Source: Acidobacteriota bacterium (GTDB lineage Bacteria > Acidobacteriota > Thermoanaerobaculia > Gp7-AA8 > JAHWKK01). From it: 64,000 nucleotides of DNA. The notes beneath the pieces were generated by a model that saw only the letters and a list, made by a program, of their open reading frames with translations, did not search any database and had not been told where the DNA came from. The stretch is taken from the NCBI GenBank assembly GCA_019347945.1, contig JAHWKK010000013.1:1-64000 (forward strand), in the 5' to 3' direction. A program made the position numbers and the translations under genes. This document shows, one piece after another, positions 1-64,000 of the stretch. How positions within the stretch are numbered: the stretch's first letter is position 1; each line of letters begins with the position of its first letter.

Positions 1-103
1 GAGGTCCTTCGCCTGCCCGCCCGACCGCCCGCTCAGGATGACGTTGGTTTGAGTACGCGAGTTCGGTTGTTTCCGCACTCACGGGTGTCATTTCGGATTC
101 ACC
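1..103 (-). repeat. Dispersed ~104-bp repeat, copy 1 (reverse orientation)
   Basis: Read on the minus strand, this block contains AAATGACACCCG, then TACTCAAACC, then CGTCATCCTGAGCGGG, and ends in GGACCTC. The same landmarks in the same order and at similar spacing occur on the plus strand at 18471-18574. It may continue beyond the left edge. No protein-coding signal is convincing here. Confidence 0.6.
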
Positions 104-183
104 GTCGCAAGGCGCCGGTCACTTGCTCAGGATGACGAATGTTTAAATTTCGCGAGAGCAGCAAGTCTTTACCACGCTCCTGC

Positions 184-275
184 CCTGATCCCTGATCCCT
201 GATTCCTGCTTTTCCTGATCCCTGACCCCTGATCCCTGCTTTTCCTGATCCCTGACCCCTGACCCCTGATCCCTT
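184..275. repeat. Imperfect 7-bp tandem repeat upstream of ftsY
   Basis: About twelve units of CCTGATC or CCTGACC run head to tail, interrupted twice by CCTGCTTTT, so that a ~30-bp higher-order unit also repeats. It ends about 50 bases before the ftsY start. The same heptamer, in reverse complement, is at 18379-18405 beside copy 2 of the 104-bp repeat. The rest of positions 104-323 holds no feature I can support. Confidence 0.75.
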
Positions 276-323
276 CCTCTCCAAAAGCAATACTTCGCCA
301 TCCCGCATCGTTCCCCCGTCTCG

Positions 324-1271
324 ATGGCCGAAAAGTCTTTTGTTGGCAAGCTCAAGCGCGGTCTGTTCATGACGCACACGGAGATGATCGAGCGCGTCCG
401 CGACGCCTTCACGCCCGAGCTCGGTGTCGATCAGTCGGTTCTCGATGCGCTCGAGGAGAGCCTGCTCGGAGCCGACGTCGGGGCGGAAATCACGGTCGAA
501 CTGATGGACTCGCTCGAGGAAACGATCCGGCGCGGGGAAATCCGGAACATCGAGGATCTGACCGTAAGACTCAAGGCTGAAGCGCGGGAGCTCATCCCCG
601 ACAGGGCGATGAGAACGCTCGATCCTTCGGCCGAAAAGCCTTTCGTCGTTCTGGTGGTCGGAGTCAACGGGACCGGCAAGACAACTTCGATTGCAAAGCT
701 CGCGCGCCTCTGGAAATCGGAGAACCGCGAGGTGATCGTGGGAGCAGCGGACACGTTCCGGGCGGCGGCGATCGAACAGCTGCAGGAGTGGACGGATCGG
801 GTCGGGGTCCCGCTGGTACGTCACAAGGAAGGCGCCGATCCCGGTGCCGTGGCGCACGATACCGTCGCTGCCGCCAGATCGCGCGGATCCGACATCGTTC
901 TGATCGATACGGCCGGCAGGCTCCACAACAAGGGACACCTGATGGCCGAGCTCGCGAAGATCCGGCGGGTGGTCGAGAAGGAGCTTCCCGGCGCACCCCA
1001 TGAGGTTCTTCTGGTTCTCGATGGAACCACCGGCCAGAACGGCATCGCTCAGGCGAAGGCATTTCTCGAGTCGGCTGGTGTGACGGGGTTGATCGTGACG
1101 AAGCTCGACGGGACGGCGAAGGGGGGCGTGATTCTCTCGATCATGCGGGACTTCGAGATCCCCGTCTATTACGTCGGAGTCGGCGAGGGAATGGACGATC
1201 TCATCCCGTTCGACCCGGAAGCCTATCTCGATTCGATTTTCGCATCCGAGCACCCGGTTGCCGCGAGCTGA
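324..1271 (+). CDS. ftsY: Signal recognition particle receptor FtsY
   Basis: FtsY is the SRP receptor GTPase that docks ribosome-nascent chain complexes at the inner membrane and releases them to SecYEG. The 315-residue protein shows the SRP GTPase order: an N domain (about 1-95), a P-loop GVNGTGKT at 113-120, DTFRAAA near 143, DTAGR near 195, and TKLDGTAKGG in the G domain. It lacks the long acidic A domain of E. coli FtsY, as is usual outside enterics. The ATG at 324 gives the family-typical opening (SFVGKLKRGL); no clear Shine-Dalgarno precedes it, and ATG 369 is the alternative. It overlaps the ferredoxin start by one base (TGATG). Confidence 0.95.
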   Translation: MAEKSFVGKLKRGLFMTHTEMIERVRDAFTPELGVDQSVLDALEESLLGADVGAEITVELMDSLEETIRRGEIRNIEDLTVRLKAEARELIPDRAMRTLDPSAEKPFVVLVVGVNGTGKTTSIAKLARLWKSENREVIVGAADTFRAAAIEQLQEWTDRVGVPLVRHKEGADPGAVAHDTVAAARSRGSDIVLIDTAGRLHNKGHLMAELAKIRRVVEKELPGAPHEVLLVLDGTTGQNGIAQAKAFLESAGVTGLIVTKLDGTAKGGVILSIMRDFEIPVYYVGVGEGMDDLIPFDPEAYLDSIFASEHPVAAS

Positions 1272-1570
1272 TGCGATACCCATTCGAAAGACACGTACTC
1301 GTGTGCATCGGCGGTCGTTGCAACGACGAGAAGCAGGGGCAGAACCGGGGGGAGCTGATCCGAGCCGAGCTGAAGGATCTCAACAAGTCCCTCGGGCGGA
1401 AGAAACTGGTCCGCGTGTGCGGGGTCACCTGCCTCGACATGTGCGACGACGGTCCCAACATGGTGGTCTGGCCGGGCGGGGAGGCTTACAATCACCTGAC
1501 GATCGAGACCGCGAAGGAGCACTATCTCCGCGAAACCGAGAATCTCGAGGCGAAGACGAAACCGCAATAA
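1271..1570 (+). CDS. Thioredoxin-like [2Fe-2S] ferredoxin
   Basis: A 99-residue protein of the thioredoxin-like ferredoxin family, small electron carriers related to the NuoE fold. Cys residues lie in the N-terminal CIGGRC and the central CGVTCLDMC, followed by a GPNMVVWPGG segment typical of the family, so a C-x4-C plus C-x3-C cluster ligand set is available. It overlaps ftsY by one base and precedes the haem A genes. The electron partner cannot be told from the sequence. An extra Cys before the last pair is slightly unusual. Confidence 0.85.
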   Translation: MRYPFERHVLVCIGGRCNDEKQGQNRGELIRAELKDLNKSLGRKKLVRVCGVTCLDMCDDGPNMVVWPGGEAYNHLTIETAKEHYLRETENLEAKTKPQ

Positions 1571-1641
1571 CGGCAGCGCCGGGCGCGTTGGTGCGAGTCG
1601 GTTCCGCCCGATCCGATCCGTTTTTCCGAGGTGAATTTCTC

Positions 1642-2598
1642 TTGAGCGCCACAGGCACGACTCCACGTTCTCTTCGACGTTTCACCAAACTGACGGCGGT
1701 GTACGTTCTCTTTCTCGTCTTCGCGGGAGCGATGGTGACGAGCACCGACTCCGGGCTCGCGGTCCCCGACTGGCCTCTCTCGTACGGAATGGTATTTCCG
1801 CCGATGAAGGGGGGCGTCTTCTACGAGCATGGCCATCGGATGATCGCCGCGATCGCGGGTTTCCTGACCGTGATTCAGGCGATCTGGCTGCAGATGAGGG
1901 GCTCGAAGGTTCTGCGTCGACTCGGGTGGGCAACCGTCGGCGTGGTCATCGCCCAGGGCATCCTGGGAGGCGTGACGGTGCTTCTCAAGCTACCCACGTG
2001 GACCTCCGTTTCGCACGCGATGCTCGCCGAGGCCTATCTCTGCATGCATGTTGCGATGGCGTTTCTCGCTTCAGATGCTGCGGCTCGATGGAAGGCACGG
2101 GACAACGTCGAAGGATCGAATCGAGCGGCCCGGTTTGCAATCATTGCATTCGCGCTGATCTCGATCCAGATTCTTCTCGGCGCGATGACCCGGCATATGG
2201 GAGCGGGGATGGCGATTCCCGATTTCCCCCTGGCTTTCGGGCAGATCGTCCCGGCGTTCACGAGCGCGGCCATCGCGATACACTACGCGCATCGCGTGGG
2301 TGCTCTGATCGTTACCGTCTATCTCTTTCTGATTTTCCGGCCCGTTCTCGCTTCGGGAAAGCCCGCCTCGATCCGCTTTTACAGCCTCGCACTCGCGCTC
2401 GTAGCGGTTCAGATCGCGCTGGGCGCCTTCACCATCTGGACGGCGAGAGATCCGATCATCGCGAGTCTCCATCTTCTCGGCGGCGCATCGCTGCTCGTAA
2501 CGACGCTTCTGATGGCGATGGCGCTGCGGACGGAGCCGTCACGAGAGATGAAATCGGCAGATGATGCGGCGACCCTTCCAACAGGGGCGATGGCATGA
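1642..2598 (+). CDS. ctaA: Haem A synthase (CtaA/COX15 family)
   Basis: CtaA oxidises the C8 methyl of haem O to the formyl of haem A for aa3-type oxidases. The 318-residue protein is a multi-pass membrane protein built from two similar four-helix halves. The likely haem-ligand histidines sit in YEHGHR, SHAML, HYAHR and SLHLLGG. I chose the TTG at 1642 because GAGGTG lies 7 bases upstream and the protein then begins just before the first helix; the reading frame is open further upstream, but that part overlaps the ferredoxin gene. It overlaps ctaB by 4 bases (ATGA). Confidence 0.9.
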   Translation: MSATGTTPRSLRRFTKLTAVYVLFLVFAGAMVTSTDSGLAVPDWPLSYGMVFPPMKGGVFYEHGHRMIAAIAGFLTVIQAIWLQMRGSKVLRRLGWATVGVVIAQGILGGVTVLLKLPTWTSVSHAMLAEAYLCMHVAMAFLASDAAARWKARDNVEGSNRAARFAIIAFALISIQILLGAMTRHMGAGMAIPDFPLAFGQIVPAFTSAAIAIHYAHRVGALIVTVYLFLIFRPVLASGKPASIRFYSLALALVAVQIALGAFTIWTARDPIIASLHLLGGASLLVTTLLMAMALRTEPSREMKSADDAATLPTGAMA

Positions 2599-3491
2599 GT
2601 GACACTGCCGTTCTGGAGCGGGCAGGATTCGGAGCGCCGAGAGACTATCTGGAGCTCGCTAAGGCACGGGTTCTTTCGCTGATTCTGGTCGTCACCGCCG
2701 CGGGGTTCATCGTCGCGAGTCCGGTCAGCGTTTCGGTTCCGCTGCTCGTTCTCACGCTCGTGGGAACCGGGCTGGTCGCGGCGGGAACAAATAGCTTCAA
2801 TCAGATCGTGGAGCAGGACTTCGATCGGCTGATGGAGCGCACGATGGGGAGACCGCTGCCATCAGGAAGACTGAGCGGGGCCGCGGCCGTCACCTTCGCC
2901 GTCTTCACGATCGCTCTCGGGTTTGCGTTGCTGAGCATCGGTGTGAACCTGCTGGCCGGCGCCCTGGCGCTGACGACGACCGTGGCTTATCTGCTCCTTT
3001 ATACGCCGTTGAAGAGAAGGACCTCGTTGTCGACGATCGCCGGTGCGGTTCCTGGAGCCATTCCTCCGATGATCGGATGGGCGGCGGCCACAGGAGCGCT
3101 CGAGCCGGGCGCCTGGATGCTCTTCGCGATTCTCTTCGTCTGGCAGCTTCCTCATTTCTTCGCCATCGGGCACCTCTATCGGGAAGACTACACCCGAGGA
3201 GGATTCAGATTGTTGTGCGTAGTCGACGAGGATGGCCGCCAGGCGGGGCTGCAGTCGGTGCTCTACAGTCTGATTCTGCTTCCGCTCACCCTCGGGCTTC
3301 CGATGGTCGGAATCGGCGGAAAGTGGTCTGCAGTCGGAGCGTTCCTCCTGTCGGTCGGGTTCGTGCTGTCGGCCTTCGGATTTCATCGCGAGAGGAGCAG
3401 GGATCGCGCGCGAAACCTTTTCAGGGCATCGATCTATTACCTGCTGTTGGTGATGGTCCTGATGGTCGTGGGTACCTGGATGGGCGGTTGA
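2595..3491 (+). CDS. ctaB: Protohaem IX farnesyltransferase (haem O synthase)
   Basis: A UbiA-superfamily prenyltransferase that attaches farnesyl to haem B, giving haem O, the substrate of CtaA. The 298-residue polytopic protein has the first Asp-rich motif in NSFNQIVEQDFDRLMERT followed by the RP.PSGR signature (about residues 78-95), and a second conserved loop with YREDYTRGG. It starts on the ATGA overlap with ctaA and ends on a TTGA overlap with sco1, so the three are almost certainly one operon. No oxidase subunits are in the window. Confidence 0.95.
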   Translation: MSDTAVLERAGFGAPRDYLELAKARVLSLILVVTAAGFIVASPVSVSVPLLVLTLVGTGLVAAGTNSFNQIVEQDFDRLMERTMGRPLPSGRLSGAAAVTFAVFTIALGFALLSIGVNLLAGALALTTTVAYLLLYTPLKRRTSLSTIAGAVPGAIPPMIGWAAATGALEPGAWMLFAILFVWQLPHFFAIGHLYREDYTRGGFRLLCVVDEDGRQAGLQSVLYSLILLPLTLGLPMVGIGGKWSAVGAFLLSVGFVLSAFGFHRERSRDRARNLFRASIYYLLLVMVLMVVGTWMGG

Positions 3492-4066
3492 AGAAATTCA
3501 GCGAGCTCCTCGCCGTTCTCGCCGTCTGTCTGTCGATCGCGATGTGTGATCGCGAACCCGATCTCGATCCGATCAAGTCACTTCCTTCTTTCGATCTCGT
3601 CGATCACGAAAACCGCTCGTTCTCTCTCGAGGATCTCCGCGGGCACGTTTCGATCGTCGATTTCATCTTCACCCGATGCGGGGCGACCTGTCCCGTGCTG
3701 ACGGCGGAGATGAAGAGGCTGACGGATGATCTTTCCGACGACGATCTGCGGTTCGTCTCGATCACGGTCGATCCGGCCTACGACACGCCGTCGGTGCTCT
3801 CGGAGTACCGTCAGAAGGTGACGAACGACCCGCGATGGACTTTCCTCACGGGCGAACGGGATGAGATCGAGCGGCTTTCGATCGAAGGATTCAATCTCGC
3901 CGTCGGAACGTCGCAGAACCCCGCTGAGCCCATCCTTCATAGCAATCGCTTCGTCCTGGTCGATCGGGAGGGCGTGATCCGGAACTACTACGACTCCGGC
4001 AGGCCCGAGGTGATGGCCGATCTCCGGAGCGATGCCCGCTGGCTCGCGCGGAAGAGTGAAGAGTGA
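3488..4066 (+). CDS. SCO1/SenC copper chaperone lipoprotein
   Basis: SCO proteins deliver copper to, and reduce, the CuA site of cytochrome oxidase. The 192-residue product has a short hydrophobic signal ending in a Cys (AMCDRE), suggesting a lipoprotein. A thioredoxin fold follows, with the copper-binding CGATC (C-x3-C) and the conserved His in HSNRFVLVD. The TTG at 3488 overlaps the ctaB stop (TTGA). The last codons (KSEE-stop) are part of a GAAGAGTGA tandem repeat that continues past the gene, so the 3' end may have been altered by repeat expansion. Confidence 0.9.
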   Translation: MKKFSELLAVLAVCLSIAMCDREPDLDPIKSLPSFDLVDHENRSFSLEDLRGHVSIVDFIFTRCGATCPVLTAEMKRLTDDLSDDDLRFVSITVDPAYDTPSVLSEYRQKVTNDPRWTFLTGERDEIERLSIEGFNLAVGTSQNPAEPILHSNRFVLVDREGVIRNYYDSGRPEVMADLRSDARWLARKSEE

Positions 4067-4096
4067 AGAGTGAAAGAGTGAAAGAAAAGAGTGAAG
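4051..4096. repeat. GAAGAGTGA simple tandem repeat
   Basis: Units of GAAGAGT(GA) with small variations run from inside the last codons of sco1 into the intergenic region. The same simple repeat is found at 9191-9226 upstream of cstA. Confidence 0.8.
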
Positions 4097-4137
4097 ATCT
4101 GAGCGAGTTGGAGACGATCTACGCAACGCGTCTGGTT

Positions 4138-4336
4138 CTGTCGCCCGCTGAAGCGGGCTCGATATTTTGAGAGGCGCTGCCACTGTCCCCGGCTGAAGCC
4201 GGGGGCTATGATCTGTCGCCGCCTTCGGCGGCTGCGTCGGCTTCATCGATTCAGCGAGTTGGAGCCGATCTGCATTTCTCGTTTCGTTCTGTCGCCCGCT
4301 CCGCGGGCTCGAAAACGTTCATCTCCGATCAGCCCG
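4138..4336 (+). repeat. Palindrome-array unit, copy 1 of a ~200-bp direct duplication
   Basis: The unit consists of GC-rich inverted repeats in fixed order: GCCCGCTGAAGCGGGC, then CCCCGGCTGAAGCCGGGG, then GCCGCCTTCGGCGGC, then CCCGCTCCGCGGG, then an AGCCCGC...GCGGGC palindrome. It is repeated almost base for base 249-250 bases downstream. The elements resemble REP/BIME-type repeats. No gene is visible between sco1 and 4885. Confidence 0.85.
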
Positions 4337-4386
4337 CGCCAGCGGGCGACAGGTGCGCCGGCCATCTCCGAGAGACGTTGTTCGTT

Positions 4387-4586
4387 CTGTCGCCCGCTGA
4401 AGCGGGCTCGATATTTTGAGAGGCGCTGCCACTGTCCCCCGGCTGAAGCCGGGGGCTATGATCTGTCGCCGCCTTCGGCGGCTGCGTCGGCTTCATCGAT
4501 TCAGCGAGTTGGAGCCGATCTGCATTTCTCGTTTCGTTCTGTCGCCCGCTCCGCGGGCTTGAAAACGTGCATCTCCGATCAGCCCG
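4387..4586 (+). repeat. Palindrome-array unit, copy 2 of the ~200-bp duplication
   Basis: Nearly identical to 4138-4336, with one added C in the second palindrome and a few substitutions near the end (GGGCTC to GGGCTT, AACGTTC to AACGTGC). Confidence 0.85.
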
Positions 4587-4599
4587 CCAGCGGCCGGAA

Positions 4600-4860
4600 G
4601 ATCGAGCGGTCATCTTTGAGGCGTCGAATCTTTGCGAGACCGTTCATCCTCGCTCAGCCCACGGCAGCGGGCGAAAGGACGCCGGCATCTTCGAGGCGTC
4701 GAACCCTGCAGGAACGCTCATTTGCGATCAGCCCGCGGCAGCGGGCGGAAGACCTTAGCCCCCGGCTTCAGCCGGGGGATAGTCGTGCTTTCTTTAAGAG
4801 ATGTCGAGCCCGCGGCAGCGGGCGACAGGTGCGCCGGCCATCTCCGAGAAAACGCCGGTC
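4600..4860. repeat. Further scattered REP-like palindromes
   Basis: Single palindromes AGCCCACGGCAGCGGGC, AGCCCGCGGCAGCGGGC (two copies) and TAGCCCCCGGCTTCAGCCGGGGG are separated by short unique stretches. They continue the array of 4138-4586 up to the end of the convergent EcsC-like gene. Confidence 0.75.
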
Positions 4861-4884
4861 CGGGAAGAGTGAAGGGCCTCGTTT

Positions 4885-5757
4885 TCACTGCGCCTCGGGA
4901 CTTTGAGGTTCGGACTTGCTCCCGCTTTTCTTCGCCGAACCCTTCTTCGCGCTCTTCTTCGCGCTCTTCTTCGTGGCCTTCTTCGTGCTCTTTTTCGTCG
5001 CGCTCTTCTTTGCCGGCTTTTTCTTCGCCGATTTCCGGGCGGCTTTCTTCGTCCCGCTCTTTTTAGCGCCGCTCTTCTTCCCCCCGGTTTTCCTCGGCGA
5101 GCCCTTGGCCGTCTTCGCCGGTTTGATCTCGCCGGTCAGCGCCGGCGGGGTTGCCGTCGACTTCATTTTGAAGAGATTCTCGTAGTAGTCGGTGGCGAAC
5201 TTCGCGGTCGACCGTACCGCGGCGAAATTGATCACACCTCCGGCGACCCCGCCGATGATCGGTCCGATCGCGGTCGGCGCTTTTCGCGCGAAGTACCTGC
5301 CGGCCACCTTCTTCATCAGACCCTCGGAGGCGCGCTTCTCCAGGCCTTTCTGAATGAGCATACGCGCGCCGCGACGGCCGACCGACGCTCCTGTGGAGAT
5401 CGCGAGTGTCCCGAGGACCTCTTTGAAGCGGTCCTCGAGGTGTGGCTCCTGTTCGTAGAGAAATGCGATGGAAAGAATCAACCTGCTTTGCTGGCGCACG
5501 AGGTTGAAGATGTCGGGACCCATCGCCAGAAGTCCGATGGCTCCTCCCGGCGCTCCCGCGGTGATGCCACCGACCGCGCTCTTGATGGCCGCCCGTCTCG
5601 TGAGGACCTTCGCAATCTCCCGCCGGCTGGCCTTCGGCATCTTCTCCTTGAGGGCTTCGACTTCCAGCTTGATCGCGTCTTGGTCGAGCTCCCTGAAAAG
5701 GAGCTCGAGCATCGTGTAAAAACCGTCATTCAGCTTGTTCGCGGTCGATTTTTTCAA
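4885..5757 (-). CDS. EcsC-like protein with lysine-rich, histone-H1-like tail
   Basis: A 290-residue protein. Residues about 60-200 resemble EcsC-family proteins: Gly/Ala-rich hydrophobic segments (SAVGGITAGAPGGAIG, GPIIGGVAGG), a GPDIFNLVRQQSRLILSIAFLYE helix region and a conserved FKEVLGTLA. Residues about 215-285 are almost only Lys, Ala, Ser and Thr in KKSA/TKKA repeats, like the C-terminal tail of histone H1. The TTG at 5757 has GGAGG 7 bases upstream. Its start overlaps the end of the thioesterase gene by 32 bases, so it is translated from the same mRNA. EcsC function is unclear; the tail suggests binding to nucleic acid or other polyanions. Confidence 0.7.
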   Translation of the reverse strand: MKKSTANKLNDGFYTMLELLFRELDQDAIKLEVEALKEKMPKASRREIAKVLTRRAAIKSAVGGITAGAPGGAIGLLAMGPDIFNLVRQQSRLILSIAFLYEQEPHLEDRFKEVLGTLAISTGASVGRRGARMLIQKGLEKRASEGLMKKVAGRYFARKAPTAIGPIIGGVAGGVINFAAVRSTAKFATDYYENLFKMKSTATPPALTGEIKPAKTAKGSPRKTGGKKSGAKKSGTKKAARKSAKKKPAKKSATKKSTKKATKKSAKKSAKKGSAKKSGSKSEPQSPEAQ

Positions 5758-6304
5758 CGGAATCCTCCATTGCCTGGTTCAGTGCCGGCTTGATCGCTTC
5801 CTCGGTCTCGGTCCAATGCCGAATCCATTCCGGGAGGCGTTCGGACTCGACGACGATCCCCATCTCTTCGAAGAGCCGTACCGGAGGAACCGTCTGCCGC
5901 CGCTCGAGAAAGACCGCCTTCAGAAGGATCGTTGCCGCCGCCCGGCCATCGACCTCGAACCAGTGGACGATGTAGAGCCACTTCGCATCCCAGCCGACGA
6001 TTCTCGTCCTCAGAGTGAACCGCTGGAAGAGGTCGATCGAGAACCTGAAACGAGCCATCGAGGTCGCGACGACCGGAAACCACCGGTTCTTCATCATGAC
6101 CGAGGAAAACCCGTTTCCCATCGCCAGATCCAGCCGCCCCAGATCGGAGATGCTGAGATAGCGGCCGTTGTTGAGGTGAAAGTAGAGGTCGGCGTCGGTC
6201 GGCAGGACGCGCAGCCGGATGACGGAATCCTCGAAAAGCCCCCGGCGATTCTTTCGACGCAGGCCTCGTATCACCCCGAGAATGATTCTGAAGATGAGCA
6301 CCAT
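5726..6304 (-). CDS. Acyl-CoA thioesterase-like hotdog protein
   Basis: A 192-residue protein of the 4HBT/hotdog fold, closest in style to thioesterase or THEM6-like proteins. The family signature is visible in DADLYFHLNNGRYLSISDLGRLD (about residues 36-58), where the Asn-Asn-x-Arg-Tyr segment and following Asp match the acyl-ACP/CoA thioesterase active region. An N-terminal hydrophobic stretch (VLIFRIILGVI) may anchor it to the membrane. The ATG at 6304 overlaps the methyltransferase stop by 3-4 bases (ATGA) and has GAGG 8 bases upstream. The substrate cannot be told. Confidence 0.75.
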   Translation of the reverse strand: MVLIFRIILGVIRGLRRKNRRGLFEDSVIRLRVLPTDADLYFHLNNGRYLSISDLGRLDLAMGNGFSSVMMKNRWFPVVATSMARFRFSIDLFQRFTLRTRIVGWDAKWLYIVHWFEVDGRAAATILLKAVFLERRQTVPPVRLFEEMGIVVESERLPEWIRHWTETEEAIKPALNQAMEDSVEKIDREQAE

Positions 6305-7515
6305 CAGTCGCCGACCTCGATCTTCATCCCCTTGAGATACCGTCCCTCGGGAAAGGTCAGCGGCACGGAGTGATCCGGCGATTCCTCGAGTCGCATCAGG
6401 ATTCGAGTCTCCCGTCCGGCGTCGATCGCGGCGTCGGCGACGACCTTCTGAAAGAGCTCGAACGCGATGGCACCCGAACAGGAGAACGTGAAGAGAAGAC
6501 CGCCCGGTGCGAGAAGCTGGAACGCGAGGATGTTGATGTCCTTGTAGCCCCGGCATGCGCGATCGACCTGAGCTCTCGCCTCCGCGAACTTCGGCGGATC
6601 GAGAATGACGCAATCGAATTTGCGTCCCTCGCTCCGCCAGCCCCGTAACCGTGAGAAGACATCTGCTTCGTGGTTCTCGAAATCGGCCGTCACGCCGTTC
6701 AACGCGGCATTTCTCGAAGCGAGCTCGAGCGCCGGCGCCGATGTGTCGACATTGACGATCTCCGAGGCACCGCCGATCGCCGCGGCGATGCCGAATGCGC
6801 CCGTGTAGGAGAAGCAGTTGAGTACGGACTTCCCCGCGGCGGACTGGCGGACCAGAGCGCGGTTTGCTCGCTGGTCGAGGTAAAAGCCGGTCTTGTGCCC
6901 CTCCCGGATGTCGACCAGGTAACGACAGCCCTCTTCGCTGATCTCGATCAGAGGCTCCGGCTCGCGGCCCGCGATGAGTCCCCGTCTCGGCTCGAGCCCT
7001 TCTTTTTCCCGGATCGTGGCATCCGAGCGTTCCCAGACGGTCGAGATCTCCGCGCGACCCATCAGCAACGCGGTGATGACGTCCCGATGGTGATCTGCGC
7101 CCGCGGAGAGAAATTGGCAGACCGCGACGTCGCGATAGAGGTCGACGATGAGGCCTGGAAGGCCGTCGGATTCCGCGTGAACGATCCTGCAGCCTCCTTC
7201 GGGTTGAAGCAGCCCGAGCCGGCGGCGCAGAGCGAATGCACTTTCGATACGGCGCTCGAAGAAAGACCGGTCGACCGCCTGATCCGGATCAGGCGACCAG
7301 ATCCGGACCCGGATCGATGACTCGGATGACCAGGCGCCGATGGCCAGAGGCCGGTCGTTGCTGTCGCGAAGCTCGACGTTTTCCCCTCTGCCGGGGTTCC
7401 CCGACACGCTCGAGACCGCGCCCGAAAAAATCCAGGGATGACGCCGGATCACCGACTTTTCGCGGCCGGGCCGGAGCGTGACGACCGGAATGTCAGGACG
7501 CCGTGACGAGGTCAC
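6304..7515 (-). CDS. Class I SAM-dependent rRNA (cytosine) methyltransferase, RlmI-like
   Basis: Resembles RlmI, which makes m5C1962 in 23S rRNA. The 403-residue protein has an N-terminal PUA domain (about 10-80), an RlmI-type linker (about 85-195) and a Rossmann methyltransferase domain with LNCFSYTGAFGIAAA (SAM-binding motif I), NVDTSAPALELASRNAALNG, LDPPKFAEAR (motif IV) and a late FTFSCSG that supplies a Cys. The GTG at 7515 is preferred because GGGGAGG lies 5 bases upstream; an upstream TTG at 7539 would add 8 residues. It overlaps the 3' end of cstA by about 23 bases. Confidence 0.88.
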   Translation of the reverse strand: MTSSRRPDIPVVTLRPGREKSVIRRHPWIFSGAVSSVSGNPGRGENVELRDSNDRPLAIGAWSSESSIRVRIWSPDPDQAVDRSFFERRIESAFALRRRLGLLQPEGGCRIVHAESDGLPGLIVDLYRDVAVCQFLSAGADHHRDVITALLMGRAEISTVWERSDATIREKEGLEPRRGLIAGREPEPLIEISEEGCRYLVDIREGHKTGFYLDQRANRALVRQSAAGKSVLNCFSYTGAFGIAAAIGGASEIVNVDTSAPALELASRNAALNGVTADFENHEADVFSRLRGWRSEGRKFDCVILDPPKFAEARAQVDRACRGYKDINILAFQLLAPGGLLFTFSCSGAIAFELFQKVVADAAIDAGRETRILMRLEESPDHSVPLTFPEGRYLKGMKIEVGD

Positions 7516-9166
7516 CCGACCCTCCCCGGGTTTTGACAATCGCTGAACCGACGAGGTAGAGGGCGAGGAGAATCAGGGCGAGCGACGACAGGCCATTGAG
7601 CAGCTCGACGCCGCCTCCACCGGGACCGGTGAGATATCCGATCGTCATCTTCGCCAGAGCCCACATGGTGATCACGAGAACGAAGAGCATCGGATAGAGG
7701 GTGAAGGCGATCCGCTTACGCGACTGGTGAAGCCAGTATGTGATCGTCAGGAGCGTCATAGCTGCGAGCAGCTGGTTCGAGGCTCCGAAGAGCGTCCAGA
7801 AATTGATCCAGCTTCCGGGTGCGGCAAACGAGACGAAGTACACCGGGAGGGCGATCGTCAGCAGTGTGCCCGCAACGGCCCCGGCCCGCGTCGTCGAGCG
7901 GAAAAGCTCCTGAACGATGTAGCGCCCCAGGCGCGTGCATACATCGAGCGTGTCGAATACGAACGTCGAGAACGCCATTGCGCCGAAGGTGATGGCGAAG
8001 TTGAGGTGCTCTTCGCCGATGATCAGAGTCAGGAAGCGGCCGATGCCGTTGCCGTAGACGGTTCCCGGCTTGAGTCCTTCGAGATCCGGCTGCGCGACGA
8101 TCATGACGGTCACCAAAGCGATGAGGGCGACGAAACCCTCGGCGAGCATGGCCCCGTACCCGACCGGTCGGATATGGCTCTCACGGTCGATCTGTTTCGA
8201 GCTCGTACCGGAGCAGACCAGTCCGTGGAAGCCGGAGCATGCTCCGCAGGCGATCGTGACGAAGAGAAACGGGAAGAGTGTCCCGGTCATACCGCCGACG
8301 TCCCACGACTTGAACATCGGCTGCTCGATCTCGTAGCCGCCGAACAGCACGCCGATGACGCCGAGACCGAGTGCAAAATAGAGAACGAATCCACCGAGGT
8401 AGCCTCGCGGCTGGAGCAGAGCCCAGACGGGGACGAGGGAGGCGACACAGCAGTAAACGAGAATCAGAAGCGCCCAGCTCTTCGCGTCCATCACCAGAAG
8501 CGTCGAGATCCTGGTTCCGAGGAACACTAGGAAGAACGTCGCCGGTACGAAGATCACGGTCAGTAGCCAGAGGGGAGGGTCGAGAAACTTCTGGATGAAG
8601 CCCATGACGACGGCGAGGAGCAGGTAGAGAATCGACGCCGCGGCGACCGCCCCTCCCGGATTGAACTCGACGTCGGCGCCGGCGAGACTCTCGGTCACTC
8701 CGGTGAAGCTCCCGGCCGTGATGTCGGCGAATGCGACGATCACATAGACGAGAGCGATCCAGATGAACGCCATCATCGCCATCCCTGCTCGCGACCCGAG
8801 ATGTTCGCGGACCATGTCGGCGATCGACCTTGCTCCGTGACGAACGCTGCCGACCAGAGCTGCGAAATCGTGAACCGCCCCGATCAGCACGACCCCGAGG
8901 GAGATCCAGAGGAGGCACGGAAGCCAGCCGAACGCCTGGCAGGCGATGATGGGGCCAGCGATCGGACCCGCCGCGGCGATCGCCGAGAAATGCTGACCGA
9001 ACAGGTAGAAACGACGCGTCGGGACGAAGTCGACCCCGTCGTCGACGAGATGAGCCGGCGTCTCGCGCGTGTCGTCGAGCGCGAACTGGCGGGCGACCCA
9101 TCTCCCGTAGACCGAGTAACCGAGGACAAGGAATGCAATGAACCCGATGGCGATCGCCGTCAGCAT
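7493..9166 (-). CDS. cstA: Carbon starvation protein CstA family peptide/pyruvate transporter
   Basis: A 557-residue polytopic inner-membrane protein. CstA-family members import peptides or pyruvate and are induced on carbon limitation in E. coli. Family hallmarks include an opening helix followed by YGRWVARQF, the FGQHFSAIAAAGPIAGPIIACQAFGW region (about 56-80), and GACSGFHGLVCSGTSSKQI in the middle. It is the first gene of the minus-strand set cstA-rlmI-thioesterase-ecsC-like. The length is shorter than E. coli CstA (about 700) and fits the shorter subgroup. The exact substrate is not known. Confidence 0.93.
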   Translation of the reverse strand: MLTAIAIGFIAFLVLGYSVYGRWVARQFALDDTRETPAHLVDDGVDFVPTRRFYLFGQHFSAIAAAGPIAGPIIACQAFGWLPCLLWISLGVVLIGAVHDFAALVGSVRHGARSIADMVREHLGSRAGMAMMAFIWIALVYVIVAFADITAGSFTGVTESLAGADVEFNPGGAVAAASILYLLLAVVMGFIQKFLDPPLWLLTVIFVPATFFLVFLGTRISTLLVMDAKSWALLILVYCCVASLVPVWALLQPRGYLGGFVLYFALGLGVIGVLFGGYEIEQPMFKSWDVGGMTGTLFPFLFVTIACGACSGFHGLVCSGTSSKQIDRESHIRPVGYGAMLAEGFVALIALVTVMIVAQPDLEGLKPGTVYGNGIGRFLTLIIGEEHLNFAITFGAMAFSTFVFDTLDVCTRLGRYIVQELFRSTTRAGAVAGTLLTIALPVYFVSFAAPGSWINFWTLFGASNQLLAAMTLLTITYWLHQSRKRIAFTLYPMLFVLVITMWALAKMTIGYLTGPGGGGVELLNGLSSLALILLALYLVGSAIVKTRGGSGDLVTAS

Positions 9167-9499
9167 GCGGCGCTAAGATTAACGGGAGACGGAAGAAGAG
9201 TGAAGAGTGAAGAGTGAAGAGTGAAAAAAAGGCGAGACACAGTCACCTCCCACCGGGAGGGCGAGGCTCCTGCCGAGCCGCGATCCTCGAAACCGAACCT
9301 GAAACCCGCAATCATCACGGGCGGGGGGAGTTGCTCGATAGTAAGCCCTCGTCATCCTGAGACCAGCGAAGCACGGGCGAAGGATGCGGGCGGGGCTCGG
9401 GGTTTTCAGCAACAGTCTGTGAAAAATGAAGAGCGAAGGGGTCGTGTGGGAGGGGATGCCGTGTGGGAGGGGATGCCGGGTCCGACCGGTCCGACGTGC
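9167..9499. other. Intergenic region with simple repeats between divergent cstA and mglA-like gene
   Basis: Contains the GAAGAGTGA tandem repeat (9191-9226) and a GTCATCCTGAG...CGAAGGAT segment (about 9351-9390) related to the end of the dispersed 104-bp repeat. No credible coding sequence. Confidence 0.6.
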
Positions 9500-9529
9500 C
9501 TGACGTCTCTCTTCCTCTTGTTCTATACT
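9500..9529 (+). promoter_or_regulatory. Putative sigma-70-type promoter for the MglA-like operon
   Basis: CTGACG (9500-9505) and TATACT (9524-9529) are separated by 18 bases, 34 bases before the ATG at 9563. A GGGGAGGGG Shine-Dalgarno-like stretch lies between. Confidence 0.45.
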
Positions 9530-9562
9530 CAGCCGACTCCAGGGGAGGGGCGACTCTGACAG

Positions 9563-10642
9563 ATGGTTTTATTCAATCACGCTACCCGCGAGATGACCGC
9601 GAAGATCGTGTATTACGGTCCCGGTCTGTGTGGCAAAACGACCAATCTGATGGTCATTTTCGACAAGCTCGACGAGAAAAATCGGGGCAAGATGCTCTCG
9701 CTGGCCACCAAGACCGACCGGACCCTGTTTTTCGATCTGCTGCCCGTCGAGATCGGTAAGGTCGGGGCTTTTAATCTCAAAATCCAGCTTTATACGGTCC
9801 CGGGACAGGTCTTCTACAACGAAACGCGAAAGCTGGTGCTGAAGGGAGCGGATGCGATCGTTTTCGTCGCCGACTCGCAGGCCTCGATGGCGGAGTCGAA
9901 CAAGGAGAGCTTCGCCAACCTCCTGGAAAACATGAAGGAGAACCAGATCGACTTCTCCCAGACTCCGATTCTGATCCAGTACAACAAGCGCGACATTCCC
10001 GGCGTCCCGCCGATCCCGAAGCTGCAGGAAACGCTCGGGTTCGAAGCGCTCCCCTGGGTGGAAGCCTCGGCGCTGGAGGGGACGGGCGTGATGGAGACAT
10101 TCAAGGCGATCTCCAAGCTGACCGCTCGACACCTGGTCAACAAGGTCAAGGGGAAGGAGTCCAACGCCAAGACCCTCGGCCGAATCGAAGATGCGGAAGT
10201 GAAGAAGGGAAAGACGACGCCGGCTGCGGCGCCGGTTGCCACGGCCGGAGCTGCGCCCGAAACGGCCGCCGAGCCGGAAATTGAGGAGGCGCCGGAAGAG
10301 GGAGTCTCGATCGAGAGTCCCTTCGGCGATTCGATGACCCCTCCACCCGACGTCGCACCATTCGACGAGTCCGCCGTCGAGAAGGATTACGAGAACGTCG
10401 AGGAGGTCTCGCTCGATCAGCTCCTGGCCGAGCGGGAAAGACCGAAGACGCTCTCCGGGGTCGCAGTCCCCGCGGACGACGACGAGATCGAGGAAGTCGA
10501 GGAACTGACGGAAGTTCATCTCGAGCCGATGGATGACTCCTCCGGTCTGGCCGAAGAAATCAAGTCACTGAAGGCGGAGAATCAAAGATTGAAAAAAGGA
10601 CTCAGAGCCGCAATCGCACAACTGGAGAAACTCGCAAAATGA
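9563..10642 (+). CDS. MglA-like small Ras-type GTPase with acidic C-terminal extension
   Basis: MglA-family GTPases set cell polarity and control gliding and type IV pilus motility. The first ~195 residues are a complete MglA domain: P-loop GPGLCGKT (19-26), the switch region with KTDRTLFFDLLPVEIG, a TVPGQ motif instead of DTAGQ, and QYNKRD for guanine specificity. The protein is 359 residues because of an extra ~160-residue extension: Ala/Pro/Glu-rich and acidic, ending in a probable coiled coil (EEIKSLKAENQRLKKGL...). It overlaps the following lipoprotein gene by 4 bases (ATGA). The regulator MglB is not in the window. Confidence 0.88.
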   Translation: MVLFNHATREMTAKIVYYGPGLCGKTTNLMVIFDKLDEKNRGKMLSLATKTDRTLFFDLLPVEIGKVGAFNLKIQLYTVPGQVFYNETRKLVLKGADAIVFVADSQASMAESNKESFANLLENMKENQIDFSQTPILIQYNKRDIPGVPPIPKLQETLGFEALPWVEASALEGTGVMETFKAISKLTARHLVNKVKGKESNAKTLGRIEDAEVKKGKTTPAAAPVATAGAAPETAAEPEIEEAPEEGVSIESPFGDSMTPPPDVAPFDESAVEKDYENVEEVSLDQLLAERERPKTLSGVAVPADDDEIEEVEELTEVHLEPMDDSSGLAEEIKSLKAENQRLKKGLRAAIAQLEKLAK

Positions 10643-11361
10643 ACCGCACAGCCTGTCTGCTCGCCCTCCTGACTGCACTCTCTTTCGGCTGCGGCGGCGA
10701 GAAGGACGTCGCCGAAAGCCTCGATGACAAGAGCTTCCGGGACGTTCTCTCGGAAGCGGAGGAAGACGTTTACACCCCTCCCGAGGATGGAAAACTGACC
10801 CGGCAGCAGATCGAGATGTATCTCGAAGTTCGGGAGCATGAGAGGGCGATCGCGGAAGCAGCGAGAAAGAAGCTCTCGGAGACGGCGGAGAACATGAAGG
10901 AGCGGAAGGGCTCGTTCGGGGAGCTGATGGAGGGGATGAAGGGCTTCGGTGCCGTCGCCGACTTCGTCACCGCGGACATCCGCGCCGCACAGGACCTCGG
11001 TTTCAATACCGCCGAGTACCGGTGGGTCAAGGATGCGATTCACGAAAGCCTCTCGGCGGAAATTGCCAATCGAGCTCGCGTACAGTTCAGAAACCAGCTT
11101 GCAACGCAGAGAGCCGAGATGGAAAAGCGGCTGGCGGAAACCGACAGCGAGGCGGAGAAAAAGATGTACGAAGGCTTTCTCGCGCAGCTCGACGAGGCGG
11201 CCGTCGAGGATGACGAGCCGGAGAGTGAGGCGACCCGGTACAACCGGGCGCTGCTCTCGGAGTACGAGGATACGATCGAGACGCTGCGGCGGGAGCTCGA
11301 GCGATGGGGTGGGGAAGGCTCCGCCGACGACCTCGACGAGTCGCTTGCTTCCGAAAATTGA
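10639..11361 (+). CDS. Predicted lipoprotein, alpha-helical, function unknown
   Basis: A 240-residue protein with a lipoprotein signal (LLALLTALSFGCGGEKD, Cys at 18). After the Cys it is highly charged and probably almost all helix, with Glu/Lys/Arg-rich segments (REHERAIAEAARKKLSETAENMKERK; AEMEKRLAETDSEAEKKMYE) suggesting coiled coils. I do not recognise a family. It starts on the ATGA overlap with the MglA-like gene and ends on a TTGA overlap with threonine synthase, so it is in their operon. A role as a partner of the GTPase is possible but unsupported. Confidence 0.75.
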   Translation: MNRTACLLALLTALSFGCGGEKDVAESLDDKSFRDVLSEAEEDVYTPPEDGKLTRQQIEMYLEVREHERAIAEAARKKLSETAENMKERKGSFGELMEGMKGFGAVADFVTADIRAAQDLGFNTAEYRWVKDAIHESLSAEIANRARVQFRNQLATQRAEMEKRLAETDSEAEKKMYEGFLAQLDEAAVEDDEPESEATRYNRALLSEYEDTIETLRRELERWGGEGSADDLDESLASEN

Positions 11362-12509
11362 GCCGGTTCGAGCACGAGCTGGTCTGCTCGAGCTGCCAGT
11401 GGAGGTCCCCCCCGGATCGACTCTACGGCGTTTGCCCGGCTTGTAACGATGCCCCCATCCTCGTCGACTGGCATCTTCCCTCCGACCTCGCTCTGGCAGA
11501 CGAGATCGACCAGAGGCGCCCGGCCGGCATATGGCGGTTCGGCGAGGTGCTTCCCTTTGAGGCCGACGGCATCACCCTCGGGGAAGGAGGGACGCCACTC
11601 GTTCCCACGCCCCGGCTCGGAGCCGAGCTCGGGCTGGATCACCTCTGGTTCAAGGACGAGTCGCGAAATCCGACCCGGTCGTTCAAATCGAGGGGAATGG
11701 CCGCCGCCGTGACCGCGGCGCGAGCACTCGGCGCGAAGGCGCTCACGATTCCGACCGCCGGCAACGCCGGCTGCGCGCTGGCTGCGTACGGCCGGAAAGC
11801 CGGCCTTCCCGTGTTCGTCGCGATGCCTCGCGACACCCCCACCTCGATTGAGCAAGAGTGCCGCGAGTACGGAGCGATCGTCGAACGGGTCGAGGGGGTC
11901 ATCACCGATGCCGCGATCCGTTCCCGGCAGTGGGCCGAAGAAAATGGGGGATTCGATCTCTCCACTCTGAGGGAGCCCTACCGGGTCGAGGGGAAAAAAA
12001 CGATGGGTTACGAGCTCTTCTTCGACCTCGGGCGACAGCTCCCCGATCTGATTCTCTATCCCACCGGTGGGGGGACCGGGCTGATCGGCATGTGGAAGGC
12101 CTTCGGCGAGATGGAACGGCTCGGGTGGCTTGGACGGCATCGCCCCAGGATGATCGCCGTGCAGGCGGCGGGGTGCGCTCCGGTCGTCGAGGCGTTTCAC
12201 AGCGGTGCGGCGAGGATGACCCCCTGGGAGAAGCCACAAACCGAGGCCTGGGGCCTGCGCGTCCCGCGCGCCTTCGGAGACCGGCTGATGCTTCTGGCTC
12301 TGAGAGAGTCCGGCGGTGACGCCGTCGCCGTCCCGGAGGAGAGTATCGAGCCCGCCGCCGCGCGAATCCGGGAGCGGGAAAAGATCGATGCCGGCCCGGA
12401 AACGGGGGCCGCGCTCGCAGCTCTGGAACAGCTCGTCGCGAAGGGAGTGGTCGAACGTTCGGAGAAGGTCGTCGTCTTCAATACCGGAGGAGACAAATAC
12501 CGCGCGTGA
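11358..12509 (+). CDS. thrC: Threonine synthase, PLP-dependent
   Basis: Converts O-phospho-homoserine to threonine. The 383-residue protein has an N-terminal Cys-rich zinc-ribbon-like region (CSSCQW...CPACND), found in one subclass of threonine synthases. A fold-type II PLP domain follows, with the Schiff-base Lys in NPTRSFKSRG, the substrate-binding TAGNAG segment, and the phosphate-binding PTGGGTGLIG loop. The TTG at 11358 overlaps the lipoprotein stop (TTGA); an ATG at 11304 in the same frame is the alternative. No other threonine genes are nearby, so the operon context with an MglA-like GTPase is unusual. A related PLP lyase such as cysteate synthase cannot be fully excluded. Confidence 0.85.
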   Translation: MSRFEHELVCSSCQWRSPPDRLYGVCPACNDAPILVDWHLPSDLALADEIDQRRPAGIWRFGEVLPFEADGITLGEGGTPLVPTPRLGAELGLDHLWFKDESRNPTRSFKSRGMAAAVTAARALGAKALTIPTAGNAGCALAAYGRKAGLPVFVAMPRDTPTSIEQECREYGAIVERVEGVITDAAIRSRQWAEENGGFDLSTLREPYRVEGKKTMGYELFFDLGRQLPDLILYPTGGGTGLIGMWKAFGEMERLGWLGRHRPRMIAVQAAGCAPVVEAFHSGAARMTPWEKPQTEAWGLRVPRAFGDRLMLLALRESGGDAVAVPEESIEPAAARIREREKIDAGPETGAALAALEQLVAKGVVERSEKVVVFNTGGDKYRA

Positions 12510-12529
12510 CTGTCTGGTATCTGGACGGA

Positions 12530-12557
12530 TTGTGAAATTCAGACAGAGGGGTATAAT
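12530..12557 (+). promoter_or_regulatory. Sigma-70-type promoter for the 12629-13102 gene
   Basis: TTGTGA (12530-12535) and a consensus TATAAT (12552-12557) are 16 bases apart. Transcription would begin near 12564, giving a leader of about 65 bases. Confidence 0.65.
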
Positions 12558-12628
12558 CCTAAACATCTGATGTAAACTTAGTTAAGCTGTTTTCGAGTCG
12601 GCGGCGAACGTGAAGTATCGGGGTGGTC

Positions 12629-13102
12629 ATGAGAGCCACCACACGCCGAACCAACTTCCTTCTTCTCTTTGTTCTTCTTGCCGTCAGTGCGGGAGTCCCC
12701 GCGATGGCCGGCAGCCGGGACAGCAACTCGATCGGTGTCACCGCCCGGGTGATGCCGTATTTCGAGTCGGAGTCGATCGACAGTGTCGAGACGCTCCTGA
12801 TCACGGAAGAGGACGTCGCGCGAGGATTCATCGAGGTCCGGACGGCCAGCACCGTGAAGGTTCGAACCAATGCCCGGCACGCACTGGTTTTCCGGATTGG
12901 CGACGCGCGGTTCTCTGAGGTGCGGATCGGCGGACTCGAGCGGGAAGTGGTCGTGAGTCGGGCGGGAGGCTTCGCGCCTCAGCCGCTGAGGCTCGGATCG
13001 ACGACTTACGAGCTGGACTATCGGATCGCGCTGAACGACCTGGTCGCTCCCGGAACGTATGAAATTCCGGTGTCGGTTCAGGCCCGCAGCCTCGGACAGT
13101 AA
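12629..13102 (+). CDS. Secreted protein of unknown function
   Basis: A 157-residue protein with a clear signal peptide (TTRRTNFLLLFVLLAVSAGVPAMAGS, cleavage likely after AMA). The mature part looks beta-rich (VTARVMPYFE, FIEVRTASTVKVRTNARHALVFRI) and ends ...YEIPVSVQARSLGQ; the layout resembles small pilin-like or spore-coat-U-like beta-sandwich proteins, but I cannot assign a family. The ATG at 12629 is favoured; GTG 12623 is possible. It stands alone, with its own promoter, between threonine synthase and a repeat array. Confidence 0.65.
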   Translation: MRATTRRTNFLLLFVLLAVSAGVPAMAGSRDSNSIGVTARVMPYFESESIDSVETLLITEEDVARGFIEVRTASTVKVRTNARHALVFRIGDARFSEVRIGGLEREVVVSRAGGFAPQPLRLGSTTYELDYRIALNDLVAPGTYEIPVSVQARSLGQ

Positions 13103-13129
13103 GCGGGTTGCCGATGGCCGGTTGCCAGT

Positions 13130-13720
13130 TGCCGGCAGAGGGCGGTCGCGCATCTCTCAGTCATCAAGCCCGCACCGCGGGCGACAGGTCTTAGCCCCCG
13201 GCTTCAGCCGGGGGACAGAGAGCGGCTTCTGTTCCGAGCCCGCTTCAGCGGACGACAGAATCAAGCTCCCCCATGCGTAATCGTTGCAGGCTCCCTAAAA
13301 CAAACGCAGTCGGGGAAGCCGCCGAAGGCGGCGACAGGTCTTAGCCCCCGGCTTCAGCCGGGGGACAGATCAGCGGCTTCCCTGTTCCGAGCCCGCTTCA
13401 GCGGGCGACAGAATCAAGACACATCGAACGGATCGTTGCAGCTCGCTCGAACCAACGTTGTTGGCGGCAGATGTCAGCTTCGGGGTTGTCGGTCGCTCTG
13501 CCGCCCGCCTGAGGCGGGCTCGATGTCCTTTTGGGGAGCAACCTCTATCCCCGGCTGAAGCCGGGGATAGGATCTGTCGCCCGCTGGCGCGGGCTGAGCG
13601 GAGGTCAAGATCTCGCGAGCTTCAGGGTCCCGAACCGGTTGTCGAGCTCTGTCGCGCGTCTGAGGCTGGCTGGCGAGGAGAGGGCTTCAGCCGGGGGACA
13701 GATGAGCGGCTTCCCTGTTC
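13130..13720 (-). repeat. Second REP-like palindrome array, mostly opposite orientation
   Basis: Two related blocks (about 13175-13265 and 13320-13420) each carry CGACAGGTCTTAGCCCCCGGC, the matching palindrome arm, then GAGCCCGCTTCAGCGG and CGACAGAATCAAG. Read on the minus strand, the element order equals that of the array at 4138-4586. A third block (about 13500-13610) has CCCGCCTGAGGCGGG, CCCCGGCTGAAGCCGGGG and CCCGCTGGCGCGGG in plus orientation. No gene is visible in 13103-13851. Confidence 0.8.
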
Positions 13721-13778
13721 CGAGCTCGCTTCAACTGGCAACTGGCAACCGGCAACTGGCAACCCCCACTTCCGACGC

Positions 13779-13807
13779 TTCACCTCGCAATGGTTACCTT
13801 GTAGAAT
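13779..13807 (+). promoter_or_regulatory. Putative promoter of the TonB-dependent receptor
   Basis: TTCACC (13779-13784) and TAGAAT (13802-13807) with 17-base spacing, 44 bases before the ATG at 13852; a G-run (GAAGGGGGG) before the ATG can serve as Shine-Dalgarno. Confidence 0.4.
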
Positions 13808-13851
13808 CCCCCCGACACACCCAGATGGCGCTCGAGTGAAGGGGGGTAGGC

Positions 13852-16299
13852 ATGCGGTTCAGGTTGATGTCGTTGGTACTGGCACTGGTGGTGGGAGGTA
13901 CTGCACTCGCACAGCAGACCGGACGCATCGAGGGGACGATCACCAGGGACGACGGAAGTGGGCTCCCGGGTGTGATCGTGGTGGTCGACGGTACGAACGC
14001 GGCCACTCTGACCGATTCGAACGGGAGGTTCTCTCTCACGGCGCCGGTCGGGACCCATACGGTGCTTCTCACGGGCGGCCAGAACGTCGAGGTCGTCGAG
14101 GGCGTCACGGTGAGGGAGGGACAGACAGTCCGGATCGATCGGGAGGTCGTATGGGATCTGTCGTTCGCGGAGACGATCACGGTCTACTCCGCTTCGCGTG
14201 AGCCGGTGCGAATCGTCGAGGCGCCGGCGGCCGTGACAGTCGTGGCGCAGGAAGACATTCAGCTCGCGGCTCCCACAGGGCAGCTCCCGAGCCTGCTCGA
14301 GGACGCCCCGGGCGTGGATTACGCGCAAAGCGGCCTCTACGACATCAACTTCAACGCGCGTGGCTTCAACAGCTCGCTCAACAGACGAATCCTCACACTG
14401 ATCGACGGCCGCGATCCCTCTGTGCCGTTCCTCGGTGCCCAGGAATGGGCAGCGGTCTCCTTTCCAATCGATCTGATGGCCTCGGTCGAATTCGTCAGAG
14501 GTCCCGGATCGGCGCTTTACGGCGCAAATGCCTACAACGGCGTGCTCAACATGGTAACGGCCCGTCCCGGAGACAACCCGGGAGGAAAGTTCACGCTCAC
14601 GGGCGGCGACCTCAGCACGGTTCGAGCCGACCTCCATCACGCGGGTTCGTTTACGGACTCGACCCATTATCGAATCGTCGGCGGCTACATGCAGAGTGAT
14701 GACTTCACCCGTTCGCGGAACGTCTCGGTCGAGTACGCTCAGTGTCCGCCTGGAACGCCCACCGGAACTCCGAACTGTCTCCCGAGAGAGGCCGTGCCGC
14801 TGGTGCTCACCGAGAACGAGATCATGTTCACGGGGCTTCGGCTCGACCAGGACTTCAGCGGAAACCTTCTGACGCTCGAGGGAGGGTATGCCTCGCTCGA
14901 AGGGCCCACGTTCCAGACTGGTATCGGCCGCGTCCAGACGACCGACGTCGCCCGACCCTGGGTTCGCGGTAATTTTTCGACTGACAACATGAACGCGCTG
15001 GTCTACTGGGATGGCCGAAACGCGGACAACCAGGTGGCACTCGCATCGAATGCACGACTGTACGAGGATTCGTCGAACCTTCATGGAGAGCTTCAGGGCA
15101 ACGTTGGTCTGTTCGACGGGCGCGCCCGGCTGATCGGCGGTGTCTCCTACACACAGGAGGAAGTCGATACCGCGAATCCACAGGGATTCCACACGCTGAT
15201 GGCCGAGGCGAAGGACGAAGACATGCAGGCAGTCTTCGCACAGATGAATCTCGACGTTACCGACAGCCTCAGGCTCGTCGTGGCCGGGCGGTACGACGAC
15301 AGCTCTCTTCACGATTCGCAGTTCTCACCGAAAGCGTCTCTGGTCTACTCTGTCACTCCCGATCACGCCGTCCGTCTCACATACAACGAAGCGTTCCAGG
15401 TGCCGAACTACTCGGAGTTCTTCCTTCGAGCTCCCGCCGCGGCGCCGATCAATCTTTCTGCGCTCGAGGCTGCCTTCGGACTTCCCGCCAACACGCTCGG
15501 ATTCGCGTCGATCCCGATCCTCGCTCTCGGCAACGACGACCTGATCGTCGAAGAGATCACGAGCTACGAGGCGGGATATGCGGGGATTTTCGGCAGCAAA
15601 CTCTTTCTCACGCTCGACTACTACCAGAATCGTCAGGACAACTTCGTCACGGATCTTCTCCCCGGAGTGAACCCGGACTTCGCACCATACGCGCCGCCCG
15701 GCTTCCTGCCGCCGGCGCTGCAGGCGGCCCTGCTCGGCGCTCTTCAGGCGAATCTCCCGGCGAGAGTCTTCGCGGGCTTCACCAATCTCCCGGACGGTTC
15801 GCCCGCCGTCGTGTTCTCTTACACGAACGCCGGCAAAGTCGAGACCGAGGGATTCGAAGTTGCAGCGAATTTCTATCTGACCAATCAGTGGGTTCTCGAT
15901 GCGAACTTTTCCTGGTTCGACTATGAAGTCGTCGAGGCGGCGCCCGATCTGCTCTTCCCGAATGCGGCGGAGAGAAAGATCAACGTCGGGCTTTCCTACC
16001 GCGGGATCCGATGGGACGGATCGCTTTCCTATCGATGGGTCGGTGGTAATCCGGGTGACGTCGGAGCGTTGGGGAGCGTTTTCGACACATCGGACGACGC
16101 TTTCATCTGGGCAACCGGCGTTTTCATTGGCGTGGTTCCCTCTTTCGACGTCATTTCTCTGGCCGGCAGCTACCACGTGAACGATGCGTTCACGATTGGC
16201 GCAAACATTCACAATCTCGCCGACAGCGACCATTACGAGTCGTTCGGCGGTGACCGGCTCGGACGCCGCGCGCTCGGCTACGCCTCGTACCGCTGGTGA
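13852..16299 (+). CDS. TonB-dependent outer-membrane receptor with N-terminal carboxypeptidase-regulatory-like domain
   Basis: An 815-residue outer-membrane transporter that imports a ligand using TonB energy. A signal peptide (MRFRLMSLVLALVVGGTALAQQ) is followed by a ~75-residue CarboxypepD_reg-like beta-sandwich (GRIEGTITRDDGSGLPGVIVVVDG), the plug domain (about 120-230: ETITVYSASREP...NFNARGFNSSLNRRILTLIDGR...VEFVRGPGSALYGANAYNGVLNMVT) and a beta-barrel ending in a terminal aromatic (YASYRW). The plug contains the usual RGPGSALYG signature. No substrate-specific neighbour is present, so the ligand is unknown. Energy could come from the TonB/ExbBD genes at 37.5 kb. Confidence 0.92.
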   Translation: MRFRLMSLVLALVVGGTALAQQTGRIEGTITRDDGSGLPGVIVVVDGTNAATLTDSNGRFSLTAPVGTHTVLLTGGQNVEVVEGVTVREGQTVRIDREVVWDLSFAETITVYSASREPVRIVEAPAAVTVVAQEDIQLAAPTGQLPSLLEDAPGVDYAQSGLYDINFNARGFNSSLNRRILTLIDGRDPSVPFLGAQEWAAVSFPIDLMASVEFVRGPGSALYGANAYNGVLNMVTARPGDNPGGKFTLTGGDLSTVRADLHHAGSFTDSTHYRIVGGYMQSDDFTRSRNVSVEYAQCPPGTPTGTPNCLPREAVPLVLTENEIMFTGLRLDQDFSGNLLTLEGGYASLEGPTFQTGIGRVQTTDVARPWVRGNFSTDNMNALVYWDGRNADNQVALASNARLYEDSSNLHGELQGNVGLFDGRARLIGGVSYTQEEVDTANPQGFHTLMAEAKDEDMQAVFAQMNLDVTDSLRLVVAGRYDDSSLHDSQFSPKASLVYSVTPDHAVRLTYNEAFQVPNYSEFFLRAPAAAPINLSALEAAFGLPANTLGFASIPILALGNDDLIVEEITSYEAGYAGIFGSKLFLTLDYYQNRQDNFVTDLLPGVNPDFAPYAPPGFLPPALQAALLGALQANLPARVFAGFTNLPDGSPAVVFSYTNAGKVETEGFEVAANFYLTNQWVLDANFSWFDYEVVEAAPDLLFPNAAERKINVGLSYRGIRWDGSLSYRWVGGNPGDVGALGSVFDTSDDAFIWATGVFIGVVPSFDVISLAGSYHVNDAFTIGANIHNLADSDHYESFGGDRLGRRALGYASYRW

Positions 16300-16348
16300 T
16301 CGACCCCGGCCGCCTTCGCTTCGGCGAGGGCGGTCAGCGTGGCTTCGA

Positions 16349-16483
16349 ATGGGCAAGGGAAAACGACGCAAAAGAGACGAATCGGATCGCCCGTCTCTCT
16401 TTTTCATGATCGCACTCGCTCTCGGAATCCTTTTCCTGGTTCTTATCTACATCTTCGCTTCGCTGGGAAACCCGACGCCGTAG
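16349..16483 (+). CDS. Small single-pass membrane protein
   Basis: A possible 44-residue peptide: a strongly basic start (MGKGKRRKRDESDR) followed by one hydrophobic helix (LFFMIALALGILFLVLIYIFASL) and a short tail. The positive-inside pattern fits an inner-membrane protein. It lies 49 bases after the receptor gene with no strong Shine-Dalgarno, so it may not be translated. No family recognised. Confidence 0.45.
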   Translation: MGKGKRRKRDESDRPSLFFMIALALGILFLVLIYIFASLGNPTP

Positions 16484-16615
16484 GCCGATAGAGACACTCG
16501 CCGGGTCATGGATCGTGGAAACATGCGAAGTCCCCTCCATGTTCTGTATCAGTGATCGAGGTCTCGCCTGACATCGAATGAACGGTGTCCGGCGAGCTCG
16601 GAACTGGAGGCTTTG

Positions 16616-17071
16616 ATGGCCCGATCGATCGTTTTGCCCGTTGTGATTCTGCTCATGGTCGTCGCCAGCGCCGCGCCTGCGAATGAGAAAGCCGGGACGC
16701 GTGAGGAAGCGATTGCGATCGTCGAGAAGGGTGCCGCCCTTCTGCGCGATGCCGGACCGGCGCGACTGATCGAGGCGGTCAACGCCGGCGAGGATGGCTT
16801 TCGCGACCGTGATCTCTACCTCTTCGTCCTCGGTCCCGACCAGAAGATCGTTGCCCACGCGTTCGACAAGGGGAGGATCGGTTTGGCCGCCAGCGAACTG
16901 TATGACGGCGATGGTCAGCCCTATGGAAAGCTGTTTCTCAAGCTGGCGAACGAGAAGGGACAGTGGGTCGATTATCGAATCCACAATCCGATGAGCGGCA
17001 GAGTGGCGAAGAAGTCCACCTTCGTCAAGAGAGTGGGGGACTACATCCTGGGCTGCGGCTATTACGAATAG
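16616..17071 (+). CDS. Secreted single-Cache-domain protein
   Basis: A 151-residue protein with a signal peptide (SIVLPVVILLMVVASAAPA) and one Cache_2-like sensor fold: DLYLFVLGPDQKIVAHAF...GLAASELYDGDGQPYGKLFLKLANEKGQWVDYRI...KKSTFVKRVGDYILGCGYYE. The FVL..D..IVAH and GYYE elements are typical of free-standing Cache proteins in the periplasm, which bind small ligands. The ATG at 16616 has CTGGAGG 7 bases upstream. There is no membrane partner (chemoreceptor or kinase) next to it. Its 3' end overlaps the convergent protease gene by about 10 bases. Confidence 0.8.
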   Translation: MARSIVLPVVILLMVVASAAPANEKAGTREEAIAIVEKGAALLRDAGPARLIEAVNAGEDGFRDRDLYLFVLGPDQKIVAHAFDKGRIGLAASELYDGDGQPYGKLFLKLANEKGQWVDYRIHNPMSGRVAKKSTFVKRVGDYILGCGYYE

Positions 17072-18360
17072 ACCTCGATATTGCCTCTGAGATCCTCGAT
17101 TCCGATCGATCCGGATTTCAGCGGACCGAGAAGCGCGATTGCGACTTTTTCAGGGTCGACGATCTTGCGGGCGACGGCGCGCACGTCGTCCATCTCGACG
17201 GCGTTGATCCGATCGATGATCTCCTCGGGCGTGTACTGGCGATGGAAATAGTGTTCCTGCCGGAGAATCGCGGACATGCGGCTCACGGTCGATTCGAGTG
17301 AGAGAAGAATCGACCCTTTGACGTAGCGCTTGGCAGCAGCCAGCTCCGCTTCGGACACACCGTCATTGCGAACCGAACGGAGCTCCGCCATGGTCAGCTC
17401 GATCACGCGGCGAACGTTCTCGGTCGAGCAGGCCGCGTAAATCGCTTCGAAGCCGCTCTCGGCGTGGGCGGTGTGGTAAGACGAGATCGTGTAGACGAGC
17501 CCCTCCCTCTCCCGGACATTCTGGAAGAGCCGGGACGACATCCCCCCACCGAGGATCGTCGAGAAGAGCGCCGCCGCGTAGCGCTCATCGTCGGTCTGGC
17601 GGTAACCAGGCATGCCGATGACGAGGTGCACCTGCTCGAGATCCGGCTTTTCGACAATGCGAACGAACTGTCGGGTCTCCGGATTCACCTGCGGAGCGAG
17701 ATGACCAGCAGGCTCGGCCGCAGACAGCATCGAGAGCCGCTCGAGCAGGTACTCGGGCTGGATGTTGCCCGAGGCGCAGAAGATCGTGTTCGCCGGCGTG
17801 AACGAGCGGCGGAAGTGGCCTTCGATCGCTTCGCGCGTGAGCGTCCGAACCAGTTCCGGCGGACCGAGTATCGGCCGCCCGAGACCGTGAGCCGGCCAGA
17901 AGTCCTCCGCGAAGATCTCGTGAATCAGATCGTCCGGAGTGTCTTCCACCATCCGGATCTCCTCGAGAATCACGCTTCGCTCCATCCGCAGATCCTCGTC
18001 GGTGAAGGAGGGATTGCGGACCAGATCGGTCAGCAGCTCCAGCGCCTCCGGTGTCTGCTCATCCAGGACGTGAGCATGAAAGGTGGTGTACTCCTTTCCG
18101 GTGTAGGCGTCGACTTCGCCGCCGAGCTCGTCGATCTCCCGGGCGATCTGCTGGAGGGATCGGCTGGGCGTTCCCTTGAAGAGGAGGTGTTCGAGAAAGT
18201 GCGTCGCGCCGTACAGCCCCTCCGGCTCGTTCACCGATCCGAGGCGGAACGAGTAACCGAGCGCGACCGATCGGACGAAGGGCAGCGGCTCGAGAATGAC
18301 GGTCAGGCCCGAGGGGAGAACGTGACGTTGTAGCGTGTCCGCGGCGAGAGCGAGGGCCAT
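17062..18360 (-). CDS. M16-family zinc protease (processing-peptidase-like)
   Basis: A 432-residue single-unit M16 peptidase. The inverted zinc motif HFLEH (HxxEH, near residue 55) is intact, with the downstream Glu ligand in the RSVILEEIRMVEDTP region, and the second M16 repeat contains a Gly-rich GGGMSSRLFQNVRE (about 268-285). The length fits bacterial PqqL/YmxG-like peptidases that act as homo- or heterodimers. It stands alone on the minus strand and is probably cytoplasmic, since no signal peptide is seen. Substrates unknown. Confidence 0.9.
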   Translation of the reverse strand: MALALAADTLQRHVLPSGLTVILEPLPFVRSVALGYSFRLGSVNEPEGLYGATHFLEHLLFKGTPSRSLQQIAREIDELGGEVDAYTGKEYTTFHAHVLDEQTPEALELLTDLVRNPSFTDEDLRMERSVILEEIRMVEDTPDDLIHEIFAEDFWPAHGLGRPILGPPELVRTLTREAIEGHFRRSFTPANTIFCASGNIQPEYLLERLSMLSAAEPAGHLAPQVNPETRQFVRIVEKPDLEQVHLVIGMPGYRQTDDERYAAALFSTILGGGMSSRLFQNVREREGLVYTISSYHTAHAESGFEAIYAACSTENVRRVIELTMAELRSVRNDGVSEAELAAAKRYVKGSILLSLESTVSRMSAILRQEHYFHRQYTPEEIIDRINAVEMDDVRAVARKIVDPEKVAIALLGPLKSGSIGIEDLRGNIEVYS

Positions 18361-18378
18361 GAGAGCGTAAGTTTACTG

Positions 18379-18405
18379 CAGGGATCAGGGATCAGGGATC
18401 AGGGG
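18379..18405. repeat. GGGATCA tandem repeat
   Basis: Three to four GGGATCA units in a row; the reverse complement of the heptamer at 184-275. It lies about 65 bases before copy 2 of the 104-bp dispersed repeat, the same arrangement as at the left edge of the window. Confidence 0.7.
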
Positions 18406-18470
18406 TGTAGGGGTGTACTCTCGGCAAGAACGCTCGTCTCCTGAGCTCGTATAAATGGCGCTGCTCGCCG

Positions 18471-18574
18471 GTGAGGCGGAAATGACACCCGGATCCCGGA
18501 AAGGTCCGCATCCGCATACTCAAACCGACGTCATCCCGAGCGGGGGGTCGAGCGGGCAAGCGAGGGACCTCGCA
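18471..18574 (+). repeat. Dispersed ~104-bp repeat, copy 2
   Basis: Contains GGCGGAAATGACACCCGG, GCATACTCAAACCGACGTCA, a GAGCGGGGGGTCGAGCGGG stretch and GAGGGACCTC, matching the reverse complement of 1-103 in order and spacing with scattered mismatches. The surrounding 18361-18656 holds no gene I can support. Confidence 0.6.
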
Positions 18575-18656
18575 GGTTGGTACGACCTCAAGCGAAGCGC
18601 CTCGTGACTCGGCGCTCCACGTGGCACGATTGAAAACAACTTTATACATCCTCTGC

Positions 18657-19238
18657 CTACGGATTCGGATTCGGGTTGGGTTGAGGATTCTGACCCTGCG
18701 GCAGATTCCGTGCGGCGATCGTCTCGGTCGTGATCAGCCAGTCTTCGTAGCTGCTCGCTCCGTCGTATTCGACAATGCTTTCGCCGCTCTGAGGGGGGCG
18801 GACGCCGACGAATGGTCCGGTGTGCTCCGACGAACCGGAAAGTCCGGGATTGGTGGTCTCGAGCGGCTGGCCTGGCTGCCCTTCATCAGGCTGAGGGGCT
18901 CCTCCTGGCTGGGTACCGGGCGGGACGAGAATCCAGTCCTCCTCTCCCGACAGCGGATTTGGCCAGCGCTGTCTGAGGACTCGCGGATTGTTGAATTCCT
19001 CGAGCTGATCGAGCGAAGTCGGAAGCCCGCCGTTTCTCTTGTTGAATTCGCTGATCGCGGCAGCGTACTGCTCCATCACGAAAATCGTCTGGTACTCCCT
19101 TTCCCGCTGCATGATCAGCGACCACTGCTGCGGGACGGTGTACGCGACGAAGACCATCAGAATCGACAGGATCACGAGAACCGCCGCGAGCGTGAAGCCA
19201 CGTTCTCCGTCGCGGGGTCTGGGTGCGCCGAGGCTCAC
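18657..19238 (-). CDS. Type IV pilin-like protein with proline-rich C-terminus
   Basis: A 193-residue prepilin-like protein. The leader is GERG and the mature N-terminus FTLAAVLVILSILMVFVAY, a normal class III signal except that position +5 is Ala instead of the usual Glu. After the helix comes a GspG-like segment (YQTIFVMEQYAAAISEFNKRNGGLPTSLDQL), then a Pro/Gly-rich tail ending in PNPNPNP. It is the last gene of the pilus assembly operon and starts on a GTGA overlap with the preceding pseudopilin gene. Lack of Glu+5 is typical of tip or minor pilins. Confidence 0.8.
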   Translation of the reverse strand: MSLGAPRPRDGERGFTLAAVLVILSILMVFVAYTVPQQWSLIMQREREYQTIFVMEQYAAAISEFNKRNGGLPTSLDQLEEFNNPRVLRQRWPNPLSGEEDWILVPPGTQPGGAPQPDEGQPGQPLETTNPGLSGSSEHTGPFVGVRPPQSGESIVEYDGASSYEDWLITTETIAARNLPQGQNPQPNPNPNP

Positions 19239-19690
19239 AGATCTCCGTATGGAATCGAGTCGGGCGGCAGCGTCTCTCCCTCGGCGCCGCTTCGAACGTC
19301 GACGACTCCTGGCCCGGCCGAGGCGAATGGATCGGAGAAGTCGTCGCTGAAAGGATCGGAGGAATCGAACGACGGCTCGTCGAAAACCTCGACCCAGGTC
19401 GTGTTCGACTCCGTGATCGGATCGGACGGAATGCGCTGCAGATAATCGGGTGCGAGATCCTGGATCGATCCAGGATAGCGCTGTTTGTCGGCGTAATAAT
19501 CGTTGATCGCCTTCCGGATGTCTTTGAGGTTCGCCTGCAGCACGACTTCGCGCGCGCGACGCTGGTGGTTCTTGACGCTGACCATCGCCATGCCCGCGAG
19601 GAGGCCGATGATCGATACGACGATCAGAAGCTCGATCAGAGTGAATCCGCGCTGTCCCGATTTTCGATGCTGGATCAATTCAGTCACCAT
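19235..19690 (-). CDS. GspG-like type II pseudopilin
   Basis: A 151-residue prepilin: leader KSGQRG, mature start FTLIELLIVVSIIGLLAGMA with Glu+5, then a GspG-style alpha helix and loop (LKDIRKAINDYYADKQRYPGSIQDLAPDYLQRIPSDPIT). The C-terminal ~50 residues are acidic with Ser/Asp/Pro repeats (SSDPFSDDFSDPF). It overlaps both neighbours by 4-7 bases. The domain is of the secretion-pseudopilin type although the operon around it is of the type IV pilus type. Confidence 0.88.
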   Translation of the reverse strand: MVTELIQHRKSGQRGFTLIELLIVVSIIGLLAGMAMVSVKNHQRRAREVVLQANLKDIRKAINDYYADKQRYPGSIQDLAPDYLQRIPSDPITESNTTWVEVFDEPSFDSSDPFSDDFSDPFASAGPGVVDVRSGAEGETLPPDSIPYGDL

Positions 19691-20160
19691 TCACTGTATT
19701 TGGTACGGCCGTCGAGTGCGGTGCGCTCCGAGGTCGAGTGGACGTCGAAGACGTTGTTGCCGTCGGTGAAATTGGAATCGCGTTCATCGGTAGTCGATCG
19801 GGTCGTCCACTCCGCCTTGCCGGTCATCGGGTCGATGAGATCTCTCTCGCGGAGGAGTTTGACCGAGGTTCCGTCCTTGAGCTCGATCGGCTCGACGAGG
19901 ACTTCCAGCTCTTTCGGCCAGCCGTCTGCGCCGTGGACCTCGATCTCGTTGATCATCTGATTCACACGCAGCTCATGGTAGCGATCGATTGCCCTCGTGA
20001 TCGTCCGCAGCCGGTCCCGCAGCTCGACTTCCTTCTGGCGCTGGAGCGTGAACTTGGCGACGGGAAGCGCAAGCGACGCGAGGACCCCGATGATCGCCAC
20101 GACGGTGATCATCTCGGCAATCGTGAATCCTTCCTCGCCGTGCGTCCGCTTCCGCATCAT
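19684..20160 (-). CDS. GspG-like type II pseudopilin
   Basis: A 158-residue prepilin: leader THGEEG, mature start FTIAEMITVVAIIGVLASLA with Glu+5, then KFTLQRQKEVELRDRLRTITRAIDRYHELRVNQM and a DGWPKELEVLVEPI segment that corresponds to the GspG YP..L..L region. The ATG at 20160 overlaps the secretin stop by 4 bases. Together with the next two genes it forms a run of three pseudopilins at the end of the operon. Confidence 0.88.
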   Translation of the reverse strand: MMRKRTHGEEGFTIAEMITVVAIIGVLASLALPVAKFTLQRQKEVELRDRLRTITRAIDRYHELRVNQMINEIEVHGADGWPKELEVLVEPIELKDGTSVKLLRERDLIDPMTGKAEWTTRSTTDERDSNFTDGNNVFDVHSTSERTALDGRTKYSEW

Positions 20161-22706
20161 CGGTAGTTCACCTCGATCGCTGCTCCGCTGACGACGGCCG
20201 GAACGATCTCGTCCTGCTGATTTCTGAGCTCGAGCGCGGGTACCTCCAGCCAGCTCGAGCCGGCGAGAACGGCCCGGAAGTTCACCGCTGCAACCTCGCC
20301 GCCGGGAGCGAAAGCCAGCGGGCTTCCATCCGCCGAGCGGATCGTGATGATTCCCTGGTCCGACTCGATGTTCACCAGCGGAGGCGTCGCAGGATCGTGA
20401 AGAAACGCTCGTCCGAAGCTCACCGACGTGATGTCGATGGTCGACGGGTCGTACTGCAGACGCAGCTCTGATGTCGTGAGCCCGTCGAGATCAAGCCCTA
20501 CGATCAGCCATGAACCCTCCTGACCGGCGCCAAAGGAGGCGCTGGCGGGCTGGATCGCGACCCGAGGGGTGCGATTCGCAACAATTGACGAGGACGGCGA
20601 GTCGCGCGGTTCGGACTCTTCGGAGATCTGCTGCGGCAGCGTCGCGGCGGCCGAAGCCTCCACTGGTTCCGGCTCGGATGCGTCGGGGACGTAGTTGGCG
20701 GCGACGATCCCGGACGCCGAAGCAGTTGTCGTGACTGACGTCACTGGCGCCCCTCGATCCGTGCCGAGCTCGGAGCTGTCCGGGACTGGCGGATACGGTT
20801 CGGTCGGCGGAGTCGGGGGAGGGACCGAAGGCCCTTCCTCCGGAACACGCGGAGCGGGGGGAGGCGCGACTTCCATTCCCGGAACCGGCTGCTGCTCGAA
20901 CTGCCTTCGTGTCGGGGGGTCGAACGGATCACCACTGGTCATCGACTCCATGCGAGGTGTCGTCCCCCGGAAGGTGAGGTTCGTCTGCGTACCGACCCAC
21001 ATCGGCGCCAGATCCTCTTCGGTGATGTCGGGAATCCGAATGATGTGAGGGGTCATCGTCAGGACGAGATCGGTCGCCTGGCTTCTCGCGCTGCTGTTCG
21101 AGAAGAGCCGTCCGATGAGTGGCAAATCGGACAGGAAGGGGATGTCCTGATCGCTGTCGGCCTCGTCGCGGCGGATGAGGCCGGCGAGGAAGTTGGTCTC
21201 CCCGTCCTTGAGCCGGATCGTCGACTCGATCGAGCGCGTTCCGAAGGTCGGCTGATCGCCGGTGCCCTGCTCCGCGATGTTCGAGACCTCGACCGAGAGC
21301 TTCAGCGTGATCTCGCGGTTATGGTGAACGCGGGGCTCGATCGTGATTTTGATTCCGACGTCGCGGTACTGAAAGGAGGTCGGGGGGGCGAAGACCTGAC
21401 CCGTGCCGGGCTGCTGAGCGATCGCGTTGTACGTCGTGACTGCGATCGGAACCTGCTGCCCGATGAGCAATGTCGCCGACTGGCCCTCGCTGATCCGAAG
21501 CTGAGGCTTTGCGAGAAGGGTGGCCTGACCGGAGGTCTTCATCAGGTTGTAGGTAACGGTGGGAACGGTGAGTGACCAGTTCCCGGAAGTGAGATCCCGA
21601 AAGCCACCGAGGGGAAGCGCAGTGATCGCCGTTCCCGCCTCGTTCGAAAGACCGGCGCTGATCGAGTCTGCGCTGAGATCGAGTCCGATCTCCCGCAGCT
21701 TGCTGGCGTCGATCTGAAGCAGTTCGACCTGTACGACCACCTCGGCCTGCGCCTTGTCATTCGCCTCGATGATCTTTTCTGCGATCAGAACCCGGTCCGC
21801 GGTATCCCGGATCGTGATGGCGTTCATCGCCTTCAGCGCGAACACGTGACGCGCTTCGAGCATCGTACGGACGATGTTCTGTACCTGTTCTGCGTCACCG
21901 TTCGAGAGGTAGAAGGTCCTGATGACCAGATCCTCGTACTCCCGTCTCGTATTCGCGTTATCCGGGATCACGAGGATCGTCTGCTCGTCGAGCACCTTGT
22001 AGAAGTGGGTCGACGCCTGCATGACCCGTTCGAGCGCTTCCTGAGCGGTGACGTCGCGAAGCTCGATCGAGATATTGTCGTCGGGGAGACGCTGATCGAA
22101 CATGATGTTGATGCCGAAGGCGCTTCCGAGCGCCCGATAGATGTCCTTGACCGGTGTCTCGCGTGGAAAGGAGAGCGAGATCGGCTGGTTCGATGCCGGA
22201 TTGAGAATCGGAGGCCGTGAGGTCTCGGTGACCCGCCGCTTCATCTCTTCGATGTCCTGGTACTGCCGGGTGCTCGCTTCCCTCACGGAAGCCATCGCCT
22301 TCGCGAGCTCGATCGCAGCGTACTGATTGGTCGGATCGAGCTCGACCGCGAGCCGGAGCTCCAGAACCGCCATGTCCGGATGGCCCGCGGATCGAAGCTG
22401 TTTCCCTTTTGCGAAGTGCTGCCGGGACGCTTCGAGGCGTGCGTGCTGCAGAGCGGCGCGGAACTTGACGTTGCCGGGATCGAGTCGCAGCGCCTCTTCA
22501 TACGATTCGACGGCACGGTCCCAGTCGCCGGCGAGCTCGTACTCCTGCGCATTCTGCCATGCGCGAAACGTAGTGCATGAGAACGTCATCGCCGCGATCA
22601 GCGCGACGAGCAGAGCCCGGATCAGTCGTGATTGAAATGGCACAGTGGGTAAATCCTTTCCTTGCTCAACTTTGGGACGAGCGGGATCTGAATAGGTCAC
22701 GGTCAT
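20157..22706 (-). CDS. pilQ: Outer-membrane secretin (PilQ/GspD family) with TPR and C-terminal cohesin-like domain
   Basis: An 849-residue pore-forming secretin for the pilus. In order: a lipobox with Cys at about 44 (AMTFSC), TPR-like repeats (about 50-140, e.g. AGDWDRAVESYEEALRLDPGN), an N0/STN domain (about 165-240), an N1 domain (about 250-320), and the secretin domain (about 330-570) with a GQQVPIAVTT motif and ESTIRLKDGETNFLAGLI. A Pro/Ser-rich linker (about 590-715) leads to a cohesin-like beta-sandwich (about 720-849: LDGLTTSELRLQYDPSTIDITSV...VNFRAVLAG). The TPR and cohesin additions are not part of standard PilQ. It overlaps pilP by 4 bases. Confidence 0.9.
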   Translation of the reverse strand: MTVTYSDPARPKVEQGKDLPTVPFQSRLIRALLVALIAAMTFSCTTFRAWQNAQEYELAGDWDRAVESYEEALRLDPGNVKFRAALQHARLEASRQHFAKGKQLRSAGHPDMAVLELRLAVELDPTNQYAAIELAKAMASVREASTRQYQDIEEMKRRVTETSRPPILNPASNQPISLSFPRETPVKDIYRALGSAFGINIMFDQRLPDDNISIELRDVTAQEALERVMQASTHFYKVLDEQTILVIPDNANTRREYEDLVIRTFYLSNGDAEQVQNIVRTMLEARHVFALKAMNAITIRDTADRVLIAEKIIEANDKAQAEVVVQVELLQIDASKLREIGLDLSADSISAGLSNEAGTAITALPLGGFRDLTSGNWSLTVPTVTYNLMKTSGQATLLAKPQLRISEGQSATLLIGQQVPIAVTTYNAIAQQPGTGQVFAPPTSFQYRDVGIKITIEPRVHHNREITLKLSVEVSNIAEQGTGDQPTFGTRSIESTIRLKDGETNFLAGLIRRDEADSDQDIPFLSDLPLIGRLFSNSSARSQATDLVLTMTPHIIRIPDITEEDLAPMWVGTQTNLTFRGTTPRMESMTSGDPFDPPTRRQFEQQPVPGMEVAPPPAPRVPEEGPSVPPPTPPTEPYPPVPDSSELGTDRGAPVTSVTTTASASGIVAANYVPDASEPEPVEASAAATLPQQISEESEPRDSPSSSIVANRTPRVAIQPASASFGAGQEGSWLIVGLDLDGLTTSELRLQYDPSTIDITSVSFGRAFLHDPATPPLVNIESDQGIITIRSADGSPLAFAPGGEVAAVNFRAVLAGSSWLEVPALELRNQQDEIVPAVVSGAAIEVNYR

Positions 22707-23377
22707 TCGCCGATTTTCACTCTCGTCGTACGATCGGGAGCATATCCTTTGTAGCCGATGTCGACCGATTCGAGCCCTATCCTTCTCAGGATGAACTTCT
22801 CTCCGAAGGTCTGACCCTCGAGAACGTTCACGATCTCACCTCCGCGTGAAAAGACGGCAATCTGGTTGGGCTCGGTGCCGAATCTTCCGAGATACTTGAA
22901 GTCGAATTTCGGCAGCGGCGGGGGAGGTGGGATCTCCTTTTCCGTCTCACACGCCGTCCCGATCCCGTCCCGATCGATGTCCCTCTGGTCCGGATTGGGA
23001 AGGTCGGGGCAGTTGTCGACGGCGTCCGCGATCCCGTCCCCATCCCGGTCCGGCGGAGGAGGTGGGGGCTCGGGGGGCCGTTCGACGACCGGTTTCGGTG
23101 GGGGAGGGGCGGGGGGCCGGACGAAGTCGAAGAGGTTCCGGTCGCTGTGAAACGACGAAGGCTCCCGCGTGAGGCGATCGAGGTCGACGCGGCTCTGACC
23201 CGAGGCTGGGCTGGCCGCGACGAGCTCCCCGATGTCGTCCGTCCGCTCGATCCTCGGACGCTCGGCGATTTCCGGTTCCTGAAGCAGGCCCGTCGGGTTG
23301 GCGAACGCGTAGATCGCCACCAGCGCCAGGATGATGGCGACGAACAGGCTCCAGGTCTTCCAGTTCTTCCAGTCCAT
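22703..23377 (-). CDS. pilP: PilP/GspC-like protein with thrombospondin type 3 calcium repeat
   Basis: A 224-residue pilus alignment protein. It has an N-terminal membrane helix (LFVAIILALVAIYAFA), polyproline stretches (about 90-110 and 150-155), and between them a thrombospondin type 3 motif, DRDGDGIADAVDNCP followed by a second DRDGIGTAC (about 110-143), a calcium-binding sequence. The C-terminal ~70 residues (FKYLGRFG...IAVFSRGGEIVNVLEGQTFG...LRRIGLESVDIGY) match the PilP/GspC homology domain that binds the secretin N0 domain. It begins on a TGATG overlap with pilO. The calcium insert is unusual for PilP. Confidence 0.82.
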   Translation of the reverse strand: MDWKNWKTWSLFVAIILALVAIYAFANPTGLLQEPEIAERPRIERTDDIGELVAASPASGQSRVDLDRLTREPSSFHSDRNLFDFVRPPAPPPPKPVVERPPEPPPPPPDRDGDGIADAVDNCPDLPNPDQRDIDRDGIGTACETEKEIPPPPPLPKFDFKYLGRFGTEPNQIAVFSRGGEIVNVLEGQTFGEKFILRRIGLESVDIGYKGYAPDRTTRVKIGE

Positions 23378-23961
23378 CAGGTTTCGCCCAGCTCCAGCGC
23401 ATCGTCCGATTTGAAGAGCGTTCTGATCTGCAGGCTCAGGCCCAGCTCGTCATCGTCGGTCGAGGAATCGTTGAAGCTGATGCCGTCGATGATCACGAAC
23501 TGAGGAGACAGTTCGATCAGGTTGATCAGTCGCCGGACTTCCTCGTAAGTGCCCGTCACCGCGAATGAGACCGTCATCGCCCTGGCTCCGAGGATGGCAG
23601 ACTCGCGTTCGCCGACCTGGTCCCAGTTGTAGTTCCGCGTCGCCGGCTGAAGTCCGCTGCGCCGGGCGAGCTCCTGAAGCTCGATGATCATCGGTGCGAG
23701 CCTCTGCGGTTGCGTGGCCCAGTGTTCGTCGTAAACCATCTGGAGATCACGGACCGTGACGTCTCGCGAGGCGAGGAAATCGGCCGCGGCGTCTCTCCGC
23801 GCTTCTGCCTCGAGAAGCTCGGTACGGGAACGCTCGAGCTCTGCATTGAGGGTCTCGATTCGCTTCTCGTAGCGCACCCTGTAAGTGATGAAGAACGCCA
23901 CGTTGAGGACGAGCAGGACGCCGAGCGAGATCAGCAACCATTTCCGTTCCTTCCAGATCAC
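23377..23961 (-). CDS. pilO: Type IV pilus inner-membrane protein PilO
   Basis: A 194-residue bitopic protein: short basic N-terminus (WKERK), one membrane helix (WLLISLGVLLVLNVAFFITY), a coiled coil (KRIETLNAELERSRTELLEAEARRDAA) and a ferredoxin-like domain ending in EEVRRLINLIELSPQFVIIDGISF. PilO pairs with PilN to form the periplasmic scaffold of the pilus machine. The GTG at 23961 overlaps the pilN stop by 4 bases (GTGA). The frame is open further upstream, but that part lies inside pilN. Confidence 0.9.
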   Translation of the reverse strand: MIWKERKWLLISLGVLLVLNVAFFITYRVRYEKRIETLNAELERSRTELLEAEARRDAAADFLASRDVTVRDLQMVYDEHWATQPQRLAPMIIELQELARRSGLQPATRNYNWDQVGERESAILGARAMTVSFAVTGTYEEVRRLINLIELSPQFVIIDGISFNDSSTDDDELGLSLQIRTLFKSDDALELGET

Positions 23962-24539
23962 CGGGCCACCACCCCCGGCGGATCGGGCCGGTACGTCACG
24001 TTCAAGGTGAAGGCGACGCTGCCATCCTCCGACGTTCTCTCCGTCGTGGGGTACGGCTGAGCGAAATGCGCATCGGCGGTCATGTTTCGAATCATCTCGA
24101 CGAACGCGTCCTGATCCTTCGCCACGCAGCGCATATTCAAGGAGATCGGTCCTTCCTCGCTGATCGACGGGAGCAGGGCCTGAACCCTGGCATCGGCGGG
24201 AACCACCCGCTCGAGGTGATCGAGAAGCTGGCTCCACGAGAAAGCTCGCTCACGGATTCGCGCGTTGACGTACTCGACACGCTCCTGGATCAGAGCCTCG
24301 TCCCGTCCCTCCTGAAGAGCTTCCAGCTCCTCGGCTTTCCGAATCGTTTCGGCGGTGCGCGCGGATATCTCGGCGATCTCGGCGCGGGTCTCTTCCGTTT
24401 CGACGAAGTACTCGATCGCGGCATCGACGTTATTCGCCAGCAGAGCCAGAATTAGAATGGCCGCGGCGGCGACGACCATCCAGAATCCCCGCGTCTCCTT
24501 CCACGGCTCGGAGGCCAGATTCAGATGGAGCGGTCTCAC
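23958..24539 (-). CDS. pilN: Type IV pilus inner-membrane protein PilN
   Basis: A 193-residue protein opening with the PilN signature (MRPLHLNLASEPWKE, here LNLAS in place of the more usual INLLP), which is the segment that docks onto PilM. A membrane helix (GFWMVVAAAAILILALLA), a coiled coil (ETRAEIAEISARTAETIRKAEELEALQ) and a ferredoxin-like fold (FSWSQLLDHLERVVPADARVQALLPSI) follow. The GTG start overlaps the pilM stop by 4 bases. Confidence 0.9.
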   Translation of the reverse strand: MRPLHLNLASEPWKETRGFWMVVAAAAILILALLANNVDAAIEYFVETEETRAEIAEISARTAETIRKAEELEALQEGRDEALIQERVEYVNARIRERAFSWSQLLDHLERVVPADARVQALLPSISEEGPISLNMRCVAKDQDAFVEMIRNMTADAHFAQPYPTTERTSEDGSVAFTLNVTYRPDPPGVVAR

Positions 24540-25420
24540 GCGGCGAAGACTCCCAGGGCGGACATGACCGTCGTAGGGGAACTGTCGAACTCCGAGGAAC
24601 CTTCAATCCCCAGATCCGAAAGTGTGGGGCGCTCCGCGGCCGTACCGACCTCCCTCGAGATCAGTTCCACCAGCTCGTCGGTTGCGTCCTCCCCTGCAAC
24701 CCACACCCGGGCGAAATCCGACACCCCACGCTGGGATCGAAGAAACGATGCGGAAAGACGGAGCTCGGTGGTGAGCGATTGCATGCCGTCGATCTTCTTT
24801 GACCTTAGAAAGAGCGGTTCGTCATCACGGAAGAGAATCATCGTCAGCTCGCCGGACTCCACGATCACCAGCAGGCGTGCGCCCTGCTCGTCTTCTCCCA
24901 TGGCAATTGCGTTCCAGAGATTGAGCCCGATCGGCTCGACGAGGATCGGGGAGATTTCCGCGGCACGGATCGCGCTCTCGATCGCTTCGATCGACTTCTC
25001 GAGACCGAACAGAACCAGTACCTTGGTACGGCCGGAGCTTTTCGAGATCACCTGCCAGGCGAGGCGGACCTGCTCCTGGCGGTTCGGCATCGACTTCCGG
25101 AGCACCCAGCGAACCGCTTCTTCCTGTCGCGCGCGCGACTCGGGGAGGGAGTCGAGCTCCACGATCTGGGTCCGGAACCAGGAGTCGGGAAGAAGCACCG
25201 AGACTCGATCGAAGCGCCGGCGCGCCCGAAGTCGCTCGATCGCCGAGCGAAGCACCTCGGGATCGGTCAGCGCAGGCGTCCACGACTGGTCGAACGGACT
25301 CTCCGGAAATACGGTCTTCGAAAAACCGGAGACCGTGACGGATTGACGCGACTGGACGAACCGGATGTGCCGGACGTCGTCCCTGTTGATCACAAGGACA
25401 TCTGGAGGAAAGGATCTCAT
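24536..25420 (-). CDS. pilM: PilM-like actin-fold pilus assembly ATPase
   Basis: A 294-residue protein with the actin-like fold of PilM/GspL, which sits on the cytoplasmic face and links the assembly ATPase to PilN. Visible family features are FDRVSVLLPDSWFRTQIVELDSLPESRARQEEAVRWVLRKSMP, an EPIGLNLWNAI segment, and a phosphate-2-like LLVIVESGELTMILFRDDEPLFLRSKKI. It is shorter and more divergent than typical PilM (about 350), so nucleotide binding is uncertain. It lies 21 bases after pilB. Confidence 0.82.
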   Translation of the reverse strand: MRSFPPDVLVINRDDVRHIRFVQSRQSVTVSGFSKTVFPESPFDQSWTPALTDPEVLRSAIERLRARRRFDRVSVLLPDSWFRTQIVELDSLPESRARQEEAVRWVLRKSMPNRQEQVRLAWQVISKSSGRTKVLVLFGLEKSIEAIESAIRAAEISPILVEPIGLNLWNAIAMGEDEQGARLLVIVESGELTMILFRDDEPLFLRSKKIDGMQSLTTELRLSASFLRSQRGVSDFARVWVAGEDATDELVELISREVGTAAERPTLSDLGIEGSSEFDSSPTTVMSALGVFAA

Positions 25421-25441
25421 CGTGTATTGAACGGTTCGTCG

Positions 25442-27055
25442 TCAGTCGACGAACGTGACCTTGTTGACCTCGCGCAGCGTCGTGACTCCTTCGAGCACCT
25501 TCTGGACGGCGGTCTCCCTGAGAAACACCATTCCTTCATCGGCCGCGGCTTTCTTGATCTCCGATGCCGGGCGCTTCTCCAGGATCAGTCCTCTGATCCG
25601 ATCGGAGAGGTCGAGAAGCTCTGCGATCGCAAGCCGACCGTGATAACCGGTGCCGTTGCACTCGAGACATCCCCTCCCTTCGTAGAAGGTGTAGTCGGCG
25701 TATTCGCTCACGTTCAGAGCGGACTCCTCCAGCTCCTTCGGATGCGCCTTGACCGGTTCTCTGCAGTCGTCGCAGATTCGTCTGACGAGCCGCTGGGCGA
25801 GAACGCAGTTGAGCGCCGAGACGAAGTTGTAGAGCTCGACCTTCATGTTGAGAAAGCGTCCGAGGACGTCGACCACGTTGTTCGCGTGAACGGTGGTGAA
25901 TACCAGGTGACCGGTGAGGGCGGACTGGACTGCGATCTGAGCCGTCTCCTCGTCACGAATCTCACCGACCATGATCTTGTCGGGATCGTGTCTGAGAATT
26001 GCGCGGAGGCCCCGGGCGAAAGTCAGCCCCTTCTTCTCGTTGACCGGGATCTGTGTGATCCCGCGGAGCTGGTACTCGACCGGGTCCTCGATCGTGATGA
26101 TCTTGTCGTCGGGGGACTGGATCTCGGAGAGCGAGGCGTAGAGCGTCGTCGTCTTCCCCGATCCGGTCGGACCGGTGACCAGCACCATTCCGTACGGCTC
26201 CTTGATGAATTTCCTGAACTTGTGAAGCATCCCCTCATCGAACCCGAGGATGTCGAGGCGAAGGTTCTTGAACTCCTTGTTCATCGACTCCTTGTCGAGA
26301 ATACGAATGACCGAATCCTCCCCGTGAACGGTGGGCATGACCGACACACGGAAATCGATCGTGCGGGTGTTGATCCGGAGCTTGAACCGCCCGTCCTGAG
26401 GGACTCTCTTTTCCGCGATGTCGAGCTCGGACATGACCTTGATGCGCGAGATGATCGTGGAGTGGTGCTTCTTGTCGATCGGTTCGAGCGCCTGATAGAG
26501 AACGCCGTCGATCCGGTACTTAACCACCAGCTCGTTGTCGCGCGTCTCGATGTGGATGTCGGAGGCTCGCCGCTGAATGGCGTTGAAGATGATCGAGTCG
26601 ACCAGCCGGATGATCGGAGACGAATCCTCCTTCGTGATCGTGTCGATCGTGAGCGTCTCGCCCTCTTCGTCCTCGGTGAGCAGCTGCATCCGGAAACCCT
26701 CGGTGGCCTCGTCCAGCACACGCTGGGTCGATTCCGACTTCTGGAGCTTCTCGCGGATGGCGGAGGGGGATGCGACCTTGACTCGAATCGGTGAGCCGAG
26801 ATGAGCCTCGATCTCGTCGAGCCGGAGGACGTCGGTCGGATCGCCCACGACGACCGAGATCTGGCCATTCTCGCGCCGCTCGGGGATGAACTGGTAGCGG
26901 ATCATCAGATCGAGCGGGACCTCCTTGAAGAGGTCATGATCGATGTGGAAATGATCCAGATCGACGAAGTCGAATCCGTACTCCGAGGCGAGCTCGCGCG
27001 ATCGCGCGGCCTCCGCGAGGACGTCTTCGTGATTGATCATCGGGGTTTCAGACAC
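25442..27055 (-). CDS. pilB: Type IV pilus assembly ATPase PilB (GspE family)
   Basis: A 537-residue secretion ATPase that powers pilus extension. It has an N-terminal GspE/MshEN domain (about 1-130), the Walker A GPTGSGKTT, an Asp box (SSPIIRLVDSIIFNAIQRRASDIHIE), a His box (LTGHLVFTTVHANN) and a tetracysteine zinc site (CDDC...CLEC). It starts (GTG) inside the end of pilC and is 22 bases from pilM. No retraction ATPase PilT is in the window. MshEN domains in this family can bind c-di-GMP; whether this one does is not clear from the sequence. Confidence 0.94.
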   Translation of the reverse strand: MSETPMINHEDVLAEAARSRELASEYGFDFVDLDHFHIDHDLFKEVPLDLMIRYQFIPERRENGQISVVVGDPTDVLRLDEIEAHLGSPIRVKVASPSAIREKLQKSESTQRVLDEATEGFRMQLLTEDEEGETLTIDTITKEDSSPIIRLVDSIIFNAIQRRASDIHIETRDNELVVKYRIDGVLYQALEPIDKKHHSTIISRIKVMSELDIAEKRVPQDGRFKLRINTRTIDFRVSVMPTVHGEDSVIRILDKESMNKEFKNLRLDILGFDEGMLHKFRKFIKEPYGMVLVTGPTGSGKTTTLYASLSEIQSPDDKIITIEDPVEYQLRGITQIPVNEKKGLTFARGLRAILRHDPDKIMVGEIRDEETAQIAVQSALTGHLVFTTVHANNVVDVLGRFLNMKVELYNFVSALNCVLAQRLVRRICDDCREPVKAHPKELEESALNVSEYADYTFYEGRGCLECNGTGYHGRLAIAELLDLSDRIRGLILEKRPASEIKKAAADEGMVFLRETAVQKVLEGVTTLREVNKVTFVD

Positions 27056-28250
27056 GTTGCACCTTCATGACCTCGAACAGAGGGAGATAGAAAGCGATGA
27101 GAAGGGCTGCGATGAACAGCCCGAGAACGACCAGGATCAGGGGCTCGAACAGGGCCATCATGCGGGACAGTCTGCTCTCGATCTCCTCATCGTAAAACTC
27201 CCCCACGTTCTCCAGCATTTCGACGAGGGCGCCGGTCGACTCGCCGACCTTGATCATCTCGATCGCGACGTTGGTCATGACCCCGGTCGATTCGAGCGAG
27301 TGCCACACCGGCGCTCCCTCCCGTACATTCTGAACGATCCCGCCGATTTTCGTCGCAGCGTACCGGTTGGAGACCGAGTCCGCGGCGGTCTCGAGCGCCG
27401 GGACCATCGGGATGCCTCCGGAAAGGAGCGTCCCGAGCGCCTCCGAAAACTGCATCACCGAAAAGCTCCGGAGAAGCGACCCCATGAAGGGGATCTTCAG
27501 TTTGAAGTGGTCGAACATGATCCGGCCGCGGTCGGTCGCAGTCCACCTCCTGAAGAGCCACCACGCGGCGATGAGGCCTGCGAGGATTAAGAAGGTGTTG
27601 TCGCGCATGAAGAAGGAGACCGCGATCACGAGCTTCGTGAACGCCGGAAGCTGGGCCTCCATCCCCTCGAAAAAGCTCGTGAAATTCGGGATCACGCGCG
27701 TCAGCATGATGAAGATCATGATGACCGACAGCGAGATGAGGACGGCAGGGTAGACGAGCGCGCCGGTTACACGCTTCCGGATCGATACGATCAGCTTCTG
27801 ATAGGCGAGGAACCGCTTGAGAACTCCCGTCAGGTCTCCCGACCGTTCACCGGCCCGGATCGAGTTCGAGTAAATCGGGGGGAAGATGTTCCCACGGGCG
27901 GCAAATGCGTCCGACAGCGCGACCCCCGACCGGACCTCGTCGCGGATTTCCCGCAGGACCTCCTGGAATCTCGGCTCGGACTGCCGCTCGAGCAGCAGGT
28001 CGAGCGACTGTACGATCGGAAGCCCCGCCCGGACCAGGGCGAGCAGCTCCTGGTTGAACAGGAGGAACTTCTCGGTGGAGATGACCTTGCCGAATCGAAC
28101 CTGGGGAAGAAGGCTCGCCCTTCGTCCCTCGAAGACGTGAAATCCCTCGCCGCGGAGCAGGGTCTGGGCACGCTCGAGGCTCGGCGCCTCGATCTTCCGC
28201 TCCACGACCTCCCCCTCGGGCGTTCCCACTCTGAACACGTACGCAGTCAT
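27048..28250 (-). CDS. pilC: Type IV pilus platform protein PilC (GspF family)
   Basis: A 400-residue inner-membrane platform protein made of two GspF domains. The first contains FNQELLALVRAGLPIVQSLDLL, and the second repeats it as FSEALGTLLSGGIPMVPALETAADSV. Each is followed by the conserved ...GE.SG.L (IRAGERSGDL and IKVGESTGALVEML), with membrane helices at about 170, 215 and the C-terminus. It is the first gene of the assembly operon, which continues to 18657. AAGGA precedes the ATG. Confidence 0.93.
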   Translation of the reverse strand: MTAYVFRVGTPEGEVVERKIEAPSLERAQTLLRGEGFHVFEGRRASLLPQVRFGKVISTEKFLLFNQELLALVRAGLPIVQSLDLLLERQSEPRFQEVLREIRDEVRSGVALSDAFAARGNIFPPIYSNSIRAGERSGDLTGVLKRFLAYQKLIVSIRKRVTGALVYPAVLISLSVIMIFIMLTRVIPNFTSFFEGMEAQLPAFTKLVIAVSFFMRDNTFLILAGLIAAWWLFRRWTATDRGRIMFDHFKLKIPFMGSLLRSFSVMQFSEALGTLLSGGIPMVPALETAADSVSNRYAATKIGGIVQNVREGAPVWHSLESTGVMTNVAIEMIKVGESTGALVEMLENVGEFYDEEIESRLSRMMALFEPLILVVLGLFIAALLIAFYLPLFEVMKVQRV

Positions 28251-28321
28251 CTGATCCTTGCCGTCCGCTTGTTCGACGGGCCAGCGCGTGAAACGTTCGG
28301 GGACGGCGGGATTATTTTCTT

Positions 28322-28357
28322 CAAAAAACAGGGGTTGCCGGAACCTCCGGCAACCCC
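28322..28357 (-). terminator. Rho-independent terminator after the prepilin operon
   Basis: On the minus strand a perfect 12-bp stem (GGGGTTGCCGGA with its complement, 3-base loop, plus positions 28331-28357) is followed by TGTTTTTTGA. It ends the structural prepilin operon 30 bases after the PilX-like stop and separates it from pilC. Confidence 0.88.
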
Positions 28358-28386
28358 GGCTGCTTCTCGGGTGTGGACCGGGTTTC

Positions 28387-30654
28387 TTACAGGTCGGTCT
28401 CCATGCTGCTGATGATCGTCCGGGGGAGGTTTTCGAACCGGTCTTCCCAGTCGCCCTGGGCGAGCCGTCCGTCGAAGAAAATGTCTGGCGTACCGGATCC
28501 GCCGACCAGCCCCCAGATCAGGAGTGAGCCGTAATAGATCGGGTTACCGGTGCCCCCGTATTTTCCCTCGTTGTACATGACGCCGTCGAGAATCGGTCCC
28601 TTGTTTGGATCGAGCTTCATCAGAGGTCCGACCCTGTCGTACGCATTGGACGTGCAATCGGCCTGGCTCGATCCGGCGCTGCACGTGACCTCTACCTGAT
28701 TGTCGTGCACCTTCGGCATCCGCGTTTCGGAGCCCGGCGGCTCCCATCCGACCTGGAACACCGCCGGAACTCCATTGCTGTCCTGAGCCAGGGTGGCCGG
28801 CTGAATGAGATTCAGGTAGGGTTCGTGAGGGTCTGAGCAGGTCGTTCCAATGTTGGCCGTGCCACAGGCGTCGGAGTAAGGGACGGGAAGATAGACGGAG
28901 TTCGCCATCAGCGTCGTGGTCGTCCCTCCATCGGTGATCACGACGTTGGTCGGCGGTCCGAGGGCGACGACGATATCGAACCTGTCGTTGTCGTTGAGAT
29001 CCTGGTAGTCCCATTTGTAGTTCGTGTAGTTGACTTTCCACGGATTGGCTCCGGGTGAAGTGCTGCAGAGAATCTGATTCGTGGCATCGAGTGGATCGTG
29101 GCAGAAGCCTGTGCCGGTGACGGTGTCGTACTCCTGGAACCCCTCGTCCCGGAAAGGCTCGAACGGGGCGTTGTACCAGTAGTCGGGCCCGTTCAGTCCG
29201 GCGATCTCGAGCTCGGTGGAATTCACGTAGATGAAGCCCCTCATCAGAAGGTCGTTGCCCTGCAACTTGATCTGTGGTGTGAGGATGGACTCATTCGTCG
29301 AGCCATCGGCGTTTTGCGGATTCGCCGCGGTCGTCGTATCGAAGAAAAAGAAACCCTCCTCACCGGTGGTGAGCGTGTCGACCCATCCCCTGAAGTCTCG
29401 TGATTCCCCCCTTGGGTTGTAGTACTGGCCGGTGCCGGCGTTGTAGCGGAGGTAGTTGATTCCCTGCTGGGTCGCTCCGGTCATTGCGATCTGTTTCCAG
29501 AAGGTGTAGACGGGCCTGGTGAAGATCACCTCTCTCAGGTTCGGGGGGTTGTCCTGGATTTGTCCCTGGAACTGCCCGGAGTAGCCGGAGGCTGCACCAT
29601 CAACGGTGCCGTTCTCGTCGTCGGTGATCGAATCGTAGAGCCACGGCTGGGTGGTGCCGTCCATGGCCGGGGTGCCGCCGGAGTAGGTGAGGTTTCCACG
29701 CGCTCGGGCCTGATACCATGGATCCTCGAACGTCTTTCCGATCAACTGATAGAAGTAGTCGGGTGTCGTCCCGTCGTCGTAGTACGGGTCGTAGCCGTGC
29801 TCGTACTTGATCTCGTCCCACGCGTCGACCCACGGTAGCGCCGACCAGTAACGTTTCTGGCCGAGATCCCCCAGCGAGATGACCTTTCCCCAGTGGACTC
29901 GGAAGGCTCCGTTCTGGCTGATGCCGGCGTTCGACTGCAGCGGTCCGTCGGGACCAGGGAAGGGAAATTCCCCGACGACGGCTTTGACGGTGCGTGTGGA
30001 GATCAGCGGCGTGGTCAGGTCATCGGGAGCGCGATGCTTCTCCGATTGAACCGCGATCGTGGCGATCCCGTACCGGGTGCCGCCGTCGTGGAAGTCGAAT
30101 CCGTTGGTATGGGTGACGATCGTCGACCCGACGATCGGGGGGGCGTAGATGGCGATCCGAGTCACCTGGCCGCCCGATTCCGGGTCGTGGAAGAGGACAT
30201 CGTTGAAATTGTCGAGAAAGTCCCGCCCCTCCTGATTGCTTCGATCGATCAGGATATCGGCACTCTCTTCGTCGACACCGTAAAAGCGGTCCGTAGTGGA
30301 TGCTGTGAAGGGGGAGTCGAACAGCATCTCTTCGTCATCCCAGGGACGGTAGAAGTCGCCGGTATGTCTTTCCTTCTTGAACGCCGCTTCGTTGGCGGCG
30401 TTGTTGACCGGCATGATGCCGTTATCGATCGCCCAATCCGGACCATTGAACCATTCCGCGACGGTCCGCGTCCCCGCCTCGGCGACCTGGAGGGTCTGGA
30501 GGTAGTTGCGCTCGTTGACCGAGATCGCGCTCTCGGTCTCGGATACCGCAACGAATCCGAGCCCGAGAAGTGTCAGCCCCACCATGACCATCAGGCTGAC
30601 GAGAAGAGCCGAGCCCTTCTGATTCTCTTTCACACTTCTGTTTTTCGATCGCAT
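28387..30654 (-). CDS. PilX-like minor pilin / large pilus surface protein
   Basis: A 755-residue protein. The N-terminus (KENQKGSALLVSLMVMVGLTLLGLGFVAVSETE) matches the PilX N-terminal type: a prepilin-like Gly followed by a helix without Glu+5. The long remainder is extracellular in type, rich in Tyr, Trp, Asn and Gly, and includes DLNDNDRFD (about residues 553-561), which has the Asp/Asn spacing of an EF-hand-like calcium loop. It resembles proteins combining PilX with a large surface domain, as PilY1 provides in other pili. It is the last gene before the terminator; the PilW-like gene ends 18 bases upstream. Confidence 0.75.
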   Translation of the reverse strand: MRSKNRSVKENQKGSALLVSLMVMVGLTLLGLGFVAVSETESAISVNERNYLQTLQVAEAGTRTVAEWFNGPDWAIDNGIMPVNNAANEAAFKKERHTGDFYRPWDDEEMLFDSPFTASTTDRFYGVDEESADILIDRSNQEGRDFLDNFNDVLFHDPESGGQVTRIAIYAPPIVGSTIVTHTNGFDFHDGGTRYGIATIAVQSEKHRAPDDLTTPLISTRTVKAVVGEFPFPGPDGPLQSNAGISQNGAFRVHWGKVISLGDLGQKRYWSALPWVDAWDEIKYEHGYDPYYDDGTTPDYFYQLIGKTFEDPWYQARARGNLTYSGGTPAMDGTTQPWLYDSITDDENGTVDGAASGYSGQFQGQIQDNPPNLREVIFTRPVYTFWKQIAMTGATQQGINYLRYNAGTGQYYNPRGESRDFRGWVDTLTTGEEGFFFFDTTTAANPQNADGSTNESILTPQIKLQGNDLLMRGFIYVNSTELEIAGLNGPDYWYNAPFEPFRDEGFQEYDTVTGTGFCHDPLDATNQILCSTSPGANPWKVNYTNYKWDYQDLNDNDRFDIVVALGPPTNVVITDGGTTTTLMANSVYLPVPYSDACGTANIGTTCSDPHEPYLNLIQPATLAQDSNGVPAVFQVGWEPPGSETRMPKVHDNQVEVTCSAGSSQADCTSNAYDRVGPLMKLDPNKGPILDGVMYNEGKYGGTGNPIYYGSLLIWGLVGGSGTPDIFFDGRLAQGDWEDRFENLPRTIISSMETDL

Positions 30655-30672
30655 TGTTTTGTTCTCCTCGCC

Positions 30673-33525
30673 TCAGGGGATGGTGCAGACGCCTGCCGTC
30701 TGAACGACGGTGCAACTGTCGGTCGAGACTCCGTCGGTGTATTCTGCGCAGAAGCTCGTGAGATCAGTGACGGGACGATTGTTGGTTTCGAAGCGCAGAT
30801 CCATCGTGGTCGAGCCGTTGCTCGGAACCACGACCGTCGTCGCCGGCGTGATCGTCAGAGCTCCGGCTGCGCTGTTGAACGAAGTCACTGTGCCGTCGGC
30901 GTAGGTGACTGTCTTGAAGGTGCTGAGGTTGGCTACGCTCCAGGCGATGTTGAAGCGCTGGAGCGTCACATCAGTGCCGCACTGATTCTTCAGCGTGACT
31001 ATGTAAACGGTGTCGCCAGTCTGGGAGGTACTCGTGATGATCGTCGCGTCGAAGACAGTGCCGAAGGCGTCTTTGAAGGGAATCAGGCAGCAGCTCGAGA
31101 CCGACCCTTCGACATACCTGGTGATCGTGGTCGCGCAACCGAGTGTGTCGGTCAGGATCATGTCGACCTTGTACCAGGTACCGGTGGTCATCGGTGCGGA
31201 GAAGTATGCCGTGACTCCGTCGGGCTGCAGGGTCGCGCTTCCGCCGGCGACGTTGCCGCCGCCCGGATCGGTGACGACCATCGAGACGGTGGCGACCTGT
31301 TTGCTGGCCACGACCTCGAAGTCCGCCAGCGACGATCCGCCGCTCATGTCGACCAGATAGGGGCTCGCGCCGCTGAGGCCGTCTCCTTCGATCGTCGTCT
31401 CGAGAAGTGTGACGGTCGCCGAAACGCAGGGGAACTTCGCTTCGGGCGAGGAATAGCCGCTCTTCAGAACGCCCCCCACGCAATCACTCTGTCGGACTGC
31501 CGCAACATAGTAGGTGTAGTAGTCACCCGTGGCTGGTTCGGGAAGGCCAGCATCGACGTAGGAGTACTGCCCGCCGGCCGAGGGGTTGGTGTCGGTCACC
31601 GGGATCACAGTCTGGGAAGTTTCGGTGCCAGTCGCGGCGACGTAGAGGTACCGGACGATCTCGTATTCTCCGACGAGGATCGCCTTGCCATTCACATCGG
31701 TCGTGACGCGATCCCATTGGAGGGTGACGTCGCAAACTCCTCCGGTGCATGACGATCCGGCATCGACTGTCATGACGTTGCCGGGAATGGCCGGCTCCAC
31801 CGATGCCGTCGAGACCGACGCGCTACTCACCGCGGAGTAATCGCTGTAGGCCTGGGCCGTGTCGTTAGCGGAGTTGAGGGCCGGGTCGGAGGCACATTCC
31901 TCCCTGATCCGGGCGCGATAGTAATACGTCGTGCACGAAACCTTCGGATCGTCATCGAGCACCTGGCCGTCCGACGGGACGACTCCGTCATAGATGAGGT
32001 CCCCCTGCCCGAGGGCGGGGTCGAAGGCCGGATCGGTCGATCGGTAAACTTCGTAGTACTCGAGCTCCTGTGCCGACTCGATGTCGACGGCGCTGTCACC
32101 GCAGGCGTTCACGGGAGGATTTCCATTGAAGTCGACGTTGAAAGCGGGCAGCTGGAGAGTCACCGTAATATTGTCGTCAGTCGGTGGAACCGTGCCATCG
32201 CCGGTCACAGCGGTGATGATCGGAACATCCGGCTTCGTGTAATTGATCGGCTGTACCGAGGACAAGCTTGGGTCCGAGCGTTCGCTTCCATAGCTGTTCT
32301 TCGCGACGACAATGAAGTAGTAGCTGGTATTCGGATCGAGACCGCCGACGAAACCGAAGAGGTTCGAACCGGCCGAGACGGGACTCGAGCCGAAGGGTCC
32401 GGCAGGGTTCGTGTCGTAGAGAATCGAATAGGAGTCGACGATGCCGTACTCCGGAGCCTTCCAGTCGACCCGGACGACGCCGCAGCCGATCGAGCATACG
32501 TTGGTGATGAACGGGGCGCCCGGGGGCGTCGTGGTCGGCTCCTGCAGGCCACGACGCCCGAGGTTGCGAGGAATGACGTTGCTCTGAAGCTGATACTGCC
32601 GGTGCTGGGCGGCCGAGGCCACCGAGTCTGTCTGCGCGGCCTCGATCGGGTCGTTCCAGTTCTTATCAGCGAACTCGGTCATACCGATCAGCTCGACATG
32701 AATCGACTGAACGGTTTCCCGCAGATTCCGGGCTTCTTCAGCGGTGGCCGAGGTCGTCACACCGGTTCCGCTCACGGTGTACTGCCCCTCCCCGGCGTTG
32801 GGCGTGATGACATTCGCCGCGAGCGCATCCGAGAAGTAGGTGAAATTCAGGGTCCGGATATTGGTCGCCACGGGAACTCCCGCTTCGGGGGTGCCGTCCT
32901 CTTTCAGAGTGTACCGATAGAGCGTGTAGGGAGGATTCTCGCAGCCCTTGCCGTCGTTGCAGAGGTCGACACCGGAGATGGTCACGAGCGACTCGCTCGA
33001 TCCCCCGGGGTACGCAGCGCGAGGTTTCGCAACGTCCGCGTAGAAGGTGATGCTGTCGGTGTTCGCGGATGGGTCGTCGGATACCAGAGCATAGGTGACG
33101 ATCTCGTCATTACCGGTGGTGACGACTGGAAAGAAGTCGTCGTCTTCCGCCGTCGTGTTCCAGCCGGGCTGATACTCGAGCTCGACACCGTTGTCGGATC
33201 CGGGGTCGGTTTCATAATCGAGGTTTGCGCGAAAAGTGATCGCGTGCTCTCCGATGTACTCGAGCTGTTCATCCGGCTGCTGGAGTGCAACCGAGCCGGT
33301 GGGAAGTCCGTCACGGTCGAAATCGAAACCAGCCATCCGGATCTCGGAAACGAGCGTCTCGAAAGCGACCCGTGTGTTCTGTTGCAGATCACTCGCTTCC
33401 ATCGAGTCTCTAAAGATGATGTTGCTGCGGTCGTAGATCATCAGCGTGGCCACGAAAATGATCGCGAAGATCGCGACGGCGACCATGATCTCGGTCAGAG
33501 TGAAACCTCTGGCTTGGCGTCTCAT
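30673..33525 (-). CDS. Very large PilW-like prepilin with fibronectin type III-like modules
   Basis: A 950-residue protein. Leader MRRQARG and mature FTLTEIMVAVAIFAIIFVATL with Glu+5 are a canonical class III prepilin signal, followed by a PilW-like domain (to about 310). Then at least two to three fibronectin type III-like domains occur: PGAPFITNV...VRVDWKAPEYGIVDSYSILYDT...SYYFIVVAKNSYG at about 330-430, and further YYEVYRS...YYYRARI and EYEIVRYLYV...YYTYYVAAV units to about 690. Beta-rich, Cys-containing segments finish it. The ATG at 33525 has GAGGAGG 6 bases upstream. Typical PilW is about 250-350 residues, so this is an extreme form. Confidence 0.85.
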   Translation of the reverse strand: MRRQARGFTLTEIMVAVAIFAIIFVATLMIYDRSNIIFRDSMEASDLQQNTRVAFETLVSEIRMAGFDFDRDGLPTGSVALQQPDEQLEYIGEHAITFRANLDYETDPGSDNGVELEYQPGWNTTAEDDDFFPVVTTGNDEIVTYALVSDDPSANTDSITFYADVAKPRAAYPGGSSESLVTISGVDLCNDGKGCENPPYTLYRYTLKEDGTPEAGVPVATNIRTLNFTYFSDALAANVITPNAGEGQYTVSGTGVTTSATAEEARNLRETVQSIHVELIGMTEFADKNWNDPIEAAQTDSVASAAQHRQYQLQSNVIPRNLGRRGLQEPTTTPPGAPFITNVCSIGCGVVRVDWKAPEYGIVDSYSILYDTNPAGPFGSSPVSAGSNLFGFVGGLDPNTSYYFIVVAKNSYGSERSDPSLSSVQPINYTKPDVPIITAVTGDGTVPPTDDNITVTLQLPAFNVDFNGNPPVNACGDSAVDIESAQELEYYEVYRSTDPAFDPALGQGDLIYDGVVPSDGQVLDDDPKVSCTTYYYRARIREECASDPALNSANDTAQAYSDYSAVSSASVSTASVEPAIPGNVMTVDAGSSCTGGVCDVTLQWDRVTTDVNGKAILVGEYEIVRYLYVAATGTETSQTVIPVTDTNPSAGGQYSYVDAGLPEPATGDYYTYYVAAVRQSDCVGGVLKSGYSSPEAKFPCVSATVTLLETTIEGDGLSGASPYLVDMSGGSSLADFEVVASKQVATVSMVVTDPGGGNVAGGSATLQPDGVTAYFSAPMTTGTWYKVDMILTDTLGCATTITRYVEGSVSSCCLIPFKDAFGTVFDATIITSTSQTGDTVYIVTLKNQCGTDVTLQRFNIAWSVANLSTFKTVTYADGTVTSFNSAAGALTITPATTVVVPSNGSTTMDLRFETNNRPVTDLTSFCAEYTDGVSTDSCTVVQTAGVCTIP

Positions 33526-33536
33526 GTCTGGCCTCC

Positions 33537-34088
33537 TCACAGCGTCCGGTCGACTTTCGTCGTATCGAACATCACGAATCGATCGCGCAGTCGTTCGTCC
33601 CATTCGACGAAGACCCTGATCCTGAAGATAGGGACTTCATCGAATTGGAAAGGCGCGGTACCTGTGGGATTGACCGCGCTGATGATCACATTGATATCGC
33701 CGTTGCCGAGCCCCTGCAGTGCCAGGAGATCACTCCAGTTCTGCAGATACCCGTTTGCGTCCTTCGTTGCGTCCCCTTTGTCCGTCGACGCGACTCGAAT
33801 GACGCTGTTCGGATATGTCTGGCCTCCGAACGTGACGTCGGCCCCGGTGACGTCCGTCAAGCCGAAGGAATCCTCGACCGTCACACGCGTGATCGGGGAG
33901 ATGTCCTCCATGATCCTCGTGCCGACCGAGATCGCCCGAGTCATCTGCTTGCCGCTGTAGACGTTTCTCTGTCCCATGAAAAACAGACTCATGATCGAGA
34001 TCAGGACCATGCCGAGAATTGCCATCGCGATGAGAACCTCGACCAGGTTGTAGCCGAGTTGGGACCGCCTCTTATGTTCTTGTCTCAC
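33537..34088 (-). CDS. PilV-like minor prepilin
   Basis: A 183-residue prepilin: leader EHKRRSQLG, mature start YNLVEVLIAMAILGMVLISI with Glu+5, then a PilV-like beta region (NPTGTAPFQFDEVPIFRIRVFVEWDERLRDRFVMF). The GTG at 34088 has GGAGTGAG just upstream and lies 4 bases from the stop of the FimT-like gene. The frame is open further upstream, but that stretch overlaps the neighbour. Confidence 0.82.
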   Translation of the reverse strand: MRQEHKRRSQLGYNLVEVLIAMAILGMVLISIMSLFFMGQRNVYSGKQMTRAISVGTRIMEDISPITRVTVEDSFGLTDVTGADVTFGGQTYPNSVIRVASTDKGDATKDANGYLQNWSDLLALQGLGNGDINVIISAVNPTGTAPFQFDEVPIFRIRVFVEWDERLRDRFVMFDTTKVDRTL

Positions 34089-34092
34089 GTTC

Positions 34093-34611
34093 TCACTCCA
34101 TCCTGATTCGTCCGGACCTGCTGACCGTGACGGTGTAGATTGGCCTTGCGACGTCAAGATCGGTTCTCACCTGTAGAGTGCTCTCCACACTCGGCATCGA
34201 AACCGATCCGTTCGTTAGAAAGATGATGTCGAGATAGTCGTCGGTGTCGGCGCTGTCGGGGAACGTCGTGGTGCCGAAGTAGACCGTCTCGAACATCTCG
34301 GTCTGCCCGACTTCAGTCCACGCGATCCCGCCGTCCGCACTCGTGTCGTAGACCCCATCGAAAAGTCTGTAGGTCCGCTTGTCGGTGCCCGACTCGAAGG
34401 CAATTTTCGTCGGGTGATACTCCGAGATCGCCGTCTGCCGCGCCTCCCTCAAATCCATCACGAACTCTCTCGCGGCGTTCTTGACCCTCTGCCCGCGCAT
34501 GTATCCCACGAAATTTGGAATCGTTACCAGTGAGACGAGTCCGATGATCGCGACGACCACGAGCGCTTCTGCCAGCGTATATCCGGCCTGACCTCGGTTT
34601 GTTCTCTTCAT
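34093..34611 (-). CDS. FimT/GspH-like minor prepilin
   Basis: A 172-residue prepilin: leader TNRGQAG, mature start YTLAEALVVVAIIGLVSLVTIPNF with Glu+5, then the FimT/GspH pattern (VKNAAREFVMDLREARQTAISEYHPTKIAFE...) ending in TVTVSRSGRIRME, a typical GspH C-terminal strand. The ATG at 34611 has GGAGG at the expected distance and lies about 15 bases after the start site predicted from the sigma-54-like promoter. First gene of the structural prepilin operon. Confidence 0.87.
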   Translation of the reverse strand: MKRTNRGQAGYTLAEALVVVAIIGLVSLVTIPNFVGYMRGQRVKNAAREFVMDLREARQTAISEYHPTKIAFESGTDKRTYRLFDGVYDTSADGGIAWTEVGQTEMFETVYFGTTTFPDSADTDDYLDIIFLTNGSVSMPSVESTLQVRTDLDVARPIYTVTVSRSGRIRME

Positions 34612-34636
34612 CGGACCTCCTGGGCATCCCCCATAA

Positions 34637-34652
34637 CGCATTGGAGGTGCCA
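34637..34652 (-). promoter_or_regulatory. Sigma-54 (RpoN)-type promoter for the prepilin operon
   Basis: The minus strand reads TGGCACCTCCAATGCG. The GG and GC dinucleotides have exactly the spacing of the -24/-12 consensus (TGGCACG-N4-TTGCA), with 5 of 6 conserved bases in TGGCAC-N-type context and ATGC for TTGC. Transcription would begin near 34626, just ahead of the Shine-Dalgarno and ATG of the FimT-like gene. Confidence 0.65.
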
Positions 34653-34758
34653 CGCTCGATATTCATTAGCAAACGTCGGCAAAAGTGTGGGTTAGCTGAC
34701 CACTTTCTCATCGATCATCGGTTTTGGAGCCGAGCGCATTGTTACTAAATGTACCAAG

Positions 34759-36444
34759 TCAGCCGCCGAAATGCAGCGGGAACTCCATCAAAACCGATGT
34801 CCCCCCCTCCGGACGGGCTTCCACCCGGACGTCTCCCTGATGATGGAGAAGGATCTTCCTGGTCAGGGCCAGTCCCATCCCGGTTCCCGCTGGCTTGCTC
34901 GTCGCGAACGGAAGGAAAATCCTCGGGAGGAACTCCGGGTCGATTCCGGGCCCGTTATCGTCGATCTGCACCGACGGAACCGGATCCCGGACGACCTTCA
35001 CCCGCACCAGGGGCGAATCGGTCGATTCCACCGCTTCGGCCGCATTCCGGACGATATTCTCGATGGCGCTCGCGATGAGCACCCGGTCTCCGCGAACGCT
35101 CACTTCGGCGGCCTCGATCTCGACCGGTATCTCGACTTCGAGTCTGTCGACGACATTCCGGACGATCTCATCGAGGCGGACTTCCTCCATTTCCGGCTCG
35201 ATCGGCCTGGCAAATCGGAGGAGAGAAGCCACGGTGTCCGAGATTCTGGTTCCCTCCGACTCCGCTTCGACGATCCGACGCTCCCGATCCTCCTCGGAAC
35301 CACGCCGGGCCAGACGGAGGTAGCCGAGAAGAGTCGAGAGCGAGTTCCTCAGCTCGTGCGCGATTCCCGCCGAGATCTCACCGAGCGAAGCGAGCGCCTG
35401 AATGTCGTGCATCCGGCTTTCGAGACGTTTCACTTCGCTCAGGTCGCTGAACAGGGCGAGCATGCCGAGCGACTCACCGGTCTCGCTCCGCACGGGGACG
35501 GTGGTGAGTCCGATGGTGATCCCGGATGGAAGGAGCATCTCGTGCCGGGTCAGGGGCAGCTGTTCGAGATGGGAGCGCTCGAGCGTTCTCGCGAGAGCCG
35601 TATCGCCAAGCACATTCTTCAATGGGCGTGGCCCGTCGGTCGGCGATACGTCGAGGATCTCCTGTCCGGCGCGATTGATCCTGGTGACGTTCCCCTCACG
35701 ATCGATTGCGATGAATCCGGAGCTCAGATTGCGAGTGAGCAGATTCGTGAGCAGGTCGAGGTCGTCGGCCCGGATCCTTTCGGACTCGTGCAGGCGGCGA
35801 AGCTCTGTTTCCTGACGCTTGAGAGTTTCGATGGAGCTCCGAAAGGTCTCGACCAGAAATCGCTCGTCGGTCGTCGCGGAAGCGCGCTCTCCAAGGAGCG
35901 CGGAGTCCCTCAGCATCGTATCGATCGGGCGCGTGATTCGAGGCAGGAGCACCAGGAGGAGCACCAGACTGCCGATCGTTGCGGCAATCACGAGCCCGGC
36001 GATCCAGAAAAAGCGACGCCTGGCCTCGTCGAAAGGGGAGGAGTCGAAATAGAGAAGGAGCCGTCCGTGGGAGCTGCGCTGTTCCACGACCGCGAGGCCA
36101 GGTCCGGCGAGCCCTGATCTGATTGTGCCACGGCCACTTTCCAGCTCGACGGCGACCGTTCCCGACTGCGCCCGGATCGAGTCGAGAACCCGTCGCAGGC
36201 GGTCGGGCGAGGGCTCCGAGACCGCTTCGACCGAGCGTTGCGCGGCGAGAGCGATCGCCTGCTGCTGTCGATGACTCGCCGCTCCCACCTCTGCCATCGC
36301 CGTCTGCAACTGAAGAAGAAGGAAGAGGATGATGAAGATCAGAAACCCCGTCAGGGCCGCGATGAACCACCGGACATTCCGGCTGAAGCTCACCGGACCG
36401 ACCGTCCGCCTGGTTTTCTCCGTCGGAGCTCCGTTCTCGCTCAT
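34759..36444 (-). CDS. PilS-like sensor histidine kinase
   Basis: A 561-residue inner-membrane kinase. Two membrane helices (about 24-47 and 140-165) flank a periplasmic domain of ~95 residues. A HAMP-like segment (ITRPIDTMLRD), a PAS domain (SSGFIAIDREGNVTRINRAGQEILDVSP), a HisKA H-box (GEISAGIAHELRNSLSTLLGY, His in AHELRN) and a HATPase domain (ENIVRNAAEAV; DDNGPGID; GTGMGLALT) follow. The ATG overlaps the pilD stop by 4 bases, so it is co-transcribed with the prepilin peptidase, and the next operon starts with a sigma-54-type promoter. This fits a PilS role, but the NtrC-type regulator (PilR) is not adjacent in the window. Confidence 0.85.
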   Translation of the reverse strand: MSENGAPTEKTRRTVGPVSFSRNVRWFIAALTGFLIFIILFLLLQLQTAMAEVGAASHRQQQAIALAAQRSVEAVSEPSPDRLRRVLDSIRAQSGTVAVELESGRGTIRSGLAGPGLAVVEQRSSHGRLLLYFDSSPFDEARRRFFWIAGLVIAATIGSLVLLLVLLPRITRPIDTMLRDSALLGERASATTDERFLVETFRSSIETLKRQETELRRLHESERIRADDLDLLTNLLTRNLSSGFIAIDREGNVTRINRAGQEILDVSPTDGPRPLKNVLGDTALARTLERSHLEQLPLTRHEMLLPSGITIGLTTVPVRSETGESLGMLALFSDLSEVKRLESRMHDIQALASLGEISAGIAHELRNSLSTLLGYLRLARRGSEEDRERRIVEAESEGTRISDTVASLLRFARPIEPEMEEVRLDEIVRNVVDRLEVEIPVEIEAAEVSVRGDRVLIASAIENIVRNAAEAVESTDSPLVRVKVVRDPVPSVQIDDNGPGIDPEFLPRIFLPFATSKPAGTGMGLALTRKILLHHQGDVRVEARPEGGTSVLMEFPLHFGG

Positions 36445-37232
36445 AGGAAGAGGATGTCGTAGATCTCCGGACCGAAAAAGATGACCCCTAGAAATGCCAG
36501 TCCGAGAAACGGGCCGAAGGGGAGCGCCACGCGCAACCCCTGCCGCTGACTCAACCCGAGGCTGATGCCGAACACCGCGCCGAGGATCGAGGCGATGAAG
36601 ATCACCGGGACGATTGCCTTCCATCCCGATACGGCACCGATCATCGCCAGCATCTTGATGTCTCCGCGACCCATGCCCTCCGTTCTCCGCAGCAGCCAGT
36701 AGACCAGCGAGATCAGGATGAGGATGCCGGCGCCGACCGCGGCTCCGATGAGCGAATCATTCAAAGAGGTCGACAGCAGCAGGCGCGAATGGAACCGGCC
36801 GATCTCGAGCGCGCCGATGAACAGCCCGATGATGAACCCCGGGAAGGTCAGTGCATTCGGAAGGAGCTGGGTATCGAGATCGATGAAGATCAGAGCGATC
36901 ACGATCGCGAGGATTGCGGCGAGCATGAGGCCCGGTACGGTCGCTCCCGCGAACAGATACGCGGCGACGAACGCGGCTCCGGTCGCAATCTCGACGAGCG
37001 GATAACGGATCGAGATCGCAGCTCCGCACGCCCTGCACTTTCCGCCGAGAATGATCCAGCTCAGAACCGGCAGATTGTCGTACCAATGAATGCGCTGCCC
37101 GCAACCGGGGCATCGGCTCGGGGGAGCATTCAGCGACTCACCGATCGGAAGCCGGTGGATGACGACGTTGAGAAAGCTTCCGATGATCAATCCGAGTACG
37201 AACGCTGCGCCGATGAAAATCGACCTCTCCAC
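36441..37232 (-). CDS. pilD: Prepilin peptidase / N-methyltransferase PilD
   Basis: A 263-residue membrane aspartyl protease (A24A family) that cuts the leader of prepilins after Gly and methylates the new N-terminus. It has the cytoplasmic zinc-binding tetracysteine loop (CPGCGQ...CRACGA, about 42-72) and two catalytic Asp residues, in FIDLDTQLLPNALT and GRGDIKMLAMIGA. A GTG start at 37232 is likely, though the Shine-Dalgarno is weak. It lies 50 bases after tRNA-Ala on the same strand. It would process all seven prepilin-like proteins encoded between 18.6 and 34.6 kb. Confidence 0.92.
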   Translation of the reverse strand: MERSIFIGAAFVLGLIIGSFLNVVIHRLPIGESLNAPPSRCPGCGQRIHWYDNLPVLSWIILGGKCRACGAAISIRYPLVEIATGAAFVAAYLFAGATVPGLMLAAILAIVIALIFIDLDTQLLPNALTFPGFIIGLFIGALEIGRFHSRLLLSTSLNDSLIGAAVGAGILILISLVYWLLRRTEGMGRGDIKMLAMIGAVSGWKAIVPVIFIASILGAVFGISLGLSQRQGLRVALPFGPFLGLAFLGVIFFGPEIYDILFL

Positions 37233-37282
37233 GGAGTGGATTGTTGCACACGGTCAGCAGGCGGGAGTGGCATCGCGAGGGC

Positions 37283-37358
37283 TGGTGGAGCCGATGGGGA
37301 TCGAACCCACGACCTCCTGAATGCCATTCAGGCGCTCTCCCAGCTGAGCTACGGCCCC
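37283..37358 (-). tRNA. tRNA-Ala(GGC)
   Basis: Folds as a standard cloverleaf on the minus strand: acceptor GGGGCCG paired with CGGCTCC, a D-arm with AGCTCAGCTGGGAGAGC, anticodon stem CCTGA/TCAGG with loop ATGGCAT (anticodon GGC, plus-strand bases 37323-37325), a T-arm with GGGTTCGATCCC, discriminator A and an encoded CCA (37283-37285). Confidence 0.97.
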
Positions 37359-37460
37359 ACACGCGACGCTGCGACCGGTCACTAACCCGGCACAACGCAG
37401 TGAAATTTCTGGGCGACGGGGATTTCGTGGCCCTCCATATGTGTCACGATCATCGTAACG

Positions 37461-38222
37461 ATGTTTGCGGATTCACTCATCGAATCGACCAGCAGGCGAA
37501 GGCCGGCCGGCTCGGTCGCGACCACCGGCCTCTCCATCGGTCTCCACGCGGCCATTCTTGGAGCCCTGATCGCAGCCGGACTCTCGGCTCGTGAGGCGGA
37601 GAAGCCGATGGAACCGATTCGCGCATATCTCGTCGGTTCCGAACCGGCTCCTCCACCGCCCCCGCCTCCGCCCCCGGCGGCGGTCGAGTCGAGGCCGGAA
37701 ACGGTGGTCCGTGAACGCGTGCCCGTCGACACGAGCTTCGTGCAGCCGACCGAGATCCCGGAAACCATCCCCGAGACCGAGCTCGTCCCGACCGAGACCA
37801 CCGATCCGGCGGGGGTGCCGGGAGGCGTCGACGGCGGAGTCGAGGGAGGCATCGTCGGGGGAGTCGTCGGCGGGATCATCGGTGGGGAGATTGGAGGCGT
37901 CCTCGGCGGCGTTCCGGGCGGGCGGGGCGAAGGTCCCTACAGGCCGGGCAACGACGTCTCGGCGCCTGTGGCGATCTACAAAGTCGACCCTCCATACACC
38001 GAGGAGGCGAGGAAGGCCCGCGTTCAGGGAATCGTCATTCTCGAGGCCGTGGTGGACGTCGAAGGAAACGTCACCGATATCGAAGTTCTCAAGCCGCTGC
38101 AATACGGTCTGGACGAGACGGCCGTCGAAGCTCTGAGACAATGGAAATACGAACCTGGTAAGAAGGATGGTCAACCCGTCCCGGTTCTGATGACGGTGAG
38201 CGTCAGCTTCCGTCTCCAATAA
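37461..38222 (+). CDS. tonB: TonB-family energy transducer with Gly-Gly repeat linker
   Basis: A 253-residue periplasm-spanning protein. One N-terminal membrane helix (GLSIGLHAAILGALIAAGL, preceded by ATTG) is followed by a Pro-rich stretch with ten consecutive prolines, then a glycine repeat (GGVDGGVEGGIVGGVVGGIIGG..., about 120-153) and a C-terminal TonB domain (YKVDPPYTEEARKARVQGIVILEAVVDVEGNVTDIEVLKPL...LDETAVEALRQWKYEP). It leads an operon with exbB and two exbD genes. It transfers proton-motive energy to receptors such as the one at 13852. Confidence 0.92.
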   Translation: MFADSLIESTSRRRPAGSVATTGLSIGLHAAILGALIAAGLSAREAEKPMEPIRAYLVGSEPAPPPPPPPPPAAVESRPETVVRERVPVDTSFVQPTEIPETIPETELVPTETTDPAGVPGGVDGGVEGGIVGGVVGGIIGGEIGGVLGGVPGGRGEGPYRPGNDVSAPVAIYKVDPPYTEEARKARVQGIVILEAVVDVEGNVTDIEVLKPLQYGLDETAVEALRQWKYEPGKKDGQPVPVLMTVSVSFRLQ

Positions 38223-38244
38223 AAGCGAGGAGTACACAAAACCA

Positions 38245-38970
38245 ATGCAGGAAGCATTCGCTTTATCGACAATCTGGGAGACCATGGGGTGGACGGTACG
38301 CGGCGTCGTGCTCGTGCTCTTCCTCATGTCCGTCTGGTCGCTCGGTCTTTCGATCGAGAGATACATGAGGCTCAGGAAGGCGCGGGCTCAGTCGCTCCGG
38401 CTGGTCGACAGGATCGGCAAACTGCTCGATTCCCGCAGACTTGCCGACGCGGAATCCGAGGCGCGGAGAAGCGACTACGACAAGAGTCATCTGGCGAAAA
38501 TCGTCGCGGCGGGGATCGCCCGCTACCTGGAGCTCAGGGGTACCGATCGGGAGGAATTGAACCCGGCGGGGGCTGCCCGGCGGGCGATGGCGCGGGAGCA
38601 GGCTTCGATCAATGCCGACTTCCGCCGCGGACTGACCAGCCTGGCCACCATCGCGACGACCGCTCCGTTCGTCGGACTTTTCGGAACCGTCGTCGGGATC
38701 ATCAACGCGTTTCGCGGCATGCACGCAACAGGATCGGGGGGGCTCGGTGCGGTCTCGGGCGGCATTGCCGAAGCGCTCGTAGCCACGGCCTTCGGGCTCT
38801 TCGTCGCGATTCCCGCCGTGTGGCTGTACAACTATTTCATCGGACGGATCGACCGGTTCGAGGCTGAGATGGACAACACTTCCTCCGAGATGGTGGACGT
38901 TTTCGTGGAGGACAACGCTCGCACCGAAAGGCCGCACGCGGTCGACGGAACCCGGGAGACGGCCGGCTGA
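38245..38970 (+). CDS. exbB: ExbB/TolQ/MotA-type proton channel subunit
   Basis: A 241-residue membrane protein: first helix VRGVVLVLFLMSVWSLGLSIE, a large cytoplasmic loop, and the two MotA/ExbB helices (LATIATTAPFVGLFGTVVGIINAF and AEALVATAFGLFVAIPAVWLYNYF) lining the channel. The APFVGLFGTVVGI stretch is the family signature. GAGGAG lies upstream of the ATG, and the stop overlaps the next start (TGATG). Confidence 0.94.
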   Translation: MQEAFALSTIWETMGWTVRGVVLVLFLMSVWSLGLSIERYMRLRKARAQSLRLVDRIGKLLDSRRLADAESEARRSDYDKSHLAKIVAAGIARYLELRGTDREELNPAGAARRAMAREQASINADFRRGLTSLATIATTAPFVGLFGTVVGIINAFRGMHATGSGGLGAVSGGIAEALVATAFGLFVAIPAVWLYNYFIGRIDRFEAEMDNTSSEMVDVFVEDNARTERPHAVDGTRETAG

Positions 38971-39386
38971 TGGCATTCAGCTCCGGATCGGGTAACGGCG
39001 TCCGAGGTGACATCAACGTCACTCCTCTGGTGGATGTCGTGCTCGTTCTGCTGATCATCTTCATGGTGGTCACGCCGATGCTCCAGCAGGGAGTCGAGGT
39101 CCAGCTGCCCGCCGGCCCGCACGCGGATCGGAAACCGGGAGAAGAGGACGACCTCGTCGTCTCGATCAAGCAGGATGGAACGGTCTTCGTCGGACAGAGC
39201 TGGATCGCCGATGCCGATCTCGCCGGGTTTCTCGGCGAGAAGAAGGGTTACGGGGATCCGACCGTGATGCTCAAGGCCGACGCGAGAATCGAGTTCCGTC
39301 GCGTCCGCGAAGTCATGAAGGCAATCAACGAAGCAGGGCTGAACAGAGTGGCCGTCCTGACCGAGCAGCGGAGTGGAATCGAATGA
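38970..39386 (+). CDS. exbD: ExbD/TolR biopolymer transport protein (first copy)
   Basis: A 138-residue single-pass protein. The membrane helix with the proton-carrying Asp is seen in DINVTPLVDVVLVLLIIFMVVTPML (Asp in PLVD); a periplasmic ExbD domain ends in EFRRVREVMKAINEAGLNRVAVLTEQ. It overlaps exbB by one base and the second exbD by four. Confidence 0.94.
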   Translation: MAFSSGSGNGVRGDINVTPLVDVVLVLLIIFMVVTPMLQQGVEVQLPAGPHADRKPGEEDDLVVSIKQDGTVFVGQSWIADADLAGFLGEKKGYGDPTVMLKADARIEFRRVREVMKAINEAGLNRVAVLTEQRSGIE

Positions 39387-39862
39387 GGATACTCAGTGAA
39401 TTCGAGCACGACGACGATCCCTCCCCCCGAAGAGGGCGAACTGCTCCTCAGGGCGAGATCAACGTCACTCCACTGGTGGACGTCGTGCTCGTTCTGCTGA
39501 TCATCTTCATGGTCCTGACGCCCGCTCTTCAGATGGGGATCGACGTCGAGATCCCGCCGAAGGTCGAAGTCGAGAATCCCGAGATGGTCCCCGACGAAGA
39601 ACAGCTCGTCGTCCGCGTTGCCGCTGATGGGTGGTGGCTCAACAGGACGTCGTTCGCGACGCGCAACGAGCTTCGGGACGCGCTCGCGCCCATCCTCGCT
39701 TCACGCGAAGAGTCGGAACGGGTGGTGTTTTTCGATTCGGCCGACGAGCTTGCATTCGAGCGGGCTGTCGAAGGACTCGATGTCGCCAGGGCGGCGGGTG
39801 CGACGCGGATCGGATTCCTCACCGAGCCCGTCGGGAATCGGCCAGCAGCCGGGAGCCCGTAA
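39383..39862 (+). CDS. exbD: ExbD/TolR biopolymer transport protein (second copy)
   Basis: A 159-residue paralogue of the preceding gene: GEINVTPLVDVVLVLLIIFMVLTPALQ keeps the channel Asp, and FERAVEGLDVARAAGATRIGFLTEP is the periplasmic end. Paired exbD genes are common in several phyla and may form a heterodimer. It starts on an ATGA overlap. Confidence 0.93.
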   Translation: MRILSEFEHDDDPSPRRGRTAPQGEINVTPLVDVVLVLLIIFMVLTPALQMGIDVEIPPKVEVENPEMVPDEEQLVVRVAADGWWLNRTSFATRNELRDALAPILASREESERVVFFDSADELAFERAVEGLDVARAAGATRIGFLTEPVGNRPAAGSP

Positions 39863-39901
39863 GCGCCCGCTGTCGCGTCGCAGAATGGATCGGAATCCTC
39901 G

Positions 39902-39916
39902 CCGCGGAATCCGCGG
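39902..39916 (+). other. GC-rich hairpin after exbD
   Basis: CCGCGG-AAT-CCGCGG forms a short perfect hairpin between exbD and tRNA-Sec, followed by a weakly T-rich stretch (TCGTTTCTTCT). It may act as a terminator for the tonB operon. Confidence 0.35.
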
Positions 39917-39950
39917 GGGTCCGAATCGTTTCTTCTCCGTGCCCGGATAC

Positions 39951-40048
39951 GGAGGCGAATGGGGTCTGGCGGCCCCCGCGGTCTTCAAAACCGTTGCGTC
40001 GGCGCGAAGGCGTCGATGGGTTGGTTCGATTCCGACACGCCTCCGCCA
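39951..40048 (+). tRNA. selC: tRNA-Sec(TCA), selenocysteine
   Basis: A 98-base tRNA with GGAGGCG paired to CGCCTCC, a long extra arm (GCGTCGGCGCGAAGGCGTC region), an anticodon loop CTTCAAA giving anticodon TCA (39985-39987), a T-arm with GGTTCGATTCC, discriminator G and an encoded CCA. The length, the large variable arm and the TCA anticodon together identify selC. The convergent reductase gene ends 3 bases after it. Confidence 0.95.
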
Positions 40049-40050
40049 TT

Positions 40051-40788
40051 TCACCTGAATTGAGGGTTCGGATGGCCGAAGTCGCAGCCCTCATCCCAGA
40101 GCTCCGGCTGGTTGCCGTGGGCGGGGACGCCGCCGGCATCCGAGAGCATTCTCGCCATGTGCATCAGGTTCCAGCTCATGAACGTCGTGTTCCTCTGGGT
40201 GAAATCGTTCTCCGGTCCGCCGGAGCCGTCATCGAGGTAAGACGGACCCGGGCCCGCCTCGCCAATCCAGCCGGCGTCGGCCTGCGGGGGGATGAGATAT
40301 CCGAGATGCTGGAGTGCGTAGAGGATGCTCTGACTGCAGTGCTTGATGCCGTCCTCGTTTCCCGTGACGATGCAGCCGCCGACCCGGCCGTAATAGATGT
40401 ACTGCCCCTTCTCATTGGTTCGCGCCGATTCCGCGTAGAGTCGCTCGACCAGGCGACTGCAGACCGAAGAACGCTCGCCGAGCCAGATGGGCGTTCCGAT
40501 CACCAGAATCTGGGCGGACATCACGCGCTCGCGCAGCTTCGGCCAGGCATCGTCGGGCCATCCATCGCCGGTCATGTCCGGCTGGACGCCCGGCGCGACC
40601 GGGAAGTCGACAGCTCGGATGTAGTCGACCGTAACGCCCGCCTTCTCCATGATTTTCATCGAGACCCGCATCAATCCTTCGGTGTGAGACTGACGCGGAG
40701 ATTTCTTGAGAGTGCAGTTGACGAAGAGCGCTCGCAAATCGCTGAAATCGGTTTCGATGGTCGGGCAGGGCTGCGGTCCTTTGTCCAT
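40051..40788 (-). CDS. NAD(P)H-dependent FMN reductase / flavodoxin-fold oxidoreductase
   Basis: A 245-residue protein of the FMN_red/flavodoxin-like fold. The phosphate-binding loop region is LRALFVNCTLKKSPRQSHTEGLM, and the FMN-contacting GTPIWLGERSSVCSRLVERL and GGCIVTGNEDGIKHCSQSILYALQHLG follow. It is probably a soluble quinone or azo-type reductase; the donor and acceptor are unknown. The ATG at 40788 has GGAGG 7 bases upstream; the open frame before it lacks sense. Its stop abuts tRNA-Sec. Confidence 0.82.
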   Translation of the reverse strand: MDKGPQPCPTIETDFSDLRALFVNCTLKKSPRQSHTEGLMRVSMKIMEKAGVTVDYIRAVDFPVAPGVQPDMTGDGWPDDAWPKLRERVMSAQILVIGTPIWLGERSSVCSRLVERLYAESARTNEKGQYIYYGRVGGCIVTGNEDGIKHCSQSILYALQHLGYLIPPQADAGWIGEAGPGPSYLDDGSGGPENDFTQRNTTFMSWNLMHMARMLSDAGGVPAHGNQPELWDEGCDFGHPNPQFR

Positions 40789-40912
40789 CGGTGGCCTCCT
40801 TCCTTCAATTGGCTGAAGGCAGTGTACGTCCGACGGCAGCACGGCCGCTTGCGAAGCGGCGGACCACTGTAGCGCCGGTTGGCGGGGTGAGTCGGACCCC
40901 TGCCGGAGTCGC

Positions 40913-42142
40913 TCAGGCGCGGGGGTCCGAGAACTCCACGACCGTTCCCTGCTCGATGGAGTCGGCAAGCGTTGCGGCGTCCCAGTTCGTCAGCCGGATG
41001 CAGCCGTGCGACGAGGTGTATCCGATCGTCGAAGGTGCCGCGGTCCCGTGGATTCCGTAGTTCTCTTTGCTGAGCTCCATCCAGACGATCCCGACTGGAG
41101 AGTTCGGGCCGGCGGGGAAAATCGCGGTCGGCTCATGATCGGGAACCTCGTGAAAGAGCTCGGGCTGATAGTGGTACGTCGGATCATGCGCGATTCCGAC
41201 GACTTCCAGCGTCTCGGAAGGGGAGGGGTCGAACTGTGAGCCGACGGTCACAGGTGCATGAAAGACGATATTGCCCGATTCGTCGAGCCCGTGGAGGTAC
41301 TGACCGCGGACCGAGATGTTGATCCTGGCGACATTCACGGGCTGATTCGATCCGGCGTTGGGAACGTACAGCGGCTGGCCTGCCGAAAGGTTTTCGAGAT
41401 TGGCGTCCGGATTCAGGGTTCGGAGGAACTCTTCGGTGGTCTGAAACTTTTCGGCGATCCCCTCGAGATGACTCTCATAGCAGAGGCAGTCGAACTCGGC
41501 CTTGCCGTACGGATCCTCCGGGATGCTCACGGTCTTCTTTGCCAGATCGGAGCTGCTGATGTTGTAGCGGGAGATCGGATTGACGTTTCCCGAGTGCTCG
41601 ACGAGCTTTCGGAACGTCGGTTCATCGATCGTTCCCGTAGGTTCGATCCCGTTCTCACTCTGAAACCACCACGCAGCAACAGCGGTGTTTTTTCCCCATT
41701 TTCCGTCGATGACGCCCGGAGAGAATCCCGCGCGGTCGAGCAGAAGCTGGGCCCTGAGGACCGAAGGCCCGGAGACATCGCCCTCGATCGGGACGCGGAC
41801 GGGCATGTTGGTGAGCTGGCTGGGATCGAGGTCGTCGAACGACTCCGCGGCCGCGCCCCCGGGTGCGAACCTCACCGCGGCGGCCTGTTCCGCGTACTGA
41901 CCCCGCCGGGCCTCGCGTGCGCGTCGACGGTTGAAGGATTCGACGTTTCTCCATTCCGTCGAGCGGCGCTGGCGCTCGATCTCTTCCGGGCTCGGATCCT
42001 CACCGAGATAGGTAGAGACCGACGTCGACTCCCTCGGATCGGTGGCGGTCGTTGCAGGGGCCGTCTCCTCCTGTTCCCCGCCACAGGCGAACAGCGTGAT
42101 TGCGATGGTTGCGATGGCTGAGTGAACCAGTGCTCTCGTCAT
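40913..42142 (-). CDS. L,D-transpeptidase with peptidoglycan-binding and LysM-like domains
   Basis: A 409-residue cell-wall enzyme of the YkuD family, forming 3-3 crosslinks or attaching proteins to peptidoglycan. A lipoprotein signal (AIATIAITLFACGG) is followed by a charged region, a PG_binding_1 domain (VLRAQLLLDRAGFSPGVIDGKWGKNTAVAAWWFQ), a LysM-like segment (EGIAEKFQTTEEFLRTLNPD...GQPLYVPN) and the YkuD domain with catalytic Cys in SHGCIRLTN. It diverges from punA with only 60 bases between starts. The reading frame is open upstream, but that part lies antisense to punA. Confidence 0.88.
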   Translation of the reverse strand: MTRALVHSAIATIAITLFACGGEQEETAPATTATDPRESTSVSTYLGEDPSPEEIERQRRSTEWRNVESFNRRRAREARRGQYAEQAAAVRFAPGGAAAESFDDLDPSQLTNMPVRVPIEGDVSGPSVLRAQLLLDRAGFSPGVIDGKWGKNTAVAAWWFQSENGIEPTGTIDEPTFRKLVEHSGNVNPISRYNISSSDLAKKTVSIPEDPYGKAEFDCLCYESHLEGIAEKFQTTEEFLRTLNPDANLENLSAGQPLYVPNAGSNQPVNVARINISVRGQYLHGLDESGNIVFHAPVTVGSQFDPSPSETLEVVGIAHDPTYHYQPELFHEVPDHEPTAIFPAGPNSPVGIVWMELSKENYGIHGTAAPSTIGYTSSHGCIRLTNWDAATLADSIEQGTVVEFSDPRA

Positions 42143-42165
42143 GAACGGGCACTGAAGCAATGTTT

Positions 42166-42196
42166 TTGCCGGGTGGCTGGCAACGGCACATATAAT
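42166..42196 (+). promoter_or_regulatory. Promoter of punA, predicting a leaderless transcript
   Basis: TTGCCG (42166-42171) and a consensus TATAAT (42191-42196), 19 bases apart. The ATG is at 42203, 7 bases after the -10 box, where transcription is expected to begin; no Shine-Dalgarno is present. Confidence 0.6.
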
Positions 42197-42202
42197 CCGC
42201 GG

Positions 42203-43024
42203 ATGATCGAGCGAATCGACGAGGCGGTCGCCTGGATCGGCGCCCGTGTCGATGCGCGGCCGGACATCCTCGTCGTCCTCGGTTCGGGTCTCGGCGGCGT
42301 CGTCGACGGGCTCGAAACGGAGCCGGCGATTCCCTACTCCGAGATCCCGCACGCGCCAGTGGCCAAGGTGCGGGGCCACCACGGACGGATGGTCTTCGCG
42401 AAGTCCGGCTCGAAAAAAATCGCCATTCTTCAGGGTCGCGCTCATTACTACGAGGGTTTTTCGATGAGCGAGGTCGTCTTTCTGGCGCGAGTCGTCGGAC
42501 GGATGGGCGCAAAGTTCGCCATCGTGACGAATGCGGCCGGGGGCATCAACGTCGACTTCGCGCCGGGAGATCTCATGCTGATCTCCGACCACATCAATAT
42601 GTTCGGCGACAACCCCCTGCGAGGCGAGAATCTGGATGCGCTCGGGAGCCGGTTCCCCGATCTCAGCGAGCCGTACCCGGAGGCCCTGCGAGGTATCGCC
42701 AAGGAGATCTGCGAGCAGAAAGGGTGCGGGATCAAGGAAGGGATCTACGCTGGCCTCCCGGGACCCTCGTATGAAACACCGGCGGAAATCCGGGCGCTTC
42801 GGACTCTCGGTGCCGACGCCGTCGGGATGTCGACCGTTCCGGAGGTCATCGCGCTGTCGCACATGCAGATTCCCGTGATCGGAATCTCCTGCATCACGAA
42901 CATGGCGGCCGGGATCCTTCCTCGTAAGCTCACTCACGAGGAAGTGATCGAGACGACCGCGAGAGTAGAGCAGGAGTTCGGCAGCCTGCTGATCGACCTG
43001 ATCGCGCGCCTTCCCAACGACTGA
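42203..43024 (+). CDS. punA: Purine-nucleoside phosphorylase (PNP, class II-type trimeric)
   Basis: Splits inosine and guanosine with phosphate to base and ribose-1-phosphate. The 273-residue protein has the family features LVVLGSGLGG (phosphate site), a GHHGRMVF-GRAHYYEG segment with the conserved His, VTNAAGGIN, the GPSYETPAE loop, and NMAAG near the end. The ATG at 42203 directly follows a TATAAT box, so the mRNA is probably leaderless. The nupC gene begins 16 bases after the stop, making a salvage operon. Confidence 0.93.
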   Translation: MIERIDEAVAWIGARVDARPDILVVLGSGLGGVVDGLETEPAIPYSEIPHAPVAKVRGHHGRMVFAKSGSKKIAILQGRAHYYEGFSMSEVVFLARVVGRMGAKFAIVTNAAGGINVDFAPGDLMLISDHINMFGDNPLRGENLDALGSRFPDLSEPYPEALRGIAKEICEQKGCGIKEGIYAGLPGPSYETPAEIRALRTLGADAVGMSTVPEVIALSHMQIPVIGISCITNMAAGILPRKLTHEEVIETTARVEQEFGSLLIDLIARLPND

Positions 43025-43040
43025 TGAGGAGGAGTACGGC

Positions 43041-44474
43041 TTGGAACGGATGACTGGATTGCTTGGGATCGGTGTGATCATTCTGATCGCATGGGGCCTT
43101 TCGCTGGACCGTCGGGCAATTCGCTGGTCGACGGTGGGGTGGGGGCTGGGGTTGCAGGTCGTTCTCGCGATCCTCGTTCTGAAGGGCGCAGCGATCGCGA
43201 GGGCGCTCGACTGGTTTCTTCCGGGGGTGAGCCGGCCCATCGCGGCATTCGTGGTGATCTTCCTTCTCGGCGTGGCGGTGGTCGTGGCGAGAAAGCTCCC
43301 TCCGCCGTCCCGAAAGTCCTTCTGGCTGGTCGTTGGCGTGCTGGCGGCTTTTGCGGCGCTTCGCTTCAACCTGCTCGCATACGCATTCGCGACGGTTCGC
43401 GACATCGTGACGCAGCTGATCGGATTCACCGAGGAGGGAGCGGATTTCGTTTTCGGCCAGCTCGGTCACGGTGATACATCCACAGGCTTCATCTTCGCGA
43501 CTCAGGTGCTTCCGACGATCATCTTCATCGCTTCGATCTTCGCGGTGCTCTATTACGTCGGAGTGATGCAGGTGATCGTTCGATTCTTCGCGAAAATCAT
43601 GACCCGTTTCCTCGGCGCATCGGGGGCCGAATCGACCAACGTCGCCGCCGCCATCTTCATGGGACAGACCGAGGCGCCCCTCACGATCCGCCCCTATCTC
43701 GACCGATTGACGCTCAGCGAGCTGATGACGGTCATGGTCTCCGGCATGGCGACCGTTTCGGGTGGGATCATGGCGGCGTACGTCATGGTGGCCGGCGTCG
43801 ACGTGCTCCATCTGCTGACTGCTTCGATCATGGCAGCTCCGGCGTCGATCGCGCTCGCCAAGATGATCGTTCCCGAGACCGGCGAACCGGAGACCGGGCC
43901 GAATGTGAAAGTGGAAGTCCCGAAGACCGACGTCAACATCATCGACGCTGCAGGACGGGGCGCGCTCGAAGGACTCCATCTCTCGCTCAACGTCGCGGCC
44001 ATGCTGATCGCGTTCATTGCATTGATCGCGATGGTGAACGCGGCCTTCCTTTGGGTTCACGAAAGCCTTGTTGCAGCTGGTGGAGGATTCGCGGTCATAG
44101 GAGCTTATTTTCCCGCGAGCTTCGAGGTTCTGCTCGGCTGGCTGTTCCGTCCGATTGCGTGGACGATGGGAGTGCCGTGGGGTGAGACCCAGACGGTCGG
44201 AAACCTGCTGGGCCTGCGGATGGTGCTCAACGAGTTCGTTGCCTTCGTCAAGCTCGGCGAGGTGGCGGGCACGCTCAGCCCGCGCAGTTTCATCATCTCC
44301 ACATACGCGCTCTGCGGATTTGCGAATCTTTCGTCGATTGCGATCCAGATCGGTGGCATCGGCGCGCTCGCTCCGGGCCGTCGAGGGGATCTTGCGAGAC
44401 TCGGCGTCCGGGCAATGCTCGCGGGGACGCTGGCGAATTTCATGACCGCCACGATTGCGGGCATGCTGCTCTGA
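43041..44474 (+). CDS. nupC: Concentrative nucleoside transporter (NupC/CNT family)
   Basis: A 477-residue proton- or sodium-coupled nucleoside importer in the inner membrane. The CNT core is visible: FVFGQLG, VLPTIIFIASIFAVLYYVGVMQ, GASGAESTNVAAAIFMGQTEAPLTIRPYL (nucleoside-binding QTEAP), SGMATVSGGIMAAYV, and the C-terminal STYALCGFANLSSIAIQIGGIGALAP. The TTG at 43041 has GAGGAGGAG 6 bases upstream. It lies with punA, so imported nucleosides are likely to be cleaved at once. Confidence 0.94.
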   Translation: MERMTGLLGIGVIILIAWGLSLDRRAIRWSTVGWGLGLQVVLAILVLKGAAIARALDWFLPGVSRPIAAFVVIFLLGVAVVVARKLPPPSRKSFWLVVGVLAAFAALRFNLLAYAFATVRDIVTQLIGFTEEGADFVFGQLGHGDTSTGFIFATQVLPTIIFIASIFAVLYYVGVMQVIVRFFAKIMTRFLGASGAESTNVAAAIFMGQTEAPLTIRPYLDRLTLSELMTVMVSGMATVSGGIMAAYVMVAGVDVLHLLTASIMAAPASIALAKMIVPETGEPETGPNVKVEVPKTDVNIIDAAGRGALEGLHLSLNVAAMLIAFIALIAMVNAAFLWVHESLVAAGGGFAVIGAYFPASFEVLLGWLFRPIAWTMGVPWGETQTVGNLLGLRMVLNEFVAFVKLGEVAGTLSPRSFIISTYALCGFANLSSIAIQIGGIGALAPGRRGDLARLGVRAMLAGTLANFMTATIAGMLL

Positions 44475-44484
44475 CTCGGCGAGC

Positions 44485-45456
44485 GTGGCAGATCGAGCGC
44501 AGAAGGTGGAACTGATCGTCGACGACGAGAGCGAGGGGGAACGTCTCGACAGTTTCATCGCAACCGGTCTCGCCGGTGTCAGCCGCTCGCAATCCGCACG
44601 ACTCATTCGGGACGGTCGCGTGGAACTGGCCGGCAGCGCCGAGCTCAAGAGCTCACGGAGGGTTTCGCCGGGAGAGCGATACGTAGTCGATCTGCCCGAG
44701 CCGGTGAGCTCGGAGGTCGTGGCGGAGGAGATCCCTGTCGAGATTCTGTACGAGGACGATCGGTTCGCCGTGATCGACAAGCCCGCCGGGATGGTCGTTC
44801 ACCCCGCTCCCGGGCATCCCGGTGGAACTCTCGTCAATGCACTGTTGTACCGGCTCGAGGGACTCAGCGGTATCGGTGGCGTCCTCAGGCCGGGGATCGT
44901 TCACCGCCTCGACAGGGACACCTCGGGGGTGATGATCGTGGCCAAGTCGGACGAAGCGCACCGCCAGCTCTCCGAGGCCTGGCATACGGAGGCGGTGAGG
45001 AAGTTCTACAAGGCTGTGGTCTACGGGGCGCCCAGGCCCTCCGGGGGATTGATCGATCGACCGATCGGACGGCACCGGAGCGATCGGAAGAGGATGAGCA
45101 CGCGCCCGGACGGGCGGCCGGCACGGACGAGATACGAAACATTGAAGAGTTTCGGATGGGTGAGCCTGCTCGAGTGCGAGATCCTGACCGGCAGGACTCA
45201 TCAGATCCGGGTCCACCTCCAGTCGATCGGCCACCCTGTGGTGGGCGACCCGCTTTATTCGGGTGCGCAGTGGAAGGGCATTCAGAACCCGGAGACACGG
45301 AAGGCCGTCAGAGAGATGGAACGGCAGGCGCTTCATGCGCACAGGATGGAGCTCTCCCTTCCGGGCGTGAAGAGGTTGGTCCTGACTTCGCAGGAGCCGG
45401 AGGATTTTCGCCGGCTCATCAGGAGTTTGGAAGATGCTGAGTCGGATCGGGATTGA
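44485..45456 (+). CDS. rluD: RluD-type 23S rRNA pseudouridine synthase
   Basis: Makes pseudouridine in helix 69 of 23S rRNA in the E. coli family member. The 323-residue protein has an N-terminal S4 RNA-binding domain (GERLDSFIATGLAGVSRSQSARLIRDGRVELAGS), then the RluA/RluD catalytic domain with the Asp in HRLDRDTSGVMIVAK and late ILTGRTHQIRVHLQSIGHPVVGDPLYS. The GTG at 44485 is favoured over 44455, which would overlap nupC; neither has a clear Shine-Dalgarno. Confidence 0.92.
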   Translation: MADRAQKVELIVDDESEGERLDSFIATGLAGVSRSQSARLIRDGRVELAGSAELKSSRRVSPGERYVVDLPEPVSSEVVAEEIPVEILYEDDRFAVIDKPAGMVVHPAPGHPGGTLVNALLYRLEGLSGIGGVLRPGIVHRLDRDTSGVMIVAKSDEAHRQLSEAWHTEAVRKFYKAVVYGAPRPSGGLIDRPIGRHRSDRKRMSTRPDGRPARTRYETLKSFGWVSLLECEILTGRTHQIRVHLQSIGHPVVGDPLYSGAQWKGIQNPETRKAVREMERQALHAHRMELSLPGVKRLVLTSQEPEDFRRLIRSLEDAESDRD

Positions 45457-45518
45457 ATATCCAGAATCAGTTAGAATTCGAAGGAATGGCCTCGAGGGGC
45501 AGGAAAGGGATTGAACGG

Positions 45519-46511
45519 ATGAAACCAATGATCAAAGCGGTGTTGGCGATGTCGATGCTGCTCTTTGCGGGAAGTACCTTTGCTTCGAACTTCAGGGCGG
45601 CCGACATCGTGTACCTCCCGGCGATCGTTCGCGGTGAGGGGGCGAACCAGTCGTTCTTCAAGACGGATCTGTTCATCAACAGCCTGGCGAGCGACACGAT
45701 CGAAGTGACGATCGCGTTTCTGCCGATCGGTGGAGGAGACAACCGGCAGGCGGCGAACGACACCCGTACCGTCGGAACGATTGCTCCTGGCGACATGATT
45801 ATCGTCACGGACGCAGTGCAGACGATCCTGGGTGTGAGCGCTTTTGGGGGTCAGGCGATTCTATACGCCTGCCGTGCCGGGGGCGATTGTGTGAACAACG
45901 AGAATGATCTGAGGAACATCACGGTACAGGCCCGCGTCTACACCGAGGCGACGGGGACGGCCTGCCCGAACAATCAGCCCACCTGCTCGTTCGGTCAGCT
46001 CTTCCCCGGCCAGCCGTGGTACGCATACATTTCGGCCTCGGCCGCGGCCGACCAGCTCGACCGTGCATTGATCACCGGGATCATCGCGAACGACAATTTC
46101 CGCAGCAACATCGGAATCGCGAACGCGAGCGAGTTCTCGTCGACGACGATCCGCGTGGAGTTGTTTGATCAGAATGGAAATCGAATCGGCACGTTCAACG
46201 AGAATCTGGCTCCGCTGGGAATGAACCAGCGGGGGATCACGAACATGTTCCCGGGCTTTACGGGTCGCGGGTATGTCGTTGTGACCCAGACCGGCGTCAC
46301 TCCGACCAATCCGGGCGATCCGGAAGTCGGGGATGGGATTCCGGGGTTCTTCGCGTACGGATCGGTCATCGCGCGGAGCACAAACGACCCGATCACGCAG
46401 GAAGCGATGTTCATGGTTCCGATCGATCTCAGCGTCTATTCTCCCCAGAATCCGCTGAGCAAAGCGGGGGACGAGCCGGTGAAGTTCCGGCGCGCCGTCC
46501 GACACCGATAA
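45519..46511 (+). CDS. Exported protein of unknown function
   Basis: A 330-residue protein with a signal peptide (MIKAVLAMSMLLFAGSTFA). The mature part is beta-rich (IVYLPAIVRGEGANQSFFKTDLFINSLASDTIEVTIAFLP; SNIGIANASEFSSTTIRVELFDQNGNRIGTFNENLAPLGMNQ), a repeating pattern like the conserved beta-propeller/sandwich 'FxT-D-xxxxN' surface proteins of related bacteria. I cannot assign a function. Four Cys residues (CRAGGDC and TACPNNQPTC) could form disulfides. The ATG at 45519 has AGGAAAGGG upstream; a start at 45487 is possible. Confidence 0.75.
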   Translation: MKPMIKAVLAMSMLLFAGSTFASNFRAADIVYLPAIVRGEGANQSFFKTDLFINSLASDTIEVTIAFLPIGGGDNRQAANDTRTVGTIAPGDMIIVTDAVQTILGVSAFGGQAILYACRAGGDCVNNENDLRNITVQARVYTEATGTACPNNQPTCSFGQLFPGQPWYAYISASAAADQLDRALITGIIANDNFRSNIGIANASEFSSTTIRVELFDQNGNRIGTFNENLAPLGMNQRGITNMFPGFTGRGYVVVTQTGVTPTNPGDPEVGDGIPGFFAYGSVIARSTNDPITQEAMFMVPIDLSVYSPQNPLSKAGDEPVKFRRAVRHR

Positions 46512-46630
46512 GGATCACAAACGGAGTCGTCTCCGGGCGGACGATCGGGCGTGGAATCGCTCGACGGTCCGCCCGGTTGTGAGTCGTGTGCCCGGCATGC
46601 TAGTCTCGCCGGGAGGGCTTTCGGACGACG

Positions 46631-46657
46631 AAAGCGGCCGTGCGGCCGCTTTTTTTG
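46631..46657 (+). terminator. Rho-independent terminator before rimP
   Basis: AAAGCGGCC, loop GTGC, GGCCGCTTT followed by further T residues. The 9-bp stem is perfect. It ends the transcript of the exported protein and separates it from the rimP operon. Confidence 0.85.
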
Positions 46658-46693
46658 TTCTGAGGGGAAAATTTCGAACGGATTCGAACGGAA

Positions 46694-47170
46694 ATGGACG
46701 TGCCAGAGCAGCTCGAGCGGGAGATACAGAAGGTTGTCGAGTCCGAAGGGCTCGAACTGGTTCACATAGGGATCGCCGGGTCCGGCGGTCACCGCGCATT
46801 GAGGATCGACATCGACAAAGAGGGGGGCGTCACGCTGGGCGATTGCGAGCTCGTTTCGAAACAGCTGGGACCTCTGCTCGACGTCATCGATGCATTTCCG
46901 GGTGCATACGATCTGGAAGTCTCCTCTCCCGGTATCGATCGGAAGTTCTACCGAAACGAGGATTACCAGCGCTTCCTCGGCAGTCTGGTTCGGGTGAGGA
47001 CCAGTGCACCGGTGGGCGGGCTTCACGTGATCGTGGGGCGTTTGAAGTCGTTCGAAAACGGCAGGATCGTCGTCGTCGACGAGAAGTCGAAGAAGCTTAA
47101 GGAGTACGAGATCGAGCTCGATCAGATCAAAGAGACCAGGCTCGAACCAGACTTTCGGGAGCGCAACTAG
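46694..47170 (+). CDS. rimP: Ribosome maturation factor RimP
   Basis: A 158-residue factor needed for 30S subunit assembly. It has the two RimP domains: GLELVHIGIAGSGGHRALRIDIDKEGGVTLGDCELVSKQLGPLLD, with the YDLEVSSPGIDRKFYRNEDYQRFLGSLV signature, and a C-terminal SH3-like part (IVGRLKSFENGRIVVVDEKSKKLKEYEIELDQIKETRLEP). First gene of the translation operon, 3 bases before nusA. Confidence 0.95.
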   Translation: MDVPEQLEREIQKVVESEGLELVHIGIAGSGGHRALRIDIDKEGGVTLGDCELVSKQLGPLLDVIDAFPGAYDLEVSSPGIDRKFYRNEDYQRFLGSLVRVRTSAPVGGLHVIVGRLKSFENGRIVVVDEKSKKLKEYEIELDQIKETRLEPDFRERN

Positions 47171-47173
47171 ACA

Positions 47174-48874
47174 ATGTTCAACGAGAACCTCATCAGGGAG
47201 CTCGCCCACCAGAAGTCGATCGACGTGGACAAGGTGGTCGCGGCGCTGGAAGATGCTCTGGGCACAGCTGCCCGGAAGTTCTACAAGACTCGCGAGCCGG
47301 TCCACGCGATCCTCAAGCGCGACGAGACGGGTGGCGTCGACATTTTCGTCGAGAAGCACGTCGTCGAGACCGAGGAAGAGATCGAGGATCCGCTCCTCCA
47401 GATCACGCCGGAAGAGGCTGCTCGCTATCAGTCCGACGCGAAGCCCGGCGACGTCATTCGGATCGACTACATCGAGAAAGCCGTCGTCGACGTCGTGGCC
47501 GACACGCACACGGAGATCCGACAGTACGAGGCCCGCAAGATCGATCCGAAGTCGGAGACGGGCGACACGATCCGGATTCCGCTCGACAAGGGACTCGCCG
47601 AGCTCGGCCGGATTGCGGCCCAGAGCGCCAAACAGGTTCTCTATCAGAAGGTCCGCGAAGCGGAGAGGGACAAGGTCTACAAGGAATTCAGGGACCGGGT
47701 CGGCCAGATCGAGCACGGCTACGTCAAGCGGTTCGAGCGTGGCGACATGATCGTCGATCTCAACGGACGCACCGAAGGGGTGATCCCGCGCAGCCAGCAG
47801 TCGCGTGCCGAGCGCTACTCGCAGGGAGACAGGATCCGTGCGGTGGTCGTCGACGTCCACACACAGCCCAAGGGCCCGCAGGTCGTGCTGTCGCGGACCG
47901 ATCCTCTTCTTCTGGTCAAGCTCTTCGAAATGGAAGTTCCCGAGATCTACGACGGCACCGTGATGATCAAACGTGCGGTCCGTGAGCCGGGCGAGCGCGC
48001 GAAGATCGCCGTAGCTTCCAAGGAGCGCGACGTCGATCCCGTAGGCGCCTGCGTCGGCATGAAGGGCTCACGGGTGCAGTCGATCATCCGGGAGCTGCGG
48101 GGAGAGAAGATCGACATCATTCCGTGGCACGAGGACATCGTTTCGTTTGCCCAGAATGCGCTCGCCCCGGCAAGGATCACGCGTGTGAGCGTGACCTCCG
48201 AAGAAGATGCGATCCGTCCGAACCTCGACGTCATCGTGGACGACGATCAGCTCTCGCTGGCAATCGGCAAGCGCGGCCTCAACGTCCGGCTCGCCGCCGA
48301 GCTGATCGGTGCGCGGATCGACATCAAGTCGGAGGACGAGGTCAAGGGAGAGGTCGCCGATGCGCTGACGCAGATGCTTCAGGTAGCGATGTCGGAGGCG
48401 AGGTCGGAGGTGAGCATCCTCGACGTCGACGGAATCGATCCCGAGATCGCCCGGCTGCTCGATGCCGCCGGTTACGACGACCTCGATTCGGTTCTCAATG
48501 CGACGGCCGAGGATCTCGCGAACATCGACGGAATCGACGTCGATGCCGCATCCCGACTGATCGAGAGCGCGCAGGAGTTCGACCGGGTCGCCGTAGGCGG
48601 CCAGGACGTTCCTCCGCTGGAAGAGCTGCAGAACGTTCTGATGTCGGTCGACCCGTACGATGACGAGGAGTACGACGAAGAGTGGAGCGAGGAAGAAGCC
48701 GACGCAGCCGATGCTGAAGCGGCCGATGCCGAGGAAGCAGAAGCTTCCGGCGATTCAACCGACGGGGAGGCGAGTGAAGTTGCCTCGCCCGGGGAGCTCG
48801 TGAGCGAGGAAAACGTCGAAAGCTCTCTGCCCGGCGAGCCGGCGATCGAAGAGGAAACGGATCGGGCCGGTTGA
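47174..48874 (+). CDS. nusA: Transcription termination/antitermination factor NusA
   Basis: A 566-residue factor that modulates RNA polymerase pausing. Domains in order: an N-terminal RNAP-binding domain (1-130), S1 (about 135-200, containing HGYVKRFERGDMIVDLNGRTEGVIPRSQQ), two KH domains (about 235-375, GACVGMKGSRVQSIIRELRGEKIDIIPW and LSLAIGKRGLNVRLAAELIG), a helix-hairpin-helix region (about 410-465) and an acidic low-complexity tail (about 495-566) rich in Glu, Asp and Ala. The tail exceeds what simple NusA proteins carry. Confidence 0.95.
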   Translation: MFNENLIRELAHQKSIDVDKVVAALEDALGTAARKFYKTREPVHAILKRDETGGVDIFVEKHVVETEEEIEDPLLQITPEEAARYQSDAKPGDVIRIDYIEKAVVDVVADTHTEIRQYEARKIDPKSETGDTIRIPLDKGLAELGRIAAQSAKQVLYQKVREAERDKVYKEFRDRVGQIEHGYVKRFERGDMIVDLNGRTEGVIPRSQQSRAERYSQGDRIRAVVVDVHTQPKGPQVVLSRTDPLLLVKLFEMEVPEIYDGTVMIKRAVREPGERAKIAVASKERDVDPVGACVGMKGSRVQSIIRELRGEKIDIIPWHEDIVSFAQNALAPARITRVSVTSEEDAIRPNLDVIVDDDQLSLAIGKRGLNVRLAAELIGARIDIKSEDEVKGEVADALTQMLQVAMSEARSEVSILDVDGIDPEIARLLDAAGYDDLDSVLNATAEDLANIDGIDVDAASRLIESAQEFDRVAVGGQDVPPLEELQNVLMSVDPYDDEEYDEEWSEEEADAADAEAADAEEAEASGDSTDGEASEVASPGELVSEENVESSLPGEPAIEEETDRAG

Positions 48875-48923
48875 CCGGGACCGGGCCGTCGGCAACATGG
48901 TAGTGAAGAGGAGTCGTTAGAGA

Positions 48924-51710
48924 ATGGCGAAGATACGAGTCAGAGACATGGCGAAGCAGATGGGGATCCCGGCAAAGGATCTCGTGTTCAAGCTTCAGTC
49001 TCTTGGCGTACAGATCGAGAGCGAGGATGCCGCGGTCGACCATGCCGCGATCATCGGTGCGCTGTCGGGCCGGCAGGCGGTGAGGCCGCGTGCCGTGATC
49101 ATGAGGGACGAAAAAGCCGTCTCCGAACCGCAGCGGGAAGCTCGCGCCCGGAAAGTCAGGCCTCCGCGTCCGATCGTCAAGCCCACCCGGCCGGTCGCGC
49201 CGCCGAAGGAAGCGCCCTCGTCGCCGGCTCCGACCGATCAGGCCCCGGCCGAAGGCCCCGTCATTCAGGAGTTCATCGAGGCGGCGGAAGCCGAGGCGAA
49301 GGAACGCGCCGCTCAGGAAGCGGCCGAGGCCGAGGCTCGGAAAAAGGCGCCGAAAACCCCCGTTGTCAAGAAACCTGTCCGGATCACGCCGCCGCGACAG
49401 CCCGACCGTCCGACCCCGTCCGAAGCTCCCGCCGTTGCCGATCGAGGCAGAACCGGTCCCACAGGACCGCGCGCGCGCGCGATGACCAGGCCACGACCGG
49501 ACTACGGAGATCAGAGACCGGCTCAGAGACCCGCGCAACGCCCGTCCTCGAGATCCGGCGAGCGCCCGTCCTCGAGACCCGGCGAGCGCCCGTCCTCCAG
49601 ACCTGGCGAGCGCCCGGCGTCCCGAGTGGCCCGGCCGCAGCGGAGTGCTCCTCTCTATCCGGGTGAGCCTCAGCCGGTTCCGACCTCGGCCCCCACCGCC
49701 CGCCGTCGCAAGGAGAGCGAGGGCGACCGGATCGAGAAAAAGCAGCAGCACGCCGGCCGCCGCAGAAGATCTGCCGAAGCGCGAAGAGAGACCGACGAGT
49801 CGCTCTTTCACAAAGGCCCATTCTCTGCCCGAACCGTTCTGGAAGAAGACCCCGAACCGCAGGTCCCGGTTCAGCCATCGAGCCGGAAGGACAAGAGAAA
49901 GCAGGCCGGTCCGGTCACGGACAAAGGTCTGGAGTTCGAAAAGCCGAAGGAGAAGATCACGTTGTCAGAGGGTGTAACCGTCAAGGATCTCGCCGACAAA
50001 CTGAACGTTCGCGGAGGCGATCTGCTGACGCATCTGATCAAGAAGGGGCGAATCCTCACGATCAATACCCCGCTCGAGTCCGAGCTGGCTCTGGAGATCG
50101 CCAACGAGCTCGGGATCGAAGCGGAATTCGTCACGTTCGAGGAGGCGATCGAGCTCGAAGAGATGGAGCGGGAGGGGGAAGGCGACGTCGGTCTCGAGCC
50201 GCGGGCCCCGGTCATCACGGTGATGGGACACGTCGATCACGGAAAGACATCGCTACTCGACGCGATCCGGAAGACGAAGGTTGCCGAAGGCGAAGCCGGT
50301 GGTATTACTCAGCACATCGGTGCATACGCGATCGAGCAGAATGGTCAGAAGATCGTCTTTCTCGATACTCCGGGTCATGAGGCGTTCACCCTCATGCGGG
50401 CCAGGGGAGCGAGCGCCACCGACATCGTCGTGCTCGTTGTTGCAGCCGATGACGGCGTGATGCCACAGACCCGCGAGGCGATCGATCACTCGCGGGCCGC
50501 CAGGGTTCCGGTGATCGTTGCGATCAACAAGGTCGACAAGCCGAACGCCAACGTCGAGCGCGTGAAGCAGGAGCTCTCGCAGAACGGCATCCTCGTCGAG
50601 GACTGGGGTGGCGACGTCACCTCGGTTCAGGTCTCGGCGCTGAAGAAGACGGGGATCGATGAACTCCTCGAGGTCATTCAGCTCACGGCCGAGATGCTCG
50701 AGCTCAAGTCTTCGCCGTCACGTGCAGCGCGCGGAGTCGTTCTCGAGGCGAGCAAGGAGCAGGGACGCGGAAACGTCGCGACCGTGCTGGTCCAGGACGG
50801 GACGCTTCGGATCGGCGATCACTTCGTCTCCGGGCTCGTGACCGGGAAGGTCAAGGCGATGACCGACGATCTCGGCAAGCGACTCAAGGAGGCACCGCCC
50901 GCGACGCCGGTCAGCGTGATGGGCTTCGACGAGCTTCCGGACGCAGGCGACCGATTCATCGTCGTCGACGAAGCATCCGAGGCCCGGACGATCACCGAAC
51001 AGCGTCAGGAAAAGAAATCCCGGGAAGCTGGCGACAGGCGTGGCAGCAAGATGTCGCTCGATTCGCTCTATGCGAAGATGCAGCAGGGCGAGGCCAAAGA
51101 GCTCAATCTGATCATCAAGGGCGATGTCCAGGGATCGGTCGAAGTCCTTCGCGATTCGCTCGAAAAGCTGTCCACCGAGAAGGTCAGGGTGAAGGTGATG
51201 CATGCGTCGGTCGGAGCCGTCAGCACCAACGACGTGCTTCTCGCGACCGCCTCGAATGGCATCATCATCGGTTTCAACGTCAGACCCGAAAAGAATGCCG
51301 CGGATCTCGCGGCCGAGGAAGGCGTGGAGATCCGGCTTCACACGATCATTTACGAGCTGATCGACGAGATCAAACTGGCGATGGCCGGCTTGCTCGAGCC
51401 GATCCGAGAAGAGGTCTACCGTGGCCGTGCCGAAGTCCGCGATCTCTTCAAGGTTCCGAAAGCCGGAACGATTGCAGGATGCTACGTCGTTGACGGAGTC
51501 ATTCCGCGGACAGCCCAGATCCGGCTCCTTCGGGACAACCGAGTGGTGCACGAAGGCAAAATCTCGTCGCTGCGTCACTTCAAGGACGACGTCTCGGAGG
51601 TTCGGCAGGGCTTCGAGTGCGGAATCGGCATCGAGCGATACAACGACGTCAAGGTCGGCGACGTCATCGAAGCATTCGTCACCGAGGAGCGAGCTGCCTC
51701 GCTCGAGTAG
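48924..51710 (+). CDS. infB: Translation initiation factor IF-2
   Basis: A 928-residue GTPase that brings fMet-tRNA to the 30S subunit. An IF-2N domain opens it ([25 protein letters not shown]); a ~330-residue linker rich in Pro, Arg and Ala carries 24-bp DNA repeats (RPSSRPGE units at about residues 205-235). The second IF2-N domain ([25 protein letters not shown]), G1 [10 protein letters not shown]3 DTPGHEAF, G4 NKVDKPN, and the C-terminal domains follow. GAGGAG lies upstream of the ATG. Confidence 0.96.
49536..49625 (+). repeat. 24-bp tandem repeat in infB
   Basis: About 3.7 units of GAGCGCCCGTCCTCGAGACC plus four bases start at 49536, 49560, 49584 and 49608, encoding RPSSRPGE. The linker between the IF-2N domains is thus repetitive and may vary in length between strains. 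Confidence 0.8.
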
Positions 51711-51716
51711 TCATCG

Positions 51717-52079
51717 ATGTACGTGGGAGTTGCGCTCTTCGAATTGCTGATTCCTCAGGCGCACTCGCTCAAGGAAAAGCGCTCGGTGGTGCAGAAAGTG
51801 AAGGGCCTTCTCAGGAACCGGTATCTGAGCGCTGCCGAGGTCGGGGCTCTCGAGCTGCATCAGCGATCGAGGATCGGTGCCGCGATCGTGACCTCCGACG
51901 CCGATCTCGCCCGAAGGGTTCTCGATGAAGCCGCCGAGGCGATCGACGAGGCGACTGGCGGGCTCCTGCATGGACACACGGTCGAGATTCTTCCCTTCGA
52001 TGCCGACATCGGAATGGGCTCCTCGATCGAGAATCTGTTCAACGGAAACCAGGAAGACGGAGAGCGATTCGATGACTGA
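51717..52079 (+). CDS. YlxP-like DUF503 protein
   Basis: A 120-residue DUF503 member (MYVGVALFELLIPQAHSLKEKRSVVQKVKGLLRNRYLSAAEVG...). These small proteins are found next to infB and rbfA in many bacteria and are presumed ribosome-associated, perhaps in RbfA-like roles; the function is not established. The LFE..IP.AHSLKEKR motif and the downstream GAAIVTSDADLARRVLDEA fit the family. It lies 6 bases after infB, and its end overlaps the next gene by 8 bases. Confidence 0.85.
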   Translation: MYVGVALFELLIPQAHSLKEKRSVVQKVKGLLRNRYLSAAEVGALELHQRSRIGAAIVTSDADLARRVLDEAAEAIDEATGGLLHGHTVEILPFDADIGMGSSIENLFNGNQEDGERFDD

Positions 52080-53034
52080 GATGAGCCGGATGCTTCAGAG
52101 GATTCGAGAAGGATCGAATTTTCTCATCACTTCCCACCGGGGTCCGGATGGCGACGCTCTCGGGAGCTCTCTGGCTCTGAAGGGAATTCTGGAGAAGCTC
52201 GGGAAAAGGGGACGCGTCATCGTGCGGGACCGGTGGGCCGATCCGCTTCAGTTCATCCCCGGCGCCGAGTCGGTGGAGATTCTCGACGCGCTCCCCGAGG
52301 ACTATCCCGATTCGTGGGACGCCCTCTTCACGATGGAATGTCCGGAAGCGGATCGTTGCGGATTCGCGATCCTGCCAGGCCCCGTCATCAATGTGGATCA
52401 TCACGTCGGCAACGAGATGTATGGCGAAATCAATGTTCTCGACATTGATGCGCCGTCCGTGGGGGAGATGCTTCTCGAGGTAGCGACCGGGCTCGGCGTC
52501 GAGATCGACCCGCCGATCGCGACCGCGATTTACGTCTCGCTTGCGAGCGATACCGGTTTTTTCCGGTACACGAACACGACCCTCCGGGCGTTCGAGGCCG
52601 CGACCCGACTCGTTCGCGCTGGTGCTGATCCCGGACAGATCTCGCTCGAGCTGAACGAGAGCCTCCGCCCGCAGGCCCTCACGCTTCTCGGAGCTTGTCT
52701 CGATACTCTGGAGATCCATTTCGACGGGCGCGTTTCGATCATGCACATGACTGATGAAATGCTCGCCCGGACCGGCGCGGATTTCGAGGATTCCGATGGG
52801 ATTTCGGCCTGGGGACGGCGGATCGCCGGCGTGCGCGTTGCGGCCTTTCTGAAGGAGACCGAGGGAGGAACGCGGGTTTCGCTGAGAGCCAAACCTGGGG
52901 CGGACGTCTACGAAGTCGCCCGGCGCTTCGGGGGCGGTGGTCACCGGGCGGCTTCCGGCTGCTTCATTGCGGAACCGATCGAGCAGGCGAAAGCCAACCT
53001 CCTGAAGGTACTCGGCGAGGCGATCGAGCCGTGA
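52072..53034 (+). CDS. nrnA: NrnA-like DHH/DHHA1 phosphoesterase (nanoRNase/pAp phosphatase)
   Basis: A 320-residue DHH-family enzyme that degrades short oligoribonucleotides and, in some members, pAp. The metal-binding motifs are RGPDGDALGSSLAL (first Asp motif), a TMECPEADRCG loop, NVDHHVGN (DHH), and SDTGFFRY. The C-terminal DHHA1 domain ends in FGGGGHRAASG. The ATG at 52072 overlaps the DUF503 gene by 8 bases and has GGAG upstream. It takes the position where rbfA is followed by nrnA in many related operons. Confidence 0.9.
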   Translation: MTEMSRMLQRIREGSNFLITSHRGPDGDALGSSLALKGILEKLGKRGRVIVRDRWADPLQFIPGAESVEILDALPEDYPDSWDALFTMECPEADRCGFAILPGPVINVDHHVGNEMYGEINVLDIDAPSVGEMLLEVATGLGVEIDPPIATAIYVSLASDTGFFRYTNTTLRAFEAATRLVRAGADPGQISLELNESLRPQALTLLGACLDTLEIHFDGRVSIMHMTDEMLARTGADFEDSDGISAWGRRIAGVRVAAFLKETEGGTRVSLRAKPGADVYEVARRFGGGGHRAASGCFIAEPIEQAKANLLKVLGEAIEP

Positions 53035-53957
53035 GTCTCGACGGGCTCTATCTGGTCGATAAGGAAAGCGGGATCACTTCCCACGACGTCGTCGCGAGGT
53101 TCCGGCGCGCTGCGAGGATGAAGAAGGTCGGTCATACGGGCACACTCGATCCGCTGGCGACAGGTCTGCTGATCCTCTGCCTCGGTTCGGCCACGCGCCT
53201 TCAGAGCTATCTGACGGGGCTCGGCAAGACCTACGAGGGGGAGGTGAGGTTCGGCTGGGCGACCGAGACCCAGGATGCCGAAGGGACACCGGTCGGTGAG
53301 CGAATCGAGGACGTCGACGCGACCTCTCTCGACCTCGAAGGGATCTTCGCCGGATTCAGAGGCGAGATCCTTCAGACGCCGCCGGCGTACTCGTCGAAGA
53401 AGATCGGAGGACGCCGCGCGCACGAGATGGCTCGGAGCGGCGAAGCTCCTGAGCTGGAGCCGCGGAAGGTCGATGTGAAGGACCTGACGATTCTCGCCGT
53501 CGACGGGCCGGTTGTCCGGATACGGATCGAATGCTCCGCGGGAACCTATGTGCGGACCATCGCGCACGATGCGGGTGTCGCCGCCGGAACGGGGGCGCAC
53601 CTGATCTCGCTTCGCCGTACCCGGATCGGTTCCTATGATCTCTCGGCGAGCATACCCTCGGGGAATCTCACCGGAATGTCGCCCGAGGAGATCGCGGATA
53701 ACGCGGCATTCAGGAGCATGCGGGAGATCGAGCTCCCGCTGCCCGGCCTGATGCTCGATCCGATGCAGATCCGGGCGGTCCGGCATGGCCAGGAAGTAGT
53801 AGTCAAGCCGCCGGGCGAAGACCGTGAAGCGGAATATGCGGACGAAGTCGCTCTTTCCGATGCGCGAGGGACATTGCTCGGAATCGGGCGGGTCAGTCGC
53901 GTGATGAAGGAGGGGGGACCTCTGGTGGTCCAGCCGAGGGTAATTCTGCAGAGTTGA
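53031..53957 (+). CDS. truB: tRNA pseudouridine(55) synthase TruB
   Basis: A 308-residue enzyme that makes pseudouridine 55 in the T-loop of tRNA. The catalytic motif HTGTLDPLATGLL (Asp in LDP) and the upstream DKESGITSHDVV are intact, as are YEGEVRFGWATETQDAEGT, PPAYSSKKIGGRRAHEMAR, and a C-terminal PUA-like region (about 240-308). It starts on a GTGA overlap with the nrnA stop. In many operons ribF follows; here rpsO follows directly. Confidence 0.94.
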   Translation: MSLDGLYLVDKESGITSHDVVARFRRAARMKKVGHTGTLDPLATGLLILCLGSATRLQSYLTGLGKTYEGEVRFGWATETQDAEGTPVGERIEDVDATSLDLEGIFAGFRGEILQTPPAYSSKKIGGRRAHEMARSGEAPELEPRKVDVKDLTILAVDGPVVRIRIECSAGTYVRTIAHDAGVAAGTGAHLISLRRTRIGSYDLSASIPSGNLTGMSPEEIADNAAFRSMREIELPLPGLMLDPMQIRAVRHGQEVVVKPPGEDREAEYADEVALSDARGTLLGIGRVSRVMKEGGPLVVQPRVILQS

Positions 53958-54056
53958 ACGACGCCGGCCCGGCGGAATTGATCTCGACGAGGGTGGTGTT
54001 AGAGTGTCGAGTTTGAGACGAATAGACTAAGCATACGGAAAATCAGGAGATTGAAG

Positions 54057-54323
54057 TTGACTACGCTGAAGGAAAAGTCGGAAATCATCAATGAGTTCCG
54101 CACGCACGAGAGCGACACGGGTTCACCCGAGGTCCAGATCGCTCTGCTGTCGAATCGTATCGGTTACCTGACCGAGCATTTCAAGACCCACGCGAAAGAC
54201 CATCACAGCCGTCGTGGCCTTCTCAAGATGGTCGGCCAGCGGCGACGCCTGCTGGATTACCTCAAGAAAAGAGACCTCGAGCGCTATCGCGCCGTCATCG
54301 AGCGTCTCGGAATCAGAAAGTAA
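54057..54323 (+). CDS. rpsO: 30S ribosomal protein S15
   Basis: An 88-residue S15: [72 protein letters not shown]. The TTG at 54057 is chosen because AGGAG lies 7 bases upstream; the TTG at 54051 is too close. The protein length matches the family. Confidence 0.95.
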
Positions 54324-54373
54324 ATAGACCCGGTTGCATGAGCTCCCCGGAGCCATGAACACGCCACGACCCG

Positions 54374-54389
54374 CGCGGGACTCGTCCCG
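54374..54389 (+). other. Hairpin between rpsO and pnp
   Basis: GCGGGA-CTCG-TCCCGC forms a perfect 6-bp stem with a 4-base loop between the two genes, with no T-run, so it is not a simple terminator. In enteric bacteria the rpsO-pnp space carries an RNase III-processed hairpin used in pnp autoregulation. Confidence 0.55.
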
Positions 54390-54460
54390 CCGGGAGTCTC
54401 GTGTATTCGTGCACGCCTGACCGGGCCAACACGCGGAAAGAAAGAGAAAGCGGAAAAAAT

Positions 54461-56815
54461 ATGGATAGAGATGTTGTGAGGAAAGAAGTCACGCTCGGTG
54501 CAGCAACGATGTCATTCGAAACGGGGAAGCTCGCGAAGCTGGCGAGCGGTGCGGTCAGGGTTCAGCTGGGAGACACCGTGGTTCTCGCGACGGCCAGCTT
54601 CAGGGATCAACCCGGTCCCGGCGACTTCATGCCGCTGACCGTCGACTACAAGGAGTACACCTACGCCGGCGGACGGATCCCCGGCGGATTTTTCAAGCGT
54701 GAAGGCCGGCCAACCGAGAAGGAGATTCTCACCGACAGGCTGATCGACCGTCCCCTTCGTCCGTCGTTCGCACCGGGATACCGGCAGGAGACCCAGATCA
54801 TTGCCATGGTTCTCTCGGCTGACGGCGAGAACGATCCCGATATCCTGGCGATCAACGGCGCCTCGGCCGCCCTCATCGTTTCGGAAGTCCCGTTCCCGAA
54901 TCCGATTGGCGCAGTCCGCATTGGAATCGTCGATGGAGAGATCGTCGTCAATCCCACCAATGAACAGCGTGATGTCTCGGATCTCGATCTGGTCGTCGCC
55001 GGCACCGAGCACGCCATCGTGATGGTCGAGGCAGGCGCACGGGAAGTCTCGGAATCCACCGTTCTGGACGCGCTCGACGCAGCTCACCGGGAGATCCGGA
55101 AGATCGTCGAGATTCAGAAGCAGCTCCGGGCCGAGGCTGGCAAAGAGACGATCGAGGTCGCGGCGAAACCGAGATACGACGAGTCGGTGTACGACGATTT
55201 GAAGAAACGCGTCGGATCGGAGGTTCGGGAAGCCCTTCTGACCGAGGGGAAGTCGCAGCGTCGTTCGGCGATGAACGCGCTGCGTGAACGCGTTGTCGAG
55301 GGTCTTGATCCCGAGACTCAGGCAGAGGAGCTGCGAGCTCGTGAGGCCGCGCTGAACGATCTGAAGACCGAGATCACACGGAACCTCATCCTCGATGAAC
55401 AGAAACGACTCGACGGGCGAAAGCCGGATGAGATCCGGAAGATCTCAATCGAGACTGCAACCCTTCCCAGAACCCATGGCTCGGCAATCTTCACGCGCGG
55501 CGAGACCCAGGCTCTGGTCACGATCACCCTCGGTACTCCCCAGGAGGCGCAGAGGGTCGAGGATTTCGAAGGGGAAACTTTCCAGAGGTTCATGCTGCAT
55601 TACAACTTCCCGCCCTTCTCGGTCGGGGAGGCGCGGTTCATGCGGGGACCCGGGCGACGGGAGATCGGTCACGGAAGTCTTGCCAGGCGAGCGCTCGAGC
55701 CGGTTCTTCCGGCCGAGGATGATTTTCCCTACACCATCCGTTGCGTATCCGACATCCTCGAGAGCAACGGTTCTTCGTCGATGGCTTCCGTCTGCGGGGG
55801 CTCGCTGGCGCTGATGGACGCGGGCGTTCCGATCCGGAAGGCGGTTGCCGGCGTTGCGATGGGCCTGATTACGGGCGAGGGAAAGACGGTCGTCCTGACC
55901 GACATCGCCGGCGCCGAAGACCACGAAGGGGACATGGACTTCAAGGTCGCGGGTACTCGCGAAGGCATCACTGCACTGCAGATGGACATCAAGGTCACCG
56001 GAATCGAGCGGGAGGTACTGGCCAGAGCGCTCGAGCAGGCTCGCGATGGCCGGATGTTCATTCTGGACAAGATGGCCGAAGTGATCGATCAGCCCCGCAC
56101 GGAGCTCTCCGAGTTCGCGCCACGGCTCTACACGATCCAGGTTCCCAAAGACAAGATTCGGGACATCATCGGGTCGGGTGGAAAGACGATTCGCTCGATC
56201 GTCGAGCAGACCGGGACCAAGATCGAAGTCGACGACGACGGAAGCGTCATCATTGCCGCGGTCGATGCCGAGTCTGCTCAAAAGGCGATCGACATCATCC
56301 GGGGGCTCACGGCCGACGCTGAGATCGGCAGAAACTACAGCGGCGAAGTGAAGCGAATCGAGCCGTACGGAGCATTCATCGAAGTGTTGCCCGGAAAGGA
56401 CGGATTGCTGCACGTTTCCGAGATCTCCCACTCTCGCGTGGACAGTGTCGAGAGTCTCTACGCGCTCGGTGACATCGTCGAGGTACAGGTGGTTGCGATC
56501 GAAGAGGGAACGGGCAAGATCCGGCTTTCGAGAAAACCGCTTCTTCCGCCGCCGACGCCGGAGGAGAAAGCGGCCGCCGATGCCGATCGCGCCTCGAGGG
56601 AGAGGTCTCGTGGTGATCGCGGCCCAAGGGGTCGTGGTGGCGATCGGGATCGTGGTGGGCGCGGTGGAGGCGATCGCGGACGGGGAGATCGCGATCGCGG
56701 ACGTGGAGATCGTGACCGTGGTCGCGGCCGCGGACGTGGAGATCGTGATCGTGGCGGTTCCGGCGGCCCTCCGCGTGGAGATCATAAAGGCGGCAGCGAC
56801 GATTCGAGCAACTGA
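54461..56815 (+). CDS. pnp: Polyribonucleotide nucleotidyltransferase with Arg/Gly-rich tail
   Basis: PNPase degrades RNA 3' to 5' with phosphate. The 784-residue protein has two RNase PH domains (first with GDTVVLATASF and GGFFKREGRPTEKE; second with GETQALVTITLG and FMRGPGRREIGHGSLARRAL), a KH domain (IRDIIGSGGKTIRSIVEQTGTKIEV) and an S1 domain (YSGEVKRIEPYGAFIEVLPGKDGLLHVSEI). The last ~70 residues are RGDRDRG-type repeats, absent from E. coli PNPase. The ATG at 54461 gives the family-typical start (VRKEVTLGAATMSFETG). Confidence 0.95.
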   Translation: MDRDVVRKEVTLGAATMSFETGKLAKLASGAVRVQLGDTVVLATASFRDQPGPGDFMPLTVDYKEYTYAGGRIPGGFFKREGRPTEKEILTDRLIDRPLRPSFAPGYRQETQIIAMVLSADGENDPDILAINGASAALIVSEVPFPNPIGAVRIGIVDGEIVVNPTNEQRDVSDLDLVVAGTEHAIVMVEAGAREVSESTVLDALDAAHREIRKIVEIQKQLRAEAGKETIEVAAKPRYDESVYDDLKKRVGSEVREALLTEGKSQRRSAMNALRERVVEGLDPETQAEELRAREAALNDLKTEITRNLILDEQKRLDGRKPDEIRKISIETATLPRTHGSAIFTRGETQALVTITLGTPQEAQRVEDFEGETFQRFMLHYNFPPFSVGEARFMRGPGRREIGHGSLARRALEPVLPAEDDFPYTIRCVSDILESNGSSSMASVCGGSLALMDAGVPIRKAVAGVAMGLITGEGKTVVLTDIAGAEDHEGDMDFKVAGTREGITALQMDIKVTGIEREVLARALEQARDGRMFILDKMAEVIDQPRTELSEFAPRLYTIQVPKDKIRDIIGSGGKTIRSIVEQTGTKIEVDDDGSVIIAAVDAESAQKAIDIIRGLTADAEIGRNYSGEVKRIEPYGAFIEVLPGKDGLLHVSEISHSRVDSVESLYALGDIVEVQVVAIEEGTGKIRLSRKPLLPPPTPEEKAAADADRASRERSRGDRGPRGRGGDRDRGGRGGGDRGRGDRDRGRGDRDRGRGRGRGDRDRGGSGGPPRGDHKGGSDDSSN
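56606..56812 (+). repeat. Repetitive sequence encoding the RG-rich PNPase tail
   Basis: Short in-frame repeats of GATCGTGGT/GATCGCGGA type encode repeated GDRDRGRG units. The stretch is nearly pure purine-GC with a strong codon bias to CGT/CGC and GGT/GGC. Confidence 0.7.
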
Positions 56816-56840
56816 CTCTCCTCGTTGGAAGAAATCGGAA

Positions 56841-56869
56841 AGACGCTCCGAACGGAGCGTCTTTTTTTT
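56841..56869 (+). terminator. Rho-independent terminator after pnp
   Basis: AGACGCTCC, loop GAAC, GGAGCGTCT and a run of eight T residues. The 9-bp stem is perfect. It ends the rimP-pnp operon. Confidence 0.92.
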
Positions 56870-56910
56870 GAACCGCCGATTCTTCGTTCTCTCGGCTAAA
56901 ATGACCGAGG

Positions 56911-58950
56911 GTGGGGACGCAGGGCCTACAGCTTTCGGTTCTTGTGAGTTACGCGGCGATTCAGGCCCTTGCGCCGATCGGTGTTTCCCTTCTCCTCTTT
57001 CACTTCTATCGCCGGCACGGGAAGCGATACATGCTTCAGTGGTCGAGAGCGTGGCTTGCATTCGCCGTCATCAGCCTCGGTGCCTGGTTTTCCTTCGTAT
57101 ATCTCTCCGGTGTTTCGCTGCTGAGCCCTCTCAAGTGGATCACCACCTTCGTGGCGTCACAGGCCGGGTTTGCGGCGGCGGTGTTCTTCTTTTTAGGATC
57201 GTGGGAGCTCTCGCAGGGGCGGCCGATCAGGCTGCTGGCTTCCAGGCGGATTTTTCAGGTCGCCGGGATCCTGAGCCTCGGTCTGCTCGTCTGGCTCACG
57301 ACGCTGGTTCCTGCTCAGGCCTTGATTCACTTTGCGTTCACATCGAGTCATTCGGTCATTTTGGCAGCCGTCTTCATTGGATGCGGCCTGTTGTTCGCGC
57401 GCCCTCGTGAAGGCGCAGTTTCGAGCTGCGTTCTCCTCGTCGTCATGTTCGGTTTGATGGGAGCGGCGGAGCTCGTCGGCTTTCTGAGGGACATTTCGCG
57501 GCTGAACGAAAACCCGGTCGCCATCTACGCTGCCTCGAACACGTCGGTGATCATGACTGCGTTTTTCCAGGCGATGCTCGGGCTCGCGATGATCACCTCG
57601 CTGCTCGATGACGAACGACAGGCGGCGGTGGAAGCCGCGTCGCAGGTCGAGCATATGGCCTATCACGATGAACTGACTGGTCTTCCGAACCGGGCGTTGT
57701 TTTTCGATCGTTTGATCATGGCGACCCAGCATTCGGGCCGGCGTGGCGGGCGGCTTGCCGTTTTCTTTCTCGATCTGGACCGGTTCAAGAACATCAATGA
57801 TTCGCTGGGCCACTCGGTCGGAGATGCCCTTTTGAGGGTCACGGCAGAGAGGCTGCGGAATGTGGTCCGGTCCGAGGATACGGTGGCCAGGTTCGGGGGC
57901 GACGAGTTCATCGTGATCATCCAGGGGATTCAGGCACCGGACGACGCGGTCAAGGTCGCCCACAAGGTCCTCGAGGCGATGCGACGCCCCTTCGTCGCGT
58001 TTGGGCGTGAGTTGGTCGTCTCGTGCAGCATCGGAATCGCGCTGTTTCCCGAGGACGGAACGGGCGCCGAAGAGCTGGTCAGGAACGCCGATTCGGCGAT
58101 GTACCGTGCAAAGGAAGACGGCCGGGACCGTTACCGCCTGTACACCCATTCGATGAACGCCGACGCGGTCAGCCGGCTCGAACTGGAGATGGATCTGCGG
58201 TCGGCTCTCGATCAGAGCGCTCTGACGGTCCACTACCAGCCTCAGTATGATCTCGAAGACGGGAGTCTGCGCGGCTTCGAGGCTCTGGTAAGATGGGATC
58301 ATCCTAGGCACGGGATGCTGCCTCCCACCACATTCGTGCCGATGGCGGAGAGAACCGGGCTGATGAGCAGGCTGGGTAACTTCGTTCTTAACCAGGCATG
58401 CGCGCAGGGAGCGCGCTGGGAAAATGAAAGTGGGGCGAGCCTCAGTATCGCTGTGAATCTCTCTCCCCCGGAACTGCTTCAGCCCGGACTGGTGTCGACC
58501 GTCAAGGCGGCGCTGAGGACCACTGGCCTGCCGGCGAATCTTCTAGTGATCGAGATCACCGAGGCGGTCGCCTTCCGGAACGAAGAGGTCACCGTCAGTA
58601 TCCTCCGGTCGCTCAAGGCGCTCGGCGTCAGCATCGCGATCGACGACTTCGGAAGCGGCTACTCGTCTTTGACGTATTTGAGGAATCTTCCGATCGATAT
58701 CGTCAAACTGGATCAACTGTTCATCGGCGATATCGAGTCCGGACCCGACGCAACGATCACGGCGTCGATGATCCAGATGGCGCACGGGATGAAACTGAAC
58801 GTTGTTGCGGAAGGAGTCGAACGGCCGGCTCAACTCGCGTTTTTGCGTCAGCAGAAGTGCGACATCGCTCAGGGTTTTCTTCTGAATCATCCGCTGCCTC
58901 CGGGGGAGATCGACATTCAGCAGTTGCTCCGCGGATTCGATTCCGACTGA
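56911..58950 (+). CDS. Membrane GGDEF-EAL c-di-GMP enzyme
   Basis: A 679-residue protein with about seven membrane helices in the first ~230 residues, then a GGDEF domain (about 255-410) and an EAL domain (about 425-675). Both active sites look intact: FGGDEF with an RxxD inhibitory site (RSED) five residues before it, and FEALVRWDHP, with ITEAVAF, IDDFGSGYSSL, and VAEGVERPAQ further on. It may therefore make or break c-di-GMP; the balance cannot be told. The GTG at 56911 is the likely start, with a weak ribosome site. Confidence 0.87.
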   Translation: MGTQGLQLSVLVSYAAIQALAPIGVSLLLFHFYRRHGKRYMLQWSRAWLAFAVISLGAWFSFVYLSGVSLLSPLKWITTFVASQAGFAAAVFFFLGSWELSQGRPIRLLASRRIFQVAGILSLGLLVWLTTLVPAQALIHFAFTSSHSVILAAVFIGCGLLFARPREGAVSSCVLLVVMFGLMGAAELVGFLRDISRLNENPVAIYAASNTSVIMTAFFQAMLGLAMITSLLDDERQAAVEAASQVEHMAYHDELTGLPNRALFFDRLIMATQHSGRRGGRLAVFFLDLDRFKNINDSLGHSVGDALLRVTAERLRNVVRSEDTVARFGGDEFIVIIQGIQAPDDAVKVAHKVLEAMRRPFVAFGRELVVSCSIGIALFPEDGTGAEELVRNADSAMYRAKEDGRDRYRLYTHSMNADAVSRLELEMDLRSALDQSALTVHYQPQYDLEDGSLRGFEALVRWDHPRHGMLPPTTFVPMAERTGLMSRLGNFVLNQACAQGARWENESGASLSIAVNLSPPELLQPGLVSTVKAALRTTGLPANLLVIEITEAVAFRNEEVTVSILRSLKALGVSIAIDDFGSGYSSLTYLRNLPIDIVKLDQLFIGDIESGPDATITASMIQMAHGMKLNVVAEGVERPAQLAFLRQQKCDIAQGFLLNHPLPPGEIDIQQLLRGFDSD

Positions 58951-58964
58951 GCCCTTCGCTTCGG

Positions 58965-61307
58965 TCAGAGGAGCGGCCAGAAGAGCGGGAGAACGAACAT
59001 CAGTACCAGAAGGGTGATGATCGTCAGAGGAATCCCGACCTTCAGGAAGTCTTTCATGTGGTAGCCACCCGGTCCCATGATCAGCAGGTTGATCGGTTGA
59101 TTCGTGGGCGTCATCCAGACGGACGCAGCAGCAATCGAGAGCGCGAGCATTGCGGCATGGGGCTCGATGCCCATCTCCATCGATGAATTGATCGCCACGG
59201 GGGCCAGCAGGACCACCGTCGCCGGTGGCGGGACCACCTGGGTCATTGCCACGGCAAGAAGAAAGAGAAAGAGGATCAGTGAGCGGGTTCCGAACTGCTC
59301 GGTCGACGCTGTGAGAATCTCCGAGAACGTGAGAGCCGCGCCGGTTTGCTCGAGCGCGATTCCGAGCGGCAGCATTCCGGCAATCAGGAACACTGATTTC
59401 CAGTCGATGAACCGGTAGGCCTCTTCCATCCTCAGGCATCCGGTGATCACCATGAGCGCCGCGCCGCCGACGGCCGCAATGGAAACATGAACCATCCCCG
59501 CAATGACGGGAACGATCGTGAGAACCATCAGAGCTGCTGCGGTGAAAGTCTTTTCTGAGCGAGGAGGCTCCTGAACGGCCTTGGTCAGTGCGAGAAAATC
59601 GGATTCGGAACCGAGGACCATCAGATTCTTCCGGGGCCCATAGACGAGCAGGGCGTCGCCCGTCTGAAGGGGAACCGCGCTGAGCCGCGACCGGATGACC
59701 TTGTCCCCGCGGAGAATCGCCAGGACCGTCAGGTGGTACTTGTCCCGGAAATGGATGTCTCGCAGCGTCTTGCCCACCAGCGAGCTGTGCGGAGAGAGAA
59801 TGAACTCCTGCAGCCCCACGTGCGGCGACTGCAGCGTACTGATCTCCGGGGCTCCCTCGGTCGTCAGCTCGAGATCCCGCAGCGCGTCGAGCAGGTCAAG
59901 CTCCGACCTGCGACCCTCGACGATCAACCGGTCACCAACTTCGATCTTTTCGGATGAGGAAGGGAGAACGACTCTCTCACCCCCTCTTTCAATGGAAAGC
60001 ACATTCAGACCGAACGCGGCGCCGAGCCGGCTTTCGGCCAGCGATTTGCCCTGGAGAGTCGACTCTCCGGAGACGGTGATGACGAACAGGCTGTCGTCGA
60101 GAGCATAGCGGCGAGTCAGCTCGGAGCGGTCGATCTGTTCGAAGCTGTCGAGCATGTCGTGCTCGGCAAGAGCCGCGATCTTTTCGGGCGCTCCCTGAAG
60201 AAGTACGCGGTCCCCCGCTTCGAGCGCAAGCCATTGAATGTTGGAACGCCACCGCTCCTTTCCGCGATAGACGGCGACGATGTTCACTCCCCAGCGGCCG
60301 CGGAGGTCGGCGTCCGCGACGCTCAGCCCGATCAGCTCGCTGTCGTCCGATACGGTCATCTCGGTGAGCTGGATCGCATTGGACGCGATCGCCTCGGCGT
60401 CGATCGACGTTTCGAAAGCGCGGGCGACCGACCAACCTCTCAGATCCTGCAGTGAGTCCATCCGTCCCGACACGACGAGCTTGTCTCCTCCTCGCAGAAC
60501 GTAGTCCGCTTCCGGAGCGAGCCGTGTATGGCCCGAGCGGAGGACGGCGAGAAGATTCATCCCGAGAAGCGTTCCGATACGGCTTTCGGCGACCGTTTTC
60601 CCTGAGAGCAGTGATTGCCACGGTAATGTGGTCACGAAGATCCGCTCATCGAGCTCGAAATCGGAATAGTCGGCTTCCCGCGGCCTGCTGCCGTCTCCCT
60701 TCGGCAGCAGACGGCGGCCGAACACGAGCATGTAGATCGTTCCGCAGATGAGCAGAACGAGACCGACCGAGAAGAAATCGAACATCCGGAACGGCTCGAG
60801 CCCGCGGTTCCGGAGCGCATCCGATGCGAGCAGGTTCGGAGCCGTTCCGACCAGCGTCATCGTACCGCCGAGAAGAGTGGCCGAGGTGAGAGGAATAAGC
60901 AGACGGGCAGGAGGACGAGAGGTTTCACGCGCCAGGTCCATGACGACCGGCAGGAACAGTGCGATGACCGCCACGTTGTTCATGAAAGCCGAAACGGTCG
61001 CGGCGGTGATCATGATGGTCGCGATCAGGCGCATCTCGCTGCGCCCAGAGAATCGGATCAGATGCCGCGCGATGATTCCGGCGACGCCCGTCCGGTAGAG
61101 CCCTCCACTCAAAATGAACATCGCCCAGATGGTCACGGTGGCGGGGTTGCCGAATCCGGAAAGCGCCTGAACCGGCGTCAGAATGCCGAACGCCGCCAGG
61201 CTCACGATGACGACGAGCGCGACGACGTCCATGCGAACTCGATTCGACATCGACAGGGCGAAAGCGACGGCGAGGATCGCCATCACGGTGAGCTCGGGAG
61301 CGGTCAT
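58965..61307 (-). CDS. SLC13/DASS-like permease with four RCK_C domains
   Basis: A 780-residue transporter. The two membrane halves (about 1-210 and 575-780) have the SLC13/ArsB-type pattern (FGNPATVTIWAMFILSGGLYRTG; TVSAFMNNVAVIALFLPVV; PTNQPINLLIMGPGGY at the end). Between them lie four TrkA-C (RCK_C) modules, each with a GLxL.GDRLLV-like end: about 235-300, 315-395, 410-490, and 500-570. Related SLC13 proteins usually have two. Such modules often bind nucleotide or ions to gate transport. The substrate (sulfate, dicarboxylate or other) is not determinable. It follows two small genes at 21 and 28 bases. Confidence 0.82.
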   Translation of the reverse strand: MTAPELTVMAILAVAFALSMSNRVRMDVVALVVIVSLAAFGILTPVQALSGFGNPATVTIWAMFILSGGLYRTGVAGIIARHLIRFSGRSEMRLIATIMITAATVSAFMNNVAVIALFLPVVMDLARETSRPPARLLIPLTSATLLGGTMTLVGTAPNLLASDALRNRGLEPFRMFDFFSVGLVLLICGTIYMLVFGRRLLPKGDGSRPREADYSDFELDERIFVTTLPWQSLLSGKTVAESRIGTLLGMNLLAVLRSGHTRLAPEADYVLRGGDKLVVSGRMDSLQDLRGWSVARAFETSIDAEAIASNAIQLTEMTVSDDSELIGLSVADADLRGRWGVNIVAVYRGKERWRSNIQWLALEAGDRVLLQGAPEKIAALAEHDMLDSFEQIDRSELTRRYALDDSLFVITVSGESTLQGKSLAESRLGAAFGLNVLSIERGGERVVLPSSSEKIEVGDRLIVEGRRSELDLLDALRDLELTTEGAPEISTLQSPHVGLQEFILSPHSSLVGKTLRDIHFRDKYHLTVLAILRGDKVIRSRLSAVPLQTGDALLVYGPRKNLMVLGSESDFLALTKAVQEPPRSEKTFTAAALMVLTIVPVIAGMVHVSIAAVGGAALMVITGCLRMEEAYRFIDWKSVFLIAGMLPLGIALEQTGAALTFSEILTASTEQFGTRSLILFLFLLAVAMTQVVPPPATVVLLAPVAINSSMEMGIEPHAAMLALSIAAASVWMTPTNQPINLLIMGPGGYHMKDFLKVGIPLTIITLLVLMFVLPLFWPLL

Positions 61308-61328
61308 CTGGGCAGGGGTGTACGGGCG

Positions 61329-61628
61329 TTACGATCGGGAACGAATGGCGCGGATCAGCGCGCTCTTGTTCATTCGAGAACGGCCCCTGATCGACAGCTC
61401 GCGGGTGCGGTTCCGGAGCTCGGCGACCGTTCTCGTTTCCAACGGCGAATTCGGGTTCCCGGTTCCACTCGTCGTCACCTTCTCGGTGCGTCCTTCCTCA
61501 CGCCGCTGTTTGTTGACGGTACGAGCCGCGATTTCCTTTGCTTTCTCCGGCTTTCTCCCTCGTTCCCGCTCGCTCTGCCGGATGTGCTCGTACTGTCTTT
61601 CATCTTTCGGGGTCCAGGCTTTCGGCAT
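61329..61628 (-). CDS. Small basic protein, Rho_N/'plasmid stabilization'-like
   Basis: A 99-residue basic protein. The first part (PKAWTPKDERQYEHIRQSERERGRKPEKAKEIAARTVNKQRREEGRTE) matches small chromosomal proteins often annotated as plasmid stabilization proteins. The end (TVAELRNRTRELSIRGRSRMNKSALIRAIRS) matches a Rho N-terminal-like SAP/HeH fold for nucleic acid. The start ATG at 61628 is preferred. It lies 21 bases before the permease gene. Function unknown; no toxin partner is nearby. Confidence 0.7.
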   Translation of the reverse strand: MPKAWTPKDERQYEHIRQSERERGRKPEKAKEIAARTVNKQRREEGRTEKVTTSGTGNPNSPLETRTVAELRNRTRELSIRGRSRMNKSALIRAIRSRS

Positions 61629-61659
61629 CACTCGTTCCCGTTCGGGACAGGATCTACGT

Positions 61660-62328
61660 TCATGGATTGTACTTTCTCGTCGGAACGCCGAGGCGCTGGC
61701 TGACGCTGATCTCGGCGAGTTGGCGGATCATCTTCCTGCCGCCCTCATCGGAACGCTGGAACACGGCGCAGAGCATGTCGATCTCTTCATCCGACTCTCC
61801 CCGAGATATGGTGAAGCCAAGAACCGGCTGTTCCGCGTCCCTGGTCTCTACCTTGAGCCAGGTGTTGTCGGGCTGGAGGGTGCACCGCACATACCCCTGG
61901 CTCGCTGCTCCGGTCTGATAGGCGACGGCATTTACGGCGGGAACCCCCTGGGCATTGGACATCTGTTCGTCGAGTGCACGTTCGACCTGCTGGCCGATCA
62001 GTTTCCGCATCGCCGTGAGCGAATCGTCTTCGATGTGCGACAACTCGATCTCGGAGGCGAAGAGCTCGCGGGCTTTTTCCCGGGCCTTCGTACTCCGGAG
62101 AACGCGCCCAGTCATCTGAACGACCTCACCGTTCCATTCGAAAACCACCGTTGCGGGATTTGTCGTCAACTCCGATTCGTGAACGGCCGTCAAGTGGGTG
62201 AGGGAAACTCGTGTGATGTAGACGAGGGTCGATCCGACATGTCCGGGGATCGGGTGATGCAGATGAACACTGAGAAACTGTCTCTGATTCGTCGGCCCGG
62301 TCACGGCGGACATTCTACTGTCACGCAT
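61660..62328 (-). CDS. Hypothetical protein, possibly PilZ-like
   Basis: A 222-residue protein without signal peptide or membrane helices. The segment ITRVSLTHLTAVHESELTTNPATVVFEWNGEVVQMTGRVLRSTKA (about 36-80) has the layout of a PilZ beta-barrel, but an RxxxR motif is not clear. The C-terminal half (GYVRCTLQPDNTWLKVETRDAEQPVLGFTISRGESDEEIDMLC) looks like a repeat of a beta-rich fold. It heads a three-gene set with the small basic protein and the permease (28-base gap). Start could also be internal (about 62313). Confidence 0.6.
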   Translation of the reverse strand: MRDSRMSAVTGPTNQRQFLSVHLHHPIPGHVGSTLVYITRVSLTHLTAVHESELTTNPATVVFEWNGEVVQMTGRVLRSTKAREKARELFASEIELSHIEDDSLTAMRKLIGQQVERALDEQMSNAQGVPAVNAVAYQTGAASQGYVRCTLQPDNTWLKVETRDAEQPVLGFTISRGESDEEIDMLCAVFQRSDEGGRKMIRQLAEISVSQRLGVPTRKYNP

Positions 62329-62469
62329 GCGTCAAAATCGAGCCGTCCCCTCTCGAAAAGAGTCGCCGAGGTTGTTCAAAAAGCGAAATGATTTCGAGGC
62401 GAGAGCCGTTGAGAGGTTCAAATTAATAACTGATTTTGGTATCCTTTTTCAGGCAGGGGGGTCCGAGGA

Positions 62470-63234
62470 ATGCAGGTGGGTTTTTCAGAGACGTGGAATG
62501 GCGCCAGACTCTGGCTATTGATGCTTGTAGTGGTGATAGCAGTTTCGGTGCCGGTCGAGGCGGCTTCCCTCAAGGGGTCGCGGTCCTCGCTGAAAAAGCA
62601 GAACCAGGTCGCTCGGCAGCACAACTATTCCTATCTCCGGAACGACTCCCAGGTGCGGACCTTCGTCAGGAGCGGTTACATCGTTCCGATTCGGGGCAAC
62701 AGCGATTTCGAGCTCGTCGGCGTCAGCTCCCCCTATGCGCGCCCGGAGCTCGAGCTCTTCCTGAACAGACTCGCGTCGCAATATCGGGACCGATGCGGCG
62801 AGAAGCTGGTCGTGACCAGCCTCACGCGGCCGAAGAGCCGGCAGCCCCGAAACGCTTCTCCGCTGTCGGTGCATCCGACTGGTATGGCTCTCGACCTGCG
62901 GGTGCCTCGGTCATCGGCCTGCCGGAGGTGGCTCGAGGACACGTTGCTGTCGCTGGAGCGATCCGGCGTTCTGGACGCGACCCGTGAGCGAAGGCCGCCG
63001 CACTACCATGTCGCTGTCTATCCGCGGCAGTACGTCTCCTATGTTGCGAAGCTGACCGGTTCGAAGCCCGAAATCAGCCGGCCTGCGGCGACCCTGAAAA
63101 AGTACAAAGTTCAGAAGGGGGACAGCCTCTGGCTGATCGCGAGAAAGCACGGTACCTCGGTCGCCTCGATCAAGAAGGTCAACGATCTCGGATCGAACCT
63201 GATCAAGCCCGGCGATTCTCTCCGGATTCCCTGA
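62470..63234 (+). CDS. Exported M15-like peptidase with LysM domain
   Basis: A 254-residue protein: a signal peptide (ARLWLLMLVVVIAVSVPVEA), a middle domain with the M15/VanY-type zinc motifs SVHPTGMALDLRV (S-x-H-x2-G-x-A-x-D) and HYHV (HxH), and a C-terminal LysM (YKVQKGDSLWLIARKHGTSVASIKKVNDLGSNLIKPGDSLRIP). It is likely to trim peptidoglycan peptides in the periplasm; it also resembles the DUF5715 family. The ATG at 62470 has GAGGA just before it. Its end overlaps the convergent deiminase gene by 32 bases. Confidence 0.82.
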   Translation: MQVGFSETWNGARLWLLMLVVVIAVSVPVEAASLKGSRSSLKKQNQVARQHNYSYLRNDSQVRTFVRSGYIVPIRGNSDFELVGVSSPYARPELELFLNRLASQYRDRCGEKLVVTSLTRPKSRQPRNASPLSVHPTGMALDLRVPRSSACRRWLEDTLLSLERSGVLDATRERRPPHYHVAVYPRQYVSYVAKLTGSKPEISRPAATLKKYKVQKGDSLWLIARKHGTSVASIKKVNDLGSNLIKPGDSLRIP

Positions 63235-64000
63235 ACCGGCCTCCGATGATCGTTCCGGCGACGACCGAGTTGTCGGAGCCGCTGATGATCGAATCGAGCA
63301 GGCTTTCGCGGGTCCACCCCGCGAGCGAGGGCGCGGTCAGATCGATCACCGCATAGTCGGCGGGGTGACGAAGCGTTCCGCGAAGACTCGCGGCGCCTCC
63401 CTCGGTCGCGATTCGGAGCAGCTCGATCCCCATCATTCCCTTGCCGTCGACGAACGCCCCGCGCTTTTCGTGAACGAGCCGCTGTACGTACTCGAGCCAT
63501 CGCATCTCTTCGACGAAACTGATCCGCGCATTCGAATCGGTCCCGAGCGAGAGCTGTGACCGGATCTCGGGCGCGAGCGGTTGCACGCCATCACCCAGAT
63601 TCCCCTCCGTCAGCGGCGTGATGCATACGCGGCCGCCTCGCGAGGCGAGCTCCTCGAGCTCCGCCGGGGCAGTGTGAGTCGCGTGAACGGCCGTGAATCG
63701 CGAATCCGGCCCGAGCTCATCGAGGACGAGACGCATCGGGGTGGCGCCGTGAGCCGCCTGGCACTCCTCGATCTCCTGCCTCTGCTCTTCGAGGTGCATG
63801 TGAAAGGGGAGGTTCCGCTCCGCCGCCGCTTCCCACAAATGCTTCGCGCTCGCGAGCGAAACGGCTCGCAGGCTGTGGGCGGCGATTCCGAACGAGACCA
63901 GCTCGTTCGTGGTGCGCGCTCTCAGCCGGTCGAGAGTTTCGATGAATTCGGAGACCGACTCGCTTGCGAACCGAGCCTGCGCGGGCTCCAGCGGGGAGTC
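63203..64000 (-). CDS. hutF: Formimidoylglutamate deiminase (HutF-like), partial
   Basis: The 3' part of an amidohydrolase gene running off the right edge; about 265 residues are present. Metal and substrate motifs fit HutF or related N-formimino-L-glutamate deiminases: HMHLEEQRQEIEEC, FTAVHATHT, ITPLTEGNLGDGVQP, and SLGTDSNARISFVEEMRWLEYVQRL. HutF converts formimidoylglutamate to formylglutamate in histidine use. The N-terminal metal-binding HxH lies outside the window, so the gene cannot be judged complete. The end overlaps the LysM peptidase by 32 bases. Confidence 0.82.
   Translation of the reverse strand, partial: DSPLEPAQARFASESVSEFIETLDRLRARTTNELVSFGIAAHSLRAVSLASAKHLWEAAAERNLPFHMHLEEQRQEIEECQAAHGATPMRLVLDELGPDSRFTAVHATHTAPAELEELASRGGRVCITPLTEGNLGDGVQPLAPEIRSQLSLGTDSNARISFVEEMRWLEYVQRLVHEKRGAFVDGKGMMGIELLRIATEGGAASLRGTLRHPADYAVIDLTAPSLAGWTRESLLDSIISGSDNSVVAGTIIGGRFRESGENRRA

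Follow-up and report, generated by a model that had tools for sequence, protein, structure and literature searches.

The window, a stretch of 64,000 nucleotides (64 kb) from an Acidobacteriota genome, carries on its minus strand a minor-prepilin operon preceded by the genes for a sensor histidine kinase and the prepilin peptidase PilD (Table 1). The kinase gene and pilD share 4 bp (ATGA, 36444-36441), which agrees with the coupling of the two genes assumed in the original prediction for this locus. A tRNA-Ala (GGC; 37283-37358, minus strand) separates pilD from an opposite-strand TonB/ExbB-like group, named by reading, and a selenocysteine tRNA was called by ARAGORN at 39951-40048 on the plus strand. 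Further prepilin-like starts lie near the secretin gene at 20280 and 19690 (minus strand), and a scan of the 64-kb window found no copy near them of the inverted repeat described below.

Table 1. Features of the minor-prepilin locus (coordinates are those of the window)
Feature	Position	Strand	Basis
PilX-like protein	28387..30654	-	Pfam PilX_N 22.6 bits, below cut-off 25.5
Long minor prepilin, PilW-like position, weak fibronectin III match	30673..33525	-	Pfam N_methyl 4.6e-07
Minor prepilin, PilV-like position	33537..34088	-	Pfam N_methyl
First prepilin of operon, GspH/FimT type	34093..34611	-	Pfam N_methyl 1.1e-05, GspH 4.9e-05
Shine-Dalgarno AGGAGGT	34615..34621	-	Sequence
Predicted transcription start	34626	-	Inferred by placing C of GC at -12
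-24/-12 sigma-54 promoter TGGCACCTCCAATGCG	34637..34652	-	Sequence and conservation in relatives
Candidate enhancer TGGTACATTTAGTAACA, 17-bp inverted repeat	34740..34756	-	Consensus TGTTAC-N5-GTAACA, conserved in relatives
Sensor histidine kinase, two membrane segments (26-44, 148-166), PAS-like region, HisKA, HATPase_c	34759..36444	-	Domain and hydropathy analysis
Prepilin peptidase PilD	36441..37232	-	Pfam A24_N_bact and Peptidase_A24

A sigma-54-type element was expected before the first prepilin and is present there. The GG and GC of TGGCACCTCCAATGCG are ten bases apart, its 3' end lies 25 bases from the ATG (34611) of the GspH/FimT-type prepilin, and the predicted transcription start precedes this ATG by 15 nt. 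The sigma-54 consensus is given as mrNrYTGGCACG-N4-TTGCWNNw (PMC2725144), and TGGCACCTCCAATGCG matches TGGCAC-N5-TTGC at 9 of 11 scored positions. Six sites on the two strands of the 64-kb window, TGGCACCTCCAATGCG among them, score equally, so that the consensus score alone is little proof and the claim is carried by position and conservation; these six sites also speak for the alternative that the match arose by chance and that the operon uses another promoter. The original prediction proposed a genome search for rpoN and for an orphan NtrC-type regulator, and both were found. The rpoN gene lies on another contig (G000:C10; Pfam Sigma54_DBD, 1.9e-67), and the genome encodes 11 strong AAA+ sigma-54 activator domains (PF00158). 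In genomes of the same order, whose kinases are ~36 to 44% identical to that of the window, a GG-N10-GC element is found behind the kinase gene, usually with a prepilin next.

Enhancer sites upstream of the promoter had also been proposed as something to look for, and a conserved 17-bp inverted repeat, TGTTAC-N5-GTAACA, was found there. The window copy, TGGTACATTTAGTAACA, starts two bases past the kinase stop and is the only sequence in the 64-kb window with at least 10 of 12 matches to the repeat. Its centre is ~122 bp upstream of the predicted start, and it is separated from the promoter by 104 bp, start to start. Activator sites of sigma-54 promoters are described ~70 to 150 bp upstream (PMC3844500), a range that includes the candidate site near -122.

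The repeat and promoter together were found at 17 of 96 scored kinase loci, compared with 11 of 19,200 dinucleotide shuffles (200 per locus); the 96 loci omit 10 named loci that duplicate genomes already included and four with too little sequence. Of these 17 matches, 16 are at loci that a loose prepilin pattern had picked out (41 in all, false matches included). A scan of 106 loci, most of them chosen because of the kinase or an activator, gave 18 matches to this module and one in the reversed control. Sixteen of the 18 precede a prepilin, and at L061 and L064 the module stands before PilX-like starts that were judged by eye, the prepilin pattern's own match at L061 being in the wrong frame. 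The module scan of Nitrospirota loci with adjacent kinase and regulator genes gave no matches.

Start-to-start spacing between repeat and promoter is 101 to 105 bp in most Thermoanaerobaculia (115 bp in one) and 122 to 127 bp in other classes, with single cases of 80 and 51 bp. The distances between these clusters amount to roughly one or two turns of the helix, which would fit a bound protein that has to face the polymerase; the spacing vector (R, 0.69) gives no clean test of this, because the rows are related by kinship. Within the window's own genome, repeats with one mismatch occur at five places in all (11 rows for the control pattern). A promoter was sought behind each of the five and was found only at the window site, and no further target is therefore claimed in this genome.

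The arrangement was also recovered by a gene-blind search of 297 Acidobacteriota genomes, in which the pattern consisted of repeat, spacer, and promoter. The search matched 19 places in 18 genomes, and the reversed pattern matched seven; the site in the window does not appear because its repeat is one mismatch off the pattern. Fourteen of the 19 places lie directly before a prepilin (13, including L245, which the prepilin pattern missed and which was counted by eye) or a PilY1-like gene (1). The other five are L250, L253, L255, L256, and L259, the prepilin pattern match at L256 having been judged false. Twelve out-of-class genomes have a match, and all but G081, whose site precedes no prepilin, were searched for relatives of the window kinase; of these 11, nine have one at most 400 bp upstream, one has it 2.5 kb upstream, and one has none nearby. 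In G019, a 2.0-Mb genome, a second target lies on contig C49 (L096/L252), where the repeat and a near-perfect sigma-54 promoter precede the gene for a PilY1-like protein whose start is von Willebrand-like.

Conservation, the fixed spacing, and the motif-only search of the phylum together make a chance match at TGGCACCTCCAATGCG extremely improbable. We have high confidence, from these comparisons, that the sigma-54 promoter before the minor-prepilin operon is real, and the TGTTAC-N5-GTAACA repeat is likely an enhancer. The repeat is new here. No literature on the arrangement of candidate enhancer, sigma-54 promoter, and neighbouring kinase was found in open-licence PubMed Central text, and Acidobacteria are not named in the text of a survey of sigma-54 regulons (PMC12316311).

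The kinase itself had been described as PilS-like, and its features do not agree with that description. It has two hydrophobic segments on the Kyte-Doolittle scale, with ~100 residues between them, versus the six membrane segments described for PilS (PMC6058289), and another kinase of the same genome, on contig C5, has four at the same threshold. In a 58-row tree, kinases that adjoin PilR-type regulators form a clade with the C5 kinase (100/100), and the window kinase is outside it, in a 10-row clade from the same order (100/99) within a larger Thermoanaerobaculia set (99/95). No PilR-type gene adjoins the window kinase, and NCBIfam has no family above cut-off for it or for the candidate regulator discussed below. 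The gene listings of 76 of the 80 named kinase loci include pilD, and several of these loci also hold a separate PilS-PilR pair. Identification of the window kinase as PilS was rejected on topology, tree, synteny, and promoter repeat, and a PilS label on it is likely a misannotation. Two records among the loci (L168 and L199), titled Bifidobacterium breve and Acidimicrobiia, hold Acidobacteriota-like pilus loci, and their titles look wrong.

PilS and PilR have their own place in these genomes. Sigma-54 control of pilA by PilSR is described as widespread (PMC6058289), and in Geobacter a sigma-54 pilA promoter is reported behind pilR (PMC2725144). The acidobacterial PilS-PilR pair lies apart from the window-type module and precedes pilA, and the window's genome has both a PilS-type kinase (that on C5) and a PilR-type regulator (G000:C7, L005). 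Of 12 pilR loci from Acidobacteriota, 11 have both a prepilin-like start and a -24/-12 element with 9 or more of 11 matches in the 900 bp behind pilR; which of the two comes first is unclear at L178. The two groups of promoters carry different repeats: TGACA-N5-TGTCA (at least 9 of 10 matches) precedes 9 of 11 pilA promoters and none of 17 minor-pilin promoters, and GTTAC-N5-GTAAC (at least 9 of 10) precedes 15 of the 17 minor-pilin promoters and none of the 11 pilA promoters.

These repeats bear directly on the possibility that the kinase is PilS and that PilR drives the prepilin promoter. The general kind of kinase and promoter would be the same, the PilR-type regulator of this genome is likewise apart from any kinase seen, and a P. 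aeruginosa pilR mutant is reported to show changed minor-pilin genes (PMC6058289). However, the window kinase belongs to a separate clade and has a different membrane topology, PilR-type repeats precede pilA rather than minor-pilin operons, and PilR-type regulators pair with another kinase even within the same locus. On this evidence, PilS-PilR control of the prepilin promoter is quite improbable. What stands of the original interpretation is the sigma-54 promoter of the prepilin operon, rpoN, and the enhancer-like site; a PilS-like kinase working with PilR does not.

The best partner candidate for the kinase in the window's genome is an orphan NtrC-type regulator on another contig (G000:C15:58114-59484). 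It has a PF00158 match, a GAYTGA loop (GAFTGA-type), and a C-terminal helix-turn-helix; a receiver domain is suggested by its alignment over the full length to the AtoC/NtrC models, with scores under their cut-offs. The partner had been predicted not to be adjacent to the kinase, and indeed the window's contig (C13) has none of the genome's PF00158 matches.

Linkage in other lineages suggests a connection between this type of regulator and the kinase. A C15-type regulator lies directly behind the kinase in six genomes of family f9, where the C-terminus of the adjoining regulators is divergent and shortened. It is on the kinase's contig, 7 to 35 kb off, in G041, G032, G059, G035, and G058 (on the opposite strand in G058). 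In 4 of the 11 out-of-class genomes, it lies downstream by 6.6 to 7.1 kb and on one strand with the kinase. At L162 and L176, it is the last gene of an unbroken run of pilD, kinase, prepilin, PilX, and PilY1 genes. The two genes are unlinked in f1 and f2; 17 of 18 f2 genomes have a regulator orthologue (53 to 62%), which is on a different contig from the kinase in every genome that also has the kinase. Six of the 18 (G003, G007, G010, G013, G017, and G018) have the regulator with no orthologue-level kinase match, and in G009 the repeat is kept and the search found no regulator orthologue. These absences, the lack of linkage in f1 and f2, and the altered C-terminus in f9 count against the pairing. 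We propose, with moderate confidence, that the C15-type regulator is the partner of the window kinase.

Family f28 complicates the role of this regulator at the DNA. Its genomes have the strongest repeats and promoters of all, and the regulator ends after the ATPase domain, without a DNA-binding domain, in all five copies examined (L263 to L267); a search of the 700 bp downstream of it gave no separate DNA-binding domain. Because the enhancer is kept there and the regulator lacks this domain, the C15-type regulator is only a candidate for the enhancer-binding protein. Promoter and enhancer could be as described and the enhancer bound by another protein, either a different activator or some other kind of regulator, the C15-type regulator acting only as an ATPase or being uninvolved. 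The f28 regulators, G009, and the f2 genomes with a regulator and no kinase would all fit, as would the activator types L002 and L003, which are among the other activators present in all four compared genomes. However, f2, f4, f10, and several further families with the module retain the helix-turn-helix, and no other activator type was linked to the module in queries made from this genome. Binding by another protein is thus unlikely but far from negligible, and in lineages that keep the DNA-binding domain the C15-type regulator is probably the enhancer-binding protein.

Our preferred reading, to which we give a probability of about 0.65, is that the kinase, the C15 regulator, the repeat, and the sigma-54 promoter drive the minor-prepilin operon in parallel to PilS-PilR. 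The kinase, made together with PilD, would use its periplasmic loop (~100 residues) to sense a signal, the likeliest being how many minor pilins are present or in what state they are, and would phosphorylate the orphan regulator. The phosphorylated regulator would bind the TGTTAC-N5-GTAACA repeat, the DNA would loop, and sigma-54 polymerase would open the minor-prepilin promoter, alongside PilS-PilR control of pilA. Genome comparison shows the promoter, the repeat, their spacing, a separate kinase clade, and regulator-kinase linkage in other lineages; we infer phosphotransfer, binding of the regulator to the repeat, looping, and the nature of the signal. The strict motif was found in only 18 of 297 genomes, which counts against this reading.

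Minor pilins therefore appear, from the sequence comparisons, to have their own control switch, separate from that of the main pilin. A broader version, which we hold tentatively and at slightly less than even odds, is that Acidobacteriota have two sigma-54 switches for the pilus that work in parallel, each with its own operator code: PilS-PilR with TGACA-N5-TGTCA for the major pilin and the kinase and NtrC-type regulator with TGTTAC-N5-GTAACA for the minor pilins, the regulator often lying inside the operon that it drives. As the f28 regulator lost its DNA-binding domain and the enhancer was kept, enhancer binding and ATPase work may in f28 be split between two proteins. If there are two switches, the ratio of minor to major pilins could be set independently by the cell. 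Minor pilins prime and tip the type IV pilus, and control of their supply is known mainly from Pseudomonas; the conserved kinase, enhancer, and promoter would provide a testable minor-pilin switch in a large, little-studied soil phylum. Furthermore, a likely misannotation is corrected, and the two repeats could be used to assign NtrC-type regulators to pilus genes by sequence.

Several known systems resemble parts of this arrangement. In Desulfovibrio vulgaris, DVU2114 is described as a response regulator that depends on sigma-54 and has a conserved motif in front of pilin genes, as would be the case here, but its targets resemble Tad/Cpa pili, and the strings GTTAC and GTAAC are absent from the text of that study (PMC3333781). 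Myxococcus xanthus, likened here by description, has two related pairs, PilR1S1 and PilR2S2, in one type IV pilus cluster, both of which are reported to be necessary for pilus assembly (PMC6060248). A general likeness is also seen to PilS-PilR and pilA, in which a sensor kinase and an NtrC-type activator act through an upstream site on the sigma-54 promoter of a pilin gene; here, the kinase clade, topology, regulator type, and repeat are different, and the genes are minor prepilins rather than pilA. AlgR, of the FimS-AlgR (AlgZR) system of P. aeruginosa, is not known to be an NtrC-type regulator, and the module described here differs from that system in being tied to sigma-54 and an NtrC-type regulator. 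FimS-AlgR is reported to control the fimU-pilVWXY1E minor pilin operon and is similar in being a two-component system for minor pilins that is separate from PilSR (PMC5979040). FimS responds to minor-pilin loss and has been proposed to monitor minor pilins (PMC5979040), and it is by analogy with FimS only that the window kinase may sense them.
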